DNA from: Lacrimispora sp. BS-2
GTDB taxonomy: Bacteria > Bacillota > Clostridia > Lachnospirales > Lachnospiraceae
Assembly (NCBI RefSeq): GCF_040207125.1
Contig: NZ_CP157940.1
Coordinates: 1,364,001-1,428,000 of the forward strand
Length of the DNA: 64,000 nucleotides
Direction: 5' to 3'
Numbering within the stretch: position 1 is the first letter of the stretch; each line of letters opens with the position of its first letter. The notes under the pieces were generated by a model. That model did not search any database, had not been told where the DNA came from, and saw nothing but the letters and a program-made list of their open reading frames with translations. Both the position numbers and the translations under genes were made by a program. Positions 1 to 64,000 of the stretch are shown in pieces.

Positions 1-608
1 TTGCAGTTCTGATCACGGCAATCGGTGTGAGCTACTTACTCCAAAACATCGCACTGCTCGTTTTTGGTTCTAATCCGAAATCCTTTACTTCTGTCGTAAC
101 AATTCCGGCTCTTAAGCTTTCACAGGGAAAGCTTACCATTTCCGGTGAGACCATTGTTACCATCGTCAGCTGCGTTATCATTATGATCGGTCTGACCATG
201 TTTATCAAAAAGACAAGAGCAGGGCAGGCCATGCTTGCCGTATCGGAAGATAAGGGAGCTGCTCAGCTCATGGGGATTAATGTAGATGGAACCATTGCCC
301 TTACTTTTGCCATTGGCTCTGCTCTGGCTGCTGTTGCCGGCGCGCTTCTTTGTTCCGCTTATCCGACTCTTACCCCCTATACCGGTTCCATGCCAGGCAT
401 CAAGGCATTCGTAGCTGCCGTATTTGGCGGAATCGGATCCATTCCGGGAGCATTGATCGGCGGACTTTTACTGGGTGTGATTGAAAACTTAAGCAAAGCT
501 TACATCTCTTCCCAGCTTTCCGATGCCATCGTATTTGCAGTCCTTATTGTCGTTCTTCTGGTAAAGCCTACAGGAATCCTGGGTAAGAAGATTAACGAGA
601 AAGTATAG
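1..608 (+). CDS. livH: Branched-chain amino acid ABC transporter permease LivH, 5'-truncated
   Basis: The 3' part of a LivH-type permease; the reading frame is open from base 3, so the true start lies upstream of the window. About 201 residues remain. Several hydrophobic helices are visible, and the conserved C-terminal loop (GGIGSIPGALIGG) is the cytoplasmic segment that contacts the ATPases in this family. The GTG at 27 is an internal valine, not a start. LivH and LivM form the membrane channel for leucine, isoleucine and valine uptake. The gene runs directly into livM, livG and livF, so the complete importer lacks only its upstream binding-protein gene here. Confidence 0.93.
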   Translation, partial: AVLITAIGVSYLLQNIALLVFGSNPKSFTSVVTIPALKLSQGKLTISGETIVTIVSCVIIMIGLTMFIKKTRAGQAMLAVSEDKGAAQLMGINVDGTIALTFAIGSALAAVAGALLCSAYPTLTPYTGSMPGIKAFVAAVFGGIGSIPGALIGGLLLGVIENLSKAYISSQLSDAIVFAVLIVVLLVKPTGILGKKINEKV

Positions 609-617
609 GTGGACGAC

Positions 618-1679
618 ATGGAAAAAAGTATGAAAATGAAATTCTGTCTGAATAAGACTTTAAAAAGCAACATGATAACCTTTGGGCTGGTGATCGCCGC
701 ATTTATCATTGTACAGCTTCTTGTAAATGCAGGCCAGGTAAGCAGCCTGATGAAGGGCCTTTTGGTGCCTATCTGCATCTATACCATTATGGCAATATCC
801 TTAAACTTAACGGTAGGCATCCTTGGAGAACTGAGCCTGGGACATGCCGGCTTCATGTGTATGGGAGCCTTTTCCAGTTCCCTGTTTTCCATTTCCATGC
901 TGGAAGCCATTCCAAATCCGGGAATCCGTTTCTTTTTCGCTATTTTGATCGGAGCTTTTTTCGCGGCTTTGGCCGGCATTGTGGTGGGGATTCCGGTTTT
1001 AAGACTCCGGGGCGATTATTTAGCCATTGTGACCCTGGCATTTGGAGAAATTATTAAAAACGTAATGAACGTGATCTACATTGGAAAGGATGCTGACGGG
1101 CTTCATTTTTCCACGAAAAATGCAATGGCACTCAATATGGCAGAAGAAGGAAAGGTGATCATAAACGGCGCCCAGGGCATTACCGGAACGCCTAAAAATT
1201 CCACCTTTGCGATTGGTGTCATCCTTATTTTGATCACTCTGGTAATTGTTCTGAATTTGATTAATTCCAGATCCGGACGGGCAATCATGTCTGTAAGAGA
1301 TAACCGCATTGCCGCAGAATCCATTGGCATCAACATTACAAAATACAAATTAATGGCCTTTACCATTTCTGCCTCCCTGGCAGGCGTGGCAGGTGTGCTG
1401 TATTCCCATAACCTTTCTGCCCTTACTGCAACACAGAAGAATTTTGGATATAATCAGTCCATCATGATTCTTGTATTTGTGGTTCTCGGCGGAATCGGAA
1501 ATATCCGGGGTTCCATGATCGCTGCAGTTATCCTGACTCTGCTTCCGGAGCTTCTTAGAGGTTTAAATACCTACCGGATGCTGATTTACGCCATCATCCT
1601 GATCGTCATGATGATTTTCAACTGGAGTCCGAAGCTGATTGATTTCAGGAAACGGTATTTTCATAAGAACAGGGCATAG
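618..1679 (+). CDS. livM: Branched-chain amino acid ABC transporter permease LivM
   Basis: Second permease subunit, 353 residues, with a short charged cytoplasmic N-terminus and about nine to ten hydrophobic helices. The LGELSLGHAGFM motif and the C-terminal GGIGNIRGS loop are typical of LivM. I place the start at ATG 618 because TAGGTGG ends five bases upstream; the GTG at 609 lies inside that ribosome site. The gene follows livH by nine bases and precedes livG by 17, so the four liv genes should be one transcript. It acts in the cytoplasmic membrane as the partner of LivH. Confidence 0.93.
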   Translation: MEKSMKMKFCLNKTLKSNMITFGLVIAAFIIVQLLVNAGQVSSLMKGLLVPICIYTIMAISLNLTVGILGELSLGHAGFMCMGAFSSSLFSISMLEAIPNPGIRFFFAILIGAFFAALAGIVVGIPVLRLRGDYLAIVTLAFGEIIKNVMNVIYIGKDADGLHFSTKNAMALNMAEEGKVIINGAQGITGTPKNSTFAIGVILILITLVIVLNLINSRSGRAIMSVRDNRIAAESIGINITKYKLMAFTISASLAGVAGVLYSHNLSALTATQKNFGYNQSIMILVFVVLGGIGNIRGSMIAAVILTLLPELLRGLNTYRMLIYAIILIVMMIFNWSPKLIDFRKRYFHKNRA

Positions 1680-1696
1680 AAGGAGAGGGTATAACC

Positions 1697-2455
1697 ATGG
1701 CTTTACTGGAAATCAAGAATCTTGGAATTTCCTTTGGCGGACTGCGCGCCGTAGATAATTTCAGCATTACCATAGAAAAAGGACAGCTTTACGGTCTTAT
1801 CGGCCCTAATGGAGCAGGTAAAACTACCATCTTTAATCTTTTGACCGGTGTATATAAACCCAATACAGGCACTATTTTGCTGGACGGAGAGAACATGACC
1901 GGGAAAAAAACAGTGGATATTAACAGGGCCGGAATCGCCAGGACCTTTCAGAATATCCGTCTGTTTAAGGATTTAACTGTTCTTGATAATGTTAAGACCG
2001 GTCTTCATAACAGTTATTCCTATTCAACCGTCGCGGGGATTCTTCGTCTGCCAAAGTATTTTAAGGTGGAAAAGGAGATGGACGAACAGGCCATAGAGCT
2101 TTTGAAAGTATTTGGCCTTGATGAAGAAAAGGATGTCCTTGCGTCCAATCTTCCATACGGAAAGCAGAGGAAACTGGAGATTGCCCGTGCTCTTGCCACT
2201 GGTCCCAAGCTTTTGCTTCTGGACGAACCGGCAGCCGGTATGAATCCCAACGAAACTACAGAGCTTATGGATACCATACGCTTTGTACGGGATAATTTTG
2301 ATATGACCATTCTGTTAATTGAACACGATATGAAGCTTGTTTCCGGGATCTGTGAAAAACTGACCGTACTGAATTTCGGTCAGGTGCTTACCCAGGGAAA
2401 AACAGCGGATGTGCTCAATGATCCGGAAGTTATCAAGGCATATCTGGGAGAATAA
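1697..2455 (+). CDS. livG: Branched-chain amino acid ABC transporter ATP-binding protein LivG
   Basis: ATPase subunit, 252 residues. Walker A (GPNGAGKTT) is at residues 36-44. The ABC signature is the LivG-type variant LPYGKQRKLEIARAL, Walker B is LLLLDEPAAGMNP, and the switch histidine lies in IEHDM. LivG subunits commonly carry this Y-G-K-Q signature instead of LSGGQ. AAGGAGAGGG precedes the ATG. It powers uptake with LivF, the gene 13 bases downstream. Confidence 0.95.
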   Translation: MALLEIKNLGISFGGLRAVDNFSITIEKGQLYGLIGPNGAGKTTIFNLLTGVYKPNTGTILLDGENMTGKKTVDINRAGIARTFQNIRLFKDLTVLDNVKTGLHNSYSYSTVAGILRLPKYFKVEKEMDEQAIELLKVFGLDEEKDVLASNLPYGKQRKLEIARALATGPKLLLLDEPAAGMNPNETTELMDTIRFVRDNFDMTILLIEHDMKLVSGICEKLTVLNFGQVLTQGKTADVLNDPEVIKAYLGE

Positions 2456-2468
2456 GGAGGCTTAAGGC

Positions 2469-3179
2469 ATGGCATTACTTGAAGTAAAAGATCTGGAAGT
2501 ATATTATGGCGTCATCAAGGCGCTTAAGAGTATTTCCTTTGAAGTAAACGAGGGTGAGATCGTGGCCCTGATCGGCGCTAACGGCGCTGGAAAAACCACG
2601 ACCCTTCATACCATAACCGGCCTTTTAAAGGCGGCTTCCGGAACAATTCAGTTTGACGGCCGCGATATCACAAGAATTCGGGGCGATAAAATTGTGAGCA
2701 TGGGTATGGCTCATGTACCGGAAGGGCGGCGGGTTTTCGCAGCTTTAAGCGTTTATGAAAATTTAAAGCTGGGCGCTTATACAAGGCGGGATAAAAACGA
2801 GATAGAAGAAACCCTGCAGATGATCTATAAACGTTTCCCAAGGCTTCAGGAGAGAAAGAACCAGCCTGCGGGAACCTTAAGCGGCGGAGAGCAGCAGATG
2901 TTAGCTATGGGGCGGGCACTGATGAGCCATCCAAAGGTGATCGTACTGGATGAGCCGTCTATGGGGCTTTCTCCCATATATGTAAACGAGATTTTTGATA
3001 TCATCCAGGAGATCAATAAATCAGGAACCACGGTTTTGCTGGTTGAGCAGAATGCCAAAAAAGCTTTGTCCATTGCAAACCGCGCTTATGTTCTGGAAAC
3101 AGGGGCTATTGTTTTAAGCGGCGATGCCCACGAACTGATGAATAATGATTCGGTAAAGAAAGCATATCTAAGCGAATGA
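2469..3179 (+). CDS. livF: Branched-chain amino acid ABC transporter ATP-binding protein LivF
   Basis: Second ATPase of the importer, 236 residues. Walker A (GANGAGKTT) is near residues 37-45, the signature is the canonical LSGGEQQML, and Walker B is VIVLDEPSMGLSP. AAGGAGG precedes the ATG at good spacing. It is the last gene of the liv operon and is followed by a clear hairpin terminator at 3211. Confidence 0.95.
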   Translation: MALLEVKDLEVYYGVIKALKSISFEVNEGEIVALIGANGAGKTTTLHTITGLLKAASGTIQFDGRDITRIRGDKIVSMGMAHVPEGRRVFAALSVYENLKLGAYTRRDKNEIEETLQMIYKRFPRLQERKNQPAGTLSGGEQQMLAMGRALMSHPKVIVLDEPSMGLSPIYVNEIFDIIQEINKSGTTVLLVEQNAKKALSIANRAYVLETGAIVLSGDAHELMNNDSVKKAYLSE

Positions 3180-3210
3180 TCATACGGATTTTTTTGTGCC
3201 AGATTTAAGA

Positions 3211-3270
3211 ATCCCCATAATCTCATGTATAAAATATGCATGAAATTATGGGGATTTCCCCTTTTTATCT
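3211..3270 (+). terminator. Terminator of the liv operon
   Basis: A hairpin with an 11-12 bp perfect outer stem (3211-3221 with 3245-3255, ATCCCCATAAT / ATTATGGGGAT) and a further inner TCATG/CATGA pairing. It is followed by a pyrimidine-rich tail with five Ts. It lies 31 bases after livF. Confidence 0.75.
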
Positions 3271-3388
3271 GTTTTACGATTCATGATCCGGCATTGCGGC
3301 AGGCTTTTGTCCTGGGATTACCTGGCGGCAGAACATATAACCGGATTTGACGATGGAAAACTCAGGGAAGCTGCGTGAAAATAAAAGG

Positions 3389-3416
3389 GAATAATCCTTT
3401 CTCCCATGCATATAGT
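3389..3416 (+). promoter_or_regulatory. Candidate sigma-E promoter of spoIVA
   Basis: GAATAA at 3389 and CATATAGT at 3409, 14 bases apart, fit the general GAATA / CATA-type sigma-E pattern. The -10 with its flank (GCATATAGTATAA) recurs exactly upstream of yqfC at 11502. Both genes belong to the mother-cell sigma-E regulon in Bacillus. The assignment is inference from the motif plus that shared regulon. Confidence 0.55.
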
Positions 3417-3442
3417 ATAACAGCACAGAAGGGGGAATCTTT

Positions 3443-4918
3443 ATGGACAATTATAACGTATACAATGATATCAAAGCCCGAACCAACGGAGAAATTTACA
3501 TTGGAGTTGTGGGGCCGGTAAGAACAGGAAAGTCGACTTTTATTAAGCGTTTTATGGAATTAATGGTTCTGCCGGGCATGGAGGATGAACACCAGAAAAC
3601 TCAGACAAGGGACGAACTGCCCCAGAGTGCGGCAGGAAAAACCATCATGACCACGGAACCCAAATTCATCCCCAAAGAAGCTGCCATCATCCGTCTGGGA
3701 GATGAAATTGAAACAAAAGTCCGCTTGATCGACTGTGTAGGCTTTATGGTAGACGGTGCTGCCGGCCACATTGAAAATGATGAAGAGCGGCTTGTGAAGA
3801 CGCCCTGGTTTGATTATGAGATACCTTTTACAAAAGCGGCGGAAATCGGAACCAGAAAGGTCATCAATGATCATTCTACCATTGGCGTAGTCATCACCAC
3901 AGACGGTTCTATCGGTGAACTGAAGCGTCCTAATTACATAGCTGCAGAAGAGCGCACCGTACAGGAATTAAAAGCTCTTGGGAAACCCTTTATTATCCTG
4001 CTTAATTCCGCAAAACCATATTCAGACGAAACGACGGCCCTTTCAAAGGATATGAGCCAGAAATATGGGGTAACGGTCATGCCCATTAACTGTGAACAGT
4101 TAAAAAAGGATGACGTAAACAACATCCTTGAACGGGTATTAAAGGAATTCCCTGTGACGGAAATGGATTTTTTCATTCCAAAATGGCTTGAGATCCTCCC
4201 TGCCACCCATTGGTTAAAAGCCCAGGTCATCCAGGCTGCAAAGGATATGGTGAAAAAGGTATCCCATATGAAGGACGTATCCTCAGACTTATTTGACGGT
4301 TCTGCGGAAAGTGTCCGGTCCATTAAGATCCAGAACATGAATATGGCTGACGGCAGCGTTTCTGTTGCCATGGATGTAGATGACAGTTATTACTATCAGA
4401 TTTTAAGCGATTACGTAGGGCTTCCGATTGAGGGAGAATACCAGTTGATGCAGACCTTAAGCGAGCTTGCAAAAATGAAGTCGGAATACGAAAAAGTCAA
4501 CCAGGCCATGAGCCAGGTTCGTTTCAAAGGTTATGGAATCGTGACCCCGGAACGGTCCGAGATTATACTGGATGAACCGGAAGTCATCAAACACGGAAAT
4601 AAATACGGAGTAAAAATGCGGGCAGAAGCACCTTCCATCAATTTAATCAAGGCTCATATCCAGACGGAGATCGCCCCTATTGTCGGAAGCGAACAGCAGG
4701 CAGAAGATTTAATCGCCTACATCAAAGAAAATGCAAGAGAAAGCGAAGAGGGAATATGGAACACCAATATCTTTGGAAAATCCATTGAACAGATCGTGGA
4801 AGACGGCATTCAGCAAAAGGTTTCCCAGCTTACGGAAGACTGTCAAATAAAACTTCAGGACACCCTCCAAAAAATAATTAATGATAGTAATGGCGGTATG
4901 ATTTGCATTATTATCTAA
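3443..4918 (+). CDS. spoIVA: Stage IV sporulation protein A, spore-coat morphogenetic ATPase
   Basis: 491 residues, the normal length for SpoIVA. The N-terminal P-loop domain carries GPVRTGKSTF at about residues 24-33, with DCVGF as the likely Walker B region. The C-terminus ends in a hydrophobic CIII-type tail, like known SpoIVA. The protein polymerises on the outer forespore membrane using ATP and forms the base of the spore coat; cortex assembly depends on it. Ribosome site AGAAGGGGG. It stands alone between the liv terminator and the hydrolase promoter, preceded by a sigma-E-like promoter. Identification is firm and shows the organism is a spore former. Confidence 0.97.
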   Translation: MDNYNVYNDIKARTNGEIYIGVVGPVRTGKSTFIKRFMELMVLPGMEDEHQKTQTRDELPQSAAGKTIMTTEPKFIPKEAAIIRLGDEIETKVRLIDCVGFMVDGAAGHIENDEERLVKTPWFDYEIPFTKAAEIGTRKVINDHSTIGVVITTDGSIGELKRPNYIAAEERTVQELKALGKPFIILLNSAKPYSDETTALSKDMSQKYGVTVMPINCEQLKKDDVNNILERVLKEFPVTEMDFFIPKWLEILPATHWLKAQVIQAAKDMVKKVSHMKDVSSDLFDGSAESVRSIKIQNMNMADGSVSVAMDVDDSYYYQILSDYVGLPIEGEYQLMQTLSELAKMKSEYEKVNQAMSQVRFKGYGIVTPERSEIILDEPEVIKHGNKYGVKMRAEAPSINLIKAHIQTEIAPIVGSEQQAEDLIAYIKENARESEEGIWNTNIFGKSIEQIVEDGIQQKVSQLTEDCQIKLQDTLQKIINDSNGGMICIII

Positions 4919-4932
4919 ATTAATGGTATAAT
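4903..4932 (+). promoter_or_regulatory. Promoter of the beta-CASP hydrolase / rnhA genes
   Basis: TTGCAT at 4903 and a perfect TATAAT at 4927, 18 bases apart, span the end of spoIVA and sit 30 bases before the next ATG. This is a vegetative sigma-A type promoter. Confidence 0.55.
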
Positions 4933-4962
4933 ACAAAAAACAGGTACAAAAGGAGGGCTTAT

Positions 4963-6564
4963 ATGAAATTAATGTTCATCGGCGCAGCCCGCGAGGTAAC
5001 CGGGAGCTGTCATTATCTGGAAGCTGCCGGTTTTAAAATCCTTGTGGACTGCGGTATGGAGCAGGGGATTGATAAATTTGTAAATGTGGATCTGCCGGTC
5101 AGTTACGCAGAGATTGATTATGTTCTTTTGACCCATGCCCATATCGATCACGCAGGGATGCTTCCTTTCATCTATGCCAGAGGCTTCCGGGGACAGGTGA
5201 TCTCCACTGTGGCAACTGCTGACCTTTGCGGCATTATGCTGAAGGACAGCGCCCATATACAGGAGTCCGAAACAGAATGGAAGAACAGAAAAGCCAGGCG
5301 GGCAGGGTTTCCGGAAGAGGAACCTCTGTACGGAGTCAATGACGCCATAGGGGTAATGGAGCTGTTTCATTCCTACAATTACAATGAAAAGGTGGAACTG
5401 GAGGATGGCTTTACAATACGCTTTATCGATGTAGGCCATCTTCTTGGTTCCGCTTCTATTGAAATCTGGATTACAGAAGGCGGAACCTCCAGAAAAATCG
5501 TATTCTCCGGTGATATCGGCAACAAGAACAAGCCCTTAATCCGCGATCCTCACTACATAAAAGAGGCAGATTATGTGGTTATGGAATGTACCTACGGAGA
5601 CCGGCTTCACGGTGTGATACCGGACCATGTTTCCGTTCTTGCAGGCATTGTCCAGAAGACCCTGGACAGAAAAGGAAACGTGGTGATACCCGCTTTTGCA
5701 GTAGGAAGGACCCAGGAACTCCTTTATATGTTCCGCCGTATCAAGGCGGAAAAGCTGGTCACCGGACACGACGGATTTGAGGTTTATGTCGACAGTCCTC
5801 TTGCAGTGGAAGCGACCCAGATTTTTAAAAATAATCTGGTTGACTGCTATGATGAGGAAACAAAGGAACTGGTAATGAAAGGCATCAATCCCATATCCTT
5901 TCCAGGCCTAAAGCTGTCAGTTACCAGCGAAGAATCCAAGAACATTAATTTTAATTCAAAACCAAAAGTGATCATATCAGCGGCAGGCATGTGTGATGCA
6001 GGCCGTATCCGCCATCACTTAAAGCATAATTTATGGAGGCCGGAATGCACCATAGTTTTCACCGGATACCAGTCCATAGGAACCTTGGGGAGAAGCCTGA
6101 TCGAAGGGTGCAGTGAGGTTAGGCTATTTGGCGAAACCATTCAGGTGGAAGCCCATATAGAACAGATGGATGGGATGAGTTCCCACGCAGATATGGAAGG
6201 ATTGATTGCCTGGTTGAACGCATTTGAAGAAAAACCACGACAAGTATTTCTGGTACACGGTGATGATCTGGTCTGCAGCTCCTTTGAACAGCTCCTTGAG
6301 AAGGATTACGGATACAGGGTAAATGCCCCTCACTCCGGTTCTGTTTATGATCTTTCCCTGGGAAGATGGCTGAATGAAACAGAGGGTATTGCAGTAGTCA
6401 AATCACCGGAAATCTCAAAAAAACCAGCGGGAGTTTATGGAAGGCTTTTTGCTGCAGGCGAAAGGCTTTTGCAGGTTATCCGTCATAACGAAGGCGGAGC
6501 CAATAAAGATCTTGCCAAATTTGCGGATCAGATTAATTCTTTATGTGATAAATGGGATAGATAA
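4963..6564 (+). CDS. MBL-fold beta-CASP RNA-processing exonuclease family protein
   Basis: 533 residues. The metallo-beta-lactamase motif THAHIDHAG is at residues 57-65 and supplies the zinc ligands; the GDIG aspartate follows later. A beta-CASP insert (GRTQELLYMFRR region) and a C-terminal SSHADMEGL motif complete the fold. This is the KH-less, YsgF/CPSF-like group of RNA nucleases, which differs from RNase J in architecture. The exact substrate is unknown; RNA processing is inferred from the family. AAGGAGGGC precedes the ATG. rnhA follows 15 bases later and is probably co-transcribed. Confidence 0.88.
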   Translation: MKLMFIGAAREVTGSCHYLEAAGFKILVDCGMEQGIDKFVNVDLPVSYAEIDYVLLTHAHIDHAGMLPFIYARGFRGQVISTVATADLCGIMLKDSAHIQESETEWKNRKARRAGFPEEEPLYGVNDAIGVMELFHSYNYNEKVELEDGFTIRFIDVGHLLGSASIEIWITEGGTSRKIVFSGDIGNKNKPLIRDPHYIKEADYVVMECTYGDRLHGVIPDHVSVLAGIVQKTLDRKGNVVIPAFAVGRTQELLYMFRRIKAEKLVTGHDGFEVYVDSPLAVEATQIFKNNLVDCYDEETKELVMKGINPISFPGLKLSVTSEESKNINFNSKPKVIISAAGMCDAGRIRHHLKHNLWRPECTIVFTGYQSIGTLGRSLIEGCSEVRLFGETIQVEAHIEQMDGMSSHADMEGLIAWLNAFEEKPRQVFLVHGDDLVCSSFEQLLEKDYGYRVNAPHSGSVYDLSLGRWLNETEGIAVVKSPEISKKPAGVYGRLFAAGERLLQVIRHNEGGANKDLAKFADQINSLCDKWDR

Positions 6565-6579
6565 GGAGAACAACAGAAA

Positions 6580-7056
6580 GTGACGAGAGTACAATTATTT
6601 ACCGACGGAGCTGCCAGAGGAAACCCCGACGGGCCGGGAGGCTATGGTGCGGTTTTACAGTTTATGGATTCCAAAGGGCAGCTCCACGAAAAAACCATGG
6701 CAGCCGGATATGTAAAGACTACCAATAACCGTATGGAACTGATGGCGGCCATTGCAGGTCTGGAGGCACTTACCAGGCCCTGCCAGGTGGAACTATACTC
6801 TGATTCCAAATACGTAACAGATGCATTTAATCAGCATTGGATTGACAACTGGATAAAAAACAACTGGAAGAGAGGCAAAAGCGGCCCTGTAAAGAACATT
6901 GATCTATGGGAAAGGCTGTTAAAAGCCATGGAACCTCATCAGGTGACTTTTAACTGGGTAAAGGGACATGCCGGCCACCCCCAGAACGAACGGTGCGACA
7001 TGCTGGCCACAAGCGCTGCAGATGGAGACGATCTGCTGGTGGACGAAGGGATATGA
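6580..7056 (+). CDS. rnhA: Ribonuclease HI
   Basis: 158 residues with GTG start. The catalytic acidic residues are visible: D9 in [11 protein letters not shown]53 in NNRMEL, D75 in YSDSKY, and the last Asp in the NERCDMLA segment. The basic-handle region ([16 protein letters not shown]) is present, as in E. coli RNase HI. It degrades RNA in RNA-DNA hybrids in the cytoplasm. AAGGAG lies 11 bases before the GTG, a slightly long spacing. Downstream of it, 7057-7187 holds no recognisable feature. Confidence 0.95.
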
Positions 7057-7187
7057 CATGGCAGCCATTGGAAAATGCCAAAAACTTACATATCTCTTAC
7101 AATGTCTTACTAATTGCGGATTCCTATTTTCTTTCTTTTTTATTTGTGATATGTTAATTCCATCAAAGCAGGTTAGGATGATATTTC

Positions 7188-8051
7188 ATGAATAAAAATA
7201 GAGGAATTTGGATTGTGATCGGAAGCATTTTGGTCATTGGTATCCTCATAACCCTTGCCACATCCAGTTTTGTGAAAAGCAAGGAAAACGTTTCGGATCC
7301 CATGGGAATTACCGGGCTTTCAAACTCCGAAGTTCCTGAAGCTTATGCGGACGCAAAAGGCTATGGCGGAACGCCGGAATTGTTTTCAGCGGATGCGCCG
7401 GCTCCTAAAGAAGCACCGGCTTCAGCAGAGGAACCAAAGCAGAGGAAAGCCGGGCCGGTTGCTGCCCCAAAGACCGAAACCGTCCCGGACAATAGTGCGC
7501 AGCCGGCAGAAGCCGGACTTCGGATGAAAATTGCTATAGTTTCCGATGAGGCGGAGCCGGCTCCCCAGGCAGCGGAAAGCTCTAACGAGGCTTCCATTGA
7601 GGAAACCGTGATCTCTCCCATCAGTCCGGATTCGAAAAGCAGGCCGGTTAACTCTGCCGGTTCTTCAGAAGGAGCAGCCTATTATCAAAAGCATTTGTTT
7701 GATCTGGATGCCCAGATCAAAAAGATGCGGCAGGAGTCGGGAGATTCCAATACTTATTCCATGAAGGCTCTGGCAGATAAAGAACTAAAGCTGTGGAACA
7801 GGGAACTGAATGCAATTTATGCTGCGATTTTAGAGGAACTGAACGACGAAGATATAAAGTCCCTTGAGACTTCTCAGCAGGCATGGATCAAAAGCAGGGA
7901 TGCCAAGGCAGAGGAAGCCGCAAAAAAATACAGCGGCGGAAGCTTGGAAGAGGTTGAATACACCGCCTCCCTGGCAGAATCCACGAGGGCAAGGGCCTAT
8001 GATCTGGTAGAAGAATATATGGATGTTCTCTCTTTAAAGGAGGAACAGTAA
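7188..8051 (+). CDS. Membrane-anchored protein with C-terminal LprI/DUF1311-like domain
   Basis: 287 residues in three parts. There is an uncleaved signal or transmembrane segment at residues 7-27. A disordered Pro/Ala/Glu-rich stretch runs from about 31 to 155. A helical domain follows at about 160-285 (LWNRELNAIYAAI, LETSQQAWIKSRD), which resembles the DUF1311 / LprI N-terminal family. LprI of mycobacteria inhibits lysozyme, but many family members have no known role, so I assign none. The domain should face the outside of the membrane. The gene stands alone and ends at a strong terminator. Confidence 0.7.
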   Translation: MNKNRGIWIVIGSILVIGILITLATSSFVKSKENVSDPMGITGLSNSEVPEAYADAKGYGGTPELFSADAPAPKEAPASAEEPKQRKAGPVAAPKTETVPDNSAQPAEAGLRMKIAIVSDEAEPAPQAAESSNEASIEETVISPISPDSKSRPVNSAGSSEGAAYYQKHLFDLDAQIKKMRQESGDSNTYSMKALADKELKLWNRELNAIYAAILEELNDEDIKSLETSQQAWIKSRDAKAEEAAKKYSGGSLEEVEYTASLAESTRARAYDLVEEYMDVLSLKEEQ

Positions 8052-8079
8052 AAAGTACGGTATTTGCCGTACTTTTTTA
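8050..8079 (+). terminator. Rho-independent terminator
   Basis: A stem AAAAGTACGG / CCGTACTTTT with a short TATTTG loop and six Ts, directly at the stop codon of the LprI-like gene. The A-run on the left would let it also work on the opposite strand. Confidence 0.85.
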
Positions 8080-8155
8080 TTTCTGCAAGCAAAGAGAGAC
8101 AAGCCAGAAATTACTCCGTTTTGGCAGCCCAATGAAAAAAATCCGTTGCAACATC

Positions 8156-8184
8156 TTGATAAATGAAATTCCATATGATAGGAT
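8156..8184 (+). promoter_or_regulatory. Possible promoter of the small membrane protein / alaS
   Basis: TTGATA at 8156 and TAGGAT at 8179 with a 17-base spacer, 44 bases before the small ORF. The -10 is only a partial match, so this is tentative. Confidence 0.35.
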
Positions 8185-8227
8185 AGTAAAATGAGTGATA
8201 CTATATGAATTTTCGGGAGGAAAAAAT

Positions 8228-8377
8228 ATGATGGCAATATTTGCAAGTTTACTGGAGACCGCAATCAAATTCCTGTTTTTCTTGTTTCTTGCATGGGGCG
8301 GAATCATGTGCGGCAAGAAATACAGAGATCATAAGGATGCCGTGAACAGCGGAGATGCGACGAAAGAGACAAAATAG
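8228..8377 (+). CDS. Small single-pass membrane protein, 49 aa
   Basis: Starts at ATG 8228, preceded by GGGAGGAAAAAAT. Residues about 4-25 form one hydrophobic helix containing GGIMCGKK, and the rest is a charged tail rich in Lys, Asp and Glu. I do not recognise the family. Its position 18 bases before alaS, with no terminator between, suggests co-transcription. An upstream in-frame ATG at 8195 has no ribosome site and I do not use it. Function unknown. Confidence 0.6.
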   Translation: MMAIFASLLETAIKFLFFLFLAWGGIMCGKKYRDHKDAVNSGDATKETK

Positions 8378-8395
8378 CAAACGGAGGACAGTAAC

Positions 8396-11035
8396 GTGAA
8401 GAACTACGGTGTGAATGAACTAAGGAGAATGTTCCTTGAATTTTTTGAAAGCAAGGGACATCTGGCGATGAAAAGCTTCTCCCTGGTTCCGCATAATGAT
8501 AACAGCTTGTTGTTGATCAACTCGGGTATGGCTCCCCTTAAGCCATATTTTACAGGCCAGGAAATCCCACCAAGAAAAAGGGTTACTACCTGTCAGAAGT
8601 GTATCCGGACAGGAGATATTGAGAACGTTGGCAAGACAGCCCGCCACGGCACATTCTTTGAGATGCTGGGAAACTTTTCCTTTGGGGACTATTTTAAGGA
8701 TGAGGCGATTCACTGGTCATGGGAATTTTTGACCCAGGTTGTCGGACTTGACCCGGACAGGCTGTATCCCTCCATATATCTGGAAGATGATGAAGCCTTC
8801 GAAATCTGGAATAAGAAAATCGGTATTGCTCCGGAACGTATTTTCCGTTTTGGTAAGGAGGATAATTTCTGGGAGCACGGCGCAGGCCCCTGCGGCCCCT
8901 GTTCTGAGATTTACTATGACAGGGGAGAAAAGTATGGCTGCGGCAAGCCGGATTGTACCGTTGGCTGCGAATGCGACCGCTATATGGAAGTGTGGAATAA
9001 TGTATTCACACAGTTTGAGAATGACGGCCATGGAAACTATGAGGAATTAAAGCAAAAGAACATTGATACCGGTATGGGACTTGAACGTCTGGCCGTAGTT
9101 GTTCAGGATGTGGATTCCATTTTTGATGTAGATACCATAAAAGCCCTTTTAAACCGTGTAGCTGAACTGGCCCGGACAGAATACAAGAAGGATTGCGATG
9201 TGGATGTATCCCTTCGTCTGATCACGGACCACATCCGTTCCTGTACCTTTATGATATCCGACGGCATCATGCCATCCAACGAAGGAAGAGGCTACGTTCT
9301 CCGCCGCCTCTTAAGAAGAGCTGCCCGTCATGGAAGACTTCTGGGCATCGGAGAAAAGTTTCTTGCAGACTTATCCACCACTGTGATCGATTTATCAAAG
9401 GATGGGTATCCGGAGCTGGAAGAAAAGAAGGCCATGATTTTAAAAGTTCTGACTCAGGAAGAGGACAAGTTCAATAAGACCATTGACCAGGGCCTTGCCA
9501 TTCTTGGGGAGCTGGAAGAGGAGATGGTGAAAAAGAGTGAGACCATCCTTTCCGGTGAAGATGCTTTCAAATTATATGATACCTACGGATTCCCCCTGGA
9601 TCTGACTCTGGAGATTCTGGAAGAAAAGAATTTCGGAGTAGACGAAGAAGGCTTTAAAGCTGCCATGCAGAAACAGCGGGAAACTGCCAGAAATGCCAGA
9701 AAGACAACCAATTACATGGGTGCTGACGTCACCGTTTATCAATCCATTGATCCTGCTATTACAACAGAGTTCATCGGCTATGATAAACTGGTTTGTGACT
9801 CCAAAATCCTTGTTCTCACCACAGAAACAGACTTGGCAGAGGCACTTACCGACGGAGAAACCGGAACCATTGTGACGGAACAGACCGTATTTTACGGTAC
9901 CATGGGCGGCCAGCAGGGCGATGTGGGCAGGATCGTAAGTGATATGGGTGAATTTAAGGTGGAAGATACCATCCATTTACAGGGTGGAAAAGTGGGCCAT
10001 GTGGGCAGGATGATAAAGGGAATGCTGCAGACCGGAGATGTGGTCACCTTAAAGGTTTGTGAGAACAACCGTCAGAATACGGGTAAGAACCACAGTGCGA
10101 CCCATCTTCTCCAGAAGGCCTTAAGAGCGGTTCTGGGCGAACATGTAGAGCAGGCCGGTTCCTTTGTTGACGGAGACAGGCTGCGTTTCGACTTTACCCA
10201 TTTCTCAGCTATGACGCCTGAGGAAATCGAGCAGGTGGAAATTCTTGTAAATGAGAAAATCAAGGAATCTCTTCCTGTAAAAACGGAAATCATGTCTTTA
10301 GAGGAAGCCAAGAAATCCGGTGCAATGGCACTGTTTGGGGAAAAATACGGAGATTCGGTCCGCGTAGTAAAAATGGGAGACTTTTCCACGGAGCTTTGCG
10401 GCGGTACCCATATTAATAATACAGGAGTCATCGGCTCCTTTAAGATCCTGTCAGAAACGGGTATCGCAGCCGGAGTCCGGAGAATCGAAGCCCTGACCGG
10501 AGACGGTCTGATGAATTATTATCAGGAAACAGAAAAAGAGCTTCATGAAGCGGCAAAGGCTGCCAAGACAACTCCTTTAGCCCTGACAGCAAAGATTGAG
10601 TCCCTTTTAGAAGAAATAAAAGCTCTGCATTCTGAAAATGAGAAGTTAAAGAGCAGGCTTGCAAAGGACTCTCTTGGAAATGTAATGGATCAGGTGAAGG
10701 AAGTAAAGGGAGTAAAGGTTCTTGCCACAAAGGTAGTTGATGTGGATATGAACGGACTCCGTAATCTGGGCGACCAGATGAAAGATAAATTAGGCGATGG
10801 GGTCATTGTAATCGCCTCTGTTCAGGATGGCAAAGTAAATCTGATGGCTACTGTAACGGATGAAGCGCAGAAAAAGGGAGCTCATGCGGGCAACTTAATC
10901 AAAGCCATTGCTTCCTTAGTCGGCGGCGGCGGCGGCGGACGTCCGAATATGGCTCAGGCAGGCGGAAAGAATCCGGCAGGAGTGGATGCGTGCCTTGAAA
11001 AAGTCATGGAAGTTGTTGCAGAACAGCTGAAATAA
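8396..11035 (+). CDS. alaS: Alanine--tRNA ligase
   Basis: 879 residues, the normal full length. An N-terminal class II catalytic domain starts RRMFLEFFESKGH. The editing domain carries HSATH and the zinc ligand motif CGGTH. A coiled coil near residues 715-760 leads to the C-terminal C-Ala domain with a glycine-rich GGGGGGRPNMAQAGG segment. It charges tRNA-Ala and clears mischarged Ser and Gly. The GTG start follows GGAGG at 8 bases. I see no T-box leader in the 176 bases before the upstream small gene. Confidence 0.98.
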   Translation: MKNYGVNELRRMFLEFFESKGHLAMKSFSLVPHNDNSLLLINSGMAPLKPYFTGQEIPPRKRVTTCQKCIRTGDIENVGKTARHGTFFEMLGNFSFGDYFKDEAIHWSWEFLTQVVGLDPDRLYPSIYLEDDEAFEIWNKKIGIAPERIFRFGKEDNFWEHGAGPCGPCSEIYYDRGEKYGCGKPDCTVGCECDRYMEVWNNVFTQFENDGHGNYEELKQKNIDTGMGLERLAVVVQDVDSIFDVDTIKALLNRVAELARTEYKKDCDVDVSLRLITDHIRSCTFMISDGIMPSNEGRGYVLRRLLRRAARHGRLLGIGEKFLADLSTTVIDLSKDGYPELEEKKAMILKVLTQEEDKFNKTIDQGLAILGELEEEMVKKSETILSGEDAFKLYDTYGFPLDLTLEILEEKNFGVDEEGFKAAMQKQRETARNARKTTNYMGADVTVYQSIDPAITTEFIGYDKLVCDSKILVLTTETDLAEALTDGETGTIVTEQTVFYGTMGGQQGDVGRIVSDMGEFKVEDTIHLQGGKVGHVGRMIKGMLQTGDVVTLKVCENNRQNTGKNHSATHLLQKALRAVLGEHVEQAGSFVDGDRLRFDFTHFSAMTPEEIEQVEILVNEKIKESLPVKTEIMSLEEAKKSGAMALFGEKYGDSVRVVKMGDFSTELCGGTHINNTGVIGSFKILSETGIAAGVRRIEALTGDGLMNYYQETEKELHEAAKAAKTTPLALTAKIESLLEEIKALHSENEKLKSRLAKDSLGNVMDQVKEVKGVKVLATKVVDVDMNGLRNLGDQMKDKLGDGVIVIASVQDGKVNLMATVTDEAQKKGAHAGNLIKAIASLVGGGGGGRPNMAQAGGKNPAGVDACLEKVMEVVAEQLK

Positions 11036-11069
11036 TAAGTAAACAATTAAGAAAAATATAAAATTTTTC

Positions 11070-11097
11070 TTGACGAATGGCAAAATTATGCTATAAT
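11070..11097 (+). promoter_or_regulatory. Promoter of rpsU
   Basis: TTGACG at 11070 and a perfect TATAAT at 11092, 16 bases apart. It lies between alaS and rpsU and gives an untranslated leader of about 70 bases. A strong sigma-A promoter. Confidence 0.75.
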
Positions 11098-11173
11098 CAT
11101 ATCAGTGCTATAAAATACCCAAACAGTTGTATTATGCACAAGTACACAACTGGAGGGAGGTTAGGTGTGAGCT

Positions 11174-11350
11174 ATGTCAAATGTTATCGTTAAAGACAAC
11201 GAGACCTTAGATAGTGCTTTACGCAGATTCAAAAGAAACTGTGCAAAAGCAGGTATCCAACAGGAAATTCGTAAGAGAGAACATTACGAAAAACCAAGCG
11301 TAAGACGTAAGAAAAAGTCTGAAGCTGCAAGAAAACGTAAATATAACTAA
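11174..11350 (+). CDS. rpsU: 30S ribosomal protein S21
   Basis: 58 residues, the standard length for bS21. It begins [20 protein letters not shown] and has the basic C-terminal run [17 protein letters not shown] good ribosome site (GGAGGGAGG) lies upstream. It is a small-subunit protein near the anti-Shine-Dalgarno region of 16S rRNA. It is a one-gene unit with its own promoter and terminator. Confidence 0.97.
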
Positions 11351-11365
11351 TAGTTAAAAGATGAG

Positions 11366-11401
11366 CCCCTGGTCCTATTTCCGTGTGACCAGGGGTTTTT
11401 T
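11366..11401 (+). terminator. Terminator of rpsU
   Basis: Stem CCCCTGGTC / GACCAGGGG (11366-11374 with 11387-11395) followed by six Ts. A textbook intrinsic terminator. Confidence 0.92.
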
Positions 11402-11481
11402 CGACCTTTTAAAGCCATAAAGAAGTTATAAAAACAAGTTCTTCACGCCAAATTAAGTATGGCATGCGGCAGCACTGTAAC

Positions 11482-11510
11482 GAATTTCCCGCTTCCTGTT
11501 TGCATATAGT
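11482..11510 (+). promoter_or_regulatory. Candidate sigma-E promoter of the yqfC operon
   Basis: GAATTT at 11482 and CATATAGT at 11503, 15 bases apart. The 13-base string GCATATAGTATAA is identical to that upstream of spoIVA. yqfC and yqfD are known sigma-E genes in Bacillus, which supports the call. The downstream phoH and ybeY genes are needed in growing cells, so another promoter probably exists. Confidence 0.55.
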
Positions 11511-11582
11511 ATAAAGGGGCCGAAAACCCCAACGCAAGTTCATTGCTTGCAGAAATAAAAAGAAAGGGGCAGAAAAGGGATT

Positions 11583-11849
11583 ATGTTTGAGGAATCAAAG
11601 GAAAAAGCAGCTTCCGCCTTAAAACTCCCCAAGGACGTGGTTCTGGGAGAGGTGCTTGTATCTTTTCTTGGTCGTCATAGCGTTGTGATAGAAAATTACC
11701 GAAGCATTATCCTGTACACTGACTCTTCCATCAAACTTCAGGCAAAAAACTGTCGTGTGATCATCGGAGGAAGCAGACTGATGATTGAATATTACACCAA
11801 TGAGGAGATGAAGATCAACGGTTATATAAAATCCCTGGAATTTGAATAA
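11583..11849 (+). CDS. yqfC: Sporulation protein YqfC
   Basis: 88 residues, a YabP/YqfC-family protein with the pattern GRHSVVIENYRSI ... ITDSSI ... GSRLMIEYYTNEEMKINGYI. The family is small, beta-rich and made under sigma-E; its biochemical role is unknown. It starts at ATG 11583 and ends 25 bases before the chosen yqfD start. It heads a six-gene run through 17420 in which the following neighbours overlap. Confidence 0.9.
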   Translation: MFEESKEKAASALKLPKDVVLGEVLVSFLGRHSVVIENYRSIILYTDSSIKLQAKNCRVIIGGSRLMIEYYTNEEMKINGYIKSLEFE

Positions 11850-11874
11850 AAAGGGAAACTGGAGGTGTTGTAAA

Positions 11875-13119
11875 ATGCTTGCATGGCTGAAGCATTACTT
11901 ATTCGGTTATCTTTCCATAGAAATGACCGGTTTTTCTCCGGAACGTTTTCTTAATATGTGCAGTGTTCATGAAATTGAATTATGGAAAGTCGTAAATTAC
12001 GGACATTCCTATCAGCTTTTTATGACTGTACAAGGGTTCCGCAAGGTAAAGCCCCTTGTCCGTAAATCGAAGGTCAGACTTAGGATTTTAAAAAAGTTTG
12101 GACTTCCTTTTTTTTTACACCAGAACAAAAAAAGAAAATTATATGCTGCCGGGTTTGTAAGCTTTTTTTTGATCCTATATTCCCTTTCCCTGTTTATCTG
12201 GGATATTGAATTCGACGGGAACCAGATGTATACATACGACACACTTTTAAAATTCTGTGAATCGGAAGAAATCCGGTATGGCATGAAAAAATCAAAAATT
12301 GACTGCGATGTCCTGGAAGAAGCCTTTCGTTCAAAGTTTCCTGAAATAACCTGGGTATCGGCAAGGGTATCAGGAACACGTCTTTTGGTTAAGATAAAAG
12401 AGAATGAAGTGCTGTCTGAGATTCCTGTAAAGGATAATACACCCTGTGATATCATAGCGGAAAAAGACGGTGTGATCACCTCCATGATCGTTCGAAGCGG
12501 TGTTCCAATGGTGGCTATAGGCGATACCATAGAACAGGGCCAGACGCTGGTCAGCGGCACCCTTCCCATCATTGGGGACAGCGAAGAAGTGATAAATACC
12601 CACTATGTGCGCTCCGATGCGGATATAACGGCCAGAACGGAATATCATTTTACCAGGCAGATTCCCCTTTTCCGGAAAATCGATGTAGAAACAGGAAAAG
12701 TCAGGAAGGGATATTATATGAAGGCATTCCGCTTTTCCTTTCTGCTTATCCGGCCCCGGCCGGAGGGAACCTCCTGGAAACGGACCATGGAAGAAGAGCA
12801 GCTTCATTTATTCCAGAATTTTTATCTTCCCATTTACATTGGAAAAATAACTGGGAAAGAGTATATATCCTACGAGCGGCCCTATACGGAAGAAGAGAAA
12901 AAACAGCTGTCCGAGGATATAAACGAGAGGTACAAAAAAAATTTAATAGAAAAAGGGGTACAAATTCTGGAAAATCATGTTAAAATACTAGATAATGAAT
13001 CTTTATGCCAGATTGCCATAGATTTCGTGGCAGAGGAGCCTGTAGGCAGGCAGGAGGCGTTTGAGATACAAAGAACAGAGGAACCGGAGGAGACAATTCA
13101 TTCAAATGAGCGTAATTGA
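11875..13119 (+). CDS. yqfD: Sporulation protein YqfD
   Basis: 414 residues. There is an N-terminal cytoplasmic region, one transmembrane helix at about residues 86-105 (SFFLILYSLSLFIW), and a large extracytoplasmic part resembling the mother-cell sporulation protein YqfD. I choose ATG 11875 because GGAGGTG lies seven bases upstream; the earlier ATG at 11842 overlaps yqfC and has no ribosome site. It pairs with yqfC under sigma-E. It overlaps phoH by 14 bases. Confidence 0.88.
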   Translation: MLAWLKHYLFGYLSIEMTGFSPERFLNMCSVHEIELWKVVNYGHSYQLFMTVQGFRKVKPLVRKSKVRLRILKKFGLPFFLHQNKKRKLYAAGFVSFFLILYSLSLFIWDIEFDGNQMYTYDTLLKFCESEEIRYGMKKSKIDCDVLEEAFRSKFPEITWVSARVSGTRLLVKIKENEVLSEIPVKDNTPCDIIAEKDGVITSMIVRSGVPMVAIGDTIEQGQTLVSGTLPIIGDSEEVINTHYVRSDADITARTEYHFTRQIPLFRKIDVETGKVRKGYYMKAFRFSFLLIRPRPEGTSWKRTMEEEQLHLFQNFYLPIYIGKITGKEYISYERPYTEEEKKQLSEDINERYKKNLIEKGVQILENHVKILDNESLCQIAIDFVAEEPVGRQEAFEIQRTEEPEETIHSNERN

Positions 13120-14122
13120 GACAATCATAGACATTCCAGCTGAACACGAAAAAAATGTATGCGGACAGTTTGACAGCTATCTAAAGAAAATAGAACGTAC
13201 CCTGCATGTTACCATGATTGGACGGGATGGCGCCCTTAAGATCATAGGATCGGAACAGATGGTGCAGAAAGCAAAGAGTGTATTTAATAACCTGATTGAG
13301 CTTTCCAAGCGGGGGAATGCCATTACAGAGCAAAATGTAGATTATGCCCTCTCTCTGTCATTTTCTGAAAGCGACAGTCAGATCTTGGAAATCGATAAGG
13401 ACATTATCTGCAGAACCATTGCGGGAAAACCGGTAAAACCCAAGACCCTTGGGCAAAAGCAGTATGTGGACCAGATCAGGAAGAAGATGATCGTATTCGG
13501 CATCGGACCTGCAGGAACCGGAAAAACCTATCTTGCCATGGCAATGGCCATCCAGGCTTTTAAAAACGGAGAAGTGAGCCGGATCATCCTGACCAGGCCC
13601 GCCATTGAGGCAGGAGAGAAGCTGGGCTTTCTTCCGGGAGATCTGCAAAGTAAAATTGATCCTTACTTAAGGCCCTTATATGATGCACTCTATCAGATCA
13701 TGGGAGCGGAGAGCTATCTTCATAATGCGGAAAAAGGCTTAATTGAGGTGGCTCCCCTGGCTTACATGAGAGGCCGTACCTTGGACAATGCCTATATTAT
13801 TCTTGATGAAGCACAGAATACCACTCCGGCCCAGATGAAGATGTTCCTGACAAGAATCGGCTTTGGATCAAAGGTGATTGTTACCGGCGACTTAACACAA
13901 AAGGATCTGCCTTCCGGAAGTATATCAGGGCTTGACACGGCCATGAAAATATTAAAGAGAATTGACGACATCGGCTTCTGCCACTTAACCAGCAGCGACG
14001 TGGTTCGTCATCCTCTTGTGCAGAAGATTGTACAGGCTTACGACGATTATGAGTCAAAGAAAAAGCCGGTTGAGCGAAAGACAAAAGCCAGTGGCGGAAG
14101 AAAGGCACGTTATGACGATTAA
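13106..14122 (+). CDS. phoH: PhoH family ATPase
   Basis: 338 residues from ATG 13106. Walker A is GPAGTGKT at about residue 134, with LDEAQN as Walker B and VIVTGDLTQ as the sensor. PhoH/PhoL proteins are superfamily-1-like ATPases; fused or adjacent to YbeY they are linked to RNA and ribosome quality control. The ribosome site GGAGGAG is 13 bases from this ATG, longer than usual, so translational coupling from yqfD is likely. Its end overlaps ybeY by 11 bases. Confidence 0.93.
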   Translation: MSVIETIIDIPAEHEKNVCGQFDSYLKKIERTLHVTMIGRDGALKIIGSEQMVQKAKSVFNNLIELSKRGNAITEQNVDYALSLSFSESDSQILEIDKDIICRTIAGKPVKPKTLGQKQYVDQIRKKMIVFGIGPAGTGKTYLAMAMAIQAFKNGEVSRIILTRPAIEAGEKLGFLPGDLQSKIDPYLRPLYDALYQIMGAESYLHNAEKGLIEVAPLAYMRGRTLDNAYIILDEAQNTTPAQMKMFLTRIGFGSKVIVTGDLTQKDLPSGSISGLDTAMKILKRIDDIGFCHLTSSDVVRHPLVQKIVQAYDDYESKKKPVERKTKASGGRKARYDD

Positions 14123-14609
14123 TGTTGAATATGAGGCCGAAAAAAAACTGGACCTCCCATATGAAGATATTATTACAAAGGTAGTAGAAGAATCACTGGA
14201 TTATGAAGGCTGCCCTTATGAGGCAGAGGTGAATATCCTCATTACCGGCAATGAAGATATCCGCCAGATCAATAAGGAATTCCGGAATATAGACAACCCT
14301 ACGGATGTTCTTTCCTTTCCCATGATCGAATACGAGAAACCTTCGGATTTTGAACGTCTGGAAGAGACGGCAGATGACTGCTTTCATCCGGAAACAGGAG
14401 AACTTTTGCTGGGGGATATTGTGATATCCGTAGATAAGGTAGAAGAACAGGCGGAAAAATACGGCCATTCCAGGACAAGGGAGCTTGCTTTTTTAGTTGC
14501 CCACAGCATGCTTCATCTATGCGGCTATGATCACATGGAAGAGGAAGAGCGGGAGATCATGGAAAAGAAGCAGGAGGAAATCTTAAGCCGGGGAGGATTT
14601 ACAAGATGA
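14112..14609 (+). CDS. ybeY: Endoribonuclease YbeY, rRNA maturation factor
   Basis: 165 residues from ATG 14112. The zinc-binding HSMLHLCGYDH motif (HxxxHxxxxxH) is intact, and NPTDVLSFP is the usual upstream motif. It takes part in 16S rRNA 3'-end maturation and 70S quality control. It overlaps phoH at its start and the next gene by four bases at its end, typical of coupled translation. Confidence 0.96.
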   Translation: MTINVEYEAEKKLDLPYEDIITKVVEESLDYEGCPYEAEVNILITGNEDIRQINKEFRNIDNPTDVLSFPMIEYEKPSDFERLEETADDCFHPETGELLLGDIVISVDKVEEQAEKYGHSRTRELAFLVAHSMLHLCGYDHMEEEEREIMEKKQEEILSRGGFTR

Positions 14610-15760
14610 TGAAAAAGGTATGGTTTGGATTCGCCGGCGTCCTTCTGTCTGCCGCCTTTTTATCCGGCTGCAGTAGAAAATATGAAAAGGTATGGATTCC
14701 GGATCAAACTCTGGAAACCGACCAGGCTACGGAAACAAAAGAGATCAAAATCAGCAGCAGTGAGTCAGCAGACGATGGAACAGTGGCGAATTCCGGTGAG
14801 TACTATACCTTTGAAGAACGTACCGAAAAAGATGGAATGATACGCAGCTATCTTACGGGGGAGATGGTGAATTCTGCCATCGGGAACCGGAGGCCGGTGG
14901 CAGTGATGATGAGCAATGACAAAGAAGCTCTTCCCCAATATGGAATCAACCGTGCCGGAGTAGTTTATGAGGCGCCGGCAGAAGGGGGAATGAACCGTTA
15001 CATGGCTATTCTGGAAAATTATGATGATCTGGACCGGATAGGCTCTGTCAGAAGCTGCCGCACCTATTATACATATTTTGCCCGTGAATTTGATGCCATT
15101 TACGCCCATTACGGACAGAGCACCTTTGCAAGGCCTTATCTTGCCAATGTGGATAACATCAACGGGCTGGATGGCATCGGCACGGTGGCATATTTTCGTT
15201 CCAAAGACCGAAAATCCCCCCACAACGCATATACCAGCGGGGAGCGGTTGAGTAAATCTATCCTTCAGCTGGGATATTCAGAAAGCTACGCCCCAGCCTA
15301 CCGGGGCCACTACCGCTTTGCAAAAGATGGCCGTAAGGTGACCCTTGAAGGAGTAAATGGAGTCAGCGATGCCTATAAGGTCTATCCAGGCTATGTTCTC
15401 AATAAGCCGTGGTTTGAATACCATGAGGAGGACGGGCTTTATTACCGGTACCAGTATGGGGCTCCCCACAAGGGAAATGAAGGCCAGATCAAGGTTAAGA
15501 ATATCATTCTTCAGTACTGTCCTTCCGCCCATTATGCAACGACAGATTATTTAAACATCAACGTACAGGATGACTCTTATGGCTGTTACGTGACGGAAGG
15601 ACGTTCCATCCCCATAAAATGGGCCAAGGATGGAGAATTCGGCCCAACACATTATTACGACATGGAGAATAACGAGATTATCCTGAACCAGGGAAAAACC
15701 TGGGTATGCATTATTTCCGCACAGGATTCTCCCAATGTAAAGTTAAATGGAAAAGAATAA
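14606..15760 (+). CDS. DUF3048 domain lipoprotein (YerB-like)
   Basis: 384 residues. A lipoprotein signal peptide ends in LSGC, giving Cys at about residue 22. A Thr/Glu/Ser-rich linker is followed by two DUF3048/YerB-type segments, recognisable from RRPVAVMMSNDKEALPQYGI, RIGSVRSCRTYY and the C-terminal KTWVCII. YerB has been linked to DNA replication control through PcrA in Bacillus; its function is unclear. It should be anchored outside the membrane. It overlaps the next gene by 14 bases. Confidence 0.88.
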   Translation: MMKKVWFGFAGVLLSAAFLSGCSRKYEKVWIPDQTLETDQATETKEIKISSSESADDGTVANSGEYYTFEERTEKDGMIRSYLTGEMVNSAIGNRRPVAVMMSNDKEALPQYGINRAGVVYEAPAEGGMNRYMAILENYDDLDRIGSVRSCRTYYTYFAREFDAIYAHYGQSTFARPYLANVDNINGLDGIGTVAYFRSKDRKSPHNAYTSGERLSKSILQLGYSESYAPAYRGHYRFAKDGRKVTLEGVNGVSDAYKVYPGYVLNKPWFEYHEEDGLYYRYQYGAPHKGNEGQIKVKNIILQYCPSAHYATTDYLNINVQDDSYGCYVTEGRSIPIKWAKDGEFGPTHYYDMENNEIILNQGKTWVCIISAQDSPNVKLNGKE

Positions 15761-17420
15761 GACAAGCAGAAAACAGGCAAAAAGGGGATCCTCTAATTTC
15801 CTGATCCAGGGAGCCATCCTTGCGGTGGCAGGTATTATCGTCCGGGTCATTGGAATGTTTTACCGCATCCCTTTGGCGGATATTTTAGGGAATGAAGGAA
15901 ATGGCTATTATAGCTCTGCCTATTCCATTTATTCCCTCCTTTTGATTGTATCATCTTACAGCCTGCCTACGGCAGTATCCAAGATGATTGCCACCAGGCT
16001 GGCGAGAAAAGAGTACTGCAATTCCATAAGGGTATTAAAGGTTTCCCTGTTTTACGGTACAGTTGTAGGAGGGCTGGGGGCTGCTGTGCTTTGGTTTGGA
16101 GCGGACCTGTTTGCCAGCCGTTTTTTAAAGATGCCTTACACCTTCTATGCCTTAAAGACACTGGCCCCCACCATTTGGGTGATTGCCTATCTCGGCGTAT
16201 TCCGGGGCTATTTCCAGGGTATTGGGACCATGCTTCCAACAGCCATATCCCAGGTGCTTGAACAGATCGTCAATGCAATCATCAGCGTATACGCGGCTTC
16301 CAGGCTGTTCCAGGCAGGGCTTCGGTCCAATCTGGTTCATGGATCAACGGAATACTCCTTTGCCTTTGGAGCGGCCGGAGGAACCATTGGAACGGGAGCA
16401 GGGGCTGTGGCTGCCCTGCTGTTTCTCCTGTTTATTTTATTCAGCTACAAGCCAATCATGAGAAAACAGGCGAGAAGGGACCGGACAAGACGGCGGGAGT
16501 CCTATGGAGAGCTTTCCGGCGTTCTTTTCATGACAGTCTTTCCTATTGTATTAAGCAGCGTGGCCTATAACATCAGCACAGTGATAGATAACAGCATCTA
16601 TGGAAACGGCATGGCAGCCATGGGCATGGGCGCATCGGAGATTGCTTCCAACTGGGGCGTAATCGGGAAATACCAGCTTCTTTTTAACATTCCGGTGGCA
16701 ATTGCCAATTCCCTGTCCTCCGCCCTCATCCCCTCCCTGTCAAGGGCGATGGCGGAAGGTCAGAAAGGACAGTTAAAAAGCAAAGTTTCTATGGTGATCC
16801 GTTTTTCCATGCTCATAGCCATACCGGCCACGGTCGGCCTTACTGTACTGGCAGGGCCTATCTGCAATATGCTATTTAGCCGGAATGACAATTCGGCCCT
16901 TATTAAGATGGTGATGTACGGATCTGTGGCCGTGGTGTTTTTCTCCCTTTCCACAGTAACTAACGGAGTATTGCAGGGTATCAACCGGATGCAGACCCCC
17001 TTAAAGAATGCTATCATTTCTTTAATACTCCATGTCATCATCCTGTGTGTCATGCTTTTTGGATTCCGGTTGGGAATCTACAGCGTGGTATACTCCAATA
17101 TCCTGTTTGCTTTTACGATGTGTATTTTAAACGGGGCCGCAATCGGTCGGTTTTTAAATTACAGGCAGGAATATAAAAAGACCTTTATCCTTCCCCTTCT
17201 GGCATCAGGAGTCATGGGAGCGGCTGCGTACGGCACCTATTTCCTGGTGCATCTGACCTTAAAGCGCAATGTATTTGGTGTTCTTGCCGCCATAGCTGTT
17301 GCTGTGGTAGTTTATGGAATTATTCTTTTAAAACTGCGCTGCGTGGATGAATCGGAGCTTTTAAATGTTCCGGGAGGGAAAAAGCTGGTGGGCATTGCAA
17401 GAAAATTCCATCTTATGTGA
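15747..17420 (+). CDS. SpoVB/MurJ-like polysaccharide flippase of the MOP superfamily
   Basis: 557 residues with about 14 hydrophobic helices and Lys/Arg-rich loops. The start (FLIQGAILAVAGIIVRVIGMFYRIPL) and the central PIVLSSVAYNISTVIDNSIYG are typical of the SpoVB / oligosaccharide-flippase group. It probably moves lipid-linked wall precursors. The downstream place in a yqfC/yqfD-led operon suggests a role in spore cortex synthesis, as SpoVB has, but a MurJ-like vegetative role is also possible. Start ATG 15747 overlaps the preceding gene. Confidence 0.85.
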   Translation: MEKNKTSRKQAKRGSSNFLIQGAILAVAGIIVRVIGMFYRIPLADILGNEGNGYYSSAYSIYSLLLIVSSYSLPTAVSKMIATRLARKEYCNSIRVLKVSLFYGTVVGGLGAAVLWFGADLFASRFLKMPYTFYALKTLAPTIWVIAYLGVFRGYFQGIGTMLPTAISQVLEQIVNAIISVYAASRLFQAGLRSNLVHGSTEYSFAFGAAGGTIGTGAGAVAALLFLLFILFSYKPIMRKQARRDRTRRRESYGELSGVLFMTVFPIVLSSVAYNISTVIDNSIYGNGMAAMGMGASEIASNWGVIGKYQLLFNIPVAIANSLSSALIPSLSRAMAEGQKGQLKSKVSMVIRFSMLIAIPATVGLTVLAGPICNMLFSRNDNSALIKMVMYGSVAVVFFSLSTVTNGVLQGINRMQTPLKNAIISLILHVIILCVMLFGFRLGIYSVVYSNILFAFTMCILNGAAIGRFLNYRQEYKKTFILPLLASGVMGAAAYGTYFLVHLTLKRNVFGVLAAIAVAVVVYGIILLKLRCVDESELLNVPGGKKLVGIARKFHLM

Positions 17421-17474
17421 TTAAAACCAGGGAAGAAGGCAGATACTATACTTACATGAAGGAGGTATCATCTC

Positions 17475-17861
17475 ATGAAGAAGTATATGTTCTGCTTTCT
17501 TTTGTTCGTAGCGGCATCCGCCATTTGCTTAGGAATTGGGTTTGCCATTACAAAGGACAGCGTAAGGCCTGAGGAGGCCCTGCCGGGGGCAACCATAGAA
17601 ACAGAAACTGTGACGGAAGCGCAGATTGTAATAAACCAGGAAGAGGTTGAACCCGTAAATGCAAAGGGCAAAGAAAAATATTATCTTGTCTCAGAGGACG
17701 GATATCTTCTCGTCCTCTATCAGGATAAAACCACCATCTGCCTTTATACCCATATGCCGGTCACTGATTTCCCCGAGGAAGAACGGGGGAAATTAATGGA
17801 GGGCATATGGTTTTCTTCCATGATCGAGGTATTTAATTACCTGGAATCCTATACAAGCTAA
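17475..17861 (+). CDS. Small exported or membrane-anchored protein, BofC-C-like
   Basis: 128 residues: a signal or anchor helix at about 4-25, a Thr/Glu-rich linker, and a compact C-terminal domain from about 68. That domain (KYYLVSEDGYLLVLYQD ... TDFPEEERGKLMEGIWF) resembles the BofC C-terminal fold as I remember it. BofC controls sigma-K checkpoint signalling in Bacillus, but BofC-like domains also occur in unrelated contexts, so no function is given. AAGGAGGTATC precedes the ATG. No terminator separates it from the upstream flippase. Confidence 0.65.
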   Translation: MKKYMFCFLLFVAASAICLGIGFAITKDSVRPEEALPGATIETETVTEAQIVINQEEVEPVNAKGKEKYYLVSEDGYLLVLYQDKTTICLYTHMPVTDFPEEERGKLMEGIWFSSMIEVFNYLESYTS

Positions 17862-17927
17862 AGAAGCACTTGAAATGAAGGGGCAAACTGGATACAATAG
17901 GTCTGTCTGAGGATACAGGAGGATTTT

Positions 17928-19196
17928 ATGAAACAACAGGTAATCATCGTAGGGGCAGGAGCTTCCGGTCTGGCAGCAGCCATCCAGGCAGCCAGGCAGG
18001 GCGCTTCTGTTACCGTTTTAGAACATACAGCCAGACCGGGAAAAAAACTTCTTTCCACTGGAAACGGAAAATGCAATTTAACTAATTTAATAACCCCTGA
18101 TGGAGCTTACCGGGGAAGCCAGCCGGAATTTATAAAAAAGGTGCTGGATCGCATTACGGTAGAACAGACTCTGGAGTTTTTCCGGGACCTTGGCCTTGTA
18201 CTTTCAGACCGGAACGGATATGTCTATCCAAACACCGGACAGGCCGCCTCTGTACTGGAGGCCCTTCTTTTTGAACTGGACCATCTGGGCGTTTCCATTG
18301 TTACCGACTGTCAGGTAGAGGAGATAAGGAAGGATCTGTCCTTAATGACTTCCATGGGGAAGAAAAAAGCGGATGCCATCATTTTAGCAGCAGGTTCCAT
18401 GGCGGCTCCAAAAACAGGTTCCGATGGAAGCGGTTATCAGCTTGCAAGGGCATTGGGGCACCGCATCCTTAAGCCGCTGCCTGCTCTGGTTCAGCTTAGA
18501 TGCAGGGAAAAATGGTACAAACAGGCTGCCGGTGTCAGGACAGAAGCCACCGTGACTCTTAAAATAGACGGAAAAACGGCAAAAGCCGACCTCGGGGAGC
18601 TTCAGTTCACGGATTATGGAATCTCCGGCATTCCGGTTTTCCAGGTCAGCCGTTTCGCTGCCAGAGAGCTGGATGCAGGCCGTAATGTAACAGCAGAGCT
18701 GGATCTATTCCCTTCCATGGATTTTGAAAGTACCAGGCAGCTTCTTTCGGAAAGAGTAAAACGCTTCGGCTACCGGCCGGCAGAAGAATTCTTAAACGGC
18801 GTATTAAACCATAAGCTGGCCCGGATTCTTTTAAAGGAAGCCGGGATTCCAAATGAAGGCATTGTTAAAAATATCACGGCTGCCCAGATAAAAAAACTGG
18901 CCTCCGTATTAAAGGGGCTGAAAACAGAAATCCTTGCCGCCAATTCCTTTGATCAGGCTCAGGTGTGCAGCGGAGGAATTGATACCAGGGATGTAGATCC
19001 AAATACCATGGAGTCAAAGCTTATTAAAGGGCTTTACCTGACCGGAGAAATTCTTGACGTGGACGGTATCTGCGGAGGCTATAACCTGCAGTGGGCATGG
19101 TCCTGCGGCATACTGGCAGGTATTTATGCAGGAAGGAAACGCCCAGAAAGCACGGGCAGGAATGAGGAAAACGAGGAAAACAATGATAAGAATTAA
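17928..19196 (+). CDS. HI0933/YhiN-family NAD(P)/FAD-dependent oxidoreductase
   Basis: 422 residues. The N-terminal Rossmann FAD motif is GAGASGLAAA at about residues 8-17, followed by the family signature GKKLLSTGNGKCNLTN. The C-terminal GEILDVDGICGGYNLQWAWSCG completes the FAD site. The family (also called aminoacetone-oxidase-like) has no firmly known substrate. AGGAGG lies upstream of the ATG. It overlaps the next flavoprotein by 14 bases, so the two are made together. Confidence 0.92.
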   Translation: MKQQVIIVGAGASGLAAAIQAARQGASVTVLEHTARPGKKLLSTGNGKCNLTNLITPDGAYRGSQPEFIKKVLDRITVEQTLEFFRDLGLVLSDRNGYVYPNTGQAASVLEALLFELDHLGVSIVTDCQVEEIRKDLSLMTSMGKKKADAIILAAGSMAAPKTGSDGSGYQLARALGHRILKPLPALVQLRCREKWYKQAAGVRTEATVTLKIDGKTAKADLGELQFTDYGISGIPVFQVSRFAARELDAGRNVTAELDLFPSMDFESTRQLLSERVKRFGYRPAEEFLNGVLNHKLARILLKEAGIPNEGIVKNITAAQIKKLASVLKGLKTEILAANSFDQAQVCSGGIDTRDVDPNTMESKLIKGLYLTGEILDVDGICGGYNLQWAWSCGILAGIYAGRKRPESTGRNEENEENNDKN

Positions 19197-20778
19197 TCAG
19201 TTAAAGATGCCGGTGGATCATACAGAAGAGGCCTTATGGGCAAAGGCAGCGAAGACATTAAAAATACCGGTAAAGGAAATCCGTTCCCTGCAAATAATTA
19301 AACAATCGATTGATGCCAGAAAAAAAGAGGAAATCCATTTTACTTACTGCATCGATGTGGAGACCGCAAAAGAAGAGTCTGTGATACATAAAGCCAGAAA
19401 CGGAAACCTTGGATTATCAGAGAAAAAAGAATATTTCTTTCCAAAGCCGGGAACTGAAAAGATGGCCGGCCGGCCGGTGATCATCGGCGCCGGACCTGCC
19501 GGGCTTTTTTGCGGGCTTATGCTGGCTAGACACGGATACCGTCCCCTTCTTCTGGAGCGGGGAGATGCCGTGGAAAAGCGCAGGGAGGCCGTGGATTCAT
19601 TCTGGAACGGCGGAATATTAAGGCCGGATTGCAATGTGCAGTTTGGAGAGGGCGGAGCAGGTACCTTTTCCGATGGAAAGCTGAATACCCTTCTTAAGGA
19701 TCCCCTTATGAGGAACAGGAAGGTGTTGGAGCTTTTTGTGGAATTTGGAGCCGATCCCTCTATTCTCTATGTAAATAAGCCTCATATCGGCACCGATGTT
19801 TTAAGCGGCATTGTCAAGGGGATGAGGGATGAGATCATAAGCCTTGGAGGAGAGGTCCGCTTTAACAGCCGCGTGACCGATTTTACCGTAAAAGGCGGCA
19901 GGGTGCAGGGAGTGATGGTCGATGAAAAAGAAGAAATCCCGGCAGAAATTCTTGTGCTGGCCATCGGCCACAGCGCCAGGGACACCTTTGAAACCCTTAA
20001 CAAAAGAGGGATTCCAATGGAAGCAAAGGCTTTTGCGGTGGGCTTAAGAATCCAGCATCCACAGGAAAGCATAAACCGTTCTCAGTATGGTACCGGAAAC
20101 CATCCCATCCTGGGCCCGGCTGATTATAAGCTGACCCATCAGTGCACAAACGGAAGAGGAGTTTATACTTTCTGTATGTGTCCCGGAGGATATGTTGTCA
20201 ATGCCTCCTCCGAAGAAAAAAGGCTTGCAGTAAACGGAATGAGCTATCACAAGAGAGATGGCGTAAATGCAAACAGCGCCCTGATCGTTACCGTGACACC
20301 GGAGGATTTTGGCGGCACGGCTCCTCTTGCCGGAATCGCTTATCAAAGACGGCTGGAGGAAGCTGCCTTCTTAAGCGGCAGCGGGAAAATGCCGGTCCAG
20401 CTTTATGGGGATTTTAAAAAGAATCAGCCGTCAAAGGCATTTGGCGATGTAGAGCCGGCCTTTAAGGGCTTATATGGTTTTGCCAATATAAGAGAATTTC
20501 TTCCTGAATACTTATCAGAATCCCTGATCCAGGGAGTGGAAGCCTTTGACCGCCGGATTCACGGATTTTCCAGACCGGATGCCATCTTTGCGGGCGTGGA
20601 AAGCAGAACCTCTTCACCGGTGCGCATTCCCAGAGGCGAAGCCTTTGAATGCAGCATAAAAGGAATCTATCCCTGCGGAGAAGGTGCCGGATACGCAGGA
20701 GGGATCACCTCTGCGGCAATGGATGGCTTAAAAGTGGCAGAAGCCATTGCCTCCAGATTTGAAAGGTTTTCTTTATAA
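19183..20778 (+). CDS. FAD-dependent dehydrogenase, COG2509 family
   Basis: 531 residues from ATG 19183, which has GAGGAAAAC upstream. A 90-residue N-terminal domain (KMPVDHTEEALWAKAAKTL) precedes the Rossmann motif GAGPAGLFCGLMLA at about residue 100. VQFGEGGAGTFSDGKLN and GEGAGYAGGITSAAMDG are family hallmarks. Length and architecture match the uncharacterised FAD-utilising dehydrogenases found in most Firmicutes. A longer start at 19054 would overlap the previous gene by over 140 bases and is rejected. Confidence 0.9.
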   Translation: MIRINQLKMPVDHTEEALWAKAAKTLKIPVKEIRSLQIIKQSIDARKKEEIHFTYCIDVETAKEESVIHKARNGNLGLSEKKEYFFPKPGTEKMAGRPVIIGAGPAGLFCGLMLARHGYRPLLLERGDAVEKRREAVDSFWNGGILRPDCNVQFGEGGAGTFSDGKLNTLLKDPLMRNRKVLELFVEFGADPSILYVNKPHIGTDVLSGIVKGMRDEIISLGGEVRFNSRVTDFTVKGGRVQGVMVDEKEEIPAEILVLAIGHSARDTFETLNKRGIPMEAKAFAVGLRIQHPQESINRSQYGTGNHPILGPADYKLTHQCTNGRGVYTFCMCPGGYVVNASSEEKRLAVNGMSYHKRDGVNANSALIVTVTPEDFGGTAPLAGIAYQRRLEEAAFLSGSGKMPVQLYGDFKKNQPSKAFGDVEPAFKGLYGFANIREFLPEYLSESLIQGVEAFDRRIHGFSRPDAIFAGVESRTSSPVRIPRGEAFECSIKGIYPCGEGAGYAGGITSAAMDGLKVAEAIASRFERFSL

Positions 20779-20779
20779 A

Positions 20780-20808
20780 TTGACGAAACAGCAAAAATGA
20801 TGTAAGAT
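20780..20808 (+). promoter_or_regulatory. Promoter of the proB operon
   Basis: TTGACG at 20780 and TAAGAT at 20803 with a 17-base spacer, starting at the end of the flavoprotein gene and 28 bases ahead of proB. Confidence 0.6.
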
Positions 20809-20836
20809 ATGAAACAAAAAGATTTCCAGAAAGCAG

Positions 20837-21712
20837 ATGATAATGAAGATGAACGACAGGTCACGAGAAGAACTAAAGGATAAAAAAAGGATTGTAATAA
20901 AAATCGGTTCCTCATCCTTAACTCATGCATATACCGGGGATTTGAATCTGATGAAAATTGAAAAACTGGTCCGGGTAATCAGCGATTTAAAGGGACAGGG
21001 AAAACAGGTAGTCTTAGTTTCCTCCGGTGCGATCGCTGCAGGGCGTCAGGCTCTGGGGCACCATACCAGACCTGTTACCATATCGGAAAAGCAGGCATTC
21101 GCTGCCGTAGGCCAGGCCAGGCTTATGATGGTGTACCAGAAGCTTTTTGCAGAATATAATCAAATAGCTGCACAGGTTCTTTTGACCAAAAATACTATGG
21201 TTAATGACAGCAGCCGTTATAATGCACAGAATACCTTTGATGAGCTTTTAAAGCTTGGGACCATCCCAATTGTCAATGAAAACGATACCGTATCCACCTC
21301 CGAAATCCCTCTGGTGGATAATTTCGGTGATAATGACCGTCTTTCCGCCATTGTTGCCGCATTGATCGGAGCAGACTTATTAATCTTATTATCGGATATT
21401 GACGGCCTGTATTCCGATGATCCCAGACAAAACCCAAAAGCAGAATTTATCGGTTTGGTAAAGGAAATCACACCAAAGCTTATGGAAATGGGAAAATCCA
21501 CCTCAGGAAGCGATGTAGGTACCGGAGGCATGGCTGCAAAGCTTGCTGCCGCACGTATTGCTACGGACGGCGGTTCCGATATGGTCATTGCCAACGGAGA
21601 CCAGGTGGAGGTTATCGAACAGATCGTATTGGGCGAAGAAAAAGGAACCCTGTTCCTGGCCCATCCAAACCATGATTTTGACTTAATGGACTATATCAAT
21701 CACGAGTATTAA
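20837..21712 (+). CDS. proB: Glutamate 5-kinase
   Basis: 291 residues, an amino-acid-kinase domain only. It has no C-terminal PUA domain, unlike E. coli ProB. KIGSSSL, VSSGAIAAG, VNENDTV and GTGGMAAKLAAA motifs are all present. It phosphorylates glutamate, the first step of proline synthesis. Three closely spaced ATGs (20837, 20843, 20849) make the exact start uncertain, and none has a strong ribosome site. proA, for the next step, lies two genes downstream. Confidence 0.95.
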   Translation: MIMKMNDRSREELKDKKRIVIKIGSSSLTHAYTGDLNLMKIEKLVRVISDLKGQGKQVVLVSSGAIAAGRQALGHHTRPVTISEKQAFAAVGQARLMMVYQKLFAEYNQIAAQVLLTKNTMVNDSSRYNAQNTFDELLKLGTIPIVNENDTVSTSEIPLVDNFGDNDRLSAIVAALIGADLLILLSDIDGLYSDDPRQNPKAEFIGLVKEITPKLMEMGKSTSGSDVGTGGMAAKLAAARIATDGGSDMVIANGDQVEVIEQIVLGEEKGTLFLAHPNHDFDLMDYINHEY

Positions 21713-21722
21713 GGAGAACCCT

Positions 21723-21944
21723 ATGAATCAGGATAAGATCGACAGGATCAATACACTTTATCATAAATCAAAAGCAACAGGATTATCACCAGAAGAGCAG
21801 GCGGAGCAGGCCGCTTTGCGGAAGGAGTATATCGAATCCATCCGCAACAGTTTACGGGGAAATCTAAACAACATTTCCATTCAGGAAAAAGACGGTACCG
21901 TAACAGATTTGGGTAAAAAATATGGAAAAGTCGGAGAAGAATGA
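21723..21944 (+). CDS. DUF896 / UPF0291 (YnzC-like) protein
   Basis: 73 residues with the family pattern DKIDRINTLYHKSKATGLSPEE and QAALRKEYIESIR. AAGGAG precedes the ATG. The family is a small two-helix protein. YnzC is LexA-regulated in Bacillus but its role is unknown. It lies between proB and the folate gene and overlaps the latter by 23 bases. Confidence 0.92.
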   Translation: MNQDKIDRINTLYHKSKATGLSPEEQAEQAALRKEYIESIRNSLRGNLNNISIQEKDGTVTDLGKKYGKVGEE

Positions 21945-22464
21945 TATCAGGCTGATTATAAAGGAACAGCGAAAGACCTTGGAGACAGCCACTGAGAACG
22001 CATGGAACCATGCTATCTGTGAGAAGCTTTTGAACCTTGATGATATCCATAGGGCTTTTTGTGTTTACTGCTATGCATCCTTTCACCGGGAGGCAGGTAC
22101 CTGGAAATTCATGGAGGCATTATTAAGGCAGGGGAAATGCGTGGCTGTACCAAAGGTCGTCGGAAAGGAACTGGAGTTTTATTCCATATCCGGGAAAGCA
22201 GATTTAGAGGAAGGCATCATGGGTATTATGGAACCAAAGCCATCCTGCTTAAAAATCCATGACCCGGAAGCCCCTGTGATTGTTCCGGGACTTGCTTTTG
22301 ACAAATCGGGAAACCGGCTGGGATACGGCGGCGGATATTATGACCGGCTTTTTGAAAAGGAACCAGACCATCCCCGCATTGCAATAGCCTACGGATTTCA
22401 GATATTTGACCACATTCCAACGGAACCTCATGACAAGCGTGTGGACCGGATTATCACTCCTTAA
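21922..22464 (+). CDS. 5-formyltetrahydrofolate cyclo-ligase
   Basis: 180 residues. The ATP/folate-binding motif [15 protein letters not shown] is intact near residue 133, and VPGLAFD precedes it. It converts 5-formyl-THF to 5,10-methenyl-THF in the cytoplasm. It overlaps the DUF896 gene, so it is probably translated by coupling, and proA begins 25 bases later. Confidence 0.93.
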
Positions 22465-22489
22465 GGAAATAAGATTGGAGGACTCATTT

Positions 22490-23734
22490 ATGACCATTAT
22501 TGAGATCGGAAAAAAAGCAAAAGAAACAGCCGGAATTATCGGGATACTGGGTTCCGCAAAAAAGAATGAAGGCTTAAAGGCAGCGGCAGCAGCCCTGCTG
22601 GAAGGCGAAGCAGAAATCCTTGCAGCAAACCAGGAGGATGTTATAAAAGCAGTGGCCTCCGGAATGAGCGCCGGGCTGATTGACCGCCTGGAACTGACTC
22701 CCGGGAGAATCGAAGCCATGGCTGAAGGACTTTTGTCCGTGGCTGCGTTAGATGACCCGGTGGGAGAAGTGCTTTCCATGAAGGTCCGTCCCAATGGCCT
22801 TACCATTGGCCAGAAGCGGGTTCCTCTGGGCGTTGTAGGTATTATATACGAAGCCAGGCCCAATGTGACCGCCGATGCCTTCGGTCTTTGCTTCAAATCA
22901 GGAAATGCTGTAATCTTAAAGGGTGGAAGTGATGCACTGGAATCCAATATTGCTATTGTAAAATGGCTCCGAATCGGCCTTGGGAATGCGGGCCTGCCGG
23001 AGGATGCCATACAGCTCATCACTGATACTGACCGGGAAGTGACAAAGGAATTCATGCGTCTCAGGGAATATGTGGATGTATTGATCCCAAGAGGAGGCGC
23101 AGGATTAATAAAAACCGTTGTGGATAACAGCACCATTCCGGTCATTGAAACCGGAACTGGAAACTGCCACATTTTTGTAGACGAATCCGCTGACTTTGAT
23201 ATGGCCTTAAATATCATATTCAACGCAAAGACCCAGAGGATCGGGGTGTGCAACGCCTGCGAATCCCTGGTCATTCACAGAGCAATTGCCCCTCAGTTCC
23301 TCCCCTTATTAAAAGAGCGTCTTTCTCGGAAATCTGTTGAAATTCGGGCGGATGAGGAAGCCTGTACCATGGCAGAGGGATTTGTCCCTGCCGCCGGGGA
23401 AGATTGGGGCCGTGAATACCTGGACTATATTTTGTCCTTAAAGATTGTTGGTTCTGTGGAGGAAGCTATTTCCCACATTAACCGTTATAACACCAAGCAT
23501 TCCGAATCTATTATTACATCAGATTATAACAATGCCCAGAAGTTTTTAAATGAAATCGATGCGGCAGCTGTTTATGTCAACGCATCCACCCGATTTACTG
23601 ACGGATATGAATTCGGCTTTGGCGCTGAGATCGGAATCAGCACCCAGAAGCTTCATGCAAGAGGCCCCATGGGGCTTAAGGAACTGACGACCACCAAATA
23701 TATCATATATGGTGATGGCCAGGTACGTCCATAG
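22490..23734 (+). CDS. proA: Gamma-glutamyl phosphate reductase
   Basis: 414 residues, the normal length. The aldehyde-dehydrogenase-like fold carries the catalytic cysteine in [11 protein letters not shown] and the NADPH-site glycines in [16 protein letters not shown] and the C-terminal [12 protein letters not shown] are characteristic. It reduces glutamyl-5-phosphate in proline synthesis. ATG 22490 is chosen because TTGGAGGAC lies just upstream; the open frame back to 22406 overlaps the folate gene. Confidence 0.97.
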
Positions 23735-23761
23735 TTTTGCAAAAGGACGGAGGGATATTGT

Positions 23762-23790
23762 TTGACAATTTTATATATTTATGATAGACT
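23762..23790 (+). promoter_or_regulatory. Promoter of the ABC-F leader
   Basis: A perfect TTGACA at 23762 and TAGACT at 23785, 17 bases apart, 28 bases after proA. It gives an untranslated leader of about 275 bases before the ABC-F start codon. Confidence 0.65.
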
Positions 23791-23821
23791 ACGGGCATAT
23801 AAAACGAAATGAGGTGAAAGG

Positions 23822-23830
23822 ATGATTTAA
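23822..23830 (+). CDS. Candidate two-codon upstream ORF (Met-Ile-stop)
   Basis: ATG ATT TAA at 23822-23830 is preceded by GAGGTGAAAGG, one of the best ribosome sites in the region, although nothing long is translated from it. The first attenuator segment starts two bases after its stop. A ribosome held on this ORF would cover part of that segment. I read it as a regulatory uORF; that it is translated is inference. Confidence 0.5.
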   Translation: MI

Positions 23831-23831
23831 T

Positions 23832-24030
23832 AATTCTTGCTTAAGTAACTGCATGATAAGAAGGAAAGGACATTGTCTTTTTTTGTCATGCCTGTTTTTG
23901 CAAGAATATTATTTCATTCTCATACCCTTTTTATGTCATAATAAGACATGGATAAAGCAGAAATTTTGCCCATTGGGCTTGTTTTGATGCGAACGGCTGT
24001 GAGAAAAAGGATTCTTGCAGTCGTTTTTTT
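23832..24030 (+). promoter_or_regulatory. Candidate ribosome-mediated transcription attenuator upstream of ABC-F
   Basis: Three 8-nt segments are visible. Segment 1 is ATTCTTGC (23833-23840), segment 2 is GCAAGAAT (23900-23907), and segment 3 is ATTCTTGC again (24011-24018). Segment 2 can pair with 1 or 3 but not both. Segment 3 lies in the loop and 3' arm of a 14-bp uninterrupted hairpin (23992-24005 with 24012-24025, three G-U pairs, six-base loop) that ends in seven Ts, a strong terminator. An additional GCATGA/TCATGC pairing (23851 with 23886) supports the 1:2 fold. The layout matches drug-induced attenuators known for several ABC-F and erm genes. Confidence 0.7.
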
Positions 24031-24070
24031 GTGGGGAAATTTAATTTCCTGCCTGAATGGAGGAATATCT

Positions 24071-25585
24071 ATGTCATTAATACAGGTCACTGATTTGTCA
24101 TTCACCTATGAAGGAAGCCCAAACCCAGTCTTTAAGCACGCTTCCTTTCAAATTGATACAGATTGGAAGCTGGGCTTTACAGGAAGAAACGGAAGAGGAA
24201 AGACTACATTTTTAAATCTTCTGATGAACCGGTATCAATACACGGGAACCATTGTTTCCAATGTCCTGTTTGATTACTTCCCATTTCCTGTACCGGATGA
24301 GGAGCTGAACACTTTGGAAATTCTGGACTCTCTCCTTGGGGATTATGCATTTTGGGAGCTAAAAAAAGAATTATCCAGGCTGAAAGTTTCCGAGGATGCG
24401 CTATACCGCCCGTTTTACACGCTTTCAAACGGGGAGAGGACCAAGATTCTATTAGCAGCCCTGTTCTTAAAGGAAGGCCATTTTCTGCTGATCGATGAGC
24501 CGACCAATCATCTGGACCGGGAGGCCAGAGAACTGGTAAGCCAGTATTTAAACAGCAAAAAGGGATTTATCCTGGTATCCCATGACCGGAAATTCCTTGA
24601 TGCATCCGTGGACCATATCTTGTCCATAAACAAAACCAACATTGAGGTGCAAAAGGGTAATTTCTCCTCCTGGTACGAGAATAAGCAGATGCAGGATCAG
24701 TACGAACGGTCCGAAAATGAACGTTTGAAAAAGGACATCAGGCATCTGGAGGCTGCTGCAAGACAATCCGGGGAATGGGCGGATCAAGTGGAATCGACAA
24801 AAATCGGAAAAAAATCCATGATACACGAAAAATCCATTGATACGCGGGCCTATGTCGGCGAAAAATCCAGGCGGATGCAAATGCGGAGAAAGAATCTGGA
24901 ACGCAGGCAGGACCGTGTCATTGATGATAAAAAAGGCCTGCTTAAAAACATTGAAGATGTGGAAGATCTTAAGCTTTATCCTTTAAAATACCGCACCTCA
25001 AGGATTCTCACCTTGAAAAATGTGGTTCCATACTATGGGATGCCTGTCTGTGAGCCGGTCAGCTTCACCCTGGAACAGGGACAGCGCATATCCTTGCAGG
25101 GGAAAAACGGCTGCGGAAAATCCAGCATACTAAAGCTGATCCTGGGCGAAAACGTTACAGGTGAAAGTATCTCCTATGAGGGGGATAAGGAAACAGCCAG
25201 CGGCCTTAAAATTTCCTATGTATCCCAGGATACTTCATTTTTAAAAGGGAGCCTGACAGAATACTCCCGGGAAAGCGGTATCGAAGATTCCTTGTTTAAA
25301 GCGCTTCTGCGCAAGCTGGACTTTTCCAGAGAACAATTGGAAAAACCCATGGAATCCTATAGCGAAGGACAGAAGAAAAAAGTTCTTATCGCCCGCAGTC
25401 TCTGTGAGCAGGCCCATCTGTATATATGGGATGAACCTCTTAACTTCATTGACGTATATTCCAGGATTCAGATCGAAGATCTGATCCTTAAATTCCAGCC
25501 TACCATGCTGCTTGTGGAGCATGACGATGCATTTACCGGGAAAGTGGCAAGTGAAGTGGTGGAGATCCATGATCATAGGGAATAA
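24071..25585 (+). CDS. Lsa-type ABC-F ribosomal protection protein
   Basis: 504 residues with two fused ABC domains and no membrane segment. Walker A1 is GRNGRGKTT (residues 38-46) and A2 is GKNGCGKSS (about 343-351). The signatures are LSNGERTKI and YSEGQKKKV, and IDEPTNHLD marks Walker B1. The opening resembles Lsa-family proteins, which free ribosomes of lincosamide, streptogramin A and pleuromutilin drugs. A resistance phenotype is inferred, not shown. ATG 24071 is chosen for TGGAGGAAT upstream; an in-frame extension to 23948 runs through the terminator hairpin and has no ribosome site. Confidence 0.85.
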   Translation: MSLIQVTDLSFTYEGSPNPVFKHASFQIDTDWKLGFTGRNGRGKTTFLNLLMNRYQYTGTIVSNVLFDYFPFPVPDEELNTLEILDSLLGDYAFWELKKELSRLKVSEDALYRPFYTLSNGERTKILLAALFLKEGHFLLIDEPTNHLDREARELVSQYLNSKKGFILVSHDRKFLDASVDHILSINKTNIEVQKGNFSSWYENKQMQDQYERSENERLKKDIRHLEAAARQSGEWADQVESTKIGKKSMIHEKSIDTRAYVGEKSRRMQMRRKNLERRQDRVIDDKKGLLKNIEDVEDLKLYPLKYRTSRILTLKNVVPYYGMPVCEPVSFTLEQGQRISLQGKNGCGKSSILKLILGENVTGESISYEGDKETASGLKISYVSQDTSFLKGSLTEYSRESGIEDSLFKALLRKLDFSREQLEKPMESYSEGQKKKVLIARSLCEQAHLYIWDEPLNFIDVYSRIQIEDLILKFQPTMLLVEHDDAFTGKVASEVVEIHDHRE

Positions 25586-25867
25586 AAGCTGTTTTATCCG
25601 GTATATTATCATGATTCCTTTGAATGGTTTAAAGGGGTAATTGAAACAAACAGAGAAAATTTCACCTGATTTTTCATAAAAGGGGCGTTGTAAATAGGAA
25701 CGTAATCATCTATGTACAGCGGCTCTTTTCCATTGGAAATAATAGACTCAAAAGGCAGTTTTGGTTCAGGGTATATTGCGCAAGCCGATAAAAAAATATT
25801 TTACTTAAATACAGCCATATGATAAGCTTAATATGCATTAAAATACTTAAGAGAAAGGATATAAAAA

Positions 25868-25987
25868 ATGGGTACTATATGGTATGTAAAAGTTTATGAA
25901 AAGGAGTATACGATTAAACTGAAATCAAGCGAGATTTTTGTTAATGATGAAGCGAAAAAGAAAATAAGGCGGGGGATAACTATATGA
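25868..25987 (+). CDS. Possible small protein, 39 aa, coupled to the DUF1189 gene
   Basis: ATG 25868 has GAGAAAGGAT upstream, and the ORF of 39 codons ends in TGA overlapping the next ATG as ATGA. The product begins MGTIWYVKVYEKEYTIKL and looks like a short beta-hairpin with a basic end. Not a family I know. The ribosome site and exact stop/start overlap suggest translation, either for the peptide itself or to couple the downstream gene. The preceding 25586-25867 is AT-rich and shows nothing else I can name. Confidence 0.45.
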   Translation: MGTIWYVKVYEKEYTIKLKSSEIFVNDEAKKKIRRGITI

Positions 25988-26796
25988 ATGTATTCAAGGA
26001 ACTTATATTGTCGGTTTATGATTTTAAAAGTTATAAGGAATTTTTGAAAAACAAACGCCGCAAGGTTTTTTTAGCAGGAATAATTCTTACAGTTTTATAT
26101 TTTGCTCTAACAATGATTGTTCCTTTTATTAAATTTCAGGTCAAAACAGGCGGTTTTGTAAAGATTATAAATGATTATATTCCTGATTTTGAGCTAAGTG
26201 ACGGAGAATTCTGGATTGAAAATCCTATTGAATATGAGGCAGATGGTACATATATTAATATCAATACTGATCCGGATAATATTTTTTATGATGCAGATGA
26301 GATCGGAGAGTATCTGTCAGATTATTACCAAGTATTCCTGATAGATTCAGAAAAAGTTATTGTGAAAAACAAAGGTCAAATTCAGGGACAATATTTTTCA
26401 GATCTCGATATAGAATTCAGCAGGGATAAACTTATGGAGTTCGTTCCGCAGGCTTATCTGATCGTAGCAGGTATTATGGTTGCGGCCTTTATATTCATGG
26501 CAGCCTTCTTTTTCTTTGGGGTACTAATTGTTGCTCTTCTTGGTATGATAGCCGCCTCCTGTATGAAGTATAAACTAACTTTCGGGCAGCTTTATCAAAT
26601 GGGAGTCTATGCAAGGACATTACCTTTATTGCTGAAAGCAATTCTATCCTTTCTTCCGTTTTCCATACCCATGTTCGGTATCATCAATTTCGGCCTTTCG
26701 GTGCTGTATATTGTACTTGCTATTCAGAAGATGAAGGAGTTTGATTTACAACAGCCCATAGAAGTTGTTTCGGAACAGGATAATTATTTTAGATAG
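25984..26796 (+). CDS. DUF1189 family membrane protein
   Basis: 270 residues. One transmembrane helix lies at about 28-50, an extracytoplasmic acidic domain spans about 55-155, and three to four helices follow. The order and the opening FKELILSVYDFKSYKEF agree with DUF1189 proteins, which have no known function. GC content is lower and codon use more AT-rich than in the neighbouring housekeeping genes, so it may be a later arrival. CGGGGGATAACTAT precedes the ATG. Confidence 0.78.
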   Translation: MNVFKELILSVYDFKSYKEFLKNKRRKVFLAGIILTVLYFALTMIVPFIKFQVKTGGFVKIINDYIPDFELSDGEFWIENPIEYEADGTYININTDPDNIFYDADEIGEYLSDYYQVFLIDSEKVIVKNKGQIQGQYFSDLDIEFSRDKLMEFVPQAYLIVAGIMVAAFIFMAAFFFFGVLIVALLGMIAASCMKYKLTFGQLYQMGVYARTLPLLLKAILSFLPFSIPMFGIINFGLSVLYIVLAIQKMKEFDLQQPIEVVSEQDNYFR

Positions 26797-26835
26797 AAGC
26801 AAGACGCAGGCTGCTATGGGAATTTTTTTTGGTAT

Positions 26836-26863
26836 TTGCAATAAAAAGGATTTATGATATACT
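26836..26863 (+). promoter_or_regulatory. Possible promoter of miaB
   Basis: TTGCAA at 26836 and TATACT at 26858 with a 16-base spacer, 49 bases before miaB. A TATAAT at 26883 is closer but lacks a -35 at the right distance. Confidence 0.4.
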
Positions 26864-26911
26864 GTTCACTGCGGATATATGCTATAATGAAAAAATTAAG
26901 AGGTTATGTAA

Positions 26912-28360
26912 ATGAATGATATAAATATGACTTACGAAGAAGCCCTCAGCCATGCCCCCCAGGAGGAGCCTGCAAGACAATACTTTTTTATAGAACGCTG
27001 CCAGGATATTCTGGAAAAATTAAAGGAAGTCTCAGGAAAGGAGCAGCTTACCTTTCACATCGCCACCTTCGGCTGTCAGATGAATTCCAGAGATTCCGAA
27101 AAGCTTCAAGGTATCTTAGAAGCTATCGGGTTTGTGGAACATGACACGGAAGAGGCTGACTTTGTTCTTTATAACACTTGTACCGTCAGGGAAAATGCCA
27201 ATGACAGAGTCTATGGACGTCTTGGTTATTTAAACAGCTTAAAAAAGAAAAATCCCCATATGATGATCGCTCTTTGCGGCTGCATGATGCAGGAAGAAAA
27301 AGTAGTTACAAAGATTAAAAAGAGCTACCGCTTTGTGGATATTATTTTTGGCACTCATAACATTTTTAAACTGGCAGAACTTATGTATGAACGCCTGGAA
27401 GAAAAAAAGATGGTTGTAGACATCTGGGAGGGAACGGACCGGATTGTGGAGGATCTCCCCACGGAACGGAAGTTCCCCTTTAAATCCGGCGTTAATATTA
27501 TGTTTGGATGCAACAATTTCTGCAGCTACTGCATCGTTCCCTATGTGCGGGGCAGGGAACGGAGCCGCAGCCCCAAAGACATTCTGGAAGAGGTAAAGCA
27601 GCTGGTAAATGACGGAGTTGTGGAAATCATGCTTTTAGGGCAGAATGTCAACTCATACGGAAAGACCCTGGAAACACCCGTAAGCTTTGCAGAGCTTCTG
27701 ACACAGATCGACCAGGTGGAAGGCCTGGAGCGGATTCGCTTTATGACTTCTCATCCAAAGGATTTGTCAGACGAACTGATTGAAGCCATGAAAAATTCAA
27801 AAAAGGTGTGCAATCATCTTCACCTGCCTCTTCAGTCAGGCAGCAGCCGGATTTTAAAGGTCATGAACCGGAAATACACCAAGGAACAGTACCTGGAGCT
27901 TGTGGAAAAAATCCGGACAGCCATGCCGGATATTTCCCTGACCACAGATATCATTGTAGGATTCCCCGGAGAGACAGAAGAGGATTTTAACGAAACTCTT
28001 GAAGTGGTGAGAAAGGTACGCTTTGACAGCGCCTTTACCTTTATCTACTCCAAACGCACCGGAACACCGGCAGCAAAGATGGAGGAGCAGGTTTCTGAAG
28101 AAGTAATAAAGAACCGTTTTGACCGTCTGCTGGGTGAAGTCCAGAAAATCTCCTCCGAGGTCTGCGGAAGAGAGGAACACACCGTTCAGAAGGTACTTGC
28201 AGAAGAAGTGAATGATCATGAGAAGGGCCTTTTAACCGGCCGCTTAAGTAATAACACTACCGTTCACTTTAAGGGAGATTCTTCTCTCATAGGAAAAATC
28301 GTGGACGTATATCTGGATGAATCCAGAGGATTTTACTACATGGGAACTTTAAGACCATAA
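26912..28360 (+). CDS. miaB: tRNA-2-methylthio-N6-dimethylallyladenosine synthase MiaB
   Basis: 482 residues. The N-terminal UPF0004 domain carries its three cluster cysteines (TFGCQMN, NTCTVR, CGCMMQ). The radical-SAM motif CNNFCSYC follows, and a TRAM domain closes the protein. It adds the methylthio group to i6A37 of tRNA. The acting partner, MiaA, is four genes downstream in the same run. AAGAGG lies upstream of the ATG. It is followed by a structured spacer and mutS. Confidence 0.96.
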   Translation: MNDINMTYEEALSHAPQEEPARQYFFIERCQDILEKLKEVSGKEQLTFHIATFGCQMNSRDSEKLQGILEAIGFVEHDTEEADFVLYNTCTVRENANDRVYGRLGYLNSLKKKNPHMMIALCGCMMQEEKVVTKIKKSYRFVDIIFGTHNIFKLAELMYERLEEKKMVVDIWEGTDRIVEDLPTERKFPFKSGVNIMFGCNNFCSYCIVPYVRGRERSRSPKDILEEVKQLVNDGVVEIMLLGQNVNSYGKTLETPVSFAELLTQIDQVEGLERIRFMTSHPKDLSDELIEAMKNSKKVCNHLHLPLQSGSSRILKVMNRKYTKEQYLELVEKIRTAMPDISLTTDIIVGFPGETEEDFNETLEVVRKVRFDSAFTFIYSKRTGTPAAKMEEQVSEEVIKNRFDRLLGEVQKISSEVCGREEHTVQKVLAEEVNDHEKGLLTGRLSNNTTVHFKGDSSLIGKIVDVYLDESRGFYYMGTLRP

Positions 28361-28378
28361 TACGGAAGAATACAGAAG

Positions 28379-28460
28379 AAACGCCCTGCGGGCATACCAT
28401 TACACCCGGTAAAGCGGTGGGCTCTGCCAAAAGACATGGGCGGTATACAGAAAAGAGGAA
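28379..28460 (+). repeat. Structured intergenic element R1 upstream of mutS
   Basis: The opening ACGCCCTGCGGGCATACC matches the start of the elements at 45827 and 49050. GCCC/GGGC forms a small hairpin, ATACC (28394) can close on GGTAT (28442), and an inner CACC/GGTG hairpin sits between. It ends in AGAGGAAG, the mutS ribosome site. It is the most diverged of the family and has an extra inner hairpin. Confidence 0.4.
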
Positions 28461-28470
28461 GTAAAAGAGC

Positions 28471-31125
28471 ATGGCTGGATTGTCACCAATGATGACTCAT
28501 TACGTGGAAACAAAGAAGGAATACCCGGACTGTATCCTGTTTTACAGGCTGGGAGACTTTTATGAAATGTTTTTTGATGATGCGGTTACCGTATCAAAAG
28601 AGTTGGAAATTACCTTAACCGGGAAAGAATGCGGGCTGGAGGAACGGGCGCCTATGTGCGGCGTTCCTTACCATGCCGTTGATACATATTTAAACCGTCT
28701 TGTCCAGAAGGGCTATAAAGTTGCTATAGCCGAGCAGATGGAGGACCCCAGGCTTGCCAAGGGACTGGTAAAGCGGGAGGTCATCCGTGTGGTAACGCCT
28801 GGAACCATCACAAGCGCCCAGGCTCTTGATGAGACAAAAAATAATTACCTGATGGGAATCGTCTACATCGGCGAAACCTTTGGGATCGCAGTTGCGGATA
28901 TCAGCACCGGTGATTTTCTTGTAACAGAAGTAGAGTCGGAGCGGGAGCTGATCGATGAGATCAATAAGTTTACCCCCTCCGAAATCATCTGCAACGAAGC
29001 GTTTTATGTTTCGGGCGTAGATGTTGAAGAAATAAAGAACCGTCACCATGCGGTTATTTCATCTCTGGATCATCATTTCTTTTCCGATGAAGTCTGCCGG
29101 AAAATTCTAAAAGAACACTTCAAGGTAGGCGTACTCACAGGGCTTGGACTGGAAGATTATGACACCGGAGTCATAGCTGCCGGGGCAGTTATGGAATACA
29201 TGTACGAGACCCAGAAAAACAGCCTCTCCCATATAACCACCATTACCCCTTATTCCACCGGGCAATTCATGATTATTGATACTTCTACCAGGCGGAATCT
29301 GGAACTTTTGGAGACCTTAAGGGAAAAGCAGAAGCGCGGAAGCCTTCTCTGGGTCCTGGACCGGACAAAGACAGCCATGGGCGCCAGAATGCTGCGCACC
29401 TACATTGAGCAGCCCCTGATCCATAAGTCAGAGATCATAAAACGCCAGAACGCCATTGAAGAGCTGAATATGAATTTCATATCAAGGGAAGAAATCTGTG
29501 AATATTTAAACCCTATTTATGACCTGGAACGTCTGATCGGACGGATCAGCTATAAAACAGCCAATCCCAGAGACATAATCGCATTTAAAAGCTCCCTGGA
29601 AATGCTTCCCCATATCAAGAATCTTTTAAAAGAATTCACCAGTGACATGCTGAAGGACTTATGGGGGGAGTTAGATCCCTTAGAGGATGTCAGGGACTTA
29701 ATTGACCGCGCCATTATTGACGACCCGCCGGTTACCTTAAGAGACGGAGGGATTATTAAGGATGGGTTCCATGAGGAAGCCGATAAGCTGAGAAGCGCCA
29801 AAACAGAGGGCAAGAACTGGCTGGCTGATTTGGAAGCGCGGGAAAAAGAAAAAACCGGGATCAAAAACCTGAAAGTAAAATTCAATAAAGTATTCGGTTA
29901 TTATTTTGAAGTAACCAATTCCTTTAAGGATCTTGTACCCGATTACTTTATCCGTAAACAGACTCTTGCCAATGCGGAGCGTTACACCACCGATGAACTG
30001 AAGGAACTTGAAAATGTAATACTGGGCGCTGAGGACAAGCTGTTTTCCCTGGAATACAGTTTATTCTGCCAGGTCCGGGATTCGGTGGCAGACCAGGTTC
30101 TCCGGATCCAAAAGACTGCAAGGGCCATAGCAGGAGTTGATGTTCTGGCCTCCTTATCCTCTGTTGCCACAAGGAACAATTATGTCAAGCCCCAGATCAA
30201 TGAAAAGGGACTGATCGACATTAAAAACGGACGCCATCCGGTGGTGGAAAAAATGATGCGGGATGATCTGTTCGTTTCCAATGATACCTATCTGGACAAC
30301 GGGAAAAACCGGGTCTCCATCATCACCGGTCCCAACATGGCAGGAAAGTCTACCTACATGCGCCAGACTGCCTTGATTGTCCTTATGGCCCAGATCGGAA
30401 GCTTTGTTCCTGCAGAGGAGGCAAGCATTGGAATCTGCGACCGGATTTTTACCCGGGTAGGCGCATCCGATGATCTGGCTTCCGGCCAGAGTACATTTAT
30501 GGTGGAGATGACGGAGGTAGCAAATATCCTCCGGAACGCCACAAAAAACAGCCTGATCGTCTTAGATGAAATAGGCCGCGGAACAAGCACCTTTGACGGG
30601 CTCAGCATTGCCTGGGCCGTGGTGGAGCACATCAGCAATCCGAAAATCCTGGGAGCAAAGACCCTGTTTGCCACCCACTATCATGAGCTGACCGAGCTGG
30701 AAGGAACCATGAGCGGGGTAAATAATTACTGCATCGCAGTAAAGGAACAGGGCGATGACATTGTTTTCTTAAGAAAAATCATAAAGGGCGGAGCCGATAA
30801 AAGCTACGGCGTACAGGTAGCAAAGCTGGCCGGCGTACCAGATACCGTCATTGTAAGGGCCAAGGAGCTGCTGTTAGAATTAAGCGATGCGGACATCACA
30901 GCTAAGGCCAGGGAAATTGCCGGGATCAACGCCAATATTACCCAGAGAAAAGCAGTTCCCAAGCCGGACGAAGTGGATTTGCAGCAGATGTCCATCTTTG
31001 ATACCGTAAAGGATGATGACATCATCAAGGAATTAGGAGATTTAGAACTGGGTAACATGACGCCCATTGACGCACTTAATACTTTGTACTGTCTGCAGAC
31101 AAAGCTGAAGAACCGCTGGCAGTAA
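28471..31125 (+). CDS. mutS: DNA mismatch repair protein MutS
   Basis: 884 residues, full length. The N-terminal mismatch-contact motif is GDFYEMF at about residue 28 (the FYE phenylalanine wedge). Walker A is GPNMAGKSTYMRQ and Walker B is LDEIGRGTSTFDG. It recognises mispairs and recruits MutL. AGAGGAAG precedes the ATG. mutL follows after 56 bases; mutS looks intact while mutL does not. Confidence 0.98.
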   Translation: MAGLSPMMTHYVETKKEYPDCILFYRLGDFYEMFFDDAVTVSKELEITLTGKECGLEERAPMCGVPYHAVDTYLNRLVQKGYKVAIAEQMEDPRLAKGLVKREVIRVVTPGTITSAQALDETKNNYLMGIVYIGETFGIAVADISTGDFLVTEVESERELIDEINKFTPSEIICNEAFYVSGVDVEEIKNRHHAVISSLDHHFFSDEVCRKILKEHFKVGVLTGLGLEDYDTGVIAAGAVMEYMYETQKNSLSHITTITPYSTGQFMIIDTSTRRNLELLETLREKQKRGSLLWVLDRTKTAMGARMLRTYIEQPLIHKSEIIKRQNAIEELNMNFISREEICEYLNPIYDLERLIGRISYKTANPRDIIAFKSSLEMLPHIKNLLKEFTSDMLKDLWGELDPLEDVRDLIDRAIIDDPPVTLRDGGIIKDGFHEEADKLRSAKTEGKNWLADLEAREKEKTGIKNLKVKFNKVFGYYFEVTNSFKDLVPDYFIRKQTLANAERYTTDELKELENVILGAEDKLFSLEYSLFCQVRDSVADQVLRIQKTARAIAGVDVLASLSSVATRNNYVKPQINEKGLIDIKNGRHPVVEKMMRDDLFVSNDTYLDNGKNRVSIITGPNMAGKSTYMRQTALIVLMAQIGSFVPAEEASIGICDRIFTRVGASDDLASGQSTFMVEMTEVANILRNATKNSLIVLDEIGRGTSTFDGLSIAWAVVEHISNPKILGAKTLFATHYHELTELEGTMSGVNNYCIAVKEQGDDIVFLRKIIKGGADKSYGVQVAKLAGVPDTVIVRAKELLLELSDADITAKAREIAGINANITQRKAVPKPDEVDLQQMSIFDTVKDDDIIKELGDLELGNMTPIDALNTLYCLQTKLKNRWQ

Positions 31126-31181
31126 GGCGTATCTGCTAATCCCGGAAAAAACTGACACGCCCTGGAGAAAGGAGACGTACC

Positions 31182-33101
31182 ATGCCGAATATAACCGTAC
31201 TGGACCAAAGCACCATTAACAAAATAGCGGCAGGAGAGGTCATTGAACGTCCGGCCTCCGTTGTAAAGGAGCTTTTGGAAAACGCCATTGACGCCAAATC
31301 TACCGCAGTTACCGTGGAGATCAAAGAAGGAGGAACCTCCTTTATCCGGGTGACCGACAATGGATGCGGAATCCCAAAAGAGGAAGTCTCTCTGGCTTTT
31401 TTGCGCCATTCTACAAGTAAAATTAAATCGGTAGAGGATCTGTTCACCATTTCCTCTCTTGGATTCCGGGGAGAGGCTCTTGCAAGCATTGCTGCAGTCT
31501 CCCAGGTGGAGCTTATTACCAAGACCAGTGCAGGGCTTACCGGAACCAGATATCAGATTGACGGAGGCGAAGAACGGTCCGTGGAAGAAATCGGAGCACC
31601 GGAAGGGACTACCTTTATTGCCAGGAACCTGTTTTATAACACTCCGGCCAGGAAAAAGTTTCTAAAGACTCCTGCAACGGAAGGCGCCCATGTGGCAGAA
31701 CTGGTGGAAAAGCTGGCCCTGTCTCATCCGGAAGTATCCATCCGCTTTATCCAGAACAATCAGAACAAGCTGCACACTTCCGGAAACCACAACTTAAAGG
31801 ATATTGTATACACAGTCTTTGGACGGGAAATCGCATCAAACCTTTTGGAGGTTTCGGTGAGCAAGCCCCAGGTTTCCATTCATGGCTACATCGGAAAACC
31901 GGTGATCGCCAGAGGCAACCGTAATTACGAAAACTATTTCATTAATGGCAGGTACATAAAAAGCAGCATCATTTCCAGAGCAATTGAAGAAGCTTACCGG
32001 CCATTTATGATGCAGCATAAATATCCCTTCACCATGCTTCATTTCTCCATTGACCAGGAAATCCTTGATGTGAATGTCCACCCCACCAAGATGGAACTTC
32101 GGTTCCGGGATGGGGAAATGATCTATCATATGGTACATCAAGTGATATCAAGCGCTTTGGCCCACAAAGAGCTGATCCCGGAGGTGGAATTAGAGAAAAA
32201 GGCGGAGGAAAAGCCAGGCTTTGCCGGCAAAAAACACGGGCCAAGCCCGGAGCCTTTTGAAAAGCAGCGGCTTATGGCCATGGAGCAGCAGGCTGCCGCG
32301 GAAGAGAAGAAGGAAACGGTAAGCCTCTTTCCTAAAAGGTTAACCCCGCCCCAGCCTTCCTTTGTAAAGGAAGGGGAGGAACTGTCGGACAACTGGTTAA
32401 AACCACAGGCCCCTCCCATTGATAAGCCGGCAGAGGTTCCAGCCAGGGAAGCGGCTCCCAAAAGAGAAAAGGAGCCGGAACAACTGGATCTGTTCGATGG
32501 AAAGCTTCTGGAACCAAAGGCCCGGTCCATGCACAAGCTCATCGGGCAGCTGTTCGATACCTACTGGCTGGTGGAATTTAATGAACAGCTTTTTATTATT
32601 GACCAGCATGCTGCCCATGAAAAGGTTTTATATGAAAAAACCATGGGAACACTTAAGAATATGGAATGCATTTCCCAGTTGGTAAGCCCCCCTATCATCC
32701 TGACCTTAAACCAGAATGAAGAAGTTTTATTAAAACGCCATTTAAAATATTTTACGGATATGGGCTTTGAGATCGAGCCCTTTGGCGGCAGGGAATATGC
32801 GGTCAGAGGGGTTCCGGCCAACCTGTTTTCCATCGCAAAAAAGGAGCTTCTGATTGAGATGATTGATGGATTGTCCGAGGATGGCTGATCCCATAACCCG
32901 GATATCATTTATGAGCGGGTCGCCTCCTTATCCTGCAAGGCAGCAGTAAAAGGAGGGCACAGCTTATCTGCAGCGGAAGCCAACCAGCTTATCGACCAGC
33001 TTTTAAGCCTGGAAAATCCCTATGCCTGCCCTCACGGAAGGCCAACGATCATTTCCATGAGCAGATATGAGTTAGAGAAGAAATTTAAGAGGATCGTATG
33101 A
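31182..33101 (+). pseudogene. mutL: DNA mismatch repair protein MutL, interrupted by an in-frame TGA
   Basis: The frame runs from ATG 31182 (after GAAAGGAG) to TGA at 32886-32888, giving 568 residues, then continues open in the same frame for 70 codons to TGA 33099-33101. The whole would be about 639 residues. The GHKL ATPase part is intact (LLENAIDA, DNGCGI, GFRGEAL), as is the endonuclease motif DQHAAHEK. The stretch after the stop carries SCKAAVK and CPHGRP, conserved C-terminal metal-site motifs of endonuclease-type MutL. So one nonsense codon, not a frameshift, splits the gene. The final stop still overlaps the miaA start as ATGA. Either a recent mutation or a base error. Confidence 0.9.
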
Positions 33102-34063
33102 TGAGACCGCTGATTATTTTAACCGGGCCGACGGCAGTGGGAAAGACCGCTCTGTCGGTCCGTCTTGCAAAGGCAATCGGAGGAGAAATTATAAGTGCTG
33201 ATTCCATGCAGGTATACCGCCATATGGACATCGGTTCCGCAAAGATCACAAAAGAAGAAATGGAAGGCGTTCCTCATTACCTGATCGATGTCCTTGATCC
33301 GGAAGAGGAATTTAATGTAACAGTCTTTCAAAAAATGGCCAAGGAGGCCGTGGAAGAAATTTATTCTCACGGTCATATTCCAATTGTGGCCGGAGGAACC
33401 GGTTTTTATATCCAGGCCCTTCTTTATGATATTGATTTTACGGAAAATGGAGAAGATGTCTCCATACGCACGGAACTGGAAAAGCTGGGGCAGGAGAGGG
33501 GAGCAGCGTTTCTCCATAACCTTCTTCGGGACATTGACCCGGATTCCGCAGATGAGATCCATGAGAATAATATAAAACGGGTAATCCGGGCAATTGAATA
33601 TTACCGGCAGACCGGGGAGAGGATCTCAGAGCATAACAAACGGGAAAGGCAGAAAAAGTCTCCTTATGATTTCCTCTATTATGTGGTAAATACAGATCGG
33701 GCCTACCTCTATGAACGGATAGACCGGCGCGTGGATCTCATGCTTGAGCAGGGTCTTGTGAAAGAGGTAATGCATTTAAAGGACATGGGCTTAACCAGGG
33801 ACTTAGTTTCCATGCAGGGCCTTGGCTATAAAGAAATCCTGGATTATTTACAGGGGATATATACACTGGAAGAGGCCATTTATGTCCTGAAACGGGACAC
33901 CAGGCATTTTGCAAAGCGCCAGATCACCTGGTTTAAACGGGAAAAGGATGTAAGATGGCTGAATCTTCCTGATTTTGACAATGACCTGGATCAAGTACTT
34001 TTGAAAATTTCACAGGACATAAATGAGACGTACGGATTGGAGAAAAATAAACAATGGACATAA
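33098..34063 (+). CDS. miaA: tRNA dimethylallyltransferase MiaA
   Basis: 321 residues. The P-loop GPTAVGKTALS is at about 8-18 (counted from the first ATG), followed by SADSMQVYRHMDIGSAK, GGTGFYIQALLYD and the C-terminal FAKRQITWF, all hallmarks. It transfers dimethylallyl to A37, the substrate later thiomethylated by MiaB. It overlaps the mutL end by four bases. Two ATGs in tandem (33098 and 33101) are possible starts. Confidence 0.97.
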   Translation: MMRPLIILTGPTAVGKTALSVRLAKAIGGEIISADSMQVYRHMDIGSAKITKEEMEGVPHYLIDVLDPEEEFNVTVFQKMAKEAVEEIYSHGHIPIVAGGTGFYIQALLYDIDFTENGEDVSIRTELEKLGQERGAAFLHNLLRDIDPDSADEIHENNIKRVIRAIEYYRQTGERISEHNKRERQKKSPYDFLYYVVNTDRAYLYERIDRRVDLMLEQGLVKEVMHLKDMGLTRDLVSMQGLGYKEILDYLQGIYTLEEAIYVLKRDTRHFAKRQITWFKREKDVRWLNLPDFDNDLDQVLLKISQDINETYGLEKNKQWT

Positions 34064-35334
34064 ATGAAATGTATGAAAACCTGGGAATCAGCCGTCAGGT
34101 AATGGATTTTGGGAAAGAAATTGAAGAAGCGTTAAGAGAACGTTTTAAAGAAATCGATGAAACGGCTGAATACAATCAGATGAAGGTCATTAAGGCCATG
34201 CAGGAGAACCGGGTCAGTGACATCCATTTTGCGGCAACCACAGGCTATGGCTACAACGATCTGGGCCGTGACACGTTAGAAGCAGTTTATGCCAGCGTAT
34301 TCCATACAGAAAGCGCTCTCGTAAGGCCGAACCTGATCAGCGGAACCCATGCCCTGACCGTTGCCCTTTCCGGAAATCTCCGCCCCGGGGATGAACTTCT
34401 CTCACCTGTGGGAAAGCCTTATGATACCCTGGAGGAAGTGATCGGCATCAGGGACAGTGTGGGTTCCTTAAAAGAGTATGGAGTGGTATACCGGCAGGTA
34501 GACCTTTTGTCCGATGGAACCTTTGACTACGAATCCATAGAAAAAGCGGTAAACGAAAAAACAAAGCTGGTCACCATTCAGCGTTCCAAAGGCTACGATA
34601 CCCGTCCTACCTTCTCGGTTTCCCATATCGGTGAGCTGATTTCCTTCGTGAAAAAACTGAAACCGGATGTGATCTGTATGGTCGACAACTGCTACGGGGA
34701 ATTTGTTGAACGGATGGAGCCGTCTGACGTAGGGGCCGATATGGTGGTTGGCTCACTCATAAAGAATCCAGGGGGAGGCATTGCTCCCATCGGCGGCTAC
34801 ATCGCTGGAAGAACCGATTGCATTGAACGGGCAGCCTACCGTCTGACAGCACCTGGCCTTGGAAAGGAAGTAGGAGCTACTCTGGGCCTTAACCAGTCCT
34901 TTTTTCAGGGATTATTCTTATCGCCTACCGTAGTGGCAGGAGCCTTAAAGGGCGCTGTTTTCGCCGCCAATGTCTATGAAAAGCTGGGCTTTGCGGTGGT
35001 CCCTGACGGTTCCCAGTCCCGCCATGACATTATCCAGGCCGTTACCTTTGGAAAGCCGGAAGGAGTGATTGCTTTCTGTCAGGGAATTCAGGCAGCAGCC
35101 CCTGTTGACAGCTTTGTCACCCCGGAACCATGGGATATGCCTGGCTATGACGCCCCTGTCATCATGGCAGCCGGTGCTTTTGTACAAGGTTCATCCATTG
35201 AGCTGAGTGCCGACGGTCCTATCAAACCGCCTTATGCGGTTTATTTCCAGGGAGGTCTTACCTGGTACCACGCAAAGCTTGGAATTTTAATGTCAGTGCA
35301 AAAGCTTTTGGATGCTGGCCTGATCCGATTGTAA
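34054..35334 (+). CDS. Methionine gamma-lyase family PLP protein (YnbB-like)
   Basis: 426 residues in the fold-type I PLP family once called aluminium resistance protein. RSKGYDTRPTF holds the likely PLP lysine, and DNCYGEF and GSLIKNPGGGIAP are typical. The real substrate is not established, and the methionine gamma-lyase name is by homology only. It overlaps miaA by 10 bases, as often seen in Firmicutes (miaA-ynbB). GGAGA precedes the ATG. Confidence 0.9.
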   Translation: MDINEMYENLGISRQVMDFGKEIEEALRERFKEIDETAEYNQMKVIKAMQENRVSDIHFAATTGYGYNDLGRDTLEAVYASVFHTESALVRPNLISGTHALTVALSGNLRPGDELLSPVGKPYDTLEEVIGIRDSVGSLKEYGVVYRQVDLLSDGTFDYESIEKAVNEKTKLVTIQRSKGYDTRPTFSVSHIGELISFVKKLKPDVICMVDNCYGEFVERMEPSDVGADMVVGSLIKNPGGGIAPIGGYIAGRTDCIERAAYRLTAPGLGKEVGATLGLNQSFFQGLFLSPTVVAGALKGAVFAANVYEKLGFAVVPDGSQSRHDIIQAVTFGKPEGVIAFCQGIQAAAPVDSFVTPEPWDMPGYDAPVIMAAGAFVQGSSIELSADGPIKPPYAVYFQGGLTWYHAKLGILMSVQKLLDAGLIRL

Positions 35335-35480
35335 AAATAAATTTTTCACAAACAAGTCCCAGTACTTGTCCCTTAGAGGCAAATTATAAAAAAACGGTAT
35401 ACACAACTGCAAAACTATGTTAAAATGATTTGATAGGTATGGACAATCCTGTCATAAAACCAAAAGGGGTAGCAAAGCAG

Positions 35481-35732
35481 ATGAAATACAAAAACTGCTG
35501 GGTACTGCTTCTTCTTATGCTGGCCGGCGTAGTGCTCGGAGGCTTTGTCGGAGATCTGACCCGGGGAATTTCCTGGCTGTCCTGGTTAAACGCAGGACAA
35601 TCCTTTGGATTTGACACCCCTCTGACCGTCAATCTCGGCATTCTGGTAATTACCTTTGGCATTAACATTAAAATTACCATGGCCGGCATTATAGGAGTGG
35701 CGGCAGCCCTCATTACATATCGGTTAATTTGA
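35481..35732 (+). CDS. DUF4321 small membrane protein
   Basis: 83 residues from ATG 35481, two hydrophobic helices (about 6-22 and 50-80) separated by GGFVGDLTRGISWLSWLN. Size and pattern fit DUF4321, found near radC-mreBCD in clostridia. AAAGGGG lies 11 bases upstream; two in-frame ATGs further up lack a ribosome site. Function unknown. Between it and radC, 35733-35834 holds short hairpins (GAACGC/GCGTTC, AAGCGG/CCGCTT) without a T-tail. Confidence 0.78.
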   Translation: MKYKNCWVLLLLMLAGVVLGGFVGDLTRGISWLSWLNAGQSFGFDTPLTVNLGILVITFGINIKITMAGIIGVAAALITYRLI

Positions 35733-35834
35733 ACGCCTGCGTTCATAAGCAAGTATCGAAGCGGATTGTGAACAGCCGCTTTGTCTACATATGTCCTTTT
35801 TTAACGTGCCTGGAGAGTAACGGTCAGGAGGCAT

Positions 35835-36530
35835 ATGAAACGAATAACGATGAAAGACATTCCTGCGGATGAACGGCCCTATGAAAAGTGTTTAAAGGAA
35901 GGGCCGGAAGGGTTAAGCGATGCAGAGCTTTTATCTATCATCATCCGCACAGGTTCCAGGGAGAGCAATTCCGTGGCGCTGGCACAGAAGATACTGGCCT
36001 TAAATTATCCCAAAGAGGGTATTTTAGGGCTTTTGCATCTTTCAATGCCTGAACTTATGTCGGTTAAGGGAATCGGAGCTGTCAAAGGTGCCCAGCTTTT
36101 ATGCGTGGGAGAACTTTCCAGACGGATCTGGAAAAGAGCTGCCCGCTCCGATGGGGATTTATTCCATAATCCCCTTGATATTGTAAATTACTTTATGGAG
36201 GATATGCGCCATAAAGAACAGGAGATGGTTTATATCATGCTCCTGAATACAAAAGGAGCCCTGATAAGGGACATTATGATCTCTCAGGGAACGGTGAATG
36301 CTTCCGCGGTTTCTCCCAGGGAGATTTTCATTGAGGCTATGAAATATCATGCAGTAAGCCTGGTACTGGTCCATAACCATCCAAGCGGAGATCCGTCCCC
36401 CAGCAGGGAAGATGTAAGCTTCACCCGCAGGGTAAAGGAGGCAGGGGATCTGGTTGGCATCCGGCTGTTGGACCACATTATCATAGGAGATAATTCCTAT
36501 ATCAGTTTGAAGGAACGGGGAATCTTATAG
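35835..36530 (+). CDS. radC: RadC family JAB/MPN-domain protein
   Basis: 231 residues. A helix-hairpin-helix region (MSVKGIGAVKGAQL) precedes the JAMM metal motif VHNHPSGDPSPSREDVSFT. Despite the name, a DNA-repair role is doubtful in the literature. CAGGAGGCAT precedes the ATG. It stops one base before mreC, the usual radC-mre order in clostridia. Confidence 0.95.
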   Translation: MKRITMKDIPADERPYEKCLKEGPEGLSDAELLSIIIRTGSRESNSVALAQKILALNYPKEGILGLLHLSMPELMSVKGIGAVKGAQLLCVGELSRRIWKRAARSDGDLFHNPLDIVNYFMEDMRHKEQEMVYIMLLNTKGALIRDIMISQGTVNASAVSPREIFIEAMKYHAVSLVLVHNHPSGDPSPSREDVSFTRRVKEAGDLVGIRLLDHIIIGDNSYISLKERGIL

Positions 36531-37445
36531 ATGGAATCAAAACGCAGCAAATATGTTCTTATTGCCTTAACGGTATTTTGTGTCCTGTTGATCGGGCTGA
36601 CCTCTATTCGTGACGAATGGCTGACGCCCCTTAGGACCGGGGTGGGGTATTTCCTGATCCCGGTGCAATCTGGCGTCAATGCGGTTGGCTCGGCCATTTA
36701 TGATGAAATTATCGATTATACAAAGCTTCATGACGCACTGAAGGAAAATAAAGAGATGAGGGATATCATCACACAGCTGACAGAAGAAAACACCAGGCTT
36801 CAGGCGGAAGAATTTGAATTAAAACGGCTTCGCCAGCTTTACAGCCTGGATCAGGAGTATGCCCAATATACAAAGGTGGGAGCCAGGGTCATTGCCAATG
36901 ACTCAAGCAACTGGTTCCAGATATTCCGCATAGACAAAGGCTCAAAGGATGGCATTGCCCCGGATATGAATGTTGTGGCCGGTGGCGGCCTGGTTGGCAT
37001 TGTTACGGATGTGGGAGCCAATTATGCAACCGTCCGTTCCATTATTGATGACTCCAGCCGTGTGAGCGGCATGGCCATGCAGTCTGGTAACAGCTGCATC
37101 GTTGCCGGTGACTTAACCCTGTTTAAGGAAGGGAGGCTCCGGATCACCAACGTATTAAAGGAAAGTGATGTAAAAGACGGAGATAAGATCGTAACCTCCA
37201 ACATCAGTTCCGTATTCCTGCCCGGCATCCTGGTTGGTTATGCCTCTGACATTACCAATGATACCAATAACGTCACCAAGTCAGGGTACTTAATTCCGGC
37301 TGCAAATTTTGACAGCCTGCAGGAGGTTCTGGTTATTACGAAACTGAAATCTGACATGATGAAGGAAGAAGCTGCTTCAGAGGAAACAGCTCCCCAGGAA
37401 CCGGCTTCCTCTGAAGCAGAAACAACAGAGAGCAATTCTCAATAA
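36531..37445 (+). CDS. mreC: Rod shape-determining protein MreC
   Basis: 304 residues. A cytoplasmic N-terminus, one transmembrane helix at about 9-28, a coiled coil at about 60-105 (LKENKEMRDIITQLTEEN) and a beta-rich extracytoplasmic domain (VVAGGGLVGIVTDVGANYA). The tail is Glu/Ser/Thr-rich. It scaffolds the elongation machinery with MreD, PBP2 and RodA, all nearby. No mreB lies in the window. The ATG directly follows the radC stop. Confidence 0.95.
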   Translation: MESKRSKYVLIALTVFCVLLIGLTSIRDEWLTPLRTGVGYFLIPVQSGVNAVGSAIYDEIIDYTKLHDALKENKEMRDIITQLTEENTRLQAEEFELKRLRQLYSLDQEYAQYTKVGARVIANDSSNWFQIFRIDKGSKDGIAPDMNVVAGGGLVGIVTDVGANYATVRSIIDDSSRVSGMAMQSGNSCIVAGDLTLFKEGRLRITNVLKESDVKDGDKIVTSNISSVFLPGILVGYASDITNDTNNVTKSGYLIPAANFDSLQEVLVITKLKSDMMKEEAASEETAPQEPASSEAETTESNSQ

Positions 37446-37454
37446 AGGAGTGAC

Positions 37455-37973
37455 ATGAGACGGATAATTTTTAATGTGCTGATGATAATTCTGGCATTTA
37501 CCATTCAAAACTGCCTATTTCCGTTGCTTCCGTTTTTATCGGCCTCACCTAACCTGCTCTTAATCCTTACCTTTTCCTTTGGCTTCATGCATGGAAAAGA
37601 AGCCGGGATGTATTACGGGCTTTTGGCCGGGCTTCTAATGGACTTATTTTACAGCGGGCCTTTTGGCTTTTACACCCTGATTTTTATCTACATTGGCTAT
37701 ATTAATGGAATTTGTACGAAATATTATTATGAAGATTACATTACGCTTCCCTTGATTCTAAGCGTACTGAACGAATTGGCTTACAACCTGTATATTTATG
37801 TTTTCCGGTTCCTCATCCGACAGAAAGTAAGGGTTGGTTATTATTTTATCAATCTGATGCTTCCGGAAATCATTTTTACCGTTGTAACGACCCTGCTTCT
37901 TTATCGGGCATTCCTGATTTTGAACCGGCACTTGGAAAAGATAGGAAAAAGAGGTGATTCGGCAATTGTTTAG
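37455..37973 (+). CDS. mreD: Rod shape-determining protein MreD
   Basis: 172 residues with about five to six transmembrane helices and the GLLMDLFYSGPFGFYTLIF motif of MreD. AAAGGAG precedes the ATG, nine bases after mreC. It overlaps the chosen start of the PBP2 gene by eight bases. Confidence 0.93.
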   Translation: MRRIIFNVLMIILAFTIQNCLFPLLPFLSASPNLLLILTFSFGFMHGKEAGMYYGLLAGLLMDLFYSGPFGFYTLIFIYIGYINGICTKYYYEDYITLPLILSVLNELAYNLYIYVFRFLIRQKVRVGYYFINLMLPEIIFTVVTTLLLYRAFLILNRHLEKIGKRGDSAIV

Positions 37974-40830
37974 TGATTTGTTAGACATTATAAAGGAATT
38001 TTTTAAAAAAGCAGTATCTTCACGGCTTTTTATTCTTGGAATCATCGCCTTTTTCATGTATGCAGGATTAATAAATAAACTTTTTAACATGCAGATCATC
38101 AATGGAGAAGAGGCCCTTAACGAATACCTGCAGCTTACGGAACAGACCATTACCACTGCCGGAACAAGGGGCAATATCTATGACCGGAACGGAAAAGTCC
38201 TGGCTTATAATAAGCTGGCTTATTCCGTCACTGTACAGGATACCGGAGCTTATAAGAATTCAGCAGCCAAAAATAACATGTACTTAATACTGGTGCAGAT
38301 CCTTGAAAAGCACGGGGAAACCATACAGGGGAAATTCGAAATCGCTATTGATCCCAACGGCGACATGGTCTATACTTCTTCCTCTGAGCCTTCCAGAAAG
38401 CGCTTTCTACGAGACTATTACGGTCTGAAAAAGGTGGAAGAATTAGATAATGAAAAAGGCGATTATCCCTCTAATTTAAGCGCAAGAGAGCTGTTTGAGA
38501 AGGCATGCAAGGACAATGGCCTTACAGACATGAAAGACCAGGCTGGAAAGTCCTTGACCCTGACAGACCAGGAGGCACTGGATATCATCAATATCAAATA
38601 CGCCCTTCGCCTCATGTCTTACCGCAAATATGAAGCCACTACGGTTGCTACCCAGGTATCCGATGAAACCGTGGCGGATATTCTGGAACATATCGGGGAC
38701 ATGCAGGGAGTGAATGTGGAGGAAACCACGATCCGCGCCTATAACGACAGCATCCCCTTTGCTCCTGTCATCGGTTATACCGGAAAGGTCCCGGAGGACC
38801 AGCTGGAGGGCCTTCAGAAGAAAAAGGACGATTACGACATCAATGACATCGTAGGGCGGGCCGGAATTGAATATACCATGGAGCATGATCTTCAGGGTAC
38901 AAAAGGGAAAAAAACAATTTACAAAGACAGCGTAGGACGGATACGTGAAACAAAGGATGAAACTGATGCTTCTGCAGGAAACGATGTGTATCTGACTCTG
39001 GATGCAGATCTTCAGAAAGGCATTTACCACTTAATCGAACAGTCTTTAGCCGGAGTTCTCATTAAGACCATTGTAAATAGTGATTACCGTTCAGGCTCCA
39101 CCACCGATGGTTCCAATATGAAGATACCTGTTAAGGATGCCTACTACCAGCTGATCAACAACAATGTCCTTTCCTTAAAGGAAATGGAAGGAGAGGACGC
39201 TTCTGAAACTGAAAAAAACATATACCGGAAATATATGTCTTCCCAGCAGCAGATTTTTACCAATCTGAACAATGAACTGATGAGCACTCATGCCACACCA
39301 ATGAAAGATCTTTCGGAAGACATGAAAGCCTATATGTTTTATATATATACCTATCTTTCCAGTCCCACGGAGGGAATCATCAGGGAAGATGTCATTGATA
39401 CCTCCAGCGGGGAATATCAGGCATGGAAAGCAGATGAAATCAGCTTAAGGAACTATTTGTATTATGGAATAGCCAGCGGCTGGGTAGACACCACCAAACT
39501 GGGGACCGGCAGCAAATATTCAAGCGCGGATGACACCTTTGAAGCCCTTGTGGCTTATGCACTGGACAAGTTAAAGGACGACCGGAACTTTACAAAGAGA
39601 ATATACCGGTATCTGATCAATGACGATGTCATTACAGGGCAGGAGCTGTGCCTTGCCTTATACGATCAGGGAGTTTTAACAGACAGCGGTCAGGATGCCG
39701 CAGAACTGAGAGCTACAGGCGATGCTTACGCCTTCCTGATCAAAAAGCTGTCCACCCTGGAAATTACGCCTGCACAACTGGCATTATCTCCATGTAATGC
39801 GGGTGTAGTGGTTACAAACGACAAAACAGGAGAAGTGCTTGCCCTGGTATCCTATCCGGGATATGATAACAACCGGATCGGCGATGGCAGCTATTTCAGC
39901 CAGCTGCAAGCGGACTTGTCCCTTCCGTTATACAACAATGCGACCCAGACAAGAAAAGCACCTGGTTCTACCTTTAAACCCATTACCGCGGTAGCCGCTC
40001 TGGAAGAGCATGTCGTCACAACGGATGAAACCATTGCCTGTACCGGCATTTATACGGATGTGGAACCGCCTATTAAGTGCTGGATTTATCCCGGCCAGCA
40101 TGGTCCTCTGAACATTGTAGGAGGAATCGGGAATTCCTGTAACTATTTCTTTGCTGATCTGGGGCACCGTTTATCAATGGACGCAAACGGAGTATATTCT
40201 CCTGACCAGGGACTTGAAGTCTTACGGAAATATGCATCCATGTTTGGGCTGGATCACAAGTCCGGGGTAGAGATTGCAGAGCTTGATCCTCAGATTTCAA
40301 AAGAAGCACCGGAGCGTTCTACCATGGGACAGGGAAGCCATGCTTACACCAATGTCCAGCTTTCCAGATATGTGGCTGCCATCGCAAACCGGGGAACCGT
40401 ATTTGAACTCAGTTTATTGGACAAGACTACGGATTCTGAAGGCAATCTGATACAAGATTATACCCCTGAGATTTCTTCTCATATTGACGCGGCGGCTTCA
40501 ACGTGGGATACTGTACAACAAGGAATGAGAGAAGTGATTGCAAACGGTTCAAGTAAAAGGCTGTTTACCGACCTTGAAGTGGAAATTGCCGGTAAAACCG
40601 GCACTGCCCAGGAGGCCCGTAACAAGCCCAATCACGCATTCTTTATTTCTTATGCGCCATATGACAATCCGGAAATCTGTGTTACCGTGAATATTCCGTA
40701 TGGCTATTCATCATCCAACGCCGCCAATATTGCGAAGAACGTCTATAAGTATTATTACGGCTATACGGACTTAGAATCCATTGTAAATGCCGGCGCCCTG
40801 GATGCAGCGAAGGTCAACATTCGCGATTAA
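37966..40830 (+). CDS. Penicillin-binding protein 2, elongasome transpeptidase (MrdA-like)
   Basis: 954 residues, unusually long for PBP2. A transmembrane helix at about 22-42 is followed by the dimerisation domain (TAGTRGNIYDRNGKVLAYN) and a long insert between about 360 and 620. The transpeptidase has GSTFKP with Ser668, SCN at 724 and KTG at 877. It cross-links lateral-wall peptidoglycan outside the membrane. GAGGTGA lies nine bases before TTG 37966, so I prefer that start; a GTG at 37954 lies within the ribosome site. It is part of radC-mreC-mreD-mrdA. Confidence 0.9.
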   Translation: MFSDLLDIIKEFFKKAVSSRLFILGIIAFFMYAGLINKLFNMQIINGEEALNEYLQLTEQTITTAGTRGNIYDRNGKVLAYNKLAYSVTVQDTGAYKNSAAKNNMYLILVQILEKHGETIQGKFEIAIDPNGDMVYTSSSEPSRKRFLRDYYGLKKVEELDNEKGDYPSNLSARELFEKACKDNGLTDMKDQAGKSLTLTDQEALDIINIKYALRLMSYRKYEATTVATQVSDETVADILEHIGDMQGVNVEETTIRAYNDSIPFAPVIGYTGKVPEDQLEGLQKKKDDYDINDIVGRAGIEYTMEHDLQGTKGKKTIYKDSVGRIRETKDETDASAGNDVYLTLDADLQKGIYHLIEQSLAGVLIKTIVNSDYRSGSTTDGSNMKIPVKDAYYQLINNNVLSLKEMEGEDASETEKNIYRKYMSSQQQIFTNLNNELMSTHATPMKDLSEDMKAYMFYIYTYLSSPTEGIIREDVIDTSSGEYQAWKADEISLRNYLYYGIASGWVDTTKLGTGSKYSSADDTFEALVAYALDKLKDDRNFTKRIYRYLINDDVITGQELCLALYDQGVLTDSGQDAAELRATGDAYAFLIKKLSTLEITPAQLALSPCNAGVVVTNDKTGEVLALVSYPGYDNNRIGDGSYFSQLQADLSLPLYNNATQTRKAPGSTFKPITAVAALEEHVVTTDETIACTGIYTDVEPPIKCWIYPGQHGPLNIVGGIGNSCNYFFADLGHRLSMDANGVYSPDQGLEVLRKYASMFGLDHKSGVEIAELDPQISKEAPERSTMGQGSHAYTNVQLSRYVAAIANRGTVFELSLLDKTTDSEGNLIQDYTPEISSHIDAAASTWDTVQQGMREVIANGSSKRLFTDLEVEIAGKTGTAQEARNKPNHAFFISYAPYDNPEICVTVNIPYGYSSSNAANIAKNVYKYYYGYTDLESIVNAGALDAAKVNIRD

Positions 40831-40850
40831 CTAGGATAAGAGGTGATATG

Positions 40851-41516
40851 ATGCATAGTACCGTAGTAATTAAAAGCAACAGAGCAGGTATGACTGTCAT
40901 CCTGGACCCAGATATCCCCTTCCCTCAGCTTCTTTCTGATATCGGGAAAAAATTCGGGGATCATGCAAAATTCTGGGGATCCGTACAAATGACTCTGACC
41001 CTGGAGGGTCGGGAACTGACTCCCGAGGAAGAGTTCGCAATTATTAACCAGATCACGGAAAACTCCAATGTGGAGATCATCTGTCTGGTTGATACGGATA
41101 TAAACCGTATGGAGCGCTGCGAAAAAGCACTGAATGAGAAACTCATGGAGCTGTCCTGCCAGACAGGACAATTCTTTAAAGGCAATCTACAAAACGGAGA
41201 GACTTTGGAATCTGAAGCCAGTATCGTCATCATCGGTGATGTAGGCAAGGGGGCAAAGGTTTTGGCAAAGGGCAACGTAATCGTTCTTGGAAAGCTTTCC
41301 GGAACGGTATGTGCAGGTGTGGCAGGCAACCGGGGAGCGCTCATTACAGCCCTGGAAATGGCTCCGACCCAGCTGCGCATTGCAGATTGCACCTCAGGTC
41401 TGGACGGAAGAGGCAAGCGTCTGGGACGGGGTCCTATGAAGGCTTTTATGGAAAATAACAAAGTCTTAATAAAACCAATGAAAAAAAGTGTGGAAATATT
41501 CCAAAAACTAAGGTAG
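40851..41516 (+). CDS. minC: Septum site-determining protein MinC
   Basis: 221 residues. A variable N-terminal domain is followed by the right-handed beta-helix domain (VIIGDVGKGAKVLAKGNVIVLGKLSGTVCAG). It blocks FtsZ assembly near the poles when bound to MinD. Two ATGs in tandem (40848, 40851); AGAGGTG fits the second best. It lies 20 bases after the PBP2 gene and so may read on from the mre operon. Confidence 0.95.
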   Translation: MHSTVVIKSNRAGMTVILDPDIPFPQLLSDIGKKFGDHAKFWGSVQMTLTLEGRELTPEEEFAIINQITENSNVEIICLVDTDINRMERCEKALNEKLMELSCQTGQFFKGNLQNGETLESEASIVIIGDVGKGAKVLAKGNVIVLGKLSGTVCAGVAGNRGALITALEMAPTQLRIADCTSGLDGRGKRLGRGPMKAFMENNKVLIKPMKKSVEIFQKLR

Positions 41517-41530
41517 AATAGAAAAAGGAA

Positions 41531-41590
41531 GTTCGATTCGCCTTTGGCCCATCGAACGGATAATTTACTTGCCTTCGCTAAGTAAATTAT
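41531..41590 (+). other. Two perfect hairpins between minC and minD
   Basis: GTTCGAT (41531) pairs with ATCGAAC (41551), seven bp. ATAATTTACTT (41560) pairs with AAGTAAATTAT (41580), eleven bp with a nine-base loop. Neither has a run of Ts. They fill the 98-base gap and may protect or pause the transcript between two genes whose product ratio matters. Confidence 0.5.
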
Positions 41591-41614
41591 ACCTTAAAAT
41601 CAGGAGGATATGGT

Positions 41615-42406
41615 ATGAGCGAAATTATCGTAATCACTTCTGGAAAAGGCGGGGTAGGCAAGACAACAACCTCTGCCAATGTTGGTACCGGACTGGCGAT
41701 TCTGGGTAAAAAAGTAGTCCTGATCGATACGGATATAGGGCTTCGGAACCTGGACGTTGTTATGGGTCTGGAAAACCGCATTGTCTACAATTTAGTAGAC
41801 GTGGTAGAGGGCAACTGCCGTATGAAGCAGGCCCTGATAAAAGACAAAAGATATCCGAACTTATTTTTACTTCCCTCCGCGCAGACCAGGGACAAGACGG
41901 CAGTCACTCCCGAGCAGATGGTGAAGCTGGTTGATGATTTAAGGGAAGAGTTTGATTATATCCTGCTGGATTGTCCCGCAGGCATTGAACAAGGCTTTCA
42001 AAACGCCATTGCAGGTGCTGACAGAGCTATTGTTGTTACCACTCCGGAGGTTTCCGCGATCCGGGATGCCGACCGGATCATCGGGCTTTTAGATGCCGCT
42101 GACATGGGAGCCATTGAACTCATCGTAAACCGGATCCGTGCGGATATGGTGAAAAGAGGAGACATGATGTCTCTTGACGATGTCATGGACATCCTTGCCG
42201 TTGATATTATCGGTGCCGTGCCGGATGACGAGGATATCGTCATTTCCACAAACCAGGGAGAACCTCTCGTTGGCATGGGAACCCCGGCCGGACAGGCCTA
42301 TATGGACGTCTGCAGGCGGATTACCGGGGAAAACGTACCGCTTCAAAATCCGGCTGTGCGTGAAAGCCTGTTCTTTAGACTCTCCCATCTCCTAAAGAGA
42401 GCATAG
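41615..42406 (+). CDS. minD: Septum site-determining ATPase MinD
   Basis: 263 residues. The deviant Walker A GKGGVGKTT is at about residues 10-18, and DTDIGLRNLD and LLDCPAGIEQGF follow. The C-terminal membrane-targeting amphipathic helix (LFFRLSHLLKRA) is clear. It recruits MinC to the membrane. AGGAGGAT precedes the ATG. minE follows after 11 bases. Confidence 0.98.
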   Translation: MSEIIVITSGKGGVGKTTTSANVGTGLAILGKKVVLIDTDIGLRNLDVVMGLENRIVYNLVDVVEGNCRMKQALIKDKRYPNLFLLPSAQTRDKTAVTPEQMVKLVDDLREEFDYILLDCPAGIEQGFQNAIAGADRAIVVTTPEVSAIRDADRIIGLLDAADMGAIELIVNRIRADMVKRGDMMSLDDVMDILAVDIIGAVPDDEDIVISTNQGEPLVGMGTPAGQAYMDVCRRITGENVPLQNPAVRESLFFRLSHLLKRA

Positions 42407-42417
42407 GAGGGTGCGAT

Positions 42418-42696
42418 ATGAGACTGTTTCCTGTATTCAGCAAAAAGAATTCAGGAGAAATTGCAAGAAATCGTCTGAAACTTTTGCTGGTTGCGGACAA
42501 GGCTGATTGTTCTCCTGAGATCATGCAGATGATAAAAGACGATATGGTCCGTGTTGTTTCAAGATACATGGATATAGATTCCGACAGAATAGAGATACAG
42601 ATGAAAAAGCTGAAGCAACCGGATTGCGAACGTTTTATACCGGTTCTTTATGCAAACATCCCTATTCGCGACGTACCTGATAAGGGGATATACTAA
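42418..42696 (+). CDS. minE: Cell division topological specificity factor MinE
   Basis: 92 residues. The N-terminal anti-MinCD region is followed by the RLKLLLVADKADCSPEIMQMIKDD segment typical of MinE. It stimulates MinD ATPase and drives pole-to-pole oscillation. The presence of MinE rather than a DivIVA/MinJ arrangement is a feature of many clostridia. GGAGGGTG precedes the ATG. Confidence 0.95.
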   Translation: MRLFPVFSKKNSGEIARNRLKLLLVADKADCSPEIMQMIKDDMVRVVSRYMDIDSDRIEIQMKKLKQPDCERFIPVLYANIPIRDVPDKGIY

Positions 42697-42698
42697 TT

Positions 42699-43823
42699 AT
42701 GTTTTCTGACTACAATTTTAAATACTATAATTACCGGTTAGTTTTGTACATGCTGTCGCTGTCCGTTATTGGGATTCTTGTGGTGGCCAGCGCCTCCAAC
42801 CAGGATTCAAACACAGTGACAAAACAGATTATCGGCGTAATGGTGGGATTTGCCCTGGCTATCGGGCTTTCCATTATAGACTATCATAAAATCATCAAGC
42901 TTTATGCTTTGGATTATGCGGCTTGCATCCTTTTGCTGGGTGCTGTTCTGGTTATGGGACATACGGCTGGAGGAGCCACCAGATGGATCAACCTTCCTGG
43001 TATCGGGCGGATTCAGCCGTCTGAGTTCGTTAAAATCGGATTAATCGTGTTCTTTTCCTGGTATTGGAACAAATACCAGGAAAGGCTGAACACGCCGGTT
43101 ATGATAGGGCTGGCCGCTTTGCTTGCGGCCATTCCCATCGGCCTTATTTTTGCAGAGCCGAATTTATCCACCAGCCTAGTGGTTTCTATCATTATCCTGT
43201 GTATGGTATTTTCCGCAGGAATCAGTTACCGCTGGATCGGGGGCGTCCTTGCCGTAGCAATACCGGCAGGAGCGCTTTTCATATTTCTGCTGACCAAAGG
43301 GTTGATCCCTTTTATCCACGATTATCAGGCACGGCGTATCCTTGCATGGATTTATCCTCATGCAGAGCAGTATGCAGAAAATCTGTACCAACAAAAAAAT
43401 TCAATTATGGCAATCAGTTCCGGACAGCTTCAAGGGAAAGGACTTTTTAATACAACCATTGCATCGGTGAAAGATGGAAACTTCTTATCAGCCGGGGAAA
43501 CCGACTTTATTTTCGCCATTATCGGCGAAGAGATGGGATTTCGAGGCAGCGTTATCGTCATTGTTCTTATTGGTTTGGTTGTATTTGAATGCCTTTATTT
43601 GGCATCCAAATCCAAGGATATGTCAGGAAGACTGATTTGTACCGGCATGGCGGCCCTGATTGGCTTCCAGGCCTTTGCCAATATCGCCGTAGCAACGCAG
43701 ATATTTCCCAATACAGGCCTCCCGCTCCCCTTTATCAGTTCGGGAGTCAGTTCGCTCATCAGCATCTTTATGGGTATGGGACTGGTGCTGAATGTTGGAC
43801 TGCAGCGCAAAATCGGCAATTAA
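42699..43823 (+). CDS. FtsW/RodA/SpoVE family peptidoglycan glycosyltransferase (RodA-like)
   Basis: 374 residues with about ten transmembrane helices. Family motifs are IQPSEFVKIG, FAEPNLSTSLV, the LSAGETDFIFAIIGEEMGF loop and the C-terminal LPFISSGVSSLIS. SEDS proteins polymerise glycan strands. Its position after minE and in the PBP2 block favours RodA over FtsW or SpoVE. AAGGGG precedes the ATG, two bases after minE. Confidence 0.92.
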   Translation: MFSDYNFKYYNYRLVLYMLSLSVIGILVVASASNQDSNTVTKQIIGVMVGFALAIGLSIIDYHKIIKLYALDYAACILLLGAVLVMGHTAGGATRWINLPGIGRIQPSEFVKIGLIVFFSWYWNKYQERLNTPVMIGLAALLAAIPIGLIFAEPNLSTSLVVSIIILCMVFSAGISYRWIGGVLAVAIPAGALFIFLLTKGLIPFIHDYQARRILAWIYPHAEQYAENLYQQKNSIMAISSGQLQGKGLFNTTIASVKDGNFLSAGETDFIFAIIGEEMGFRGSVIVIVLIGLVVFECLYLASKSKDMSGRLICTGMAALIGFQAFANIAVATQIFPNTGLPLPFISSGVSSLISIFMGMGLVLNVGLQRKIGN

Positions 43824-43854
43824 AAATCGGTAATTAATAAGGAGGTATATCGTC

Positions 43855-44250
43855 ATGAATATAGGACTAGTTGCACACGATTCAAAGAAAAAACTTATGC
43901 AGAACTTCTGCATTGCCTACAGGGGCATTTTAAGTAAACACATGTTATATGCTACCGGAACCACCGGACGCCTGATTGAAGAGGTCACAAACTTAAATGT
44001 TCATAAGTATCTGGCCGGACATCTGGGCGGAGAGCAGCAGCTTGGATCCCAGATTGAACATAATGAGATCGATCTGGTAATCTTTTTAAGGGATCCCCTT
44101 ACACCCAAGTCCCATGAACCGGATATCGTAAATATCATGAGTACCTGTGATATGCACAACATTCCTCTTGCTACCAATCTGGCTACTGCAGAGCTTTTAA
44201 TCAAGTCCCTGGAGCGCGGTGATATGGAATGGCGTGAGATGTACAAATAA
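43855..44250 (+). CDS. mgsA: Methylglyoxal synthase
   Basis: 131 residues. The N-terminal GLVAHDSKK, TGTTGRLI, GGEQQLG and DLVIFLRDPLTPKSHEPDI motifs are complete, including the catalytic Asp in the last. It turns dihydroxyacetone phosphate into methylglyoxal, a bypass under phosphate limitation. AAGGAGG precedes the ATG. Its place inside a wall/division operon is common in Lachnospiraceae but not explained. Confidence 0.97.
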   Translation: MNIGLVAHDSKKKLMQNFCIAYRGILSKHMLYATGTTGRLIEEVTNLNVHKYLAGHLGGEQQLGSQIEHNEIDLVIFLRDPLTPKSHEPDIVNIMSTCDMHNIPLATNLATAELLIKSLERGDMEWREMYK

Positions 44251-44264
44251 CAGAGGTAGATTCC

Positions 44265-45233
44265 GTGAAGAAAAGAGTTTTTGTAAAATCAGGCTGCATT
44301 GCCTTATGTACCGTATTCCTGACAGGCTGCGCCGGTTTAAAGGGCCTTGATAATCCTTATGTATATTCAGAAAGGACCGCCCTTTACCAGTCCAGTGCAG
44401 TGTCTGGCAGAGCAGAACCCTTTGCTCATGATCTCTGCATCGTTTCAGAGGATACTTCCAGCCAGGACAATGCGGTTACTGCCGAAGCTGCCGCTGTCTT
44501 TGACTTAACGGATAAGAAAGTCCTGTTTGCCAAGAATCCTTTTGAGCGTTTGTATCCTGCAAGCATCACGAAAACCATGACAGCTCTTATTGCTTTGAAA
44601 TACGGAAATTTATCAGATGAGGTCACGGTGACCAGGGATGCTGTCATTACGGAAACCGGGGCCACTTTATGTGGGATAAAGCCAGGGGACAAGCTGACTA
44701 TGGAACAGCTTTTATATGGTCTCATGATCCCTTCCGGCAATGATGCCGGGGCTGCCATTGCAACCCATATGGCCGGTGGAAACGACCAGTTCGCTCAAAT
44801 GATGAATGATGAGGCGTTGAAGATCGGAGCTACAGGCACTCATTTCCTTAATCCACACGGATTGAGTGATGAAGATCATTATACCACAGCTTATGACCTG
44901 TATTTAATCTTTCATGAAGCTTTAAAGTATCCCGAATTTCGCAAGATAATCGGTACAACCGAGTACACCACCACCTATCAAGATGGAGCTGGAAAGCCGG
45001 TAAACGCAACCTGGAAAGGTACCAACTGGTATATGACAGGAGAGCGCCAGATGCCGGATGACCTTACCATCCTGGGCGGAAAAACTGGTACCACAAAGGC
45101 GGCCGGAAGCTGCCTTATTATGGGAAGCTCGGACTCCTCTAAGCGGGAATATGTTACCGTAGTTTTGAAAGCGCCGAATCATGCAGGCCTCTACGATAAT
45201 ATGACAAATATATTAAATAAAATTGTAGAATAG
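44265..45233 (+). CDS. D-alanyl-D-alanine carboxypeptidase, lipoprotein type
   Basis: 322 residues from GTG 44265 with AGAGGT upstream. A lipoprotein signal ends in LTGC (Cys about residue 22). The S11 peptidase motifs are SITK (SxxK), SGN (SxN) and KTG in GGKTGTTKAAG. It trims the terminal D-Ala of pentapeptides. It lacks the long C-terminal anchor domain of DacA/DacF, which the lipid anchor would replace. Confidence 0.92.
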   Translation: MKKRVFVKSGCIALCTVFLTGCAGLKGLDNPYVYSERTALYQSSAVSGRAEPFAHDLCIVSEDTSSQDNAVTAEAAAVFDLTDKKVLFAKNPFERLYPASITKTMTALIALKYGNLSDEVTVTRDAVITETGATLCGIKPGDKLTMEQLLYGLMIPSGNDAGAAIATHMAGGNDQFAQMMNDEALKIGATGTHFLNPHGLSDEDHYTTAYDLYLIFHEALKYPEFRKIIGTTEYTTTYQDGAGKPVNATWKGTNWYMTGERQMPDDLTILGGKTGTTKAAGSCLIMGSSDSSKREYVTVVLKAPNHAGLYDNMTNILNKIVE

Positions 45234-45236
45234 TCA

Positions 45237-45265
45237 TTGCCTTTCTTATTGATTTGTACTATAAT
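45237..45265 (+). promoter_or_regulatory. Promoter of the small P-loop gene
   Basis: TTGCCT at 45237 and a perfect TATAAT at 45260, 17 bases apart, 57 bases before the ATG. Confidence 0.6.
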
Positions 45266-45322
45266 TATATTAATCCGAATAGACTTTTTATACAAATTAT
45301 ATAACGCAAGGAGGAGATTGCT

Positions 45323-45742
45323 ATGGTGCAGATAATAGCAGGAAAAAAGGGTAAGGGGAAAACAAAACATCTGTTAGACAGAGCTAATTCCATCGTAAAA
45401 GAATCAACAGGTTCTATTGCCTACCTGGACAAAAGTTCCAAGCACATGTACGAATTAAGCAACAAGATCCGCCTCATTAATGTCAATGAGTATCCGATTA
45501 CATCAAGCGAAGGATTTATAGGTTTTATCTGTGGTATAATATCTCAGGATCATGATTTAGAAATGATGTTCTTTGACAGCTTTTTAAAGCTGGCCTGCCT
45601 TGAAGGGGAAGACATATCTGAGACCATTGCAACTTTGGAAAAAATCGGTGAAAAGTATCACGTAACCTTTGTTCTCAGCGTTTCTTTAGATGCGGAGAAT
45701 ATGCCTGAGAATGCCAGGGCTAATGTGGTTGTTTCATTATAA
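45323..45742 (+). CDS. Small P-loop NTPase-like protein, function unknown
   Basis: 139 residues. It opens MVQIIAGKKGKGKTKHLLD, a P-loop GKKGKGKT at about residues 7-14. A hydrophobic strand with DLEMMFFD may serve as Walker B. It resembles short Lachnospiraceae proteins sometimes labelled ATPase or twitching-motility-like; the label is not supported by other motifs. It is a one-gene unit: own promoter, AAGGAGGAG ribosome site and own terminator. Confidence 0.75.
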   Translation: MVQIIAGKKGKGKTKHLLDRANSIVKESTGSIAYLDKSSKHMYELSNKIRLINVNEYPITSSEGFIGFICGIISQDHDLEMMFFDSFLKLACLEGEDISETIATLEKIGEKYHVTFVLSVSLDAENMPENARANVVVSL

Positions 45743-45756
45743 TCATACATAAAGAT

Positions 45757-45786
45757 AAGGGGGCTGCACAGCAGTCCCCTTTGTTT
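45757..45786 (+). terminator. Rho-independent terminator
   Basis: AAGGGGGCTGC pairs with GCAGTCCCCTT (11 bp, one G-U, three-base loop), followed by TTGTTTT. Confidence 0.88.
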
Positions 45787-45826
45787 TGCTTGAATTTTTT
45801 GGATTTTCCTTTTATAATACTAAAAG

Positions 45827-45983
45827 GATCGCCCTTCAGGTTATACCTCTATGCCCAGAATACATGGGCAGGAATAAGGAAACACCCTTCGGGTATACCT
45901 CTATGCCCAGAATACATGGGCAGGAATAAGGAAACACCCTTCGGGTATACCTCTATGCCCAGAATACATGGGCAGGAATAAGG
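45827..45983 (+). repeat. Three tandem 52-53-nt structured repeats (R2) before the HlyD-like gene
   Basis: Units at 45827-45879, 45880-45931 and 45932-45983. The last two are identical; the first differs only at its 5' end. Each unit has ACCCTTCGGGT (hairpin), ATACC, then TGCCCA/TGGGCA around a seven-base loop, and GGAATAAGG. Each also contains ATG CCC AGA ATA CAT GGG CAG GAA TAA, a possible eight-residue peptide. The period is not a multiple of three, so the array is not one coding region. A related single copy lies before aroB. Confidence 0.8.
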
Positions 45984-45998
45984 AAAGGAGGCGTCAGG

Positions 45999-47438
45999 AT
46001 GGCAAAACAAAAGGCACCGCAGCCATTAAAACGGGCTGCCCGCCCAAAGAAGAATAAAAAAATCATCCGGTACCGGCGGCCTCTGAATATTAATGTTGGC
46101 ATGATCATCTTTGCGTTGATCTTTGTTTATATGGTGTTCAGTGTATCTGCCTATATCCGCAGAGATAAGGTACAGTTTTATGAAGTACAGGAAGGCAGCA
46201 TCGTCAATAACAAGAATTACACGGGAATTATCCTCCGGCAGGAAGAAGTGAAGAATGCAGACCGTTCCGGCTATATCAATTACTATGTAAGGGAAGGGAA
46301 ACGGGCTTCTAACGGCACCCGGGTCTATTCCATTGATGAGACTGGGAATCTGACTTCATTTCTGGCTGAAAATTCAGAGGATAAGGTCACACTGACCCCG
46401 GAAAATCTTGGCGGGCTGAAAAAACAGCTGACCGCATTCAGCCTTACTTATGACAACGACCAGTTTCATTCTGTCTATGATACCAAATACGCTTTGGATG
46501 CAGAAGTCATGGAATACATGAATTTTAACGCATTGGACAACCTTGGCGGCCTGATGGATCAGGCAGGCATTAACTTTGAGCAGGTGAAAGCGGACCAGGC
46601 AGGCATCGTCTCCTATGGAGTGGATTCCTATGAAGGATTTCAGCCATCGGAGGTCTCAGAAGCCGCATTTGACCGCAGTACCTATACAAAGACCATCACT
46701 AAATCAGGGAATCTTATAGAAAAGGGCACTCCGGTTTATAAGATCATCACTTCTGATTTATGGTCAATTGTGTTTCCAATGACGGAAGAAGATGGGAAAG
46801 CTTATGGTGACAAGACAAATCTCACCGTAGAATTTGCCGGGCGGGATTTGAAAGCTTCCGGAAGCTTTTCCCTGCTTAACGGAACAGATGGAAAAGCCTT
46901 TGGAAAATTGGATTTTGATAAATACATGGTTCAATTCGCTTCCGACCGGTACGTTGATTTTGAAATCGTTTCGGACCGGGTAGATGGATTAAAGATTCCT
47001 GTAACATCTGTTACGAAAAAAGATTTTTATCTGGTACCCATGGACTACGTCACTCAGGGCGGTGACAGCCAATCCACCGGCTTCAACAAAGAGGTGTATT
47101 CCGGGTCCGGGACCTCAGTTATCTTCGTCCCTACCGAAATTTACTATTCCGAAGGGAATAATTACTATATTGATATGGGTACGGAGGATGGCTTTAAGGC
47201 CGGAGACTATATTGTAAAACCTAATTCAACAGAGCGCTATCAGATTGGGACAAGTGCTTTTCTTCAGGGTGTTTATAATATAAACAAAGGGTATGCTGTC
47301 TTTAAACAGATTGACGTGCTGGCTTCCAATGATGAATATTACACAGTGAAAAAGAACATGGCCTATGGACTGGCAGTATACGATCATATTGTTCTCAATG
47401 CAGAAACTGTCAATGAAGGGGAATTAATTTATAAATAA
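45999..47438 (+). CDS. HlyD-like membrane-anchored adaptor protein
   Basis: 479 residues. A Lys/Arg/Pro-rich cytoplasmic N-terminus (about 1-33) leads to one transmembrane helix at about 36-55 and a long extracytoplasmic part with biotinyl-lipoyl-like beta segments (QEGSIVNNKNYTGIILRQEE). It fits the HlyD-family proteins that precede yggS-sepF in Lachnospiraceae. No transporter ATPase is adjacent, so a role in division or envelope is possible. AAAGGAGG precedes the ATG. Confidence 0.75.
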   Translation: MAKQKAPQPLKRAARPKKNKKIIRYRRPLNINVGMIIFALIFVYMVFSVSAYIRRDKVQFYEVQEGSIVNNKNYTGIILRQEEVKNADRSGYINYYVREGKRASNGTRVYSIDETGNLTSFLAENSEDKVTLTPENLGGLKKQLTAFSLTYDNDQFHSVYDTKYALDAEVMEYMNFNALDNLGGLMDQAGINFEQVKADQAGIVSYGVDSYEGFQPSEVSEAAFDRSTYTKTITKSGNLIEKGTPVYKIITSDLWSIVFPMTEEDGKAYGDKTNLTVEFAGRDLKASGSFSLLNGTDGKAFGKLDFDKYMVQFASDRYVDFEIVSDRVDGLKIPVTSVTKKDFYLVPMDYVTQGGDSQSTGFNKEVYSGSGTSVIFVPTEIYYSEGNNYYIDMGTEDGFKAGDYIVKPNSTERYQIGTSAFLQGVYNINKGYAVFKQIDVLASNDEYYTVKKNMAYGLAVYDHIVLNAETVNEGELIYK

Positions 47439-47450
47439 GAGGTGATTGAT

Positions 47451-48143
47451 TTGGTTAAGGAAAATCTGGAAGAAGTTAATAACCGGATCTTAGCCGCCTG
47501 TAAAAGGGCGGGAAGAAATCCGGAAGAAGTAATCCTGATAGCGGTAAGCAAGACAAAGCCGGCTGTCATGATATCAGAAGCATACTCTGCCGGTGTCCGG
47601 GATTTTGGAGAAAATAAAGTGCAGGAACTCTGTGAAAAATACCTTGCACTTCCGGAAGATATCCGCTGGCACATGATTGGGCATCTGCAGCGAAATAAAG
47701 TGAAACAGGTCATTGATAAAGCTGTGCTGATCCACAGTGTAGATTCTATCCGCCTGGCGGAGCAGATCGAAGAGGATGCAGCCAGAAAAAACCTGATTGT
47801 GGACATCCTTTTGGAAGTGAATGTGGCCGAAGAGGAAAGCAAATTTGGGTTTAAACTGGAGGAGACGGAAAGCGCTATCCGTAAAATCGCCAGCCTTCCC
47901 CATGTAAGGATAAAAGGTCTCATGACTATTGCGCCTTTTGTAGAAAATTCTGAGGAAAATCGTCCAGTTTTTAAAAAATTAAGACAATTTTATGTTGACA
48001 TGCAAAGCAAAAACATTGATAATGTTAGTATGAATATGCTCTCAATGGGTATGACCGGAGACTATGAGATTGCCATAGAAGAAGGTGCTACTTTGGTAAG
48101 AGTGGGTACCGGAATTTTTGGTACAAGATATTATGGGAAGTAA
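47451..48143 (+). CDS. YggS family PLP homeostasis protein (YlmE)
   Basis: 230 residues from TTG 47451. The PLP lysine lies in AVSKTKP, and GENKVQE, WHMIGHLQRNK and MGMTGDYEIAIEEGATLVRVG are hallmarks. It binds pyridoxal phosphate and influences amino acid homeostasis. AAGAGGTG ends six bases before the TTG; the GTG at 47442 lies inside that ribosome site. The stop codon lies at the tip of a 12-bp hairpin. In Firmicutes this gene (ylmE) neighbours sepF (ylmF), as here. Confidence 0.94.
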   Translation: MVKENLEEVNNRILAACKRAGRNPEEVILIAVSKTKPAVMISEAYSAGVRDFGENKVQELCEKYLALPEDIRWHMIGHLQRNKVKQVIDKAVLIHSVDSIRLAEQIEEDAARKNLIVDILLEVNVAEEESKFGFKLEETESAIRKIASLPHVRIKGLMTIAPFVENSEENRPVFKKLRQFYVDMQSKNIDNVSMNMLSMGMTGDYEIAIEEGATLVRVGTGIFGTRYYGK

Positions 48144-48219
48144 AAAGCACTTCCCATAATCGGATGGACGGGGCAAAGAACGCCCCTTTTATCCCCACTT
48201 GCTTTGCAAGTTCGGATAA
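48130..48219 (+). repeat. Structured intergenic element A (copy 1 of 2) between yggS and sepF
   Basis: Hairpin 1 is a perfect 12 bp (48130-48141 with 48149-48160) with loop AAAAAGC, spanning the yggS stop. Hairpin 2 is GGGGC/GCCCC (48170 with 48182) followed by TTTTAT, so it could terminate. Hairpin 3 is TTATCC/GGATAA (48189 with 48214) around ACTTGC/GCAAGT. The order of motifs and much of the primary sequence recur at 53672-53771. The rest of the gap to sepF (48220-48371) shows no clear feature. Confidence 0.6.
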
Positions 48220-48371
48220 GTTGTATTATATGAACACTTAATGAATGCAGGAAAAGCGAAGCAGAGCCTGCCGCGCATGATCGGGCATGATTTTGGTGAG
48301 AATATTTGCCTGGTCCTGGGAAGATCTTTTCTGCCTTAGGAACCATGGCGTAAGATTGGAGAGAATGAAGT

Positions 48372-48890
48372 ATGAGCATTTTAGGCAAACTGATGGATAG
48401 CATGCGCTTAAATGATACAGAAGATGACGATTACTATTTAGATGACGACTACGAGGATGAAAACGATAAACCTGCCAAAAGAACCCTTTTCTCAAAAAAG
48501 AATGAAGAGGATTACTATGATGATGAGGAGGATTATGATCAGAAGCCTCGTTTTCTGTCCCGCTCCCCTAAAGTAGTGCCCATGAAGCAGTCGCGTTCCA
48601 TGGAGGTATCCATGATAAAACCCACCTCCATTGAAGATGCAAAGGAAATTTGCGATCACATGCTGGCTGGAAAGGCAGTTGTCCTTAACATGGAGGGAAT
48701 CCATACGGAAGTCGCTCAGAGAATCATCGACTTTACCTCAGGCGCCACTTATTCCATGAATGGTAATTTACAGAAAATATCAAATTACATATTCATAGCG
48801 ACCCCGGAATCCGTTGAACTCTCCGGTGATTTTCAGGACCTGCTAAATAACGGAAGCCTGGATATGGGCGGAATGAATTTACGCCTTTAA
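48372..48890 (+). CDS. sepF: Cell division protein SepF
   Basis: 172 residues. An N-terminal amphipathic membrane helix (MSILGKLMDSMRL) is followed by an acidic low-complexity region rich in Asp, Glu and Tyr up to about residue 60. The SepF core (MIKPTSIEDAKEICDHMLAG ... AQRIIDFTSGATYSMNG) comes next. It links FtsZ to the membrane. GGAGAG precedes the ATG. Confidence 0.95.
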   Translation: MSILGKLMDSMRLNDTEDDDYYLDDDYEDENDKPAKRTLFSKKNEEDYYDDEEDYDQKPRFLSRSPKVVPMKQSRSMEVSMIKPTSIEDAKEICDHMLAGKAVVLNMEGIHTEVAQRIIDFTSGATYSMNGNLQKISNYIFIATPESVELSGDFQDLLNNGSLDMGGMNLRL

Positions 48891-48956
48891 CAGATTTTCC
48901 CCACAAGACATCATATATTTCTTTAAATGGTACAAGCAGACGATTTTCCACATCAC

Positions 48957-49023
48957 CCGCTTCTTTAAATCGTTGCAGCATTGCAATGCAGGAAGCGGAG
49001 AGGAAGATTGTTTGCTTTCTTCC
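48957..49023 (+). other. Nested palindromes between sepF and aroB
   Basis: CCGCTTC (48957) pairs with GAAGCGG (48992). Inside lies the perfect 12-bp palindrome GCATTGCAATGC (48978-48989). A second hairpin GGAAGA/TCTTCC follows at 49002-49023. No T-tail is present, so not a typical terminator. Role unknown. Confidence 0.45.
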
Positions 49024-49049
49024 ATGATATAGGAATATAAAAATACAGT

Positions 49050-49107
49050 AAAAGAACGCCCCGGGGGCATACCTGAATGTCCAAAAGCATGGACAAGAAA
49101 GAGGAAC
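49050..49107 (+). repeat. Single R-family element (R3) upstream of aroB
   Basis: It aligns with the 45.8-kb units along its length: GAACGCCCCGGGGGCATACCT, then ATGTCCA ... TGGACA, then AAGAGGAA. The second stem changes GCCC/GGGC to GTCC/GGAC, a compensatory pair. The end serves as the aroB ribosome site. Confidence 0.6.
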
Positions 49108-49112
49108 ATACC

Positions 49113-50201
49113 ATGGGATATAGAATTCCGGTACACATGAACGGTACCTTCATTTATGAGATTGTCATGGAAACTGGGTTTGACGGGCTAAAGGAAGAAC
49201 TGAAAAAGCTGAACCTGGGAGACCGCAAGGTCTGTATTGTCACGGATTCCAATGTGGCCCCTCTTTACCTTGAGGAAGTAGAAACAATTGTTTCTGCCTG
49301 CTGTAAAAGAGCAGAGCATTTTATCTTTCCTGCCGGAGAAGAAAATAAAAATCTGGATACCGTCAGAAGCTTATATGAAACTCTTATCTTAAAACAGTTT
49401 GACCGCCATGACTGTCTGCTCGCTTTGGGCGGGGGAGTTGTGGGAGATTTATGCGGCTATGGTGCGGCCACCTATCTGCGGGGAATATCCTTTATCCAGG
49501 TGCCTACGACCCTGCTGTCCCAGGTCGACTCCAGCATCGGAGGAAAAACCGGCGTTGATTTTGACTCCTACAAAAATATGGTAGGAGCCTTCCATATGCC
49601 AAAGCTGGTATATTCCAATATTGCGGCCTTAAAAACTCTTTCAGAAGAACAGTTTTCATCAGGAATGGGAGAGATTATCAAGCATGGGCTGATCAAAGAC
49701 GCCTCCTATTACCAATGGCTTATGGACCATGCCTCTGAAATCCGGAACAGGGATTTAACAGTATTAAGCCAGATGGTGCTTGTAAGCAACCAGATCAAGC
49801 GGGATGTGGTAGAAAAGGATCCAACGGAACAGGGAGAACGGGCTCTATTAAATCTGGGACATACCCTGGGCCATGCCATTGAAAAGCTTTCAGACTTCAG
49901 GCTGGTACACGGTCACTGTGTAGGACTGGGCTGCATCGCTGCCATGGCAATTTCCGTAAATAGAGGAATGGTCCGGGAGGAAGAGCTTCCAAGGCTTTTA
50001 ACGGTAATGAAGCAGTTTGGTATGCCTGTTACGGTGAGCGGTCTTTCTCCGGAAAATATAGTTCTTACTACAAGAAGTGATAAAAAAATGGATTCCGGCA
50101 CCATCCGGTTTATCCTGTTAGAACAGATTGGCAATGCCTGCACCTGCAAGACCGTCACCGAAACGGAAATGGCAGAAGGGCTCCGCCAAATCTTAGCTTA
50201 A
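49113..50201 (+). CDS. aroB: 3-dehydroquinate synthase
   Basis: 362 residues from ATG 49113, with AGAGGAA upstream. NAD-binding GGGVVGDLCGYGAATYLRGI, zinc-site region MGEIIKHGLIKD, and histidines in LNLGHTLGHAIE are intact. It converts DAHP to dehydroquinate in the shikimate pathway. An in-frame ATG at 49077 lies inside the R3 element and I do not use it. No other aromatic genes are in the window; lspA follows at 10 bases. Confidence 0.96.
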   Translation: MGYRIPVHMNGTFIYEIVMETGFDGLKEELKKLNLGDRKVCIVTDSNVAPLYLEEVETIVSACCKRAEHFIFPAGEENKNLDTVRSLYETLILKQFDRHDCLLALGGGVVGDLCGYGAATYLRGISFIQVPTTLLSQVDSSIGGKTGVDFDSYKNMVGAFHMPKLVYSNIAALKTLSEEQFSSGMGEIIKHGLIKDASYYQWLMDHASEIRNRDLTVLSQMVLVSNQIKRDVVEKDPTEQGERALLNLGHTLGHAIEKLSDFRLVHGHCVGLGCIAAMAISVNRGMVREEELPRLLTVMKQFGMPVTVSGLSPENIVLTTRSDKKMDSGTIRFILLEQIGNACTCKTVTETEMAEGLRQILA

Positions 50202-50211
50202 GGAGATTTAC

Positions 50212-50730
50212 ATGAATCAAAAAATAAAACTGATCATTGGAATGATCATCGGCTTCTTTCTTTCCATTGGCCTGGATCAATGGACAAAGCTACTCGCGGT
50301 TAAGCATCTGATGAACCGGCCTCCTTTTGTTATCTGGGATGGGGTATTTGAATTTTATTATTCCGAAAACCGGGGGGCAGCATTTGGAATGCTCCAGGGA
50401 AAACAGACGTTTTTTCTGCTGGTTGCTTTGGCAGTGCTTACAGCAGCGGCTTTTGCTGTCAGCCGCATGCCTGCCGACAAAAAATACCTGCCTCTGCACC
50501 TTATTGCCATGTTTCTTTCAGCAGGAGCAGTGGGAAACATGATCGACCGCTTTGTCAGAGGTTATGTAGTAGACTTTTTGTATTTTAAGCTGATCGATTT
50601 CCCGATTTTTAATGTTGCAGATTGCTACGTTACGGTTTCCATGTTCGTTTTCATGCTTTTGTTTCTGTTTTATTATAAGGAGGAGGACTTATCCTGTCTT
50701 TCCATTCATAAAAAGGAGGACCAGGGTTGA
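50212..50730 (+). CDS. lspA: Lipoprotein signal peptidase II
   Basis: 172 residues with four transmembrane helices. The catalytic aspartates lie in GNMIDRF and NVADCYV, and GLDQWTK and ENRGAAFG are conserved. It cleaves prolipoproteins, including the DUF3048 and carboxypeptidase lipoproteins in this window. AAGGAG precedes the ATG. It overlaps rluD by four bases. Confidence 0.97.
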   Translation: MNQKIKLIIGMIIGFFLSIGLDQWTKLLAVKHLMNRPPFVIWDGVFEFYYSENRGAAFGMLQGKQTFFLLVALAVLTAAAFAVSRMPADKKYLPLHLIAMFLSAGAVGNMIDRFVRGYVVDFLYFKLIDFPIFNVADCYVTVSMFVFMLLFLFYYKEEDLSCLSIHKKEDQG

Positions 50731-51641
50731 GTCAAGAATTTGTAGTTGCTCCTGAGGAAGCCGGAGTCCGGATCGACCGGTATTTATCCGGCCAATGCCA
50801 GGACATTTCCCGTTCTTACCTTCAGAAGCTTTTAAAAGAACAATCCGTGCTGGTTGAAGAAAAACCGGTAAAAAGCAATTATAAAGTAAACGCAGGGGAC
50901 CGGATATCCCTGACCCTTCCTGAAATAAGGGAACCGGAAATCCTGCCGGAGGATATCCCTCTTGATGTTATCTACGAGGACAAGGATATCATTCTCATTA
51001 ACAAACCAAAGGGGATGGTAGTCCATCCCGCCGCAGGCCATTACACCGGAACCCTGGTCAATGGACTGATGTCCCATTGCCGCAGTGAATTATCTGGAAT
51101 AAACGGAGTTATGCGCCCTGGAATCGTCCATCGGATTGATATGGATACTACCGGGGTTCTTATTGTGTGTAAAAATGACATGGCCCACAATTCCATTTCT
51201 GAGCAGCTGAAGGAACATTCCATTACCAGAAAATATGCTGCAATCGTACACGGCGTCTTAAAGGAATACGAGGGAACCATCAATGCTCCCATTGGCCGTC
51301 ATCCTGTGGACCGGAAGAAAATGAGCATCAATGAAAAGAACGGAAGAGAAGCAGTGACCCATTACCGGGTTCTGGAGCGTTTTAAGCAGTATACCTATAT
51401 AGAATGTCAGCTTGAAACGGGACGGACCCATCAGATCCGCGTCCATATGGCAAGCATAAACCATCCTCTATTAGGGGATTTAGTCTATGGCCCTGCAAAG
51501 TGCCCTTTCCGCCTCAACGGCCAGACGCTTCACGCCGGTGTGCTGGGAATCATCCATCCCAGAACTGGAGAATACATGGAATTTACAGCTCCTCTTCCTG
51601 ACTATTTTGAAGAATTGTTGAGGAAATTAAGAACAACTTAA
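50727..51641 (+). CDS. RluA/RluD family 23S rRNA pseudouridine synthase
   Basis: 304 residues from TTG 50727, with AAAAGGAGGA six bases upstream. The N-terminal S4 domain (VRIDRYLSGQ ... RSYLQKLLKEQSVLV) is followed by the catalytic HRIDMDTTG and the KKYAAIVHG-like and RTHQIRVHMA motifs. It isomerises uridines of large-subunit RNA, probably the RluD sites. lspA-rluD is a common pair. Confidence 0.93.
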   Translation: MSQEFVVAPEEAGVRIDRYLSGQCQDISRSYLQKLLKEQSVLVEEKPVKSNYKVNAGDRISLTLPEIREPEILPEDIPLDVIYEDKDIILINKPKGMVVHPAAGHYTGTLVNGLMSHCRSELSGINGVMRPGIVHRIDMDTTGVLIVCKNDMAHNSISEQLKEHSITRKYAAIVHGVLKEYEGTINAPIGRHPVDRKKMSINEKNGREAVTHYRVLERFKQYTYIECQLETGRTHQIRVHMASINHPLLGDLVYGPAKCPFRLNGQTLHAGVLGIIHPRTGEYMEFTAPLPDYFEELLRKLRTT

Positions 51642-51836
51642 CAGGCTATCCAAAAGACTCCTTCTCAAAATACAGTTAAATCAAAATAAAAACCTAGATT
51701 TTTCAGAAATTTTAAGGTATACTATACATGAAAGCAATGAGCAGTGCGAAATAATCCATGGAAAGATTTTCGTTGTGCTTGCACATAAGAAAATGTTTTC
51801 CTCCTATTACAAAATAACTGGAAGGAGCCTGCCTAT

Positions 51837-52478
51837 ATGAGTGGAAATTTAGTGATTGCAATCGGAAGACAATGCGGAAGTTCTGGAAAAATCATCGGAC
51901 AGAAATTGGCAGAAGAACTGGGAATTAAGTGCTATGACAAGGAGCTCTTGGCGCTTGCAGCAAAAAACAGCGGATTATGTGAAGAATTATTCCATACCCA
52001 CGATGAAAAGCCAACCAACAGTTTTCTCTATTCACTTGTGATGGATACATATTCCATGGGATTCACCACCTCTGGTTACATGGATATGCCAATTAACCAT
52101 AAGATCTTTTTAGCACAGTTTGATACCATCAAACAGCTGGCGGATGAAGAATCCTGTGTAATCGTAGGAAGATGTGCCGATTATGCTCTGGCGGATTATC
52201 CGAACCTTGTTTCCGTATTCATTTCTGCCGATGAAGAAGACAAGATAAAATCCTTAAAAGAGCTTTATCACATTGATGATACAAAGGCAAAGGACATCAT
52301 GGTCAAAACGGATAAAAAGCGTTCCAGCTACTATAACTACTATTCCAATAAAAAATGGGGAGATGTAAGAAGCTACGATTTATGCATTAATCGAAGCTCC
52401 ATAGGTGTGGACGGAACCGTTAAGCTGATCCGCAATTTTGTTGAAACAAAGATGGAATGGAATAAAGCGAACCGCTAA
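51837..52478 (+). CDS. Cytidylate kinase-like family protein
   Basis: 213 residues. P-loop-like GRQCGSSGKIIGQKLAEEL at about 10-28 and the IVGRCADYAL motif place it in the cytidylate-kinase-like group common in clostridia, which is separate from Cmk itself. Substrate unknown. AAGGAGCC precedes the ATG. A TATACT at 51718 lacks a clear -35. The leader 51642-51836 contains a GAAA-rich hairpin and nothing else I can name. Confidence 0.85.
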   Translation: MSGNLVIAIGRQCGSSGKIIGQKLAEELGIKCYDKELLALAAKNSGLCEELFHTHDEKPTNSFLYSLVMDTYSMGFTTSGYMDMPINHKIFLAQFDTIKQLADEESCVIVGRCADYALADYPNLVSVFISADEEDKIKSLKELYHIDDTKAKDIMVKTDKKRSSYYNYYSNKKWGDVRSYDLCINRSSIGVDGTVKLIRNFVETKMEWNKANR

Positions 52479-52525
52479 AAGATAAATTTCCTTTGGGAAC
52501 CGATATTGTTTTTATTGAATCGTAT

Positions 52526-52569
52526 AAAGACGGACATTTCTGTAATACAACAGAGATATCCGTCTTTTT
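52526..52569 (+). terminator. Rho-independent terminator
   Basis: AAAGACGGA (52526) pairs with TCCGTCTTT (52559), nine bp, and runs into Ts. It separates the kinase-like gene from the yhf cluster. Confidence 0.88.
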
Positions 52570-52609
52570 GTTTGGAAATTTGTACTTTCTGTGCAAAAAA
52601 TAAAAATAT

Positions 52610-52673
52610 ATACCATAATATTGTTGACATTGCACATGTCATATGGTATTATTCTAATATACAAAATAATGTA
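52610..52673 (+). promoter_or_regulatory. yhfZ promoter with overlapping operator candidates
   Basis: TTGACA at 52624 and TATTAT at 52647 with a 17-base spacer. Three symmetric sites overlap it: ATACCATA/TATGGTAT (52610 and 52642), TGACAT-N5-ATGTCA (52625-52641), and TACA-N6-TGTA (52660-52673) at the likely transcription start. The last is repeated exactly in the yhfY promoter. This suggests autoregulation by YhfZ. Confidence 0.65.
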
Positions 52674-52696
52674 AATTGGTAAAAGCGAGTGATCTC

Positions 52697-53632
52697 ATGA
52701 AAAATAAATGTTTAGAAGCAGGAAACCTATATCAAAAAACAGGCCTGGTAAAAAATATGCTGGCGCTGGATTTAATGTCCAGGAATACCGGGGACCGGAT
52801 TCTGCCTATCTCAGAGTACCAGGATAAGTTCGGGGTATCCAGGGGGACCATTCAGAACGCATTTACCTGTTTAAAAGAGTGCAACGCTGTGACACTGGAA
52901 AATCATGGACACCAGGGAACTTATATCAAAGAGATTGATTATAAGAAGCTGCAGGAAAACTGCATGCGCAAAGAAATCCTTGGAATCATGCCCCTTCCCT
53001 ATTCTGTGACTTATGAGGGTCTTGCAACAGCCATGTATACCCAGTTCGCGCCACTTAACTTTAATATGGCTTACGCCAGAGGTGCGGTAGGACGTATTGA
53101 ACTGGTGGAATCAGGAACCTATCAATTTGCGGTCTGCTCCCAGTATGCGGCGGAGCAATCCATAAGAGAAGGAAAACAGATTGAGGCAGCAATTAATTTT
53201 GGGCCGGGCAGCTTCCTTTCCAGGCACGTGCTTCTTCTGGCGGATTCCGGATATGACAGCATTCAGGATGGCATGAGAGTCGCATATGACAGCAGCTCCA
53301 TTGACCAGAGCTGCATTACCAGAAATATTATCCACGGCAAAAAGGTTACCCTGGTTCCAATCCGGACCCAGCAGACCGTTAACGCCTTGATGGATGGTAT
53401 CATAGATGCCGGCGTATGGAACTATGACGATATCCAGGAACATAAGCATGAACAATTAAACGTAGCATTTTTAGACGAATCAGATTATAACAATCTGTTT
53501 TCAACGGCTGTTATGGTGATCAGAAAAGAGGATGAGTATCTGAAAGCACTGCTGGAAAAGTATGTGAGCGTATCCAAAGTCGTTGAGATCATCCGGGAGG
53601 TAAGGGAGAAAAAAAGAGAGCCTTATTTTTAA
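52697..53632 (+). CDS. yhfZ: YhfZ-type GntR-like transcriptional regulator
   Basis: 311 residues from ATG 52697. An N-terminal winged-helix domain has the recognition helix in KFGVSRGTIQNAF. A larger C-terminal ligand-binding domain (MPLPYSVTYEGLATAM ... YDSSSIDQSC) resembles type II periplasmic-binding folds and matches E. coli YhfZ from the GIMPLPY region to the final EPYF. It probably senses the unknown substrate of the cluster and controls its own and the following promoter. The TTG at 52676 is an alternative start but overlaps the operator. Confidence 0.88.
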   Translation: MKNKCLEAGNLYQKTGLVKNMLALDLMSRNTGDRILPISEYQDKFGVSRGTIQNAFTCLKECNAVTLENHGHQGTYIKEIDYKKLQENCMRKEILGIMPLPYSVTYEGLATAMYTQFAPLNFNMAYARGAVGRIELVESGTYQFAVCSQYAAEQSIREGKQIEAAINFGPGSFLSRHVLLLADSGYDSIQDGMRVAYDSSSIDQSCITRNIIHGKKVTLVPIRTQQTVNALMDGIIDAGVWNYDDIQEHKHEQLNVAFLDESDYNNLFSTAVMVIRKEDEYLKALLEKYVSVSKVVEIIREVREKKREPYF

Positions 53633-53644
53633 AAGGCCATCTTT

Positions 53645-53673
53645 TTGAGGCAAAGTACAAAATAATGTATATT
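53645..53673 (+). promoter_or_regulatory. Promoter of the yhfY-yhfW genes with shared operator
   Basis: TTGAGG at 53645 and TATATT at 53668, 17 bases apart. The 14-base palindrome TACAAAATAATGTA (53656-53669) fills the spacer and touches the -10; it is identical to the one at 52660, and the flanking ATTG and AAAAG also match. Bound protein there would block the polymerase. Confidence 0.6.
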
Positions 53674-53771
53674 GTCAAAAGTGAAAAGCACTTTCAACAA
53701 TCACATGGACGGGTTTAATAAACAGCCCCTTTATTATCACCAACAAGCCAAGTGACAATAAGCCATATTGA
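53672..53771 (+). repeat. Structured intergenic element A (copy 2 of 2) upstream of yhfY
   Basis: It shares AAAAGCACTT, ATGGACGGG, GCCCCTTT and ATAAG blocks with 48130-48219 in the same order. Hairpin 1 is AAAGTG/CACTTT with loop AAAAG, hairpin 2 is GGG/CCC, and hairpin 3 is TTATTATCAC/GTGACAATAA with one mismatch. It forms the 5' leader of the yhfY transcript. Confidence 0.5.
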
Positions 53772-53788
53772 GACAGGGAGGAAATCCA

Positions 53789-54148
53789 ATGGAATTAAAA
53801 GGTATTTTAAACCAGCGTCTGGACATTCTGGAAGAGAATCATGTGATCTGCAAAAAAGTTGCAGATTATTCCAGAAAAGCAGTGGAACGGATCCTGGAAG
53901 AAAATCCTGATGCACAGGAGGATAAGGCAGCAATGTTCATCACCCATCTGGCCATGGCTGGACAGAGGGTCTTAGACGGGGTCGTGGAGCACCCTCTGGA
54001 TAACACGCTCCTTGATGGAGTTAAACAAGAACCTGTTTACCAGAGAGCAGAAGTGTTAAAAGAGGAGCTGTTAAAGGAAACGGATATCCAGTTCCCGGAA
54101 GCAGAGCGGGATTTTCTGACCGTTCATCTATGCAATCTGCTTTCATAA
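53789..54148 (+). CDS. yhfY: YhfY-like single-PRD protein
   Basis: 119 residues from ATG 53789 with GGGAGGA upstream. It is a lone PTS-regulation domain: helical, with ITHLAMAGQRVLDG carrying the usual PRD histidine, and DFLTVHL near the end. PRDs are normally phosphorylated by PTS proteins and fused to a DNA-binding or antiterminator part; this one is free, like E. coli YhfY. It may act as a phosphorylation-dependent partner of the transporter-like genes next to it. Confidence 0.82.
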   Translation: MELKGILNQRLDILEENHVICKKVADYSRKAVERILEENPDAQEDKAAMFITHLAMAGQRVLDGVVEHPLDNTLLDGVKQEPVYQRAEVLKEELLKETDIQFPEAERDFLTVHLCNLLS

Positions 54149-54210
54149 TAAGGTATCAGGGCCAATGGCCTTTATAAGAAATGATACAAATAAAGAGGAG
54201 GATAGAAGCA

Positions 54211-54579
54211 ATGAAGATTGTGGTCGGTGGTCAGATTGACAAGGAAGAAATTGCCAGACTGGTGGCGGAACAGATGAATGGCCGGGCAGAAATCGAGATC
54301 AAGGGGGATCTGGATGCTGCATTGGGTGTAAAAAACGGAAAGTATGATTATTATGTGGGTGCCTGCAATACTGGCGGCGGCGGAGCGCTGGCTATGGCTA
54401 TGGCCATGTTAGGTTCCGGGCTCTGCTCTACGATTTCCATGCCAGGAAATGTAAAGAGCGGGGATTTTATCAGGGAAGAGGTTCAAAAGGGGAAAAAAGC
54501 ATTCGGATTTACAGCACAGCACAAAGAAGAAGTCCTTCCTGTTCTGCTGCAGGCAATCATGGAAAAAGAGGAGGTTTAA
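54211..54579 (+). CDS. yhfU: YhfU / DUF2620 family protein
   Basis: 122 residues from ATG 54211 after AGAGGAGGA. It has a small alpha/beta fold with MKIVVGGQIDKEEIARLV at the start and a glycine-rich GACNTGGGGALAMAMAMLG loop. Size and fold pattern recall PTS EIIB-like or subunit proteins, but no phosphorylatable Cys in a P-loop is obvious. Family function unknown. It precedes yhfT by five bases, so the two are probably partners. Confidence 0.82.
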   Translation: MKIVVGGQIDKEEIARLVAEQMNGRAEIEIKGDLDAALGVKNGKYDYYVGACNTGGGGALAMAMAMLGSGLCSTISMPGNVKSGDFIREEVQKGKKAFGFTAQHKEEVLPVLLQAIMEKEEV

Positions 54580-54584
54580 TAGGT

Positions 54585-55895
54585 ATGAAATACATTGTTA
54601 TTGCTTTAATCGGGGCGTTGGCTTCCGTTTTATCCAATCAGGGGATTGCAGTATTTAATGACGGGTTCCGGCCAATTGTGGGGCAGTATTTTAATGGAGA
54701 GATCAACCGGAAAGAACTGGCAGCCATGAGCTTTGCCATCAGCTTTGGCCTGGTCATCGGTTTTGGTATACCCACCTCCATTGCAGCAAGCATTATTTTG
54801 ATCCACTGCCTGCTGCTGACTACGGATATCATCGGATCCTTCTGTAATAACAGCAAAAACGGGATGATCCTTTCCGCTGTTATCGGAGCCGCATATGGTT
54901 TAGCGATCCTCGCTGGTCTTGAGTTTGTTGTGAAACTTTTCAGCTATATGCCATATAACTTTACCAGTGACTTGGGAAGCGTTTCCGGCTATATAACGGT
55001 TGCATTTGCCGTGTTCCCGGCAGTGGGCATTGCTTACCAGCATGGTTTTAAAAAAGGCATGACCACTGGAATCGTAACCGTACTTGTTTATTTTCTTGTT
55101 AAAAAATTTGGTACTTTTACCATTGGAGCAGGCAAGGTTTCTTTAAATGCGGAAGGCATGGCAATGCTTGCAGGCATGATTATGATGATTCTTTATGCTG
55201 CCAAACAGAAAGGAACAGAACATGCCAATGAAATGCTGACCCAGGGCTTTGAGGGCAATATTTTACGCATCCGTAAAAACTGGCTGCTGCTTGCTGTTAT
55301 GGGCGGTCTGATCGCGGCCGGAACCAGCCTTTCCATTATTGCCGGCGATCCCGCCTCCCTGGCTCTTTTAGCCAGCCAGGAATACAGCAACGCCGCATTA
55401 ACTGCACTGGCAAGAGCCATTGGTTTCATACCTTTAGTATTTACTACAGCCATTGTTACAGGCGTTTACGGCGTAGCCGGCTGCACCTTTGTGTTTGTGG
55501 TGGGATTGTTCCTTCATGGAAACCCGCTCTTTGCCTTTGTGATCGGATTTGCAGTCATGGTGGCAGAAATTTTCCTGATCAACATTTTTGCAAAATACAT
55601 GGATAAATTCCCTGGAGTCAAGGATATGGGAGAGTATGTGAGAACATCCATGAACAAGGTCCTGGAAATCTCTTTGCTGGCAGGCGGTATTGTTGCGGCA
55701 GAAAAAATGGCAGCTTCCTCTTCCGGATACACCGGCATCGGAGCACTGTTTGTAATCGGGGCCTTCCTGTTAAATAAGAAAGCGAAAAAGCCGATTGTGG
55801 ATCTGGCTGTTGGTCCTGTGGCATGTATCGTTTTCGGAGTGCTTTTAAACCTGTTTCTCATAATCGGACTCATTGCGATCCCGACAGCAAAGTAG
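54585..55895 (+). CDS. yhfT: YhfT family polytopic membrane protein
   Basis: 436 residues, about 11-12 hydrophobic helices with small Gly/Ala-rich segments. The opening (ALIGALASVLSNQGIAVFNDGFRPIVGQYFNGE) is typical of YhfT. Topology and context suggest a transporter for the substrate of the cluster; I know of no direct proof. AGGAGG precedes the ATG. Confidence 0.82.
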   Translation: MKYIVIALIGALASVLSNQGIAVFNDGFRPIVGQYFNGEINRKELAAMSFAISFGLVIGFGIPTSIAASIILIHCLLLTTDIIGSFCNNSKNGMILSAVIGAAYGLAILAGLEFVVKLFSYMPYNFTSDLGSVSGYITVAFAVFPAVGIAYQHGFKKGMTTGIVTVLVYFLVKKFGTFTIGAGKVSLNAEGMAMLAGMIMMILYAAKQKGTEHANEMLTQGFEGNILRIRKNWLLLAVMGGLIAAGTSLSIIAGDPASLALLASQEYSNAALTALARAIGFIPLVFTTAIVTGVYGVAGCTFVFVVGLFLHGNPLFAFVIGFAVMVAEIFLINIFAKYMDKFPGVKDMGEYVRTSMNKVLEISLLAGGIVAAEKMAASSSGYTGIGALFVIGAFLLNKKAKKPIVDLAVGPVACIVFGVLLNLFLIIGLIAIPTAK

Positions 55896-55908
55896 TCTGG
55901 AAATTGAT

Positions 55909-56892
55909 ATGGAAAAACTTGAAACATATGCAAAGAAAACATTTCTGGCACTTAAGAATCCCTGCTGCACCGTAAATAAGGTAAATCCCCGGGTTATTGA
56001 TCTGGTTGCTTCATCGCATCAGAAACATGGGTTTGCCTGGTATACCGGAATCAAGGATACTCCGGTCATTCCCGAAGAACTAAAAGATCGTCTTAATGAA
56101 TGCGGATTTTTACTTCATACTGCCGATAGAATGGCCTTGGGCGGAAGAGCGGTGGATTTACAGCTCATTAATCCCATAACCGGTAAATGGATGACCGGCT
56201 CCAGCAGCGGCACAGCCCTTAATGTGTTCTATGGAATCAATGATGCAGGAATCGGAACAGACGGAGGCGGCAGCGTTCTGGCACCTGCCGCTGCGCTCAA
56301 TCTTTATGGATTCATCTCCCCGTTAATAGAGCAGGAGCATATGAGGCGGCATTCAAAAACCTCCACTGACGGTATCCTGTTTTCTCCCAGTCTGGGCGCC
56401 ATTACCAGAGATTTAAAGACTCTGGAACAGATTTTAAATCCATTGCTTGGAATGAGCCTGGCAGAGGAATCCATGAATTGGGATTCCGGCTGGGAATGGA
56501 AAGAGGTTCCAAAGGTCAGCCAGCCTGATATCTATGGACGCCGGGAACCATTGATCCAATACTTAAACGGGATCATAAGCCCGGGGACCATCCTGATCTC
56601 AAGGGAAGGACCTGTGGATGTAAACGCCATGGGAGACAGCATTTACGGTCATTTTGATATGGAAACAGAACGTAGTCAGGCTCGTTCAGGAAAAGGGCTG
56701 ATGCGGGTGGTCAATATGTGCGGTAAATCCGCACTGACCATTCCTTCCAGTGAGCTGGGATGCTGTACCGTTCTGATCTGTGAAAGTAAGAAAGAGGACA
56801 TTGAAGCCATGTTCCGAAAGGCCAGATTGCTTGCCTGCAAAAGATCCCGGCTGATCGAGCGGTACTTTATGAATTTTGATATGTATTTTTAG
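55909..56892 (+). CDS. Divergent amidase-signature-like protein in the yhf cluster
   Basis: 327 residues from ATG 55909, shorter than most amidase-signature enzymes (about 450 or more). The signature is recognisable: GSSSGTAL at 97-104 and GIGTDGGGSVLAPAAALN at 114-131. Candidate Ser98/99 and Ser122 are 23-24 residues apart, the spacing of the cis-Ser and nucleophile in GatA. The lysine is less certain (K24 or K49). A hydrolase or transferase acting on an amide or ester is inferred. I do not know such a gene in the E. coli yhf operon. The ribosome site is weak, 13 bases after yhfT, so coupling is likely. Confidence 0.7.
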   Translation: MEKLETYAKKTFLALKNPCCTVNKVNPRVIDLVASSHQKHGFAWYTGIKDTPVIPEELKDRLNECGFLLHTADRMALGGRAVDLQLINPITGKWMTGSSSGTALNVFYGINDAGIGTDGGGSVLAPAAALNLYGFISPLIEQEHMRRHSKTSTDGILFSPSLGAITRDLKTLEQILNPLLGMSLAEESMNWDSGWEWKEVPKVSQPDIYGRREPLIQYLNGIISPGTILISREGPVDVNAMGDSIYGHFDMETERSQARSGKGLMRVVNMCGKSALTIPSSELGCCTVLICESKKEDIEAMFRKARLLACKRSRLIERYFMNFDMYF

Positions 56893-56897
56893 AAATA

Positions 56898-56992
56898 TTT
56901 TTCAACCTTGAGTTTGTGAACAGTGCGCCCCGCCTCATGGGGCGTCAACTGGATATACAAGCATATACGCTTGATTCATTAGGAGACAAAAT
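56898..56992 (+). repeat. Duplicated leader E, copy 1, upstream of php
   Basis: About 95 bases, nearly ungapped alignment with 60135-60230. The last 52 bases (from GTCAACTGGATAT to the ATG) are almost identical. Three possible hairpins: TTCA/TGAA, GCCCC/GGGGC and CAAGC/GCTTG. It ends in the ribosome site TAGGAGACAAAAT. Confidence 0.75.
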
Positions 56993-57862
56993 ATGGAAAA
57001 AGGTTATACTTTGATGCATGAACACATTACCATAGACTTATCCGGGGTAAAAAAAGACCCGGATTGCCGTCTGGACTGCTTTGAGGAAACGAAAAGTGAG
57101 CTTCGCGCTCTGTATCAGCTTGGTGTCAGGCGGATTCTGGATGTAACCAACATGGGTATGGGAAGGAATCCGGAATACGTAAGCAATATGGAAAAAGCCA
57201 CCGGCATCCAGATCCTGCAGTCCACCGGCTTTTATAAAGAGCCGTTTCTTCCGGATTTTGTGTATTCCATGTCTGAAACGGAGCTGGCAGAACTGGCCGA
57301 AAAGGAATTAACGGAAGGAATTGGGGATTCCGGCATCAAAGCAAGAGTCATAGGTGAGTTCGGAACCAGTAAAAACACCATGACAGATATGGAAAAAAAG
57401 GTGTTTCACTCCATGGCTCTGGCAGCGGTTCGTACCGGAGCCCTGGTTACCACACATACCACCCTTGGAACCATGGCTCTGGAACAGGCCGTATATTTAA
57501 TAAATGCCGGGATAAAGCCGGAGAAGATCATCATCGGTCATTTAGACCTTTCCCAGGACCCGGATTATATTCTTTCAGTTCTTAAGGAAGGCGTCAACAT
57601 CGGGTTTGATACTGTGGGTAAAAATAATTACTGCCCTGACCGGCTCCGTGCAAAAACGTTGAAGCGGATCGCGGAAGAAGGATTCCTTGGGCAGGTGGTA
57701 TTATCTATGGATATTACCAGAAAATCTCATTTAAAAAAATGGGGAGGTCCGGGTTATGCATATCTGTTTGAAACCTTTCTTCCCTTGCTTCGGGAATACG
57801 GTTTATCTGAGGAACAAATCGATATGCTGCTGATTGATAATCCAGACCGGATTCTGAAATAA
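56993..57862 (+). CDS. php: Phosphotriesterase homology protein (Php/YhfV)
   Basis: 289 residues, an amidohydrolase-superfamily TIM barrel. Metal ligands: HEH at residues 9-11, Glu in VIGEFGTS where many relatives have carboxylated Lys, His in THTTLG, His in IIGHLDLSQD, and Asp in SMDITRK. It matches E. coli Php, whose substrate is unknown. TAGGAGAC precedes the ATG within leader E. yhfS follows after 13 bases. Confidence 0.92.
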   Translation: MEKGYTLMHEHITIDLSGVKKDPDCRLDCFEETKSELRALYQLGVRRILDVTNMGMGRNPEYVSNMEKATGIQILQSTGFYKEPFLPDFVYSMSETELAELAEKELTEGIGDSGIKARVIGEFGTSKNTMTDMEKKVFHSMALAAVRTGALVTTHTTLGTMALEQAVYLINAGIKPEKIIIGHLDLSQDPDYILSVLKEGVNIGFDTVGKNNYCPDRLRAKTLKRIAEEGFLGQVVLSMDITRKSHLKKWGGPGYAYLFETFLPLLREYGLSEEQIDMLLIDNPDRILK

Positions 57863-57875
57863 GGAGGAAGAGAAA

Positions 57876-58970
57876 ATGCTGACTTATCCGTTATCCAGTA
57901 TCTCTGTGGAGGAGGCCGCCAGGCTGCAGTTCAAGGTGATTGATTGTATCACAAAAGCATTCAGCGGCCGTGAGATTTTAAACCGGGGAGACCTGGGGGT
58001 TGTTCCAGGACTTAATAAGCCCTTAACCACAAAAAAGGCAGAGCAGGTTATTGCAGACCTGTTTGATGGGGAAGCCTGTATCCTGGTAAGAGGAGCCGGA
58101 AGCGGAGCAATACGATCCGGACTCCACAGCATGCTAAAACCGGCTGAAAAAATCCTGGTACACAAGGCGCCCGTTTACAGCACCACTGCCACATCTCTTG
58201 AAATGTTAAACATACCGGCCATAGAGGCTGATTACAATGATCTGGACGATATACGCCGGGTAATGAAAGAAAACAATGATATTAAGGGGGCGATCATCCA
58301 ATACACAAGGCAAAAACCGGATGACCGCTACGACATGTCCCAGGTAATAAAGACCATTAAGGAATGCAGCCATATTCCCATATTGACCGATGACAACTAT
58401 GCCGCCATGAAAGTGAGCCGGATTGGTATCCAGTGCGGGGCAGACCTTTCCTGTTTTTCCTCATTTAAGCTGTTGGGGCCGGAAGGCGTAGGCGTTATCG
58501 TGGGAAAGGCATGCTACATTGAAAAGCTAGTGAAAGAATGTTATTCCGGAGGTATGCAGGTTCAGGGCCATGAAGCCCTGGATGTACTCCGCGGCCTTGT
58601 CTATGCGCCTGTGGCCCTGGCCATCCAGGCCCAGGTAAATGAAGAATGTGTAAAGCGGCTGAACACAGGTGAGATTCCTCATGTGAAACAGGCATTTCTG
58701 GCAAATGCCCAGTCAAAGGTGCTTTTGGTTGAGTTTTATGAGAACATTGCAGAAAAAGTCCTTAAGGAAGCCGAAAAGCTGGGAGCAGCACCGAATCCGG
58801 TGGGAGCGGAATCAAAATACGAATTGGTTCCCATGTTTTACCGGGTATCCGGCACCTTCCGGAATGCGGATCCTACACTGGAAAGCCGTATGATCCGGAT
58901 TAACCCCATGCGTTCCGGGGCGGATACTATTTTACGCATTATAAAAGAAGCCGTAGAAAGAGTGATGTAA
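57876..58970 (+). CDS. yhfS: YhfS-like PLP-dependent enzyme, aminotransferase fold
   Basis: 364 residues, fold-type I. The likely PLP lysine is in SSFKLLGPEGVGV, with DDNYA as the cofactor aspartate region and RGAGSGAIRSGL as the phosphate loop. It is close to cystathionine-lyase/aminotransferase types and to E. coli YhfS. The reaction is unknown. AAGGAGGAAG precedes the ATG, and yhfX starts at the next base after its stop. Confidence 0.87.
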   Translation: MLTYPLSSISVEEAARLQFKVIDCITKAFSGREILNRGDLGVVPGLNKPLTTKKAEQVIADLFDGEACILVRGAGSGAIRSGLHSMLKPAEKILVHKAPVYSTTATSLEMLNIPAIEADYNDLDDIRRVMKENNDIKGAIIQYTRQKPDDRYDMSQVIKTIKECSHIPILTDDNYAAMKVSRIGIQCGADLSCFSSFKLLGPEGVGVIVGKACYIEKLVKECYSGGMQVQGHEALDVLRGLVYAPVALAIQAQVNEECVKRLNTGEIPHVKQAFLANAQSKVLLVEFYENIAEKVLKEAEKLGAAPNPVGAESKYELVPMFYRVSGTFRNADPTLESRMIRINPMRSGADTILRIIKEAVERVM

Positions 58971-60134
58971 ATGTTTTTAGAGCAGACCATAAAACGAAAC
59001 CCGGAACTGATCAAAGCATCCTTTGAGCTTCATCAGAGCGGGCAGATTGGGCCGGATTCTTATGTGATAGACGTGGATACTTTTCTGGAAAATGCATCTT
59101 TCATGTTAAAAGAAGCAAAAGAAAAAAAAATCCGGCTGTTCTTCATGCTGAAACAGGCCGGGAGAAATCCCTATCTGGCAGGGAAGCTGATGGAACTGGG
59201 CTATGAAGGAGCAGTTGTGGTGGATTATAAGGAAGCCAGAGTCATGATGGATCACCGGATCCCCATTGCAAATGCAGGACATCTGGTACAGATTCCTACT
59301 GCCCAGGTAGAAGAGATGGTAGCATACCGCCCTCAGATGATCACCGTTTATTCCGAAGAAAAAATCAGCCAAATCCATCATGCAGCAAAGAAACTGGGAC
59401 TTTTACAGGATATCATTCTCCGTGTTACCAGTGATTCGGATGTAATCTACTCCGGACAGACAGCAGGGTTCCCCCTTGATACATTAAAAGATCTGGCAGA
59501 ACGGGTCAAAACCCAGTATCCCAGTGTAAGGATTGCAGGCGTTACATCTTTCCCCTGTTTTTTATATGAAGAAAACGCCCATGACCTGATCCCTACCGTG
59601 AATATGGATACCGTAAAACAGGCGGCTGTCATTTTAAAGGAGAGCGGATTACCTGTAACCGTTTTAAACACGCCTTCTGCTTCCTGTACCTACACCTTAA
59701 AAAAGATCAAAGAGCTGGGTGGAAACTGTGCTGAGCCGGGACATGGCCTGACCGGAACCACTCCAATGCATGCGGACCATATGCTTAAGGAAGTCCCGTG
59801 TGTTACTTATGTAAGTGAAATATCCCACAATTTTAAAGGGCAGGCTTATTGCTATGGCGGCGGATATTACAGACGCTCCCACGTAAAGTCAGCCCTGGTT
59901 GGAACCGCTTTTGATAATTACACAGAAATGGGCGTTATTCCGCCTTCCAATGAAAGCATTGATTATCATTTCGGCCTGACAAAAGAAGGGACGGTAGGAG
60001 ATACTGTGGTAATGGCATTCCGTTACCAGATCTTCGTTACCCGGTCGGATGTGGTTTTGGTGGAAGGATTAAAAAAGAAAAAGCCGCAAATTGTTGGAAT
60101 ATATGACAGCATGGGGAAAAAGAGTGAAAGATAA
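58971..60134 (+). CDS. yhfX: YhfX-like PLP-dependent enzyme, alanine-racemase fold
   Basis: 387 residues, fold-type III TIM barrel. The PLP lysine is probably in RLFFMLKQAGRNPYL near residue 57. A conserved PGHGLTGTTPMHA stretch and YGGGYYRRSH follow later. It matches YhfX; the family is thought to racemise or decarboxylate an amino acid, but its substrate is unknown. The ATG directly follows the yhfS stop. Confidence 0.87.
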   Translation: MFLEQTIKRNPELIKASFELHQSGQIGPDSYVIDVDTFLENASFMLKEAKEKKIRLFFMLKQAGRNPYLAGKLMELGYEGAVVVDYKEARVMMDHRIPIANAGHLVQIPTAQVEEMVAYRPQMITVYSEEKISQIHHAAKKLGLLQDIILRVTSDSDVIYSGQTAGFPLDTLKDLAERVKTQYPSVRIAGVTSFPCFLYEENAHDLIPTVNMDTVKQAAVILKESGLPVTVLNTPSASCTYTLKKIKELGGNCAEPGHGLTGTTPMHADHMLKEVPCVTYVSEISHNFKGQAYCYGGGYYRRSHVKSALVGTAFDNYTEMGVIPPSNESIDYHFGLTKEGTVGDTVVMAFRYQIFVTRSDVVLVEGLKKKKPQIVGIYDSMGKKSER

Positions 60135-60230
60135 TTGTTTCACCTTTGATTTTGTGAAAAGCGTGTCCCGCTTCATCGGAAGTCAACTGGATATGTAAGC
60201 ATATCTGCTTGATTCATTAGGAGACAAAAT
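60135..60230 (+). repeat. Duplicated leader E, copy 2, upstream of yhfW
   Basis: Second copy of the php leader. TTCAC/GTGAA (perfect here), a weaker CCG/CGG hairpin, AAGCA/TGCTT, then the same TAGGAGACAAAAT ribosome site. Changes in the third stem keep pairing. Confidence 0.75.
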
Positions 60231-61445
60231 ATGAAGAAAAGATTTATTGTCATTGTTTTGGATGGATTCGGCATCGGAGCCATGGAAGATGCCCGTATTG
60301 TCAGGCCGGGAGATGAAAAAGCCAATACCTTAAGAAGTATTCTAAAGGATTATCCCGATTTAAAGCTGCCGGCACTGGAGAAGCTGGGCCTTATGAATGC
60401 CTATGGGGAGGAAAGCGCCTCCATGAAATTTTCACCTGAAGCTAATTTCGGAAGCTGCGGACTCATGCATTTTGGGGCAGATACGTTTATGGGCCATCAG
60501 GAGATCATGGGAACCCTTCCCAAAAAACCGGAAGTCCATCCCTTTCAGGAAAAGGCAGACCCAGTAAAAGCCCATCTGGAGGCAAATGGACACCAGGTAC
60601 AGGTCATAGAGCGGCAGGGGCTGCGCTATCTGCTGGTGGACCAATATGTAACCGTAGCAGATAATCTGGAAGCTGATTTAGGGATGTGCTACAACGTAAC
60701 GGCTCCTTTGGATCTGATCTCCTTTGAAGAGGAATATGCCATTGCCAGAAAAGTAAGGGAAGTAGTGACCGTAGGCCGGGTGATTGTGTTTGGCGGAACC
60801 GGAAATACCATGGAAGACCTCTGGAACGCCGAAGAAGTGAAGCAAGGCCGCTTCATCGGCATTGCGTCTGCAAAATCCAAGTCCTACGATCATGGCTACC
60901 AGTGCAGACACTTAGGTTATGGAGTGGATCAGAATGTACAGGCTCCCACAATTCTCACAAAAGCAGGCTTTGACTGTACCCTGATTGGAAAAGTAGCTGA
61001 CATTGTGTCCAATGACAGGGGACTGAGCATTTCCTGTGTACCCACACAGGAAGTAATGGACCTTACGTTTCGGGAAACAGAAGCCATGAATCAGGGCTTT
61101 TTGTGTACCAATGTTCAGGAAACCGACTTAGCCGGGCATTCCCAGTCCACCATGACTTATAAAAAAATCCTGGAAATCGCAGACCAGGGAATCAGCAGGC
61201 TTTTGCCGGAACTGACTTTCCAGGACATTCTGGTGATCATGGCTGACCACGGAAATGATCCTGCTATCGGTCACAGTAAGCATACCAGGGAACGTGTTCC
61301 CCTTCTTGTATATAAAAAGGGAATAACAGGAAAAATCCTTGGAAGGAGAACAACCCTGTCTGACATAGGCGCGACCGTATGTAATTATTTTGGCACAGAC
61401 GATCCGCAAAACGGAGAATCCTTCTTGCAGGTTCTAAAAAATTGA
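60231..61445 (+). CDS. yhfW: YhfW-like phosphopentomutase-family metalloenzyme
   Basis: 404 residues, alkaline-phosphatase superfamily. DGFGIGAMEDA is at the start, DTFMGHQEIMGT carries the phosphoacceptor Thr by analogy with DeoB, and ADHGNDPA and GHSKHTRERVP supply metal ligands. It is related to DeoB but grouped with YhfW by context and motifs. A phosphomutase or phosphatase acting on a sugar or aminosugar phosphate is inferred. It ends the cluster, facing glmS over a shared terminator. Confidence 0.87.
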   Translation: MKKRFIVIVLDGFGIGAMEDARIVRPGDEKANTLRSILKDYPDLKLPALEKLGLMNAYGEESASMKFSPEANFGSCGLMHFGADTFMGHQEIMGTLPKKPEVHPFQEKADPVKAHLEANGHQVQVIERQGLRYLLVDQYVTVADNLEADLGMCYNVTAPLDLISFEEEYAIARKVREVVTVGRVIVFGGTGNTMEDLWNAEEVKQGRFIGIASAKSKSYDHGYQCRHLGYGVDQNVQAPTILTKAGFDCTLIGKVADIVSNDRGLSISCVPTQEVMDLTFRETEAMNQGFLCTNVQETDLAGHSQSTMTYKKILEIADQGISRLLPELTFQDILVIMADHGNDPAIGHSKHTRERVPLLVYKKGITGKILGRRTTLSDIGATVCNYFGTDDPQNGESFLQVLKN

Positions 61446-61465
61446 AGTTAAGGAATTTAGCCATA

Positions 61466-61513
61466 AAAGAATCATGAGAGAAACGGCCAGGGCCGCACCC
61501 TCATGATTCTTTC
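61466..61513. terminator. Bidirectional terminator between yhfW and glmS
   Basis: AAAGAATCATGAG (61466-61478) pairs with CTCATGATTCTTT (61500-61512), 13 bp, around an inner CGGC/GCCG hairpin. A-rich on one side and T-rich on the other, it fits both convergent genes. Confidence 0.9.
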
Positions 61514-61526
61514 TTTTCCTATGAGA

Positions 61527-63344
61527 TTACTCAACTGTCACAGACTTCGCCAGATTCCTTGGCTGATCCACATCCAGATCCTTACCCACAGAAGCATAAT
61601 ATGCAATAAGCTGAAGCACAACCGCTATTGGAAATACGGTAAACCGGTCGCCGATCTCCGGAATATTAATCTGAACATCAGCAATTCCAGGCTCAACCTT
61701 TGATTTCTCCTTTGTCAATAAAATAACAAATGCTCCTCTTGCCTTTACTTCCCTGATATTGGAGATGGTCTTTGAAAAAATCTTTTCCTGTGTTGCAATG
61801 GCAATAACTGGAACCTGATCTGTTATAAGAGCAATTGTCCCGTGTTTCAATTCCCCTGCAGCATAAGCTTCCGCATGAATATAGGAGATTTCTTTTAATT
61901 TCAAAGCTCCTTCCAGGGAAAAAGCGTAATCAAGGCCACGCCCGATAAAAAATGCATCCGGCTTATTGATCAGGTGTGTTACCAAAGCTTTTACTTCATC
62001 CTTTTTTTCAATCATGGCCTCCATGGCCGGTATGGCATCAAGCAGCTTTTTAATAAAATCCTCGGCTTCCTCATGGTCATAATTTCCCCGGACAAAGGCC
62101 ATCCGGCAGCAAACCATATAAAGAGCCGCCAGCTGGACAGAATATGCTTTGGTGCTGGCGACCGCAATTTCCGGGCCTGCATGAGTGAAAAGAACGTAAT
62201 CACTCTCTCTGGCAATGGTAGAACCTTTTACATTGACCACGGAGAGGGTAGCAGCGCCGCAGGCTTTTGCCAGCCGCAAGGCCGCCAGGGTATCAATGGT
62301 CTCCCCTGACTGGGATATGATGATGACCAGGGTGTTACGATCAATGAGGGGATCCTCATAACGGAATTCAGAAGCAATGGAAACCGTAACAGGGATCCGA
62401 AGGAGCGGCTCCATAAGAGCCCTTGCCACCATCCCTGCATGCATGGCAGTACCGCAGGCCACAATATGAACCTGGCTGCACTGTTCTAACACGGTATCCG
62501 GTATGCCGTCATCGCCAAAGTCCGGAAGCCCCTTTACCAGGCGCGGTAATATGGTATTTTTAAGGGCATCCGGCTGTTCGTGGATTTCCTTCAGCATGAA
62601 ATGGGGGAAACCATTCTTCATGGCTGCATCCATGTTCCAGTTTACCTCCATAAGCTCCGGAACTTCTTCCTCCTGCTTAAGATTGTAAAGATGTACCTTA
62701 TAGGAGGTGAGTTTTACAATATGATCCTCCGGAACCACAAAATACTGCCTGGTATATGGAATGAGGGCAGTCAGGTCTGAAGCTACAAAAGAACCGGAAC
62801 GGGTATAGGCCACTACCAAAGGGCTGACATTACGGATTGCATAAATTTCACCGGGATGATCCTCAAACATCACACAAAAGCTGTAGGAACCCTTTAAATA
62901 GGCGGTAAATTTTGAAATAGCTTCCACAGGATCTCCCTGATAAATGCTTTCCAATACCCAGGCAGCCACCTCGCTGTCTGTTTCAGAGCGAAGCTTGCCC
63001 TCCAGATGAAAATCCAGGGTAAGCTGATGATAATTTTCTATAATGCCATTATGAACCAGGGTGATCCGTCCGGCCTGATGGGGATGGGTATTCTGGGTCG
63101 TCACACCTCCATGGGTCGCCCACCTGGTATGTCCAAGACCACAATGTGACACCTCTGTGATTCCTTTGCATTCTGCCTTTAAATTAGATACTTTTCCTGT
63201 ATGTCTGATCAGACGGGTATGGGAATTCTCCATAAAAAGAGCAATGCCTGCGCTGTCATATCCCCGGTATTCCAGCTGGGATAATCCCTCCAGTAATATT
63301 CTTTTAGAGTCCAATGGTCCTGTATATCCAATAATTCCGCACAT
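61527..63344 (-). CDS. glmS: Glutamine--fructose-6-phosphate aminotransferase (isomerising)
   Basis: 605 residues on the minus strand. Catalytic Cys2 in MCGIIGY heads the glutaminase domain, with GHTRWATHG and EYRGYDSAGIAL. Two SIS domains follow (ISQSGETIDT, GRGLDYAFSLEGALKLKEISY), ending in PRNLAKSVTVE. It makes glucosamine-6-phosphate for cell-wall synthesis. AAGGAG precedes the ATG. Expression is under the upstream ribozyme. Confidence 0.98.
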   Translation of the reverse strand: MCGIIGYTGPLDSKRILLEGLSQLEYRGYDSAGIALFMENSHTRLIRHTGKVSNLKAECKGITEVSHCGLGHTRWATHGGVTTQNTHPHQAGRITLVHNGIIENYHQLTLDFHLEGKLRSETDSEVAAWVLESIYQGDPVEAISKFTAYLKGSYSFCVMFEDHPGEIYAIRNVSPLVVAYTRSGSFVASDLTALIPYTRQYFVVPEDHIVKLTSYKVHLYNLKQEEEVPELMEVNWNMDAAMKNGFPHFMLKEIHEQPDALKNTILPRLVKGLPDFGDDGIPDTVLEQCSQVHIVACGTAMHAGMVARALMEPLLRIPVTVSIASEFRYEDPLIDRNTLVIIISQSGETIDTLAALRLAKACGAATLSVVNVKGSTIARESDYVLFTHAGPEIAVASTKAYSVQLAALYMVCCRMAFVRGNYDHEEAEDFIKKLLDAIPAMEAMIEKKDEVKALVTHLINKPDAFFIGRGLDYAFSLEGALKLKEISYIHAEAYAAGELKHGTIALITDQVPVIAIATQEKIFSKTISNIREVKARGAFVILLTKEKSKVEPGIADVQINIPEIGDRFTVFPIAVVLQLIAYYASVGKDLDVDQPRNLAKSVTVE

Positions 63345-63449
63345 AATTTTGCAATCTCCTTAAATTTTCATTTTATATCTGCACTTATTCTTAAAAATGG
63401 CAAACAAAAAACAAGCTGTCTGGCTCCAAATTTTAAAAACGGCAGCTTT

Positions 63450-63645
63450 TATCACATTCTGTTATATCTCCGGTTCCAACGCGTTTGTTTTGCAGTTACC
63501 CGCATATTTCACGTAGGATACACGCCCGGAGGGGCATGGAAGGGCATCCGCCGAAAATTCGATAACCCTTCACCTCGTCAACCCTTGATACCATTTTCCT
63601 GGGAAAAATGTTCACGATCGTATCAACAGGTACATGGCGCTTAGC
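63450..63645 (-). ncRNA. glmS ribozyme riboswitch
   Basis: On the minus strand AAGCGCC (cleavage expected between bases 63641 and 63640) is followed by the core strings TTGACGAGG and GGTTATCGAATTTTCGGCGG, then ATGCCC, matching the glmS self-cleaving core. Glucosamine-6-phosphate triggers cleavage and lowers glmS mRNA. The 3' limit is approximate. Confidence 0.93.
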
Positions 63646-63685
63646 TTTGCTATTGTTATTTATGCCTCCTTCATAAATCTAGTTT

Positions 63686-63714
63686 ATTATAGCCTTTGAT
63701 CGTTTGTGCGTCAA
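63686..63714 (-). promoter_or_regulatory. Promoter of glmS
   Basis: Minus-strand TTGACG (63714-63709) and perfect TATAAT (63691-63686) with 17 bases between. Transcription would start about 38 bases before the ribozyme cleavage site, giving the short leader typical of this switch. Confidence 0.85.
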
Positions 63715-63788
63715 TACCATGATTTACATTCATTTTACGAAAAGTACCTTTTTCATTTTACATCAATTCTATAAAATGAATTTATGAT

Positions 63789-64000
63789 ATGCAGAAAGGT
63801 TATGATTCCACACCTCAGTCCGCAGGAGCTCTTCTCAGCGTATTCCCTGAAGCAAGGCAGATCGTGGAAACAGAGTTCGAAAACATGAGCATCAATAAGT
63901 CCATTGAAGACTATAATCTTATTAACGGCTGGATTTATTTCGAAAGGATATTGACAGATGAGAACAAAAGTTTGGGCTCACAGAGGCGCTTCCGCTTATG
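63789..64000 (+). other. Doubtful open frame before the phosphodiesterase gene
   Basis: A frame of over 70 codons from ATG 63789 to the window end, beginning MQKGYDSTPQSAGALL, composition like a real protein. It has no ribosome site and overlaps the better-supported gene at 63958 out of frame. It may be a gene remnant or chance. I do not recognise it. Confidence 0.25.
63958..64000 (+). CDS. Glycerophosphodiester phosphodiesterase, 5' end only
   Basis: Fourteen codons at the window edge: MRTKVWAHRGASAY. AHRGAS is the hallmark start of the GDPD TIM barrel and its catalytic His and Arg. AAAGGA lies about ten bases upstream, and an in-frame TGA at 63952 excludes a longer start. It would hydrolyse glycerophosphodiesters to glycerol-3-phosphate. 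Confidence 0.8.
   Translation, partial: MRTKVWAHRGASAY

Follow-up and report, generated by a model that had tools for sequence, protein, structure and literature searches.

How a reading frame of two codons could control a resistance gene is the question raised by a locus of Lacrimispora sp. BS-2. The window, the whole 64,000-nt stretch of DNA that we analysed, comes from a genome assembled as a single contig of 4,489,992 bases. In it, an upstream open reading frame (uORF), ATG-ATT-TAA (Met-Ile), lies in the leader of a gene for an Lsa-like ABC-F ribosome-protection protein. The initial annotation read this leader as a three-segment attenuator, in which an antibiotic holds a ribosome on the uORF and a terminator then cannot form. 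Our analysis leads to a closely related reading: the leader is very probably a ribosome-mediated transcription attenuator of the vmlR/cplR type with the start codon as its sensor, at which the drug would arrest the ribosome.

The ABC-F gene occupies 24071..25585 on the plus strand and encodes 504 amino acids; its assignment comes from family profiles and the nearest solved chain. The best-scoring family was NF000167 (Lsa family), but since the score of 676.5 bits is under the curated cut-off of 750 we term the product Lsa-like and not Lsa. It passed NF000355 (ribosomal protection-like ABC-F; 445.5 bits, cut-off 380), and the solved chain nearest in sequence is Lsa(A) (7nhk, 385.2 bits).

All parts of the leader lie on the plus strand. 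At 23762..23790 there is a putative promoter, TTGACA-17-TAGACT, a consensus match at 10 of 12 positions with a TG before the second hexamer (TTGACA at 23762-23767, a 17-nt spacer, TAGACT at 23785-23790). The Shine-Dalgarno (SD) region of the uORF, GAGGTGAAAGG (23811..23821), has a GGTG that is invariant in 23 genus leaders and forms the 5' module of strand 1. It is followed by the uORF itself (23822..23830) and by segment 1, ATTCTTGC (23833..23840), the 3' module of the same strand. Segment 2 (23900..23926), the partner of strand 1 or of segment 3, consists of GCAAGAAT (23900-23907) and the 3' module TTCTCATACC (23917-23926). Segment 3 (23995..24018), its partner in the antiterminator, consists of GGCTGTGAGAA (23995-24005) and a second copy of ATTCTTGC (24011-24018). 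The intrinsic terminator stem-loop spans 23991..24026 with a T tract at 24024-24030, and the SD of the ABC-F gene, GGAGG, is found at 24059..24063. Direct reading placed the three segments, the uORF, the promoter-like site and the terminator where the initial annotation had put them. The terminator stem is overlapped by segment 3 as described, but by scan it has 15 pairs, not 14, and is then followed by seven T.

The leader (23797-24070, 274 nt) folded to -86.3 kcal/mol against a shuffle mean of -57.4 (z -6.56), with 0 of 200 shuffles as good. An exact word-complement-word triple of at least 8 nt in the last 310 nt before the gene was obtained in 1 of 300 dinucleotide shuffles. Segments 1 and 3 are identical over 8 nt and segment 2 is complementary to both, as had been proposed; the element, however, is larger. 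In the predicted fold the segment 1:2 helix continues into the SD and start codon of the uORF, and segment 2 runs as far as 23926. The 3' half of segment 2, TTCTCATACC, is able to pair with the uORF SD and start in strand 1 or with GGCTGTGAGAA in the 5' arm of the terminator, and GCAAGAAT is the partner of the segment 3 copy of ATTCTTGC in the antiterminator. The element is thus built of two modules rather than of one 8-mer triple, and strand 3 mimics strand 1 in both of them. Since the SD is buried once segment 2 has been synthesised, the ribosome should have to load earlier.

Between segments 1 and 2, an apical hairpin with a 7-T tract (23851..23891, T tract 23878-23884) was seen in the predicted fold and, by eye, in the genus alignment, where hairpin and T tract are kept and the stem letters are altered across most of the genus. 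By analogy with the NusG-type TTNTTT site given for vmlR in the accessible text of PMC9226507, it could be an RNA polymerase pause hairpin; it could also be an early terminator. A small hairpin, GGGGAAATTTAATTTCC, lies at 24033-24050 between the terminator and the ABC-F start, and many genus leaders have, by eye, counterparts of it (e.g. GCAGAAA..TTTCTGC). At the gathering score no Rfam family was found at the leader; the only one within the 64-kb window was a glmS ribozyme (63465-63652, minus strand; 64.1 bits, gathering score 37).

Of 25 genus genomes, 23 have an orthologue of the window ABC-F gene (E <= 1e-100), and 23 are matched by R2, a covariance model of the leader built from 14 of the 23 genus leaders. 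Among 291 genomes of the class R2 gave 8 matches, 6 of them outside the genus, and each of these 6 lies before a gene of the same ABC-F family. A uORF with its own SD and ATG was found in 23/23 genus leaders. Its content varies: the 23 aligned leaders encode MKK (10), MK (5), MKL (4), MN (2), MEL (1) and, in the window, MI (1); the stop is the third codon in 8 leaders and the fourth in 15. The spacing from the ATG to the TTCTTG of segment 1 is 12 nt in 22 of the 23 and 13 nt in one. The conserved feature is therefore the start codon with its 12-nt distance to segment 1, and the Met-Ile peptide, although present in the window as annotated, is incidental.

Standard pairs filled 93.1 % of the genus-alignment cells in the anti-antiterminator, 95.5 % in the antiterminator and 92.8 % in the terminator, compared with 32-62 % when the partner strand was slid; the terminator of one leader (L020) looks degenerate. 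Together with the presence of the leader in 23 of 25 genomes, these values support the attenuator reading. In the anti-antiterminator 11 of 23 pairs are invariant and one is altered on both sides. Shuffles gave as many double changes in 122/500 (anti-antiterminator), 305/500 (terminator) and 45/500 (antiterminator, marginal). Since there is one double-change pair per structure, the genus shows constraint and not covariation; the segments barely vary among these close relatives, so that the covariation check suggested in the initial annotation was nearly uninformative inside the genus.

The same check gave three-way changes in more distant Lachnospiraceae and allied loci, which also back the attenuator. 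L052 has the triple ATTCCTG/CAGGAAT/ATTCCTG, L055 has ATTTCTG/CAGAAAT/ATTTCTG, and L054, L061 and L073 have TATTCTTGC/GCAGGAATA/TATTTCTGC, bridged by G-U. All three segments, with differing cores, were found in 7 of the 14 distant loci (out of 27) that the segment finder covered, namely these five, L048 and L050. L051 has no triple by the segment-finder rule, yet an exact-word search found an exact TTCCTG triple in it; this search missed L020 and L021, and at many distant loci it returned either no word or one without relation to the triple.

Several side observations concern the ABC-F genes of the genus. In one genome the orthologue (G023:C1:206415-207909) was matched in two overlapping frames, a frameshift or an assembly error, and its leader (L022/L042) looks whole. 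Five of the 25 genomes (G013, G007, G005, G011 and G014) have a second Lsa-like ABC-F gene (L031-L035), 57-58 % identical to that of the window, with its own attenuator, the uORF MINFSC and segment 1 inside the frame. A motif search found a uORF with ITHD or ITHV (e.g. MINTDTLITHVNIHIESDTAGGTYME) upstream of the gene at five loci, L031, L033 and L034 of this paralogue and L269 and L271 of Paenibacillales; in the genus, by eye, a GTCGG/CCGAC hairpin comes next.

In Paenibacillales, by which we mean the order of the Paenibacillus ehimensis genome, the uORF becomes shorter still. The ABC-F gene was found at E <= 1e-140 in 141 of the 198 genomes searched, and at least 150 upstream regions, the loci among the matches listed, were examined. 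Leaders were detected by an SD, a start codon, TCTTG (segment 1) and CAAGA (or CAGGA), a rule that left 43 of the 150 loci listed without assignment. Among the matches listed, 72 of the 107 detected leaders are start-stop, with the start codon directly followed by a stop, and 35 have a sense codon 2. The start-stop leaders among these matches begin with ATG (67) or GTG (5) and continue with TAA (38), TAG (29) or TGA (5); the sense uORFs include MDISC, MYISC, MDFSC, MELSC, MK, ME, MRK and VRTFLA. The counts include loci of doubtful orientation or start (L206, L243, L250, L256, L267 and L268), and 70 of 103 leaders are start-stop when these are removed; L209 (MRIM) is ambiguous because of an in-frame upstream ATG. 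By eye, L123, L155, L175 and L176, which fall outside the rule, are also start-stop. Named examples are Paenibacillus contaminans (L064), P. ehimensis (L088), Cohnella laeviribosi (L090, TGA), P. vini (L106, TAG) and Shimazuella alba (L096). The classifier used on named loci classified 62 of 80, and 6 of the 80 are repeats of genus loci; judged by eye, its picks for L061, L062, L075, L108, L112 and L119 are false, and it missed the start-stop of L068 and L102, and its 20 other start-stop loci serve as illustration only.

When the start codon was left out of the detection rule, an ATG or GTG lay between the SD and segment 1 in 94 of 95 leaders among the matches listed, compared with a mean of 56.0 and a maximum of 70 when the spacer letters were shuffled 500 times. 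A start-stop was present in 75 of these 95 (shuffled mean 10.2, maximum 19), and after removal of the six doubtful loci the values among the matches listed were 92/92 with a start and 73/92 start-stop. In 71/72 start-stop leaders the start lies 10-13 nt from GGAG, a gap above the usual; 18/35 sense leaders have one of 11-13 nt. An alternative uORF start closer to the SD was rejected because only the ATG or GTG is constant, as was a reading of ATAATG as a -10 box, since several start-stop leaders have, by eye, a -10-like box further upstream. We also discarded a contrast in a downstream TTGC-stop (27/72 start-stop leaders, 18/18 leaders with a peptide ending in SC), since that stop is what defines the SC group. 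Parsimony on a tree of 65 gene copies gave at least 12 swaps between stop and sense at codon 2 and at least 9 swaps between stop codons; the tree was made by a quick method and has weak inner support, hand-set states and some loci twice.

In this order double changes are more frequent than in shuffles for all three helices. The alignment A2 comprises 33 Paenibacillales leaders, of which 30 are start-stop. Its double-change cells number 18 in the terminator (shuffles 6.6; 0/500 as high), 10 in the anti-antiterminator (5.0; 2/500) and 9 in the antiterminator (4.2; 6/500). Some slid versions of the antiterminator gave 11 and 13 double-change cells (vs 9), but with about half as many cells paired. 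In the folds of two Paenibacillales leaders (L183 and L213) the SD region of the gene is paired with sequence upstream of the terminator.

The effect of a ribosome was followed in folding models in which the RNA ends at the end of the terminator, folding is at equilibrium and the footprint region is held single-stranded. Scores were obtained for 21 of the 23 genus leaders; in L015 and L020 the rule applied found no segment 3. In the free RNA the mean probabilities of these 21 were 0.93 for segment 1:2, 0.00 for 2:3 and 0.93 for the terminator. Keeping positions -14 to +15 relative to the start codon unpaired raised P(2:3) in 21/21 leaders, above the terminator in 10 of them; for the window leader P(2:3) climbed from 0.00 to 0.56, and the terminator fell from 0.96 to 0.42. 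In the models, as had been proposed, a ribosome placed on the ATG thus freed segment 2 for segment 3, clearly in these 10 of 21 at edge +15. Nine of the 21 (L002, L004, L005, L008, L013 and L016-L019) stayed below a P(2:3) of 0.1 at this edge. A control footprint of 29 nt at +35..+64 gave 0.00 in the genus, start-stop and SC-ending groups.

The outcome depends on the front edge of the footprint. For edges at +9, +12, +15 and +18 the mean P(2:3) was 0.01, 0.06, 0.43 and 0.66 in the genus (n=21), 0.34, 0.74, 0.90 and 0.91 in start-stop leaders (n=64), and 0.14, 0.50, 0.80 and 0.81 in leaders with an SC-ending peptide (n=17). The antiterminator exceeded the terminator in 10 of 21 genus leaders at +15, 14 at +18 and 15 at +21, and the modelled switch was clear in 59/64 start-stop leaders at +15. 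In the models, then, the flip begins at a front edge of about +12 to +15, which is the footprint of a ribosome arrested with the ATG in the P site. For vmlR a toeprint at +16 is given in the accessible text of PMC9226507.

The start-stop form also occurs before a different kind of gene. A model of the Paenibacillales hairpin (R1), searched in 299 genomes of the class, matched in 32 of them. Its 37 places, which leave out two weak further ones (in G139 and G291), lie before an ABC-F gene (29), before a radical-SAM gene (7) or at a contig end (1). The radical-SAM product at L304 passes the Cfr cut-offs (TIGR04432, 638.5 vs 550; NF000424, 602.3 vs 530), which were scored for L304 alone, and the other loci were assigned by similarity to it. 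All seven leaders before a Cfr gene among the R1 places are start-stop (6 ATGTAA, 1 ATGTGA). In another order of Bacilli, that of genome G497, 18 of 39 genomes have a Cfr-family gene; this order is probably the Brevibacillus group, since the ABC-F leaders of the relatives resemble that of Brevibacillus fortis (L075). A start-stop leader was found no more than 800 nt upstream of the Cfr gene at 12 of these 18 loci (L327 being ambiguous because of an in-frame upstream ATG), and none was found by this 800-nt rule at the other 6. In G497, G282, G513, G458, G489 and G404 one leader precedes each gene, with a short sense uORF before the ABC-F gene (e.g. MLTFSC, L303) and a start-stop before cfr.

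Between the attenuator and the Cfr gene there is a second conserved uORF of 40 codons (e.g. MKAMEIEVVDDTVNRFLLDEAVHKKTNRLPEVYQSIDRCT; L304 in G497, L306-L309 and L313-L325), which ends 65-113 nt before cfr in 13/18 loci and is possibly a second, translational control. A related EVVD stretch occurs upstream of the ABC-F gene at 15 of 150 Paenibacillales loci among the matches listed.

From the anatomy, its conservation and a modelled switch that hinges on a footprint edge near +12 to +15, we infer the following course of promoter use, ribosome loading, RNA polymerase pausing, arrest by drugs and resulting transcripts. Without drug, a ribosome would translate the two codons and leave, or would not yet have loaded. 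Strand 1 (SD, ATG and segment 1) would then pair with segment 2, the terminator would form, and transcription would end before the ABC-F gene. An A-site blocker of the peptidyl-transferase (a pleuromutilin, lincosamide or streptogramin A) would arrest the ribosome with the ATG in the P site. With the SD and the beginning of segment 1 under this ribosome, segment 2 would be left to pair with segment 3, and the ABC-F gene would be transcribed. Judged by their sequences, many Paenibacillales relatives have the same device with a start codon directly followed by a stop.

The dipeptide or the stop codon could instead be the sensor, with a stall on Met-Ile or a minigene-like pause at the stop with peptidyl-tRNA drop-off, with or without drug. 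The uORF of the window is indeed similar to two-codon minigenes such as lambda bar AUG-AUA-UAA, at which a pause comes with peptidyl-tRNA drop-off. A two-codon mini-ORF is also reported to act in cis in axe-txe (PMC8708949, as far as its accessible text goes), and in the vmlR leader one uORF variant (MRK) was less effective, according to the available part of PMC9226507. However, codon 2 can be I, N, K or E and the stop position shifts in the genus. Codon 2 is itself a stop in the majority of the Paenibacillales leaders among the matches listed, and has swapped between stop and sense repeatedly on the gene tree. Because codon 2 and the stop position vary, and codon 2 is often a stop, a peptide that stalls the ribosome is unlikely to be conserved across the family, and we regard a sensor of this kind as very improbable. 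It is very improbable, in our view, that a constitutive terminator is combined with a protective leader whose helices do no more than set the basal level or stabilise the mRNA, with loading on the uORF not regulated by drugs. The strong pairing of the free RNA and the near-absence of modelled switching in 9 of 21 genus leaders would agree with this, but a terminator alone needs neither a segment 2 that pairs alternately with two partners at conserved positions nor a start codon at a nearly fixed distance, and one leader family is found on resistance genes of two unrelated kinds that act at a single drug site.

A further explanation concerns the origin of the start-stop and is compatible with a start-codon sensor. 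GTAA, GTAG and GTGA are all able to pair with segment 2, so the stop codon may have arisen through pairing, as a by-product of the match between GTAA/GTAG in segment 1 and GTTAC in segment 2. In A2, 94.3 % of cells show pairing between columns 22-25 and 120-123, and G-U occurs at the variable places. The T-first codons that the pairing allows are the three stops and TGG, and TGG occurs once among the 107 leaders listed, too few to tell. The sense-codon leaders L211 (MDISC) and L229 (MYISC), on the other hand, retain GTTAC in segment 2 and hence do without this pairing. We consider this origin a tentative possibility; whether or not it applies, the ORF is still start-stop in effect.

Taken with the start codon as the sensor, these data make it reasonably likely that an attenuator family across Bacillota senses drugs by bare initiation, as a device placed before Lsa-like ABC-F and Cfr genes and blind to drugs that depend on a nascent chain. 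In a start-stop ORF, if this is true, no peptide bond is made and formyl-methionine release is the sole reaction. The ORF would signal that the A site of the peptidyl-transferase is occupied, by pleuromutilins, lincosamides or streptogramin A, and would be blind to macrolides, phenicols and oxazolidinones, which need a nascent chain. A regulatory ORF would then need no coding content, since a start and a stop would be enough to read drug binding at the peptidyl-transferase centre. Two genes giving resistance to one drug group would, moreover, seem to have a common sensor design, a point of relevance to genome searches for inducible resistance.

Attenuation of ABC-F genes by drug-stalled short uORFs, including arrest at the start codon, is already known. 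The initial annotation had pointed to such leaders, and they are well established for vmlR and cplR (accessible texts of PMC9226507 and PMC10201436). In the vmlR leader of Bacillus subtilis, lincomycin or retapamulin arrests initiation on the uORF MIN, and several uORF sequences are tolerated (PMC9226507, accessible part). As there, the leader in the window has an SD and a very short uORF at the anti-antiterminator, an alternative antiterminator and an intrinsic terminator. Unlike the vmlR leader as presented in that text, its strand 3 mimics strand 1 in two modules. The genes also belong to different ABC-F subfamilies, since VmlR is ARE2 and LsaA is ARE3 in the accessible text of PMC10201436. 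The same text describes cplR of Clostridioides difficile, which the leader in the window is again predicted to resemble: its uORF is part of a 5' hairpin, transcription ends prematurely at the start of the gene, and a ribosome stalled on the uORF brings about induction. Both vmlR and cplR have an additional translation attenuation, in which the SD of the gene is sequestered; such sequestration is not evident in the predicted fold of the window leader.

In Streptomyces, toeprints on the are5sc and tiaA uORFs correspond to start-codon stalling by a lincosamide, streptogramin A or pleuromutilin, and an antiterminator model was put forward (PMC12421871, accessible part). Those uORFs (MLV and MVGDDDISG) and their ARE5 genes differ from what we describe here. 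Start-stop ORFs of E. coli and Campylobacter are possibly translated and have a potential regulatory function, and a two-codon minigene affects txe (accessible parts of PMC11955535 and PMC8708949). The Campylobacter sites in the available text of PMC11955535 are 18 putative ones, internal and out of frame, with a length of 2 or 3 codons, and are not drug-sensing attenuator uORFs. Searches limited to open-access papers showed no start-stop attenuator uORF, and the search on cfr-like genes likewise showed none ahead of such a gene.

Similar sensors may have been overlooked. The finder used in the cplR study, uORF4u, has a default minimum of nine nucleotides, that is three codons (PMC10219788, accessible part), so MX* and M* frames could be missed by it. 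The uORF consensus sequences in the accessible text of PMC10201436, MR[I/M] for CplR, MIN for VmlR and the predicted MK[L/Q] (VmlR2) and MAGN (LsaA), have three or four codons, and the uORF in the window has two. The relatives of the window leader offer a natural test of a point left open in the vmlR and cplR papers, namely whether the sequence of the uORF matters for inducibility. Compared with the known systems, the window holds a member with a shorter uORF: three codons in vmlR (MIN, by the available text), two in the window and one in the start-stop relatives. The unusual part, as read from the sequences, is the series from MKK through MK or MI to a bare start-stop, together with the start-stop form before Cfr, with an ORF that forms no peptide bond apparently acting as the drug sensor of two unrelated resistance mechanisms.
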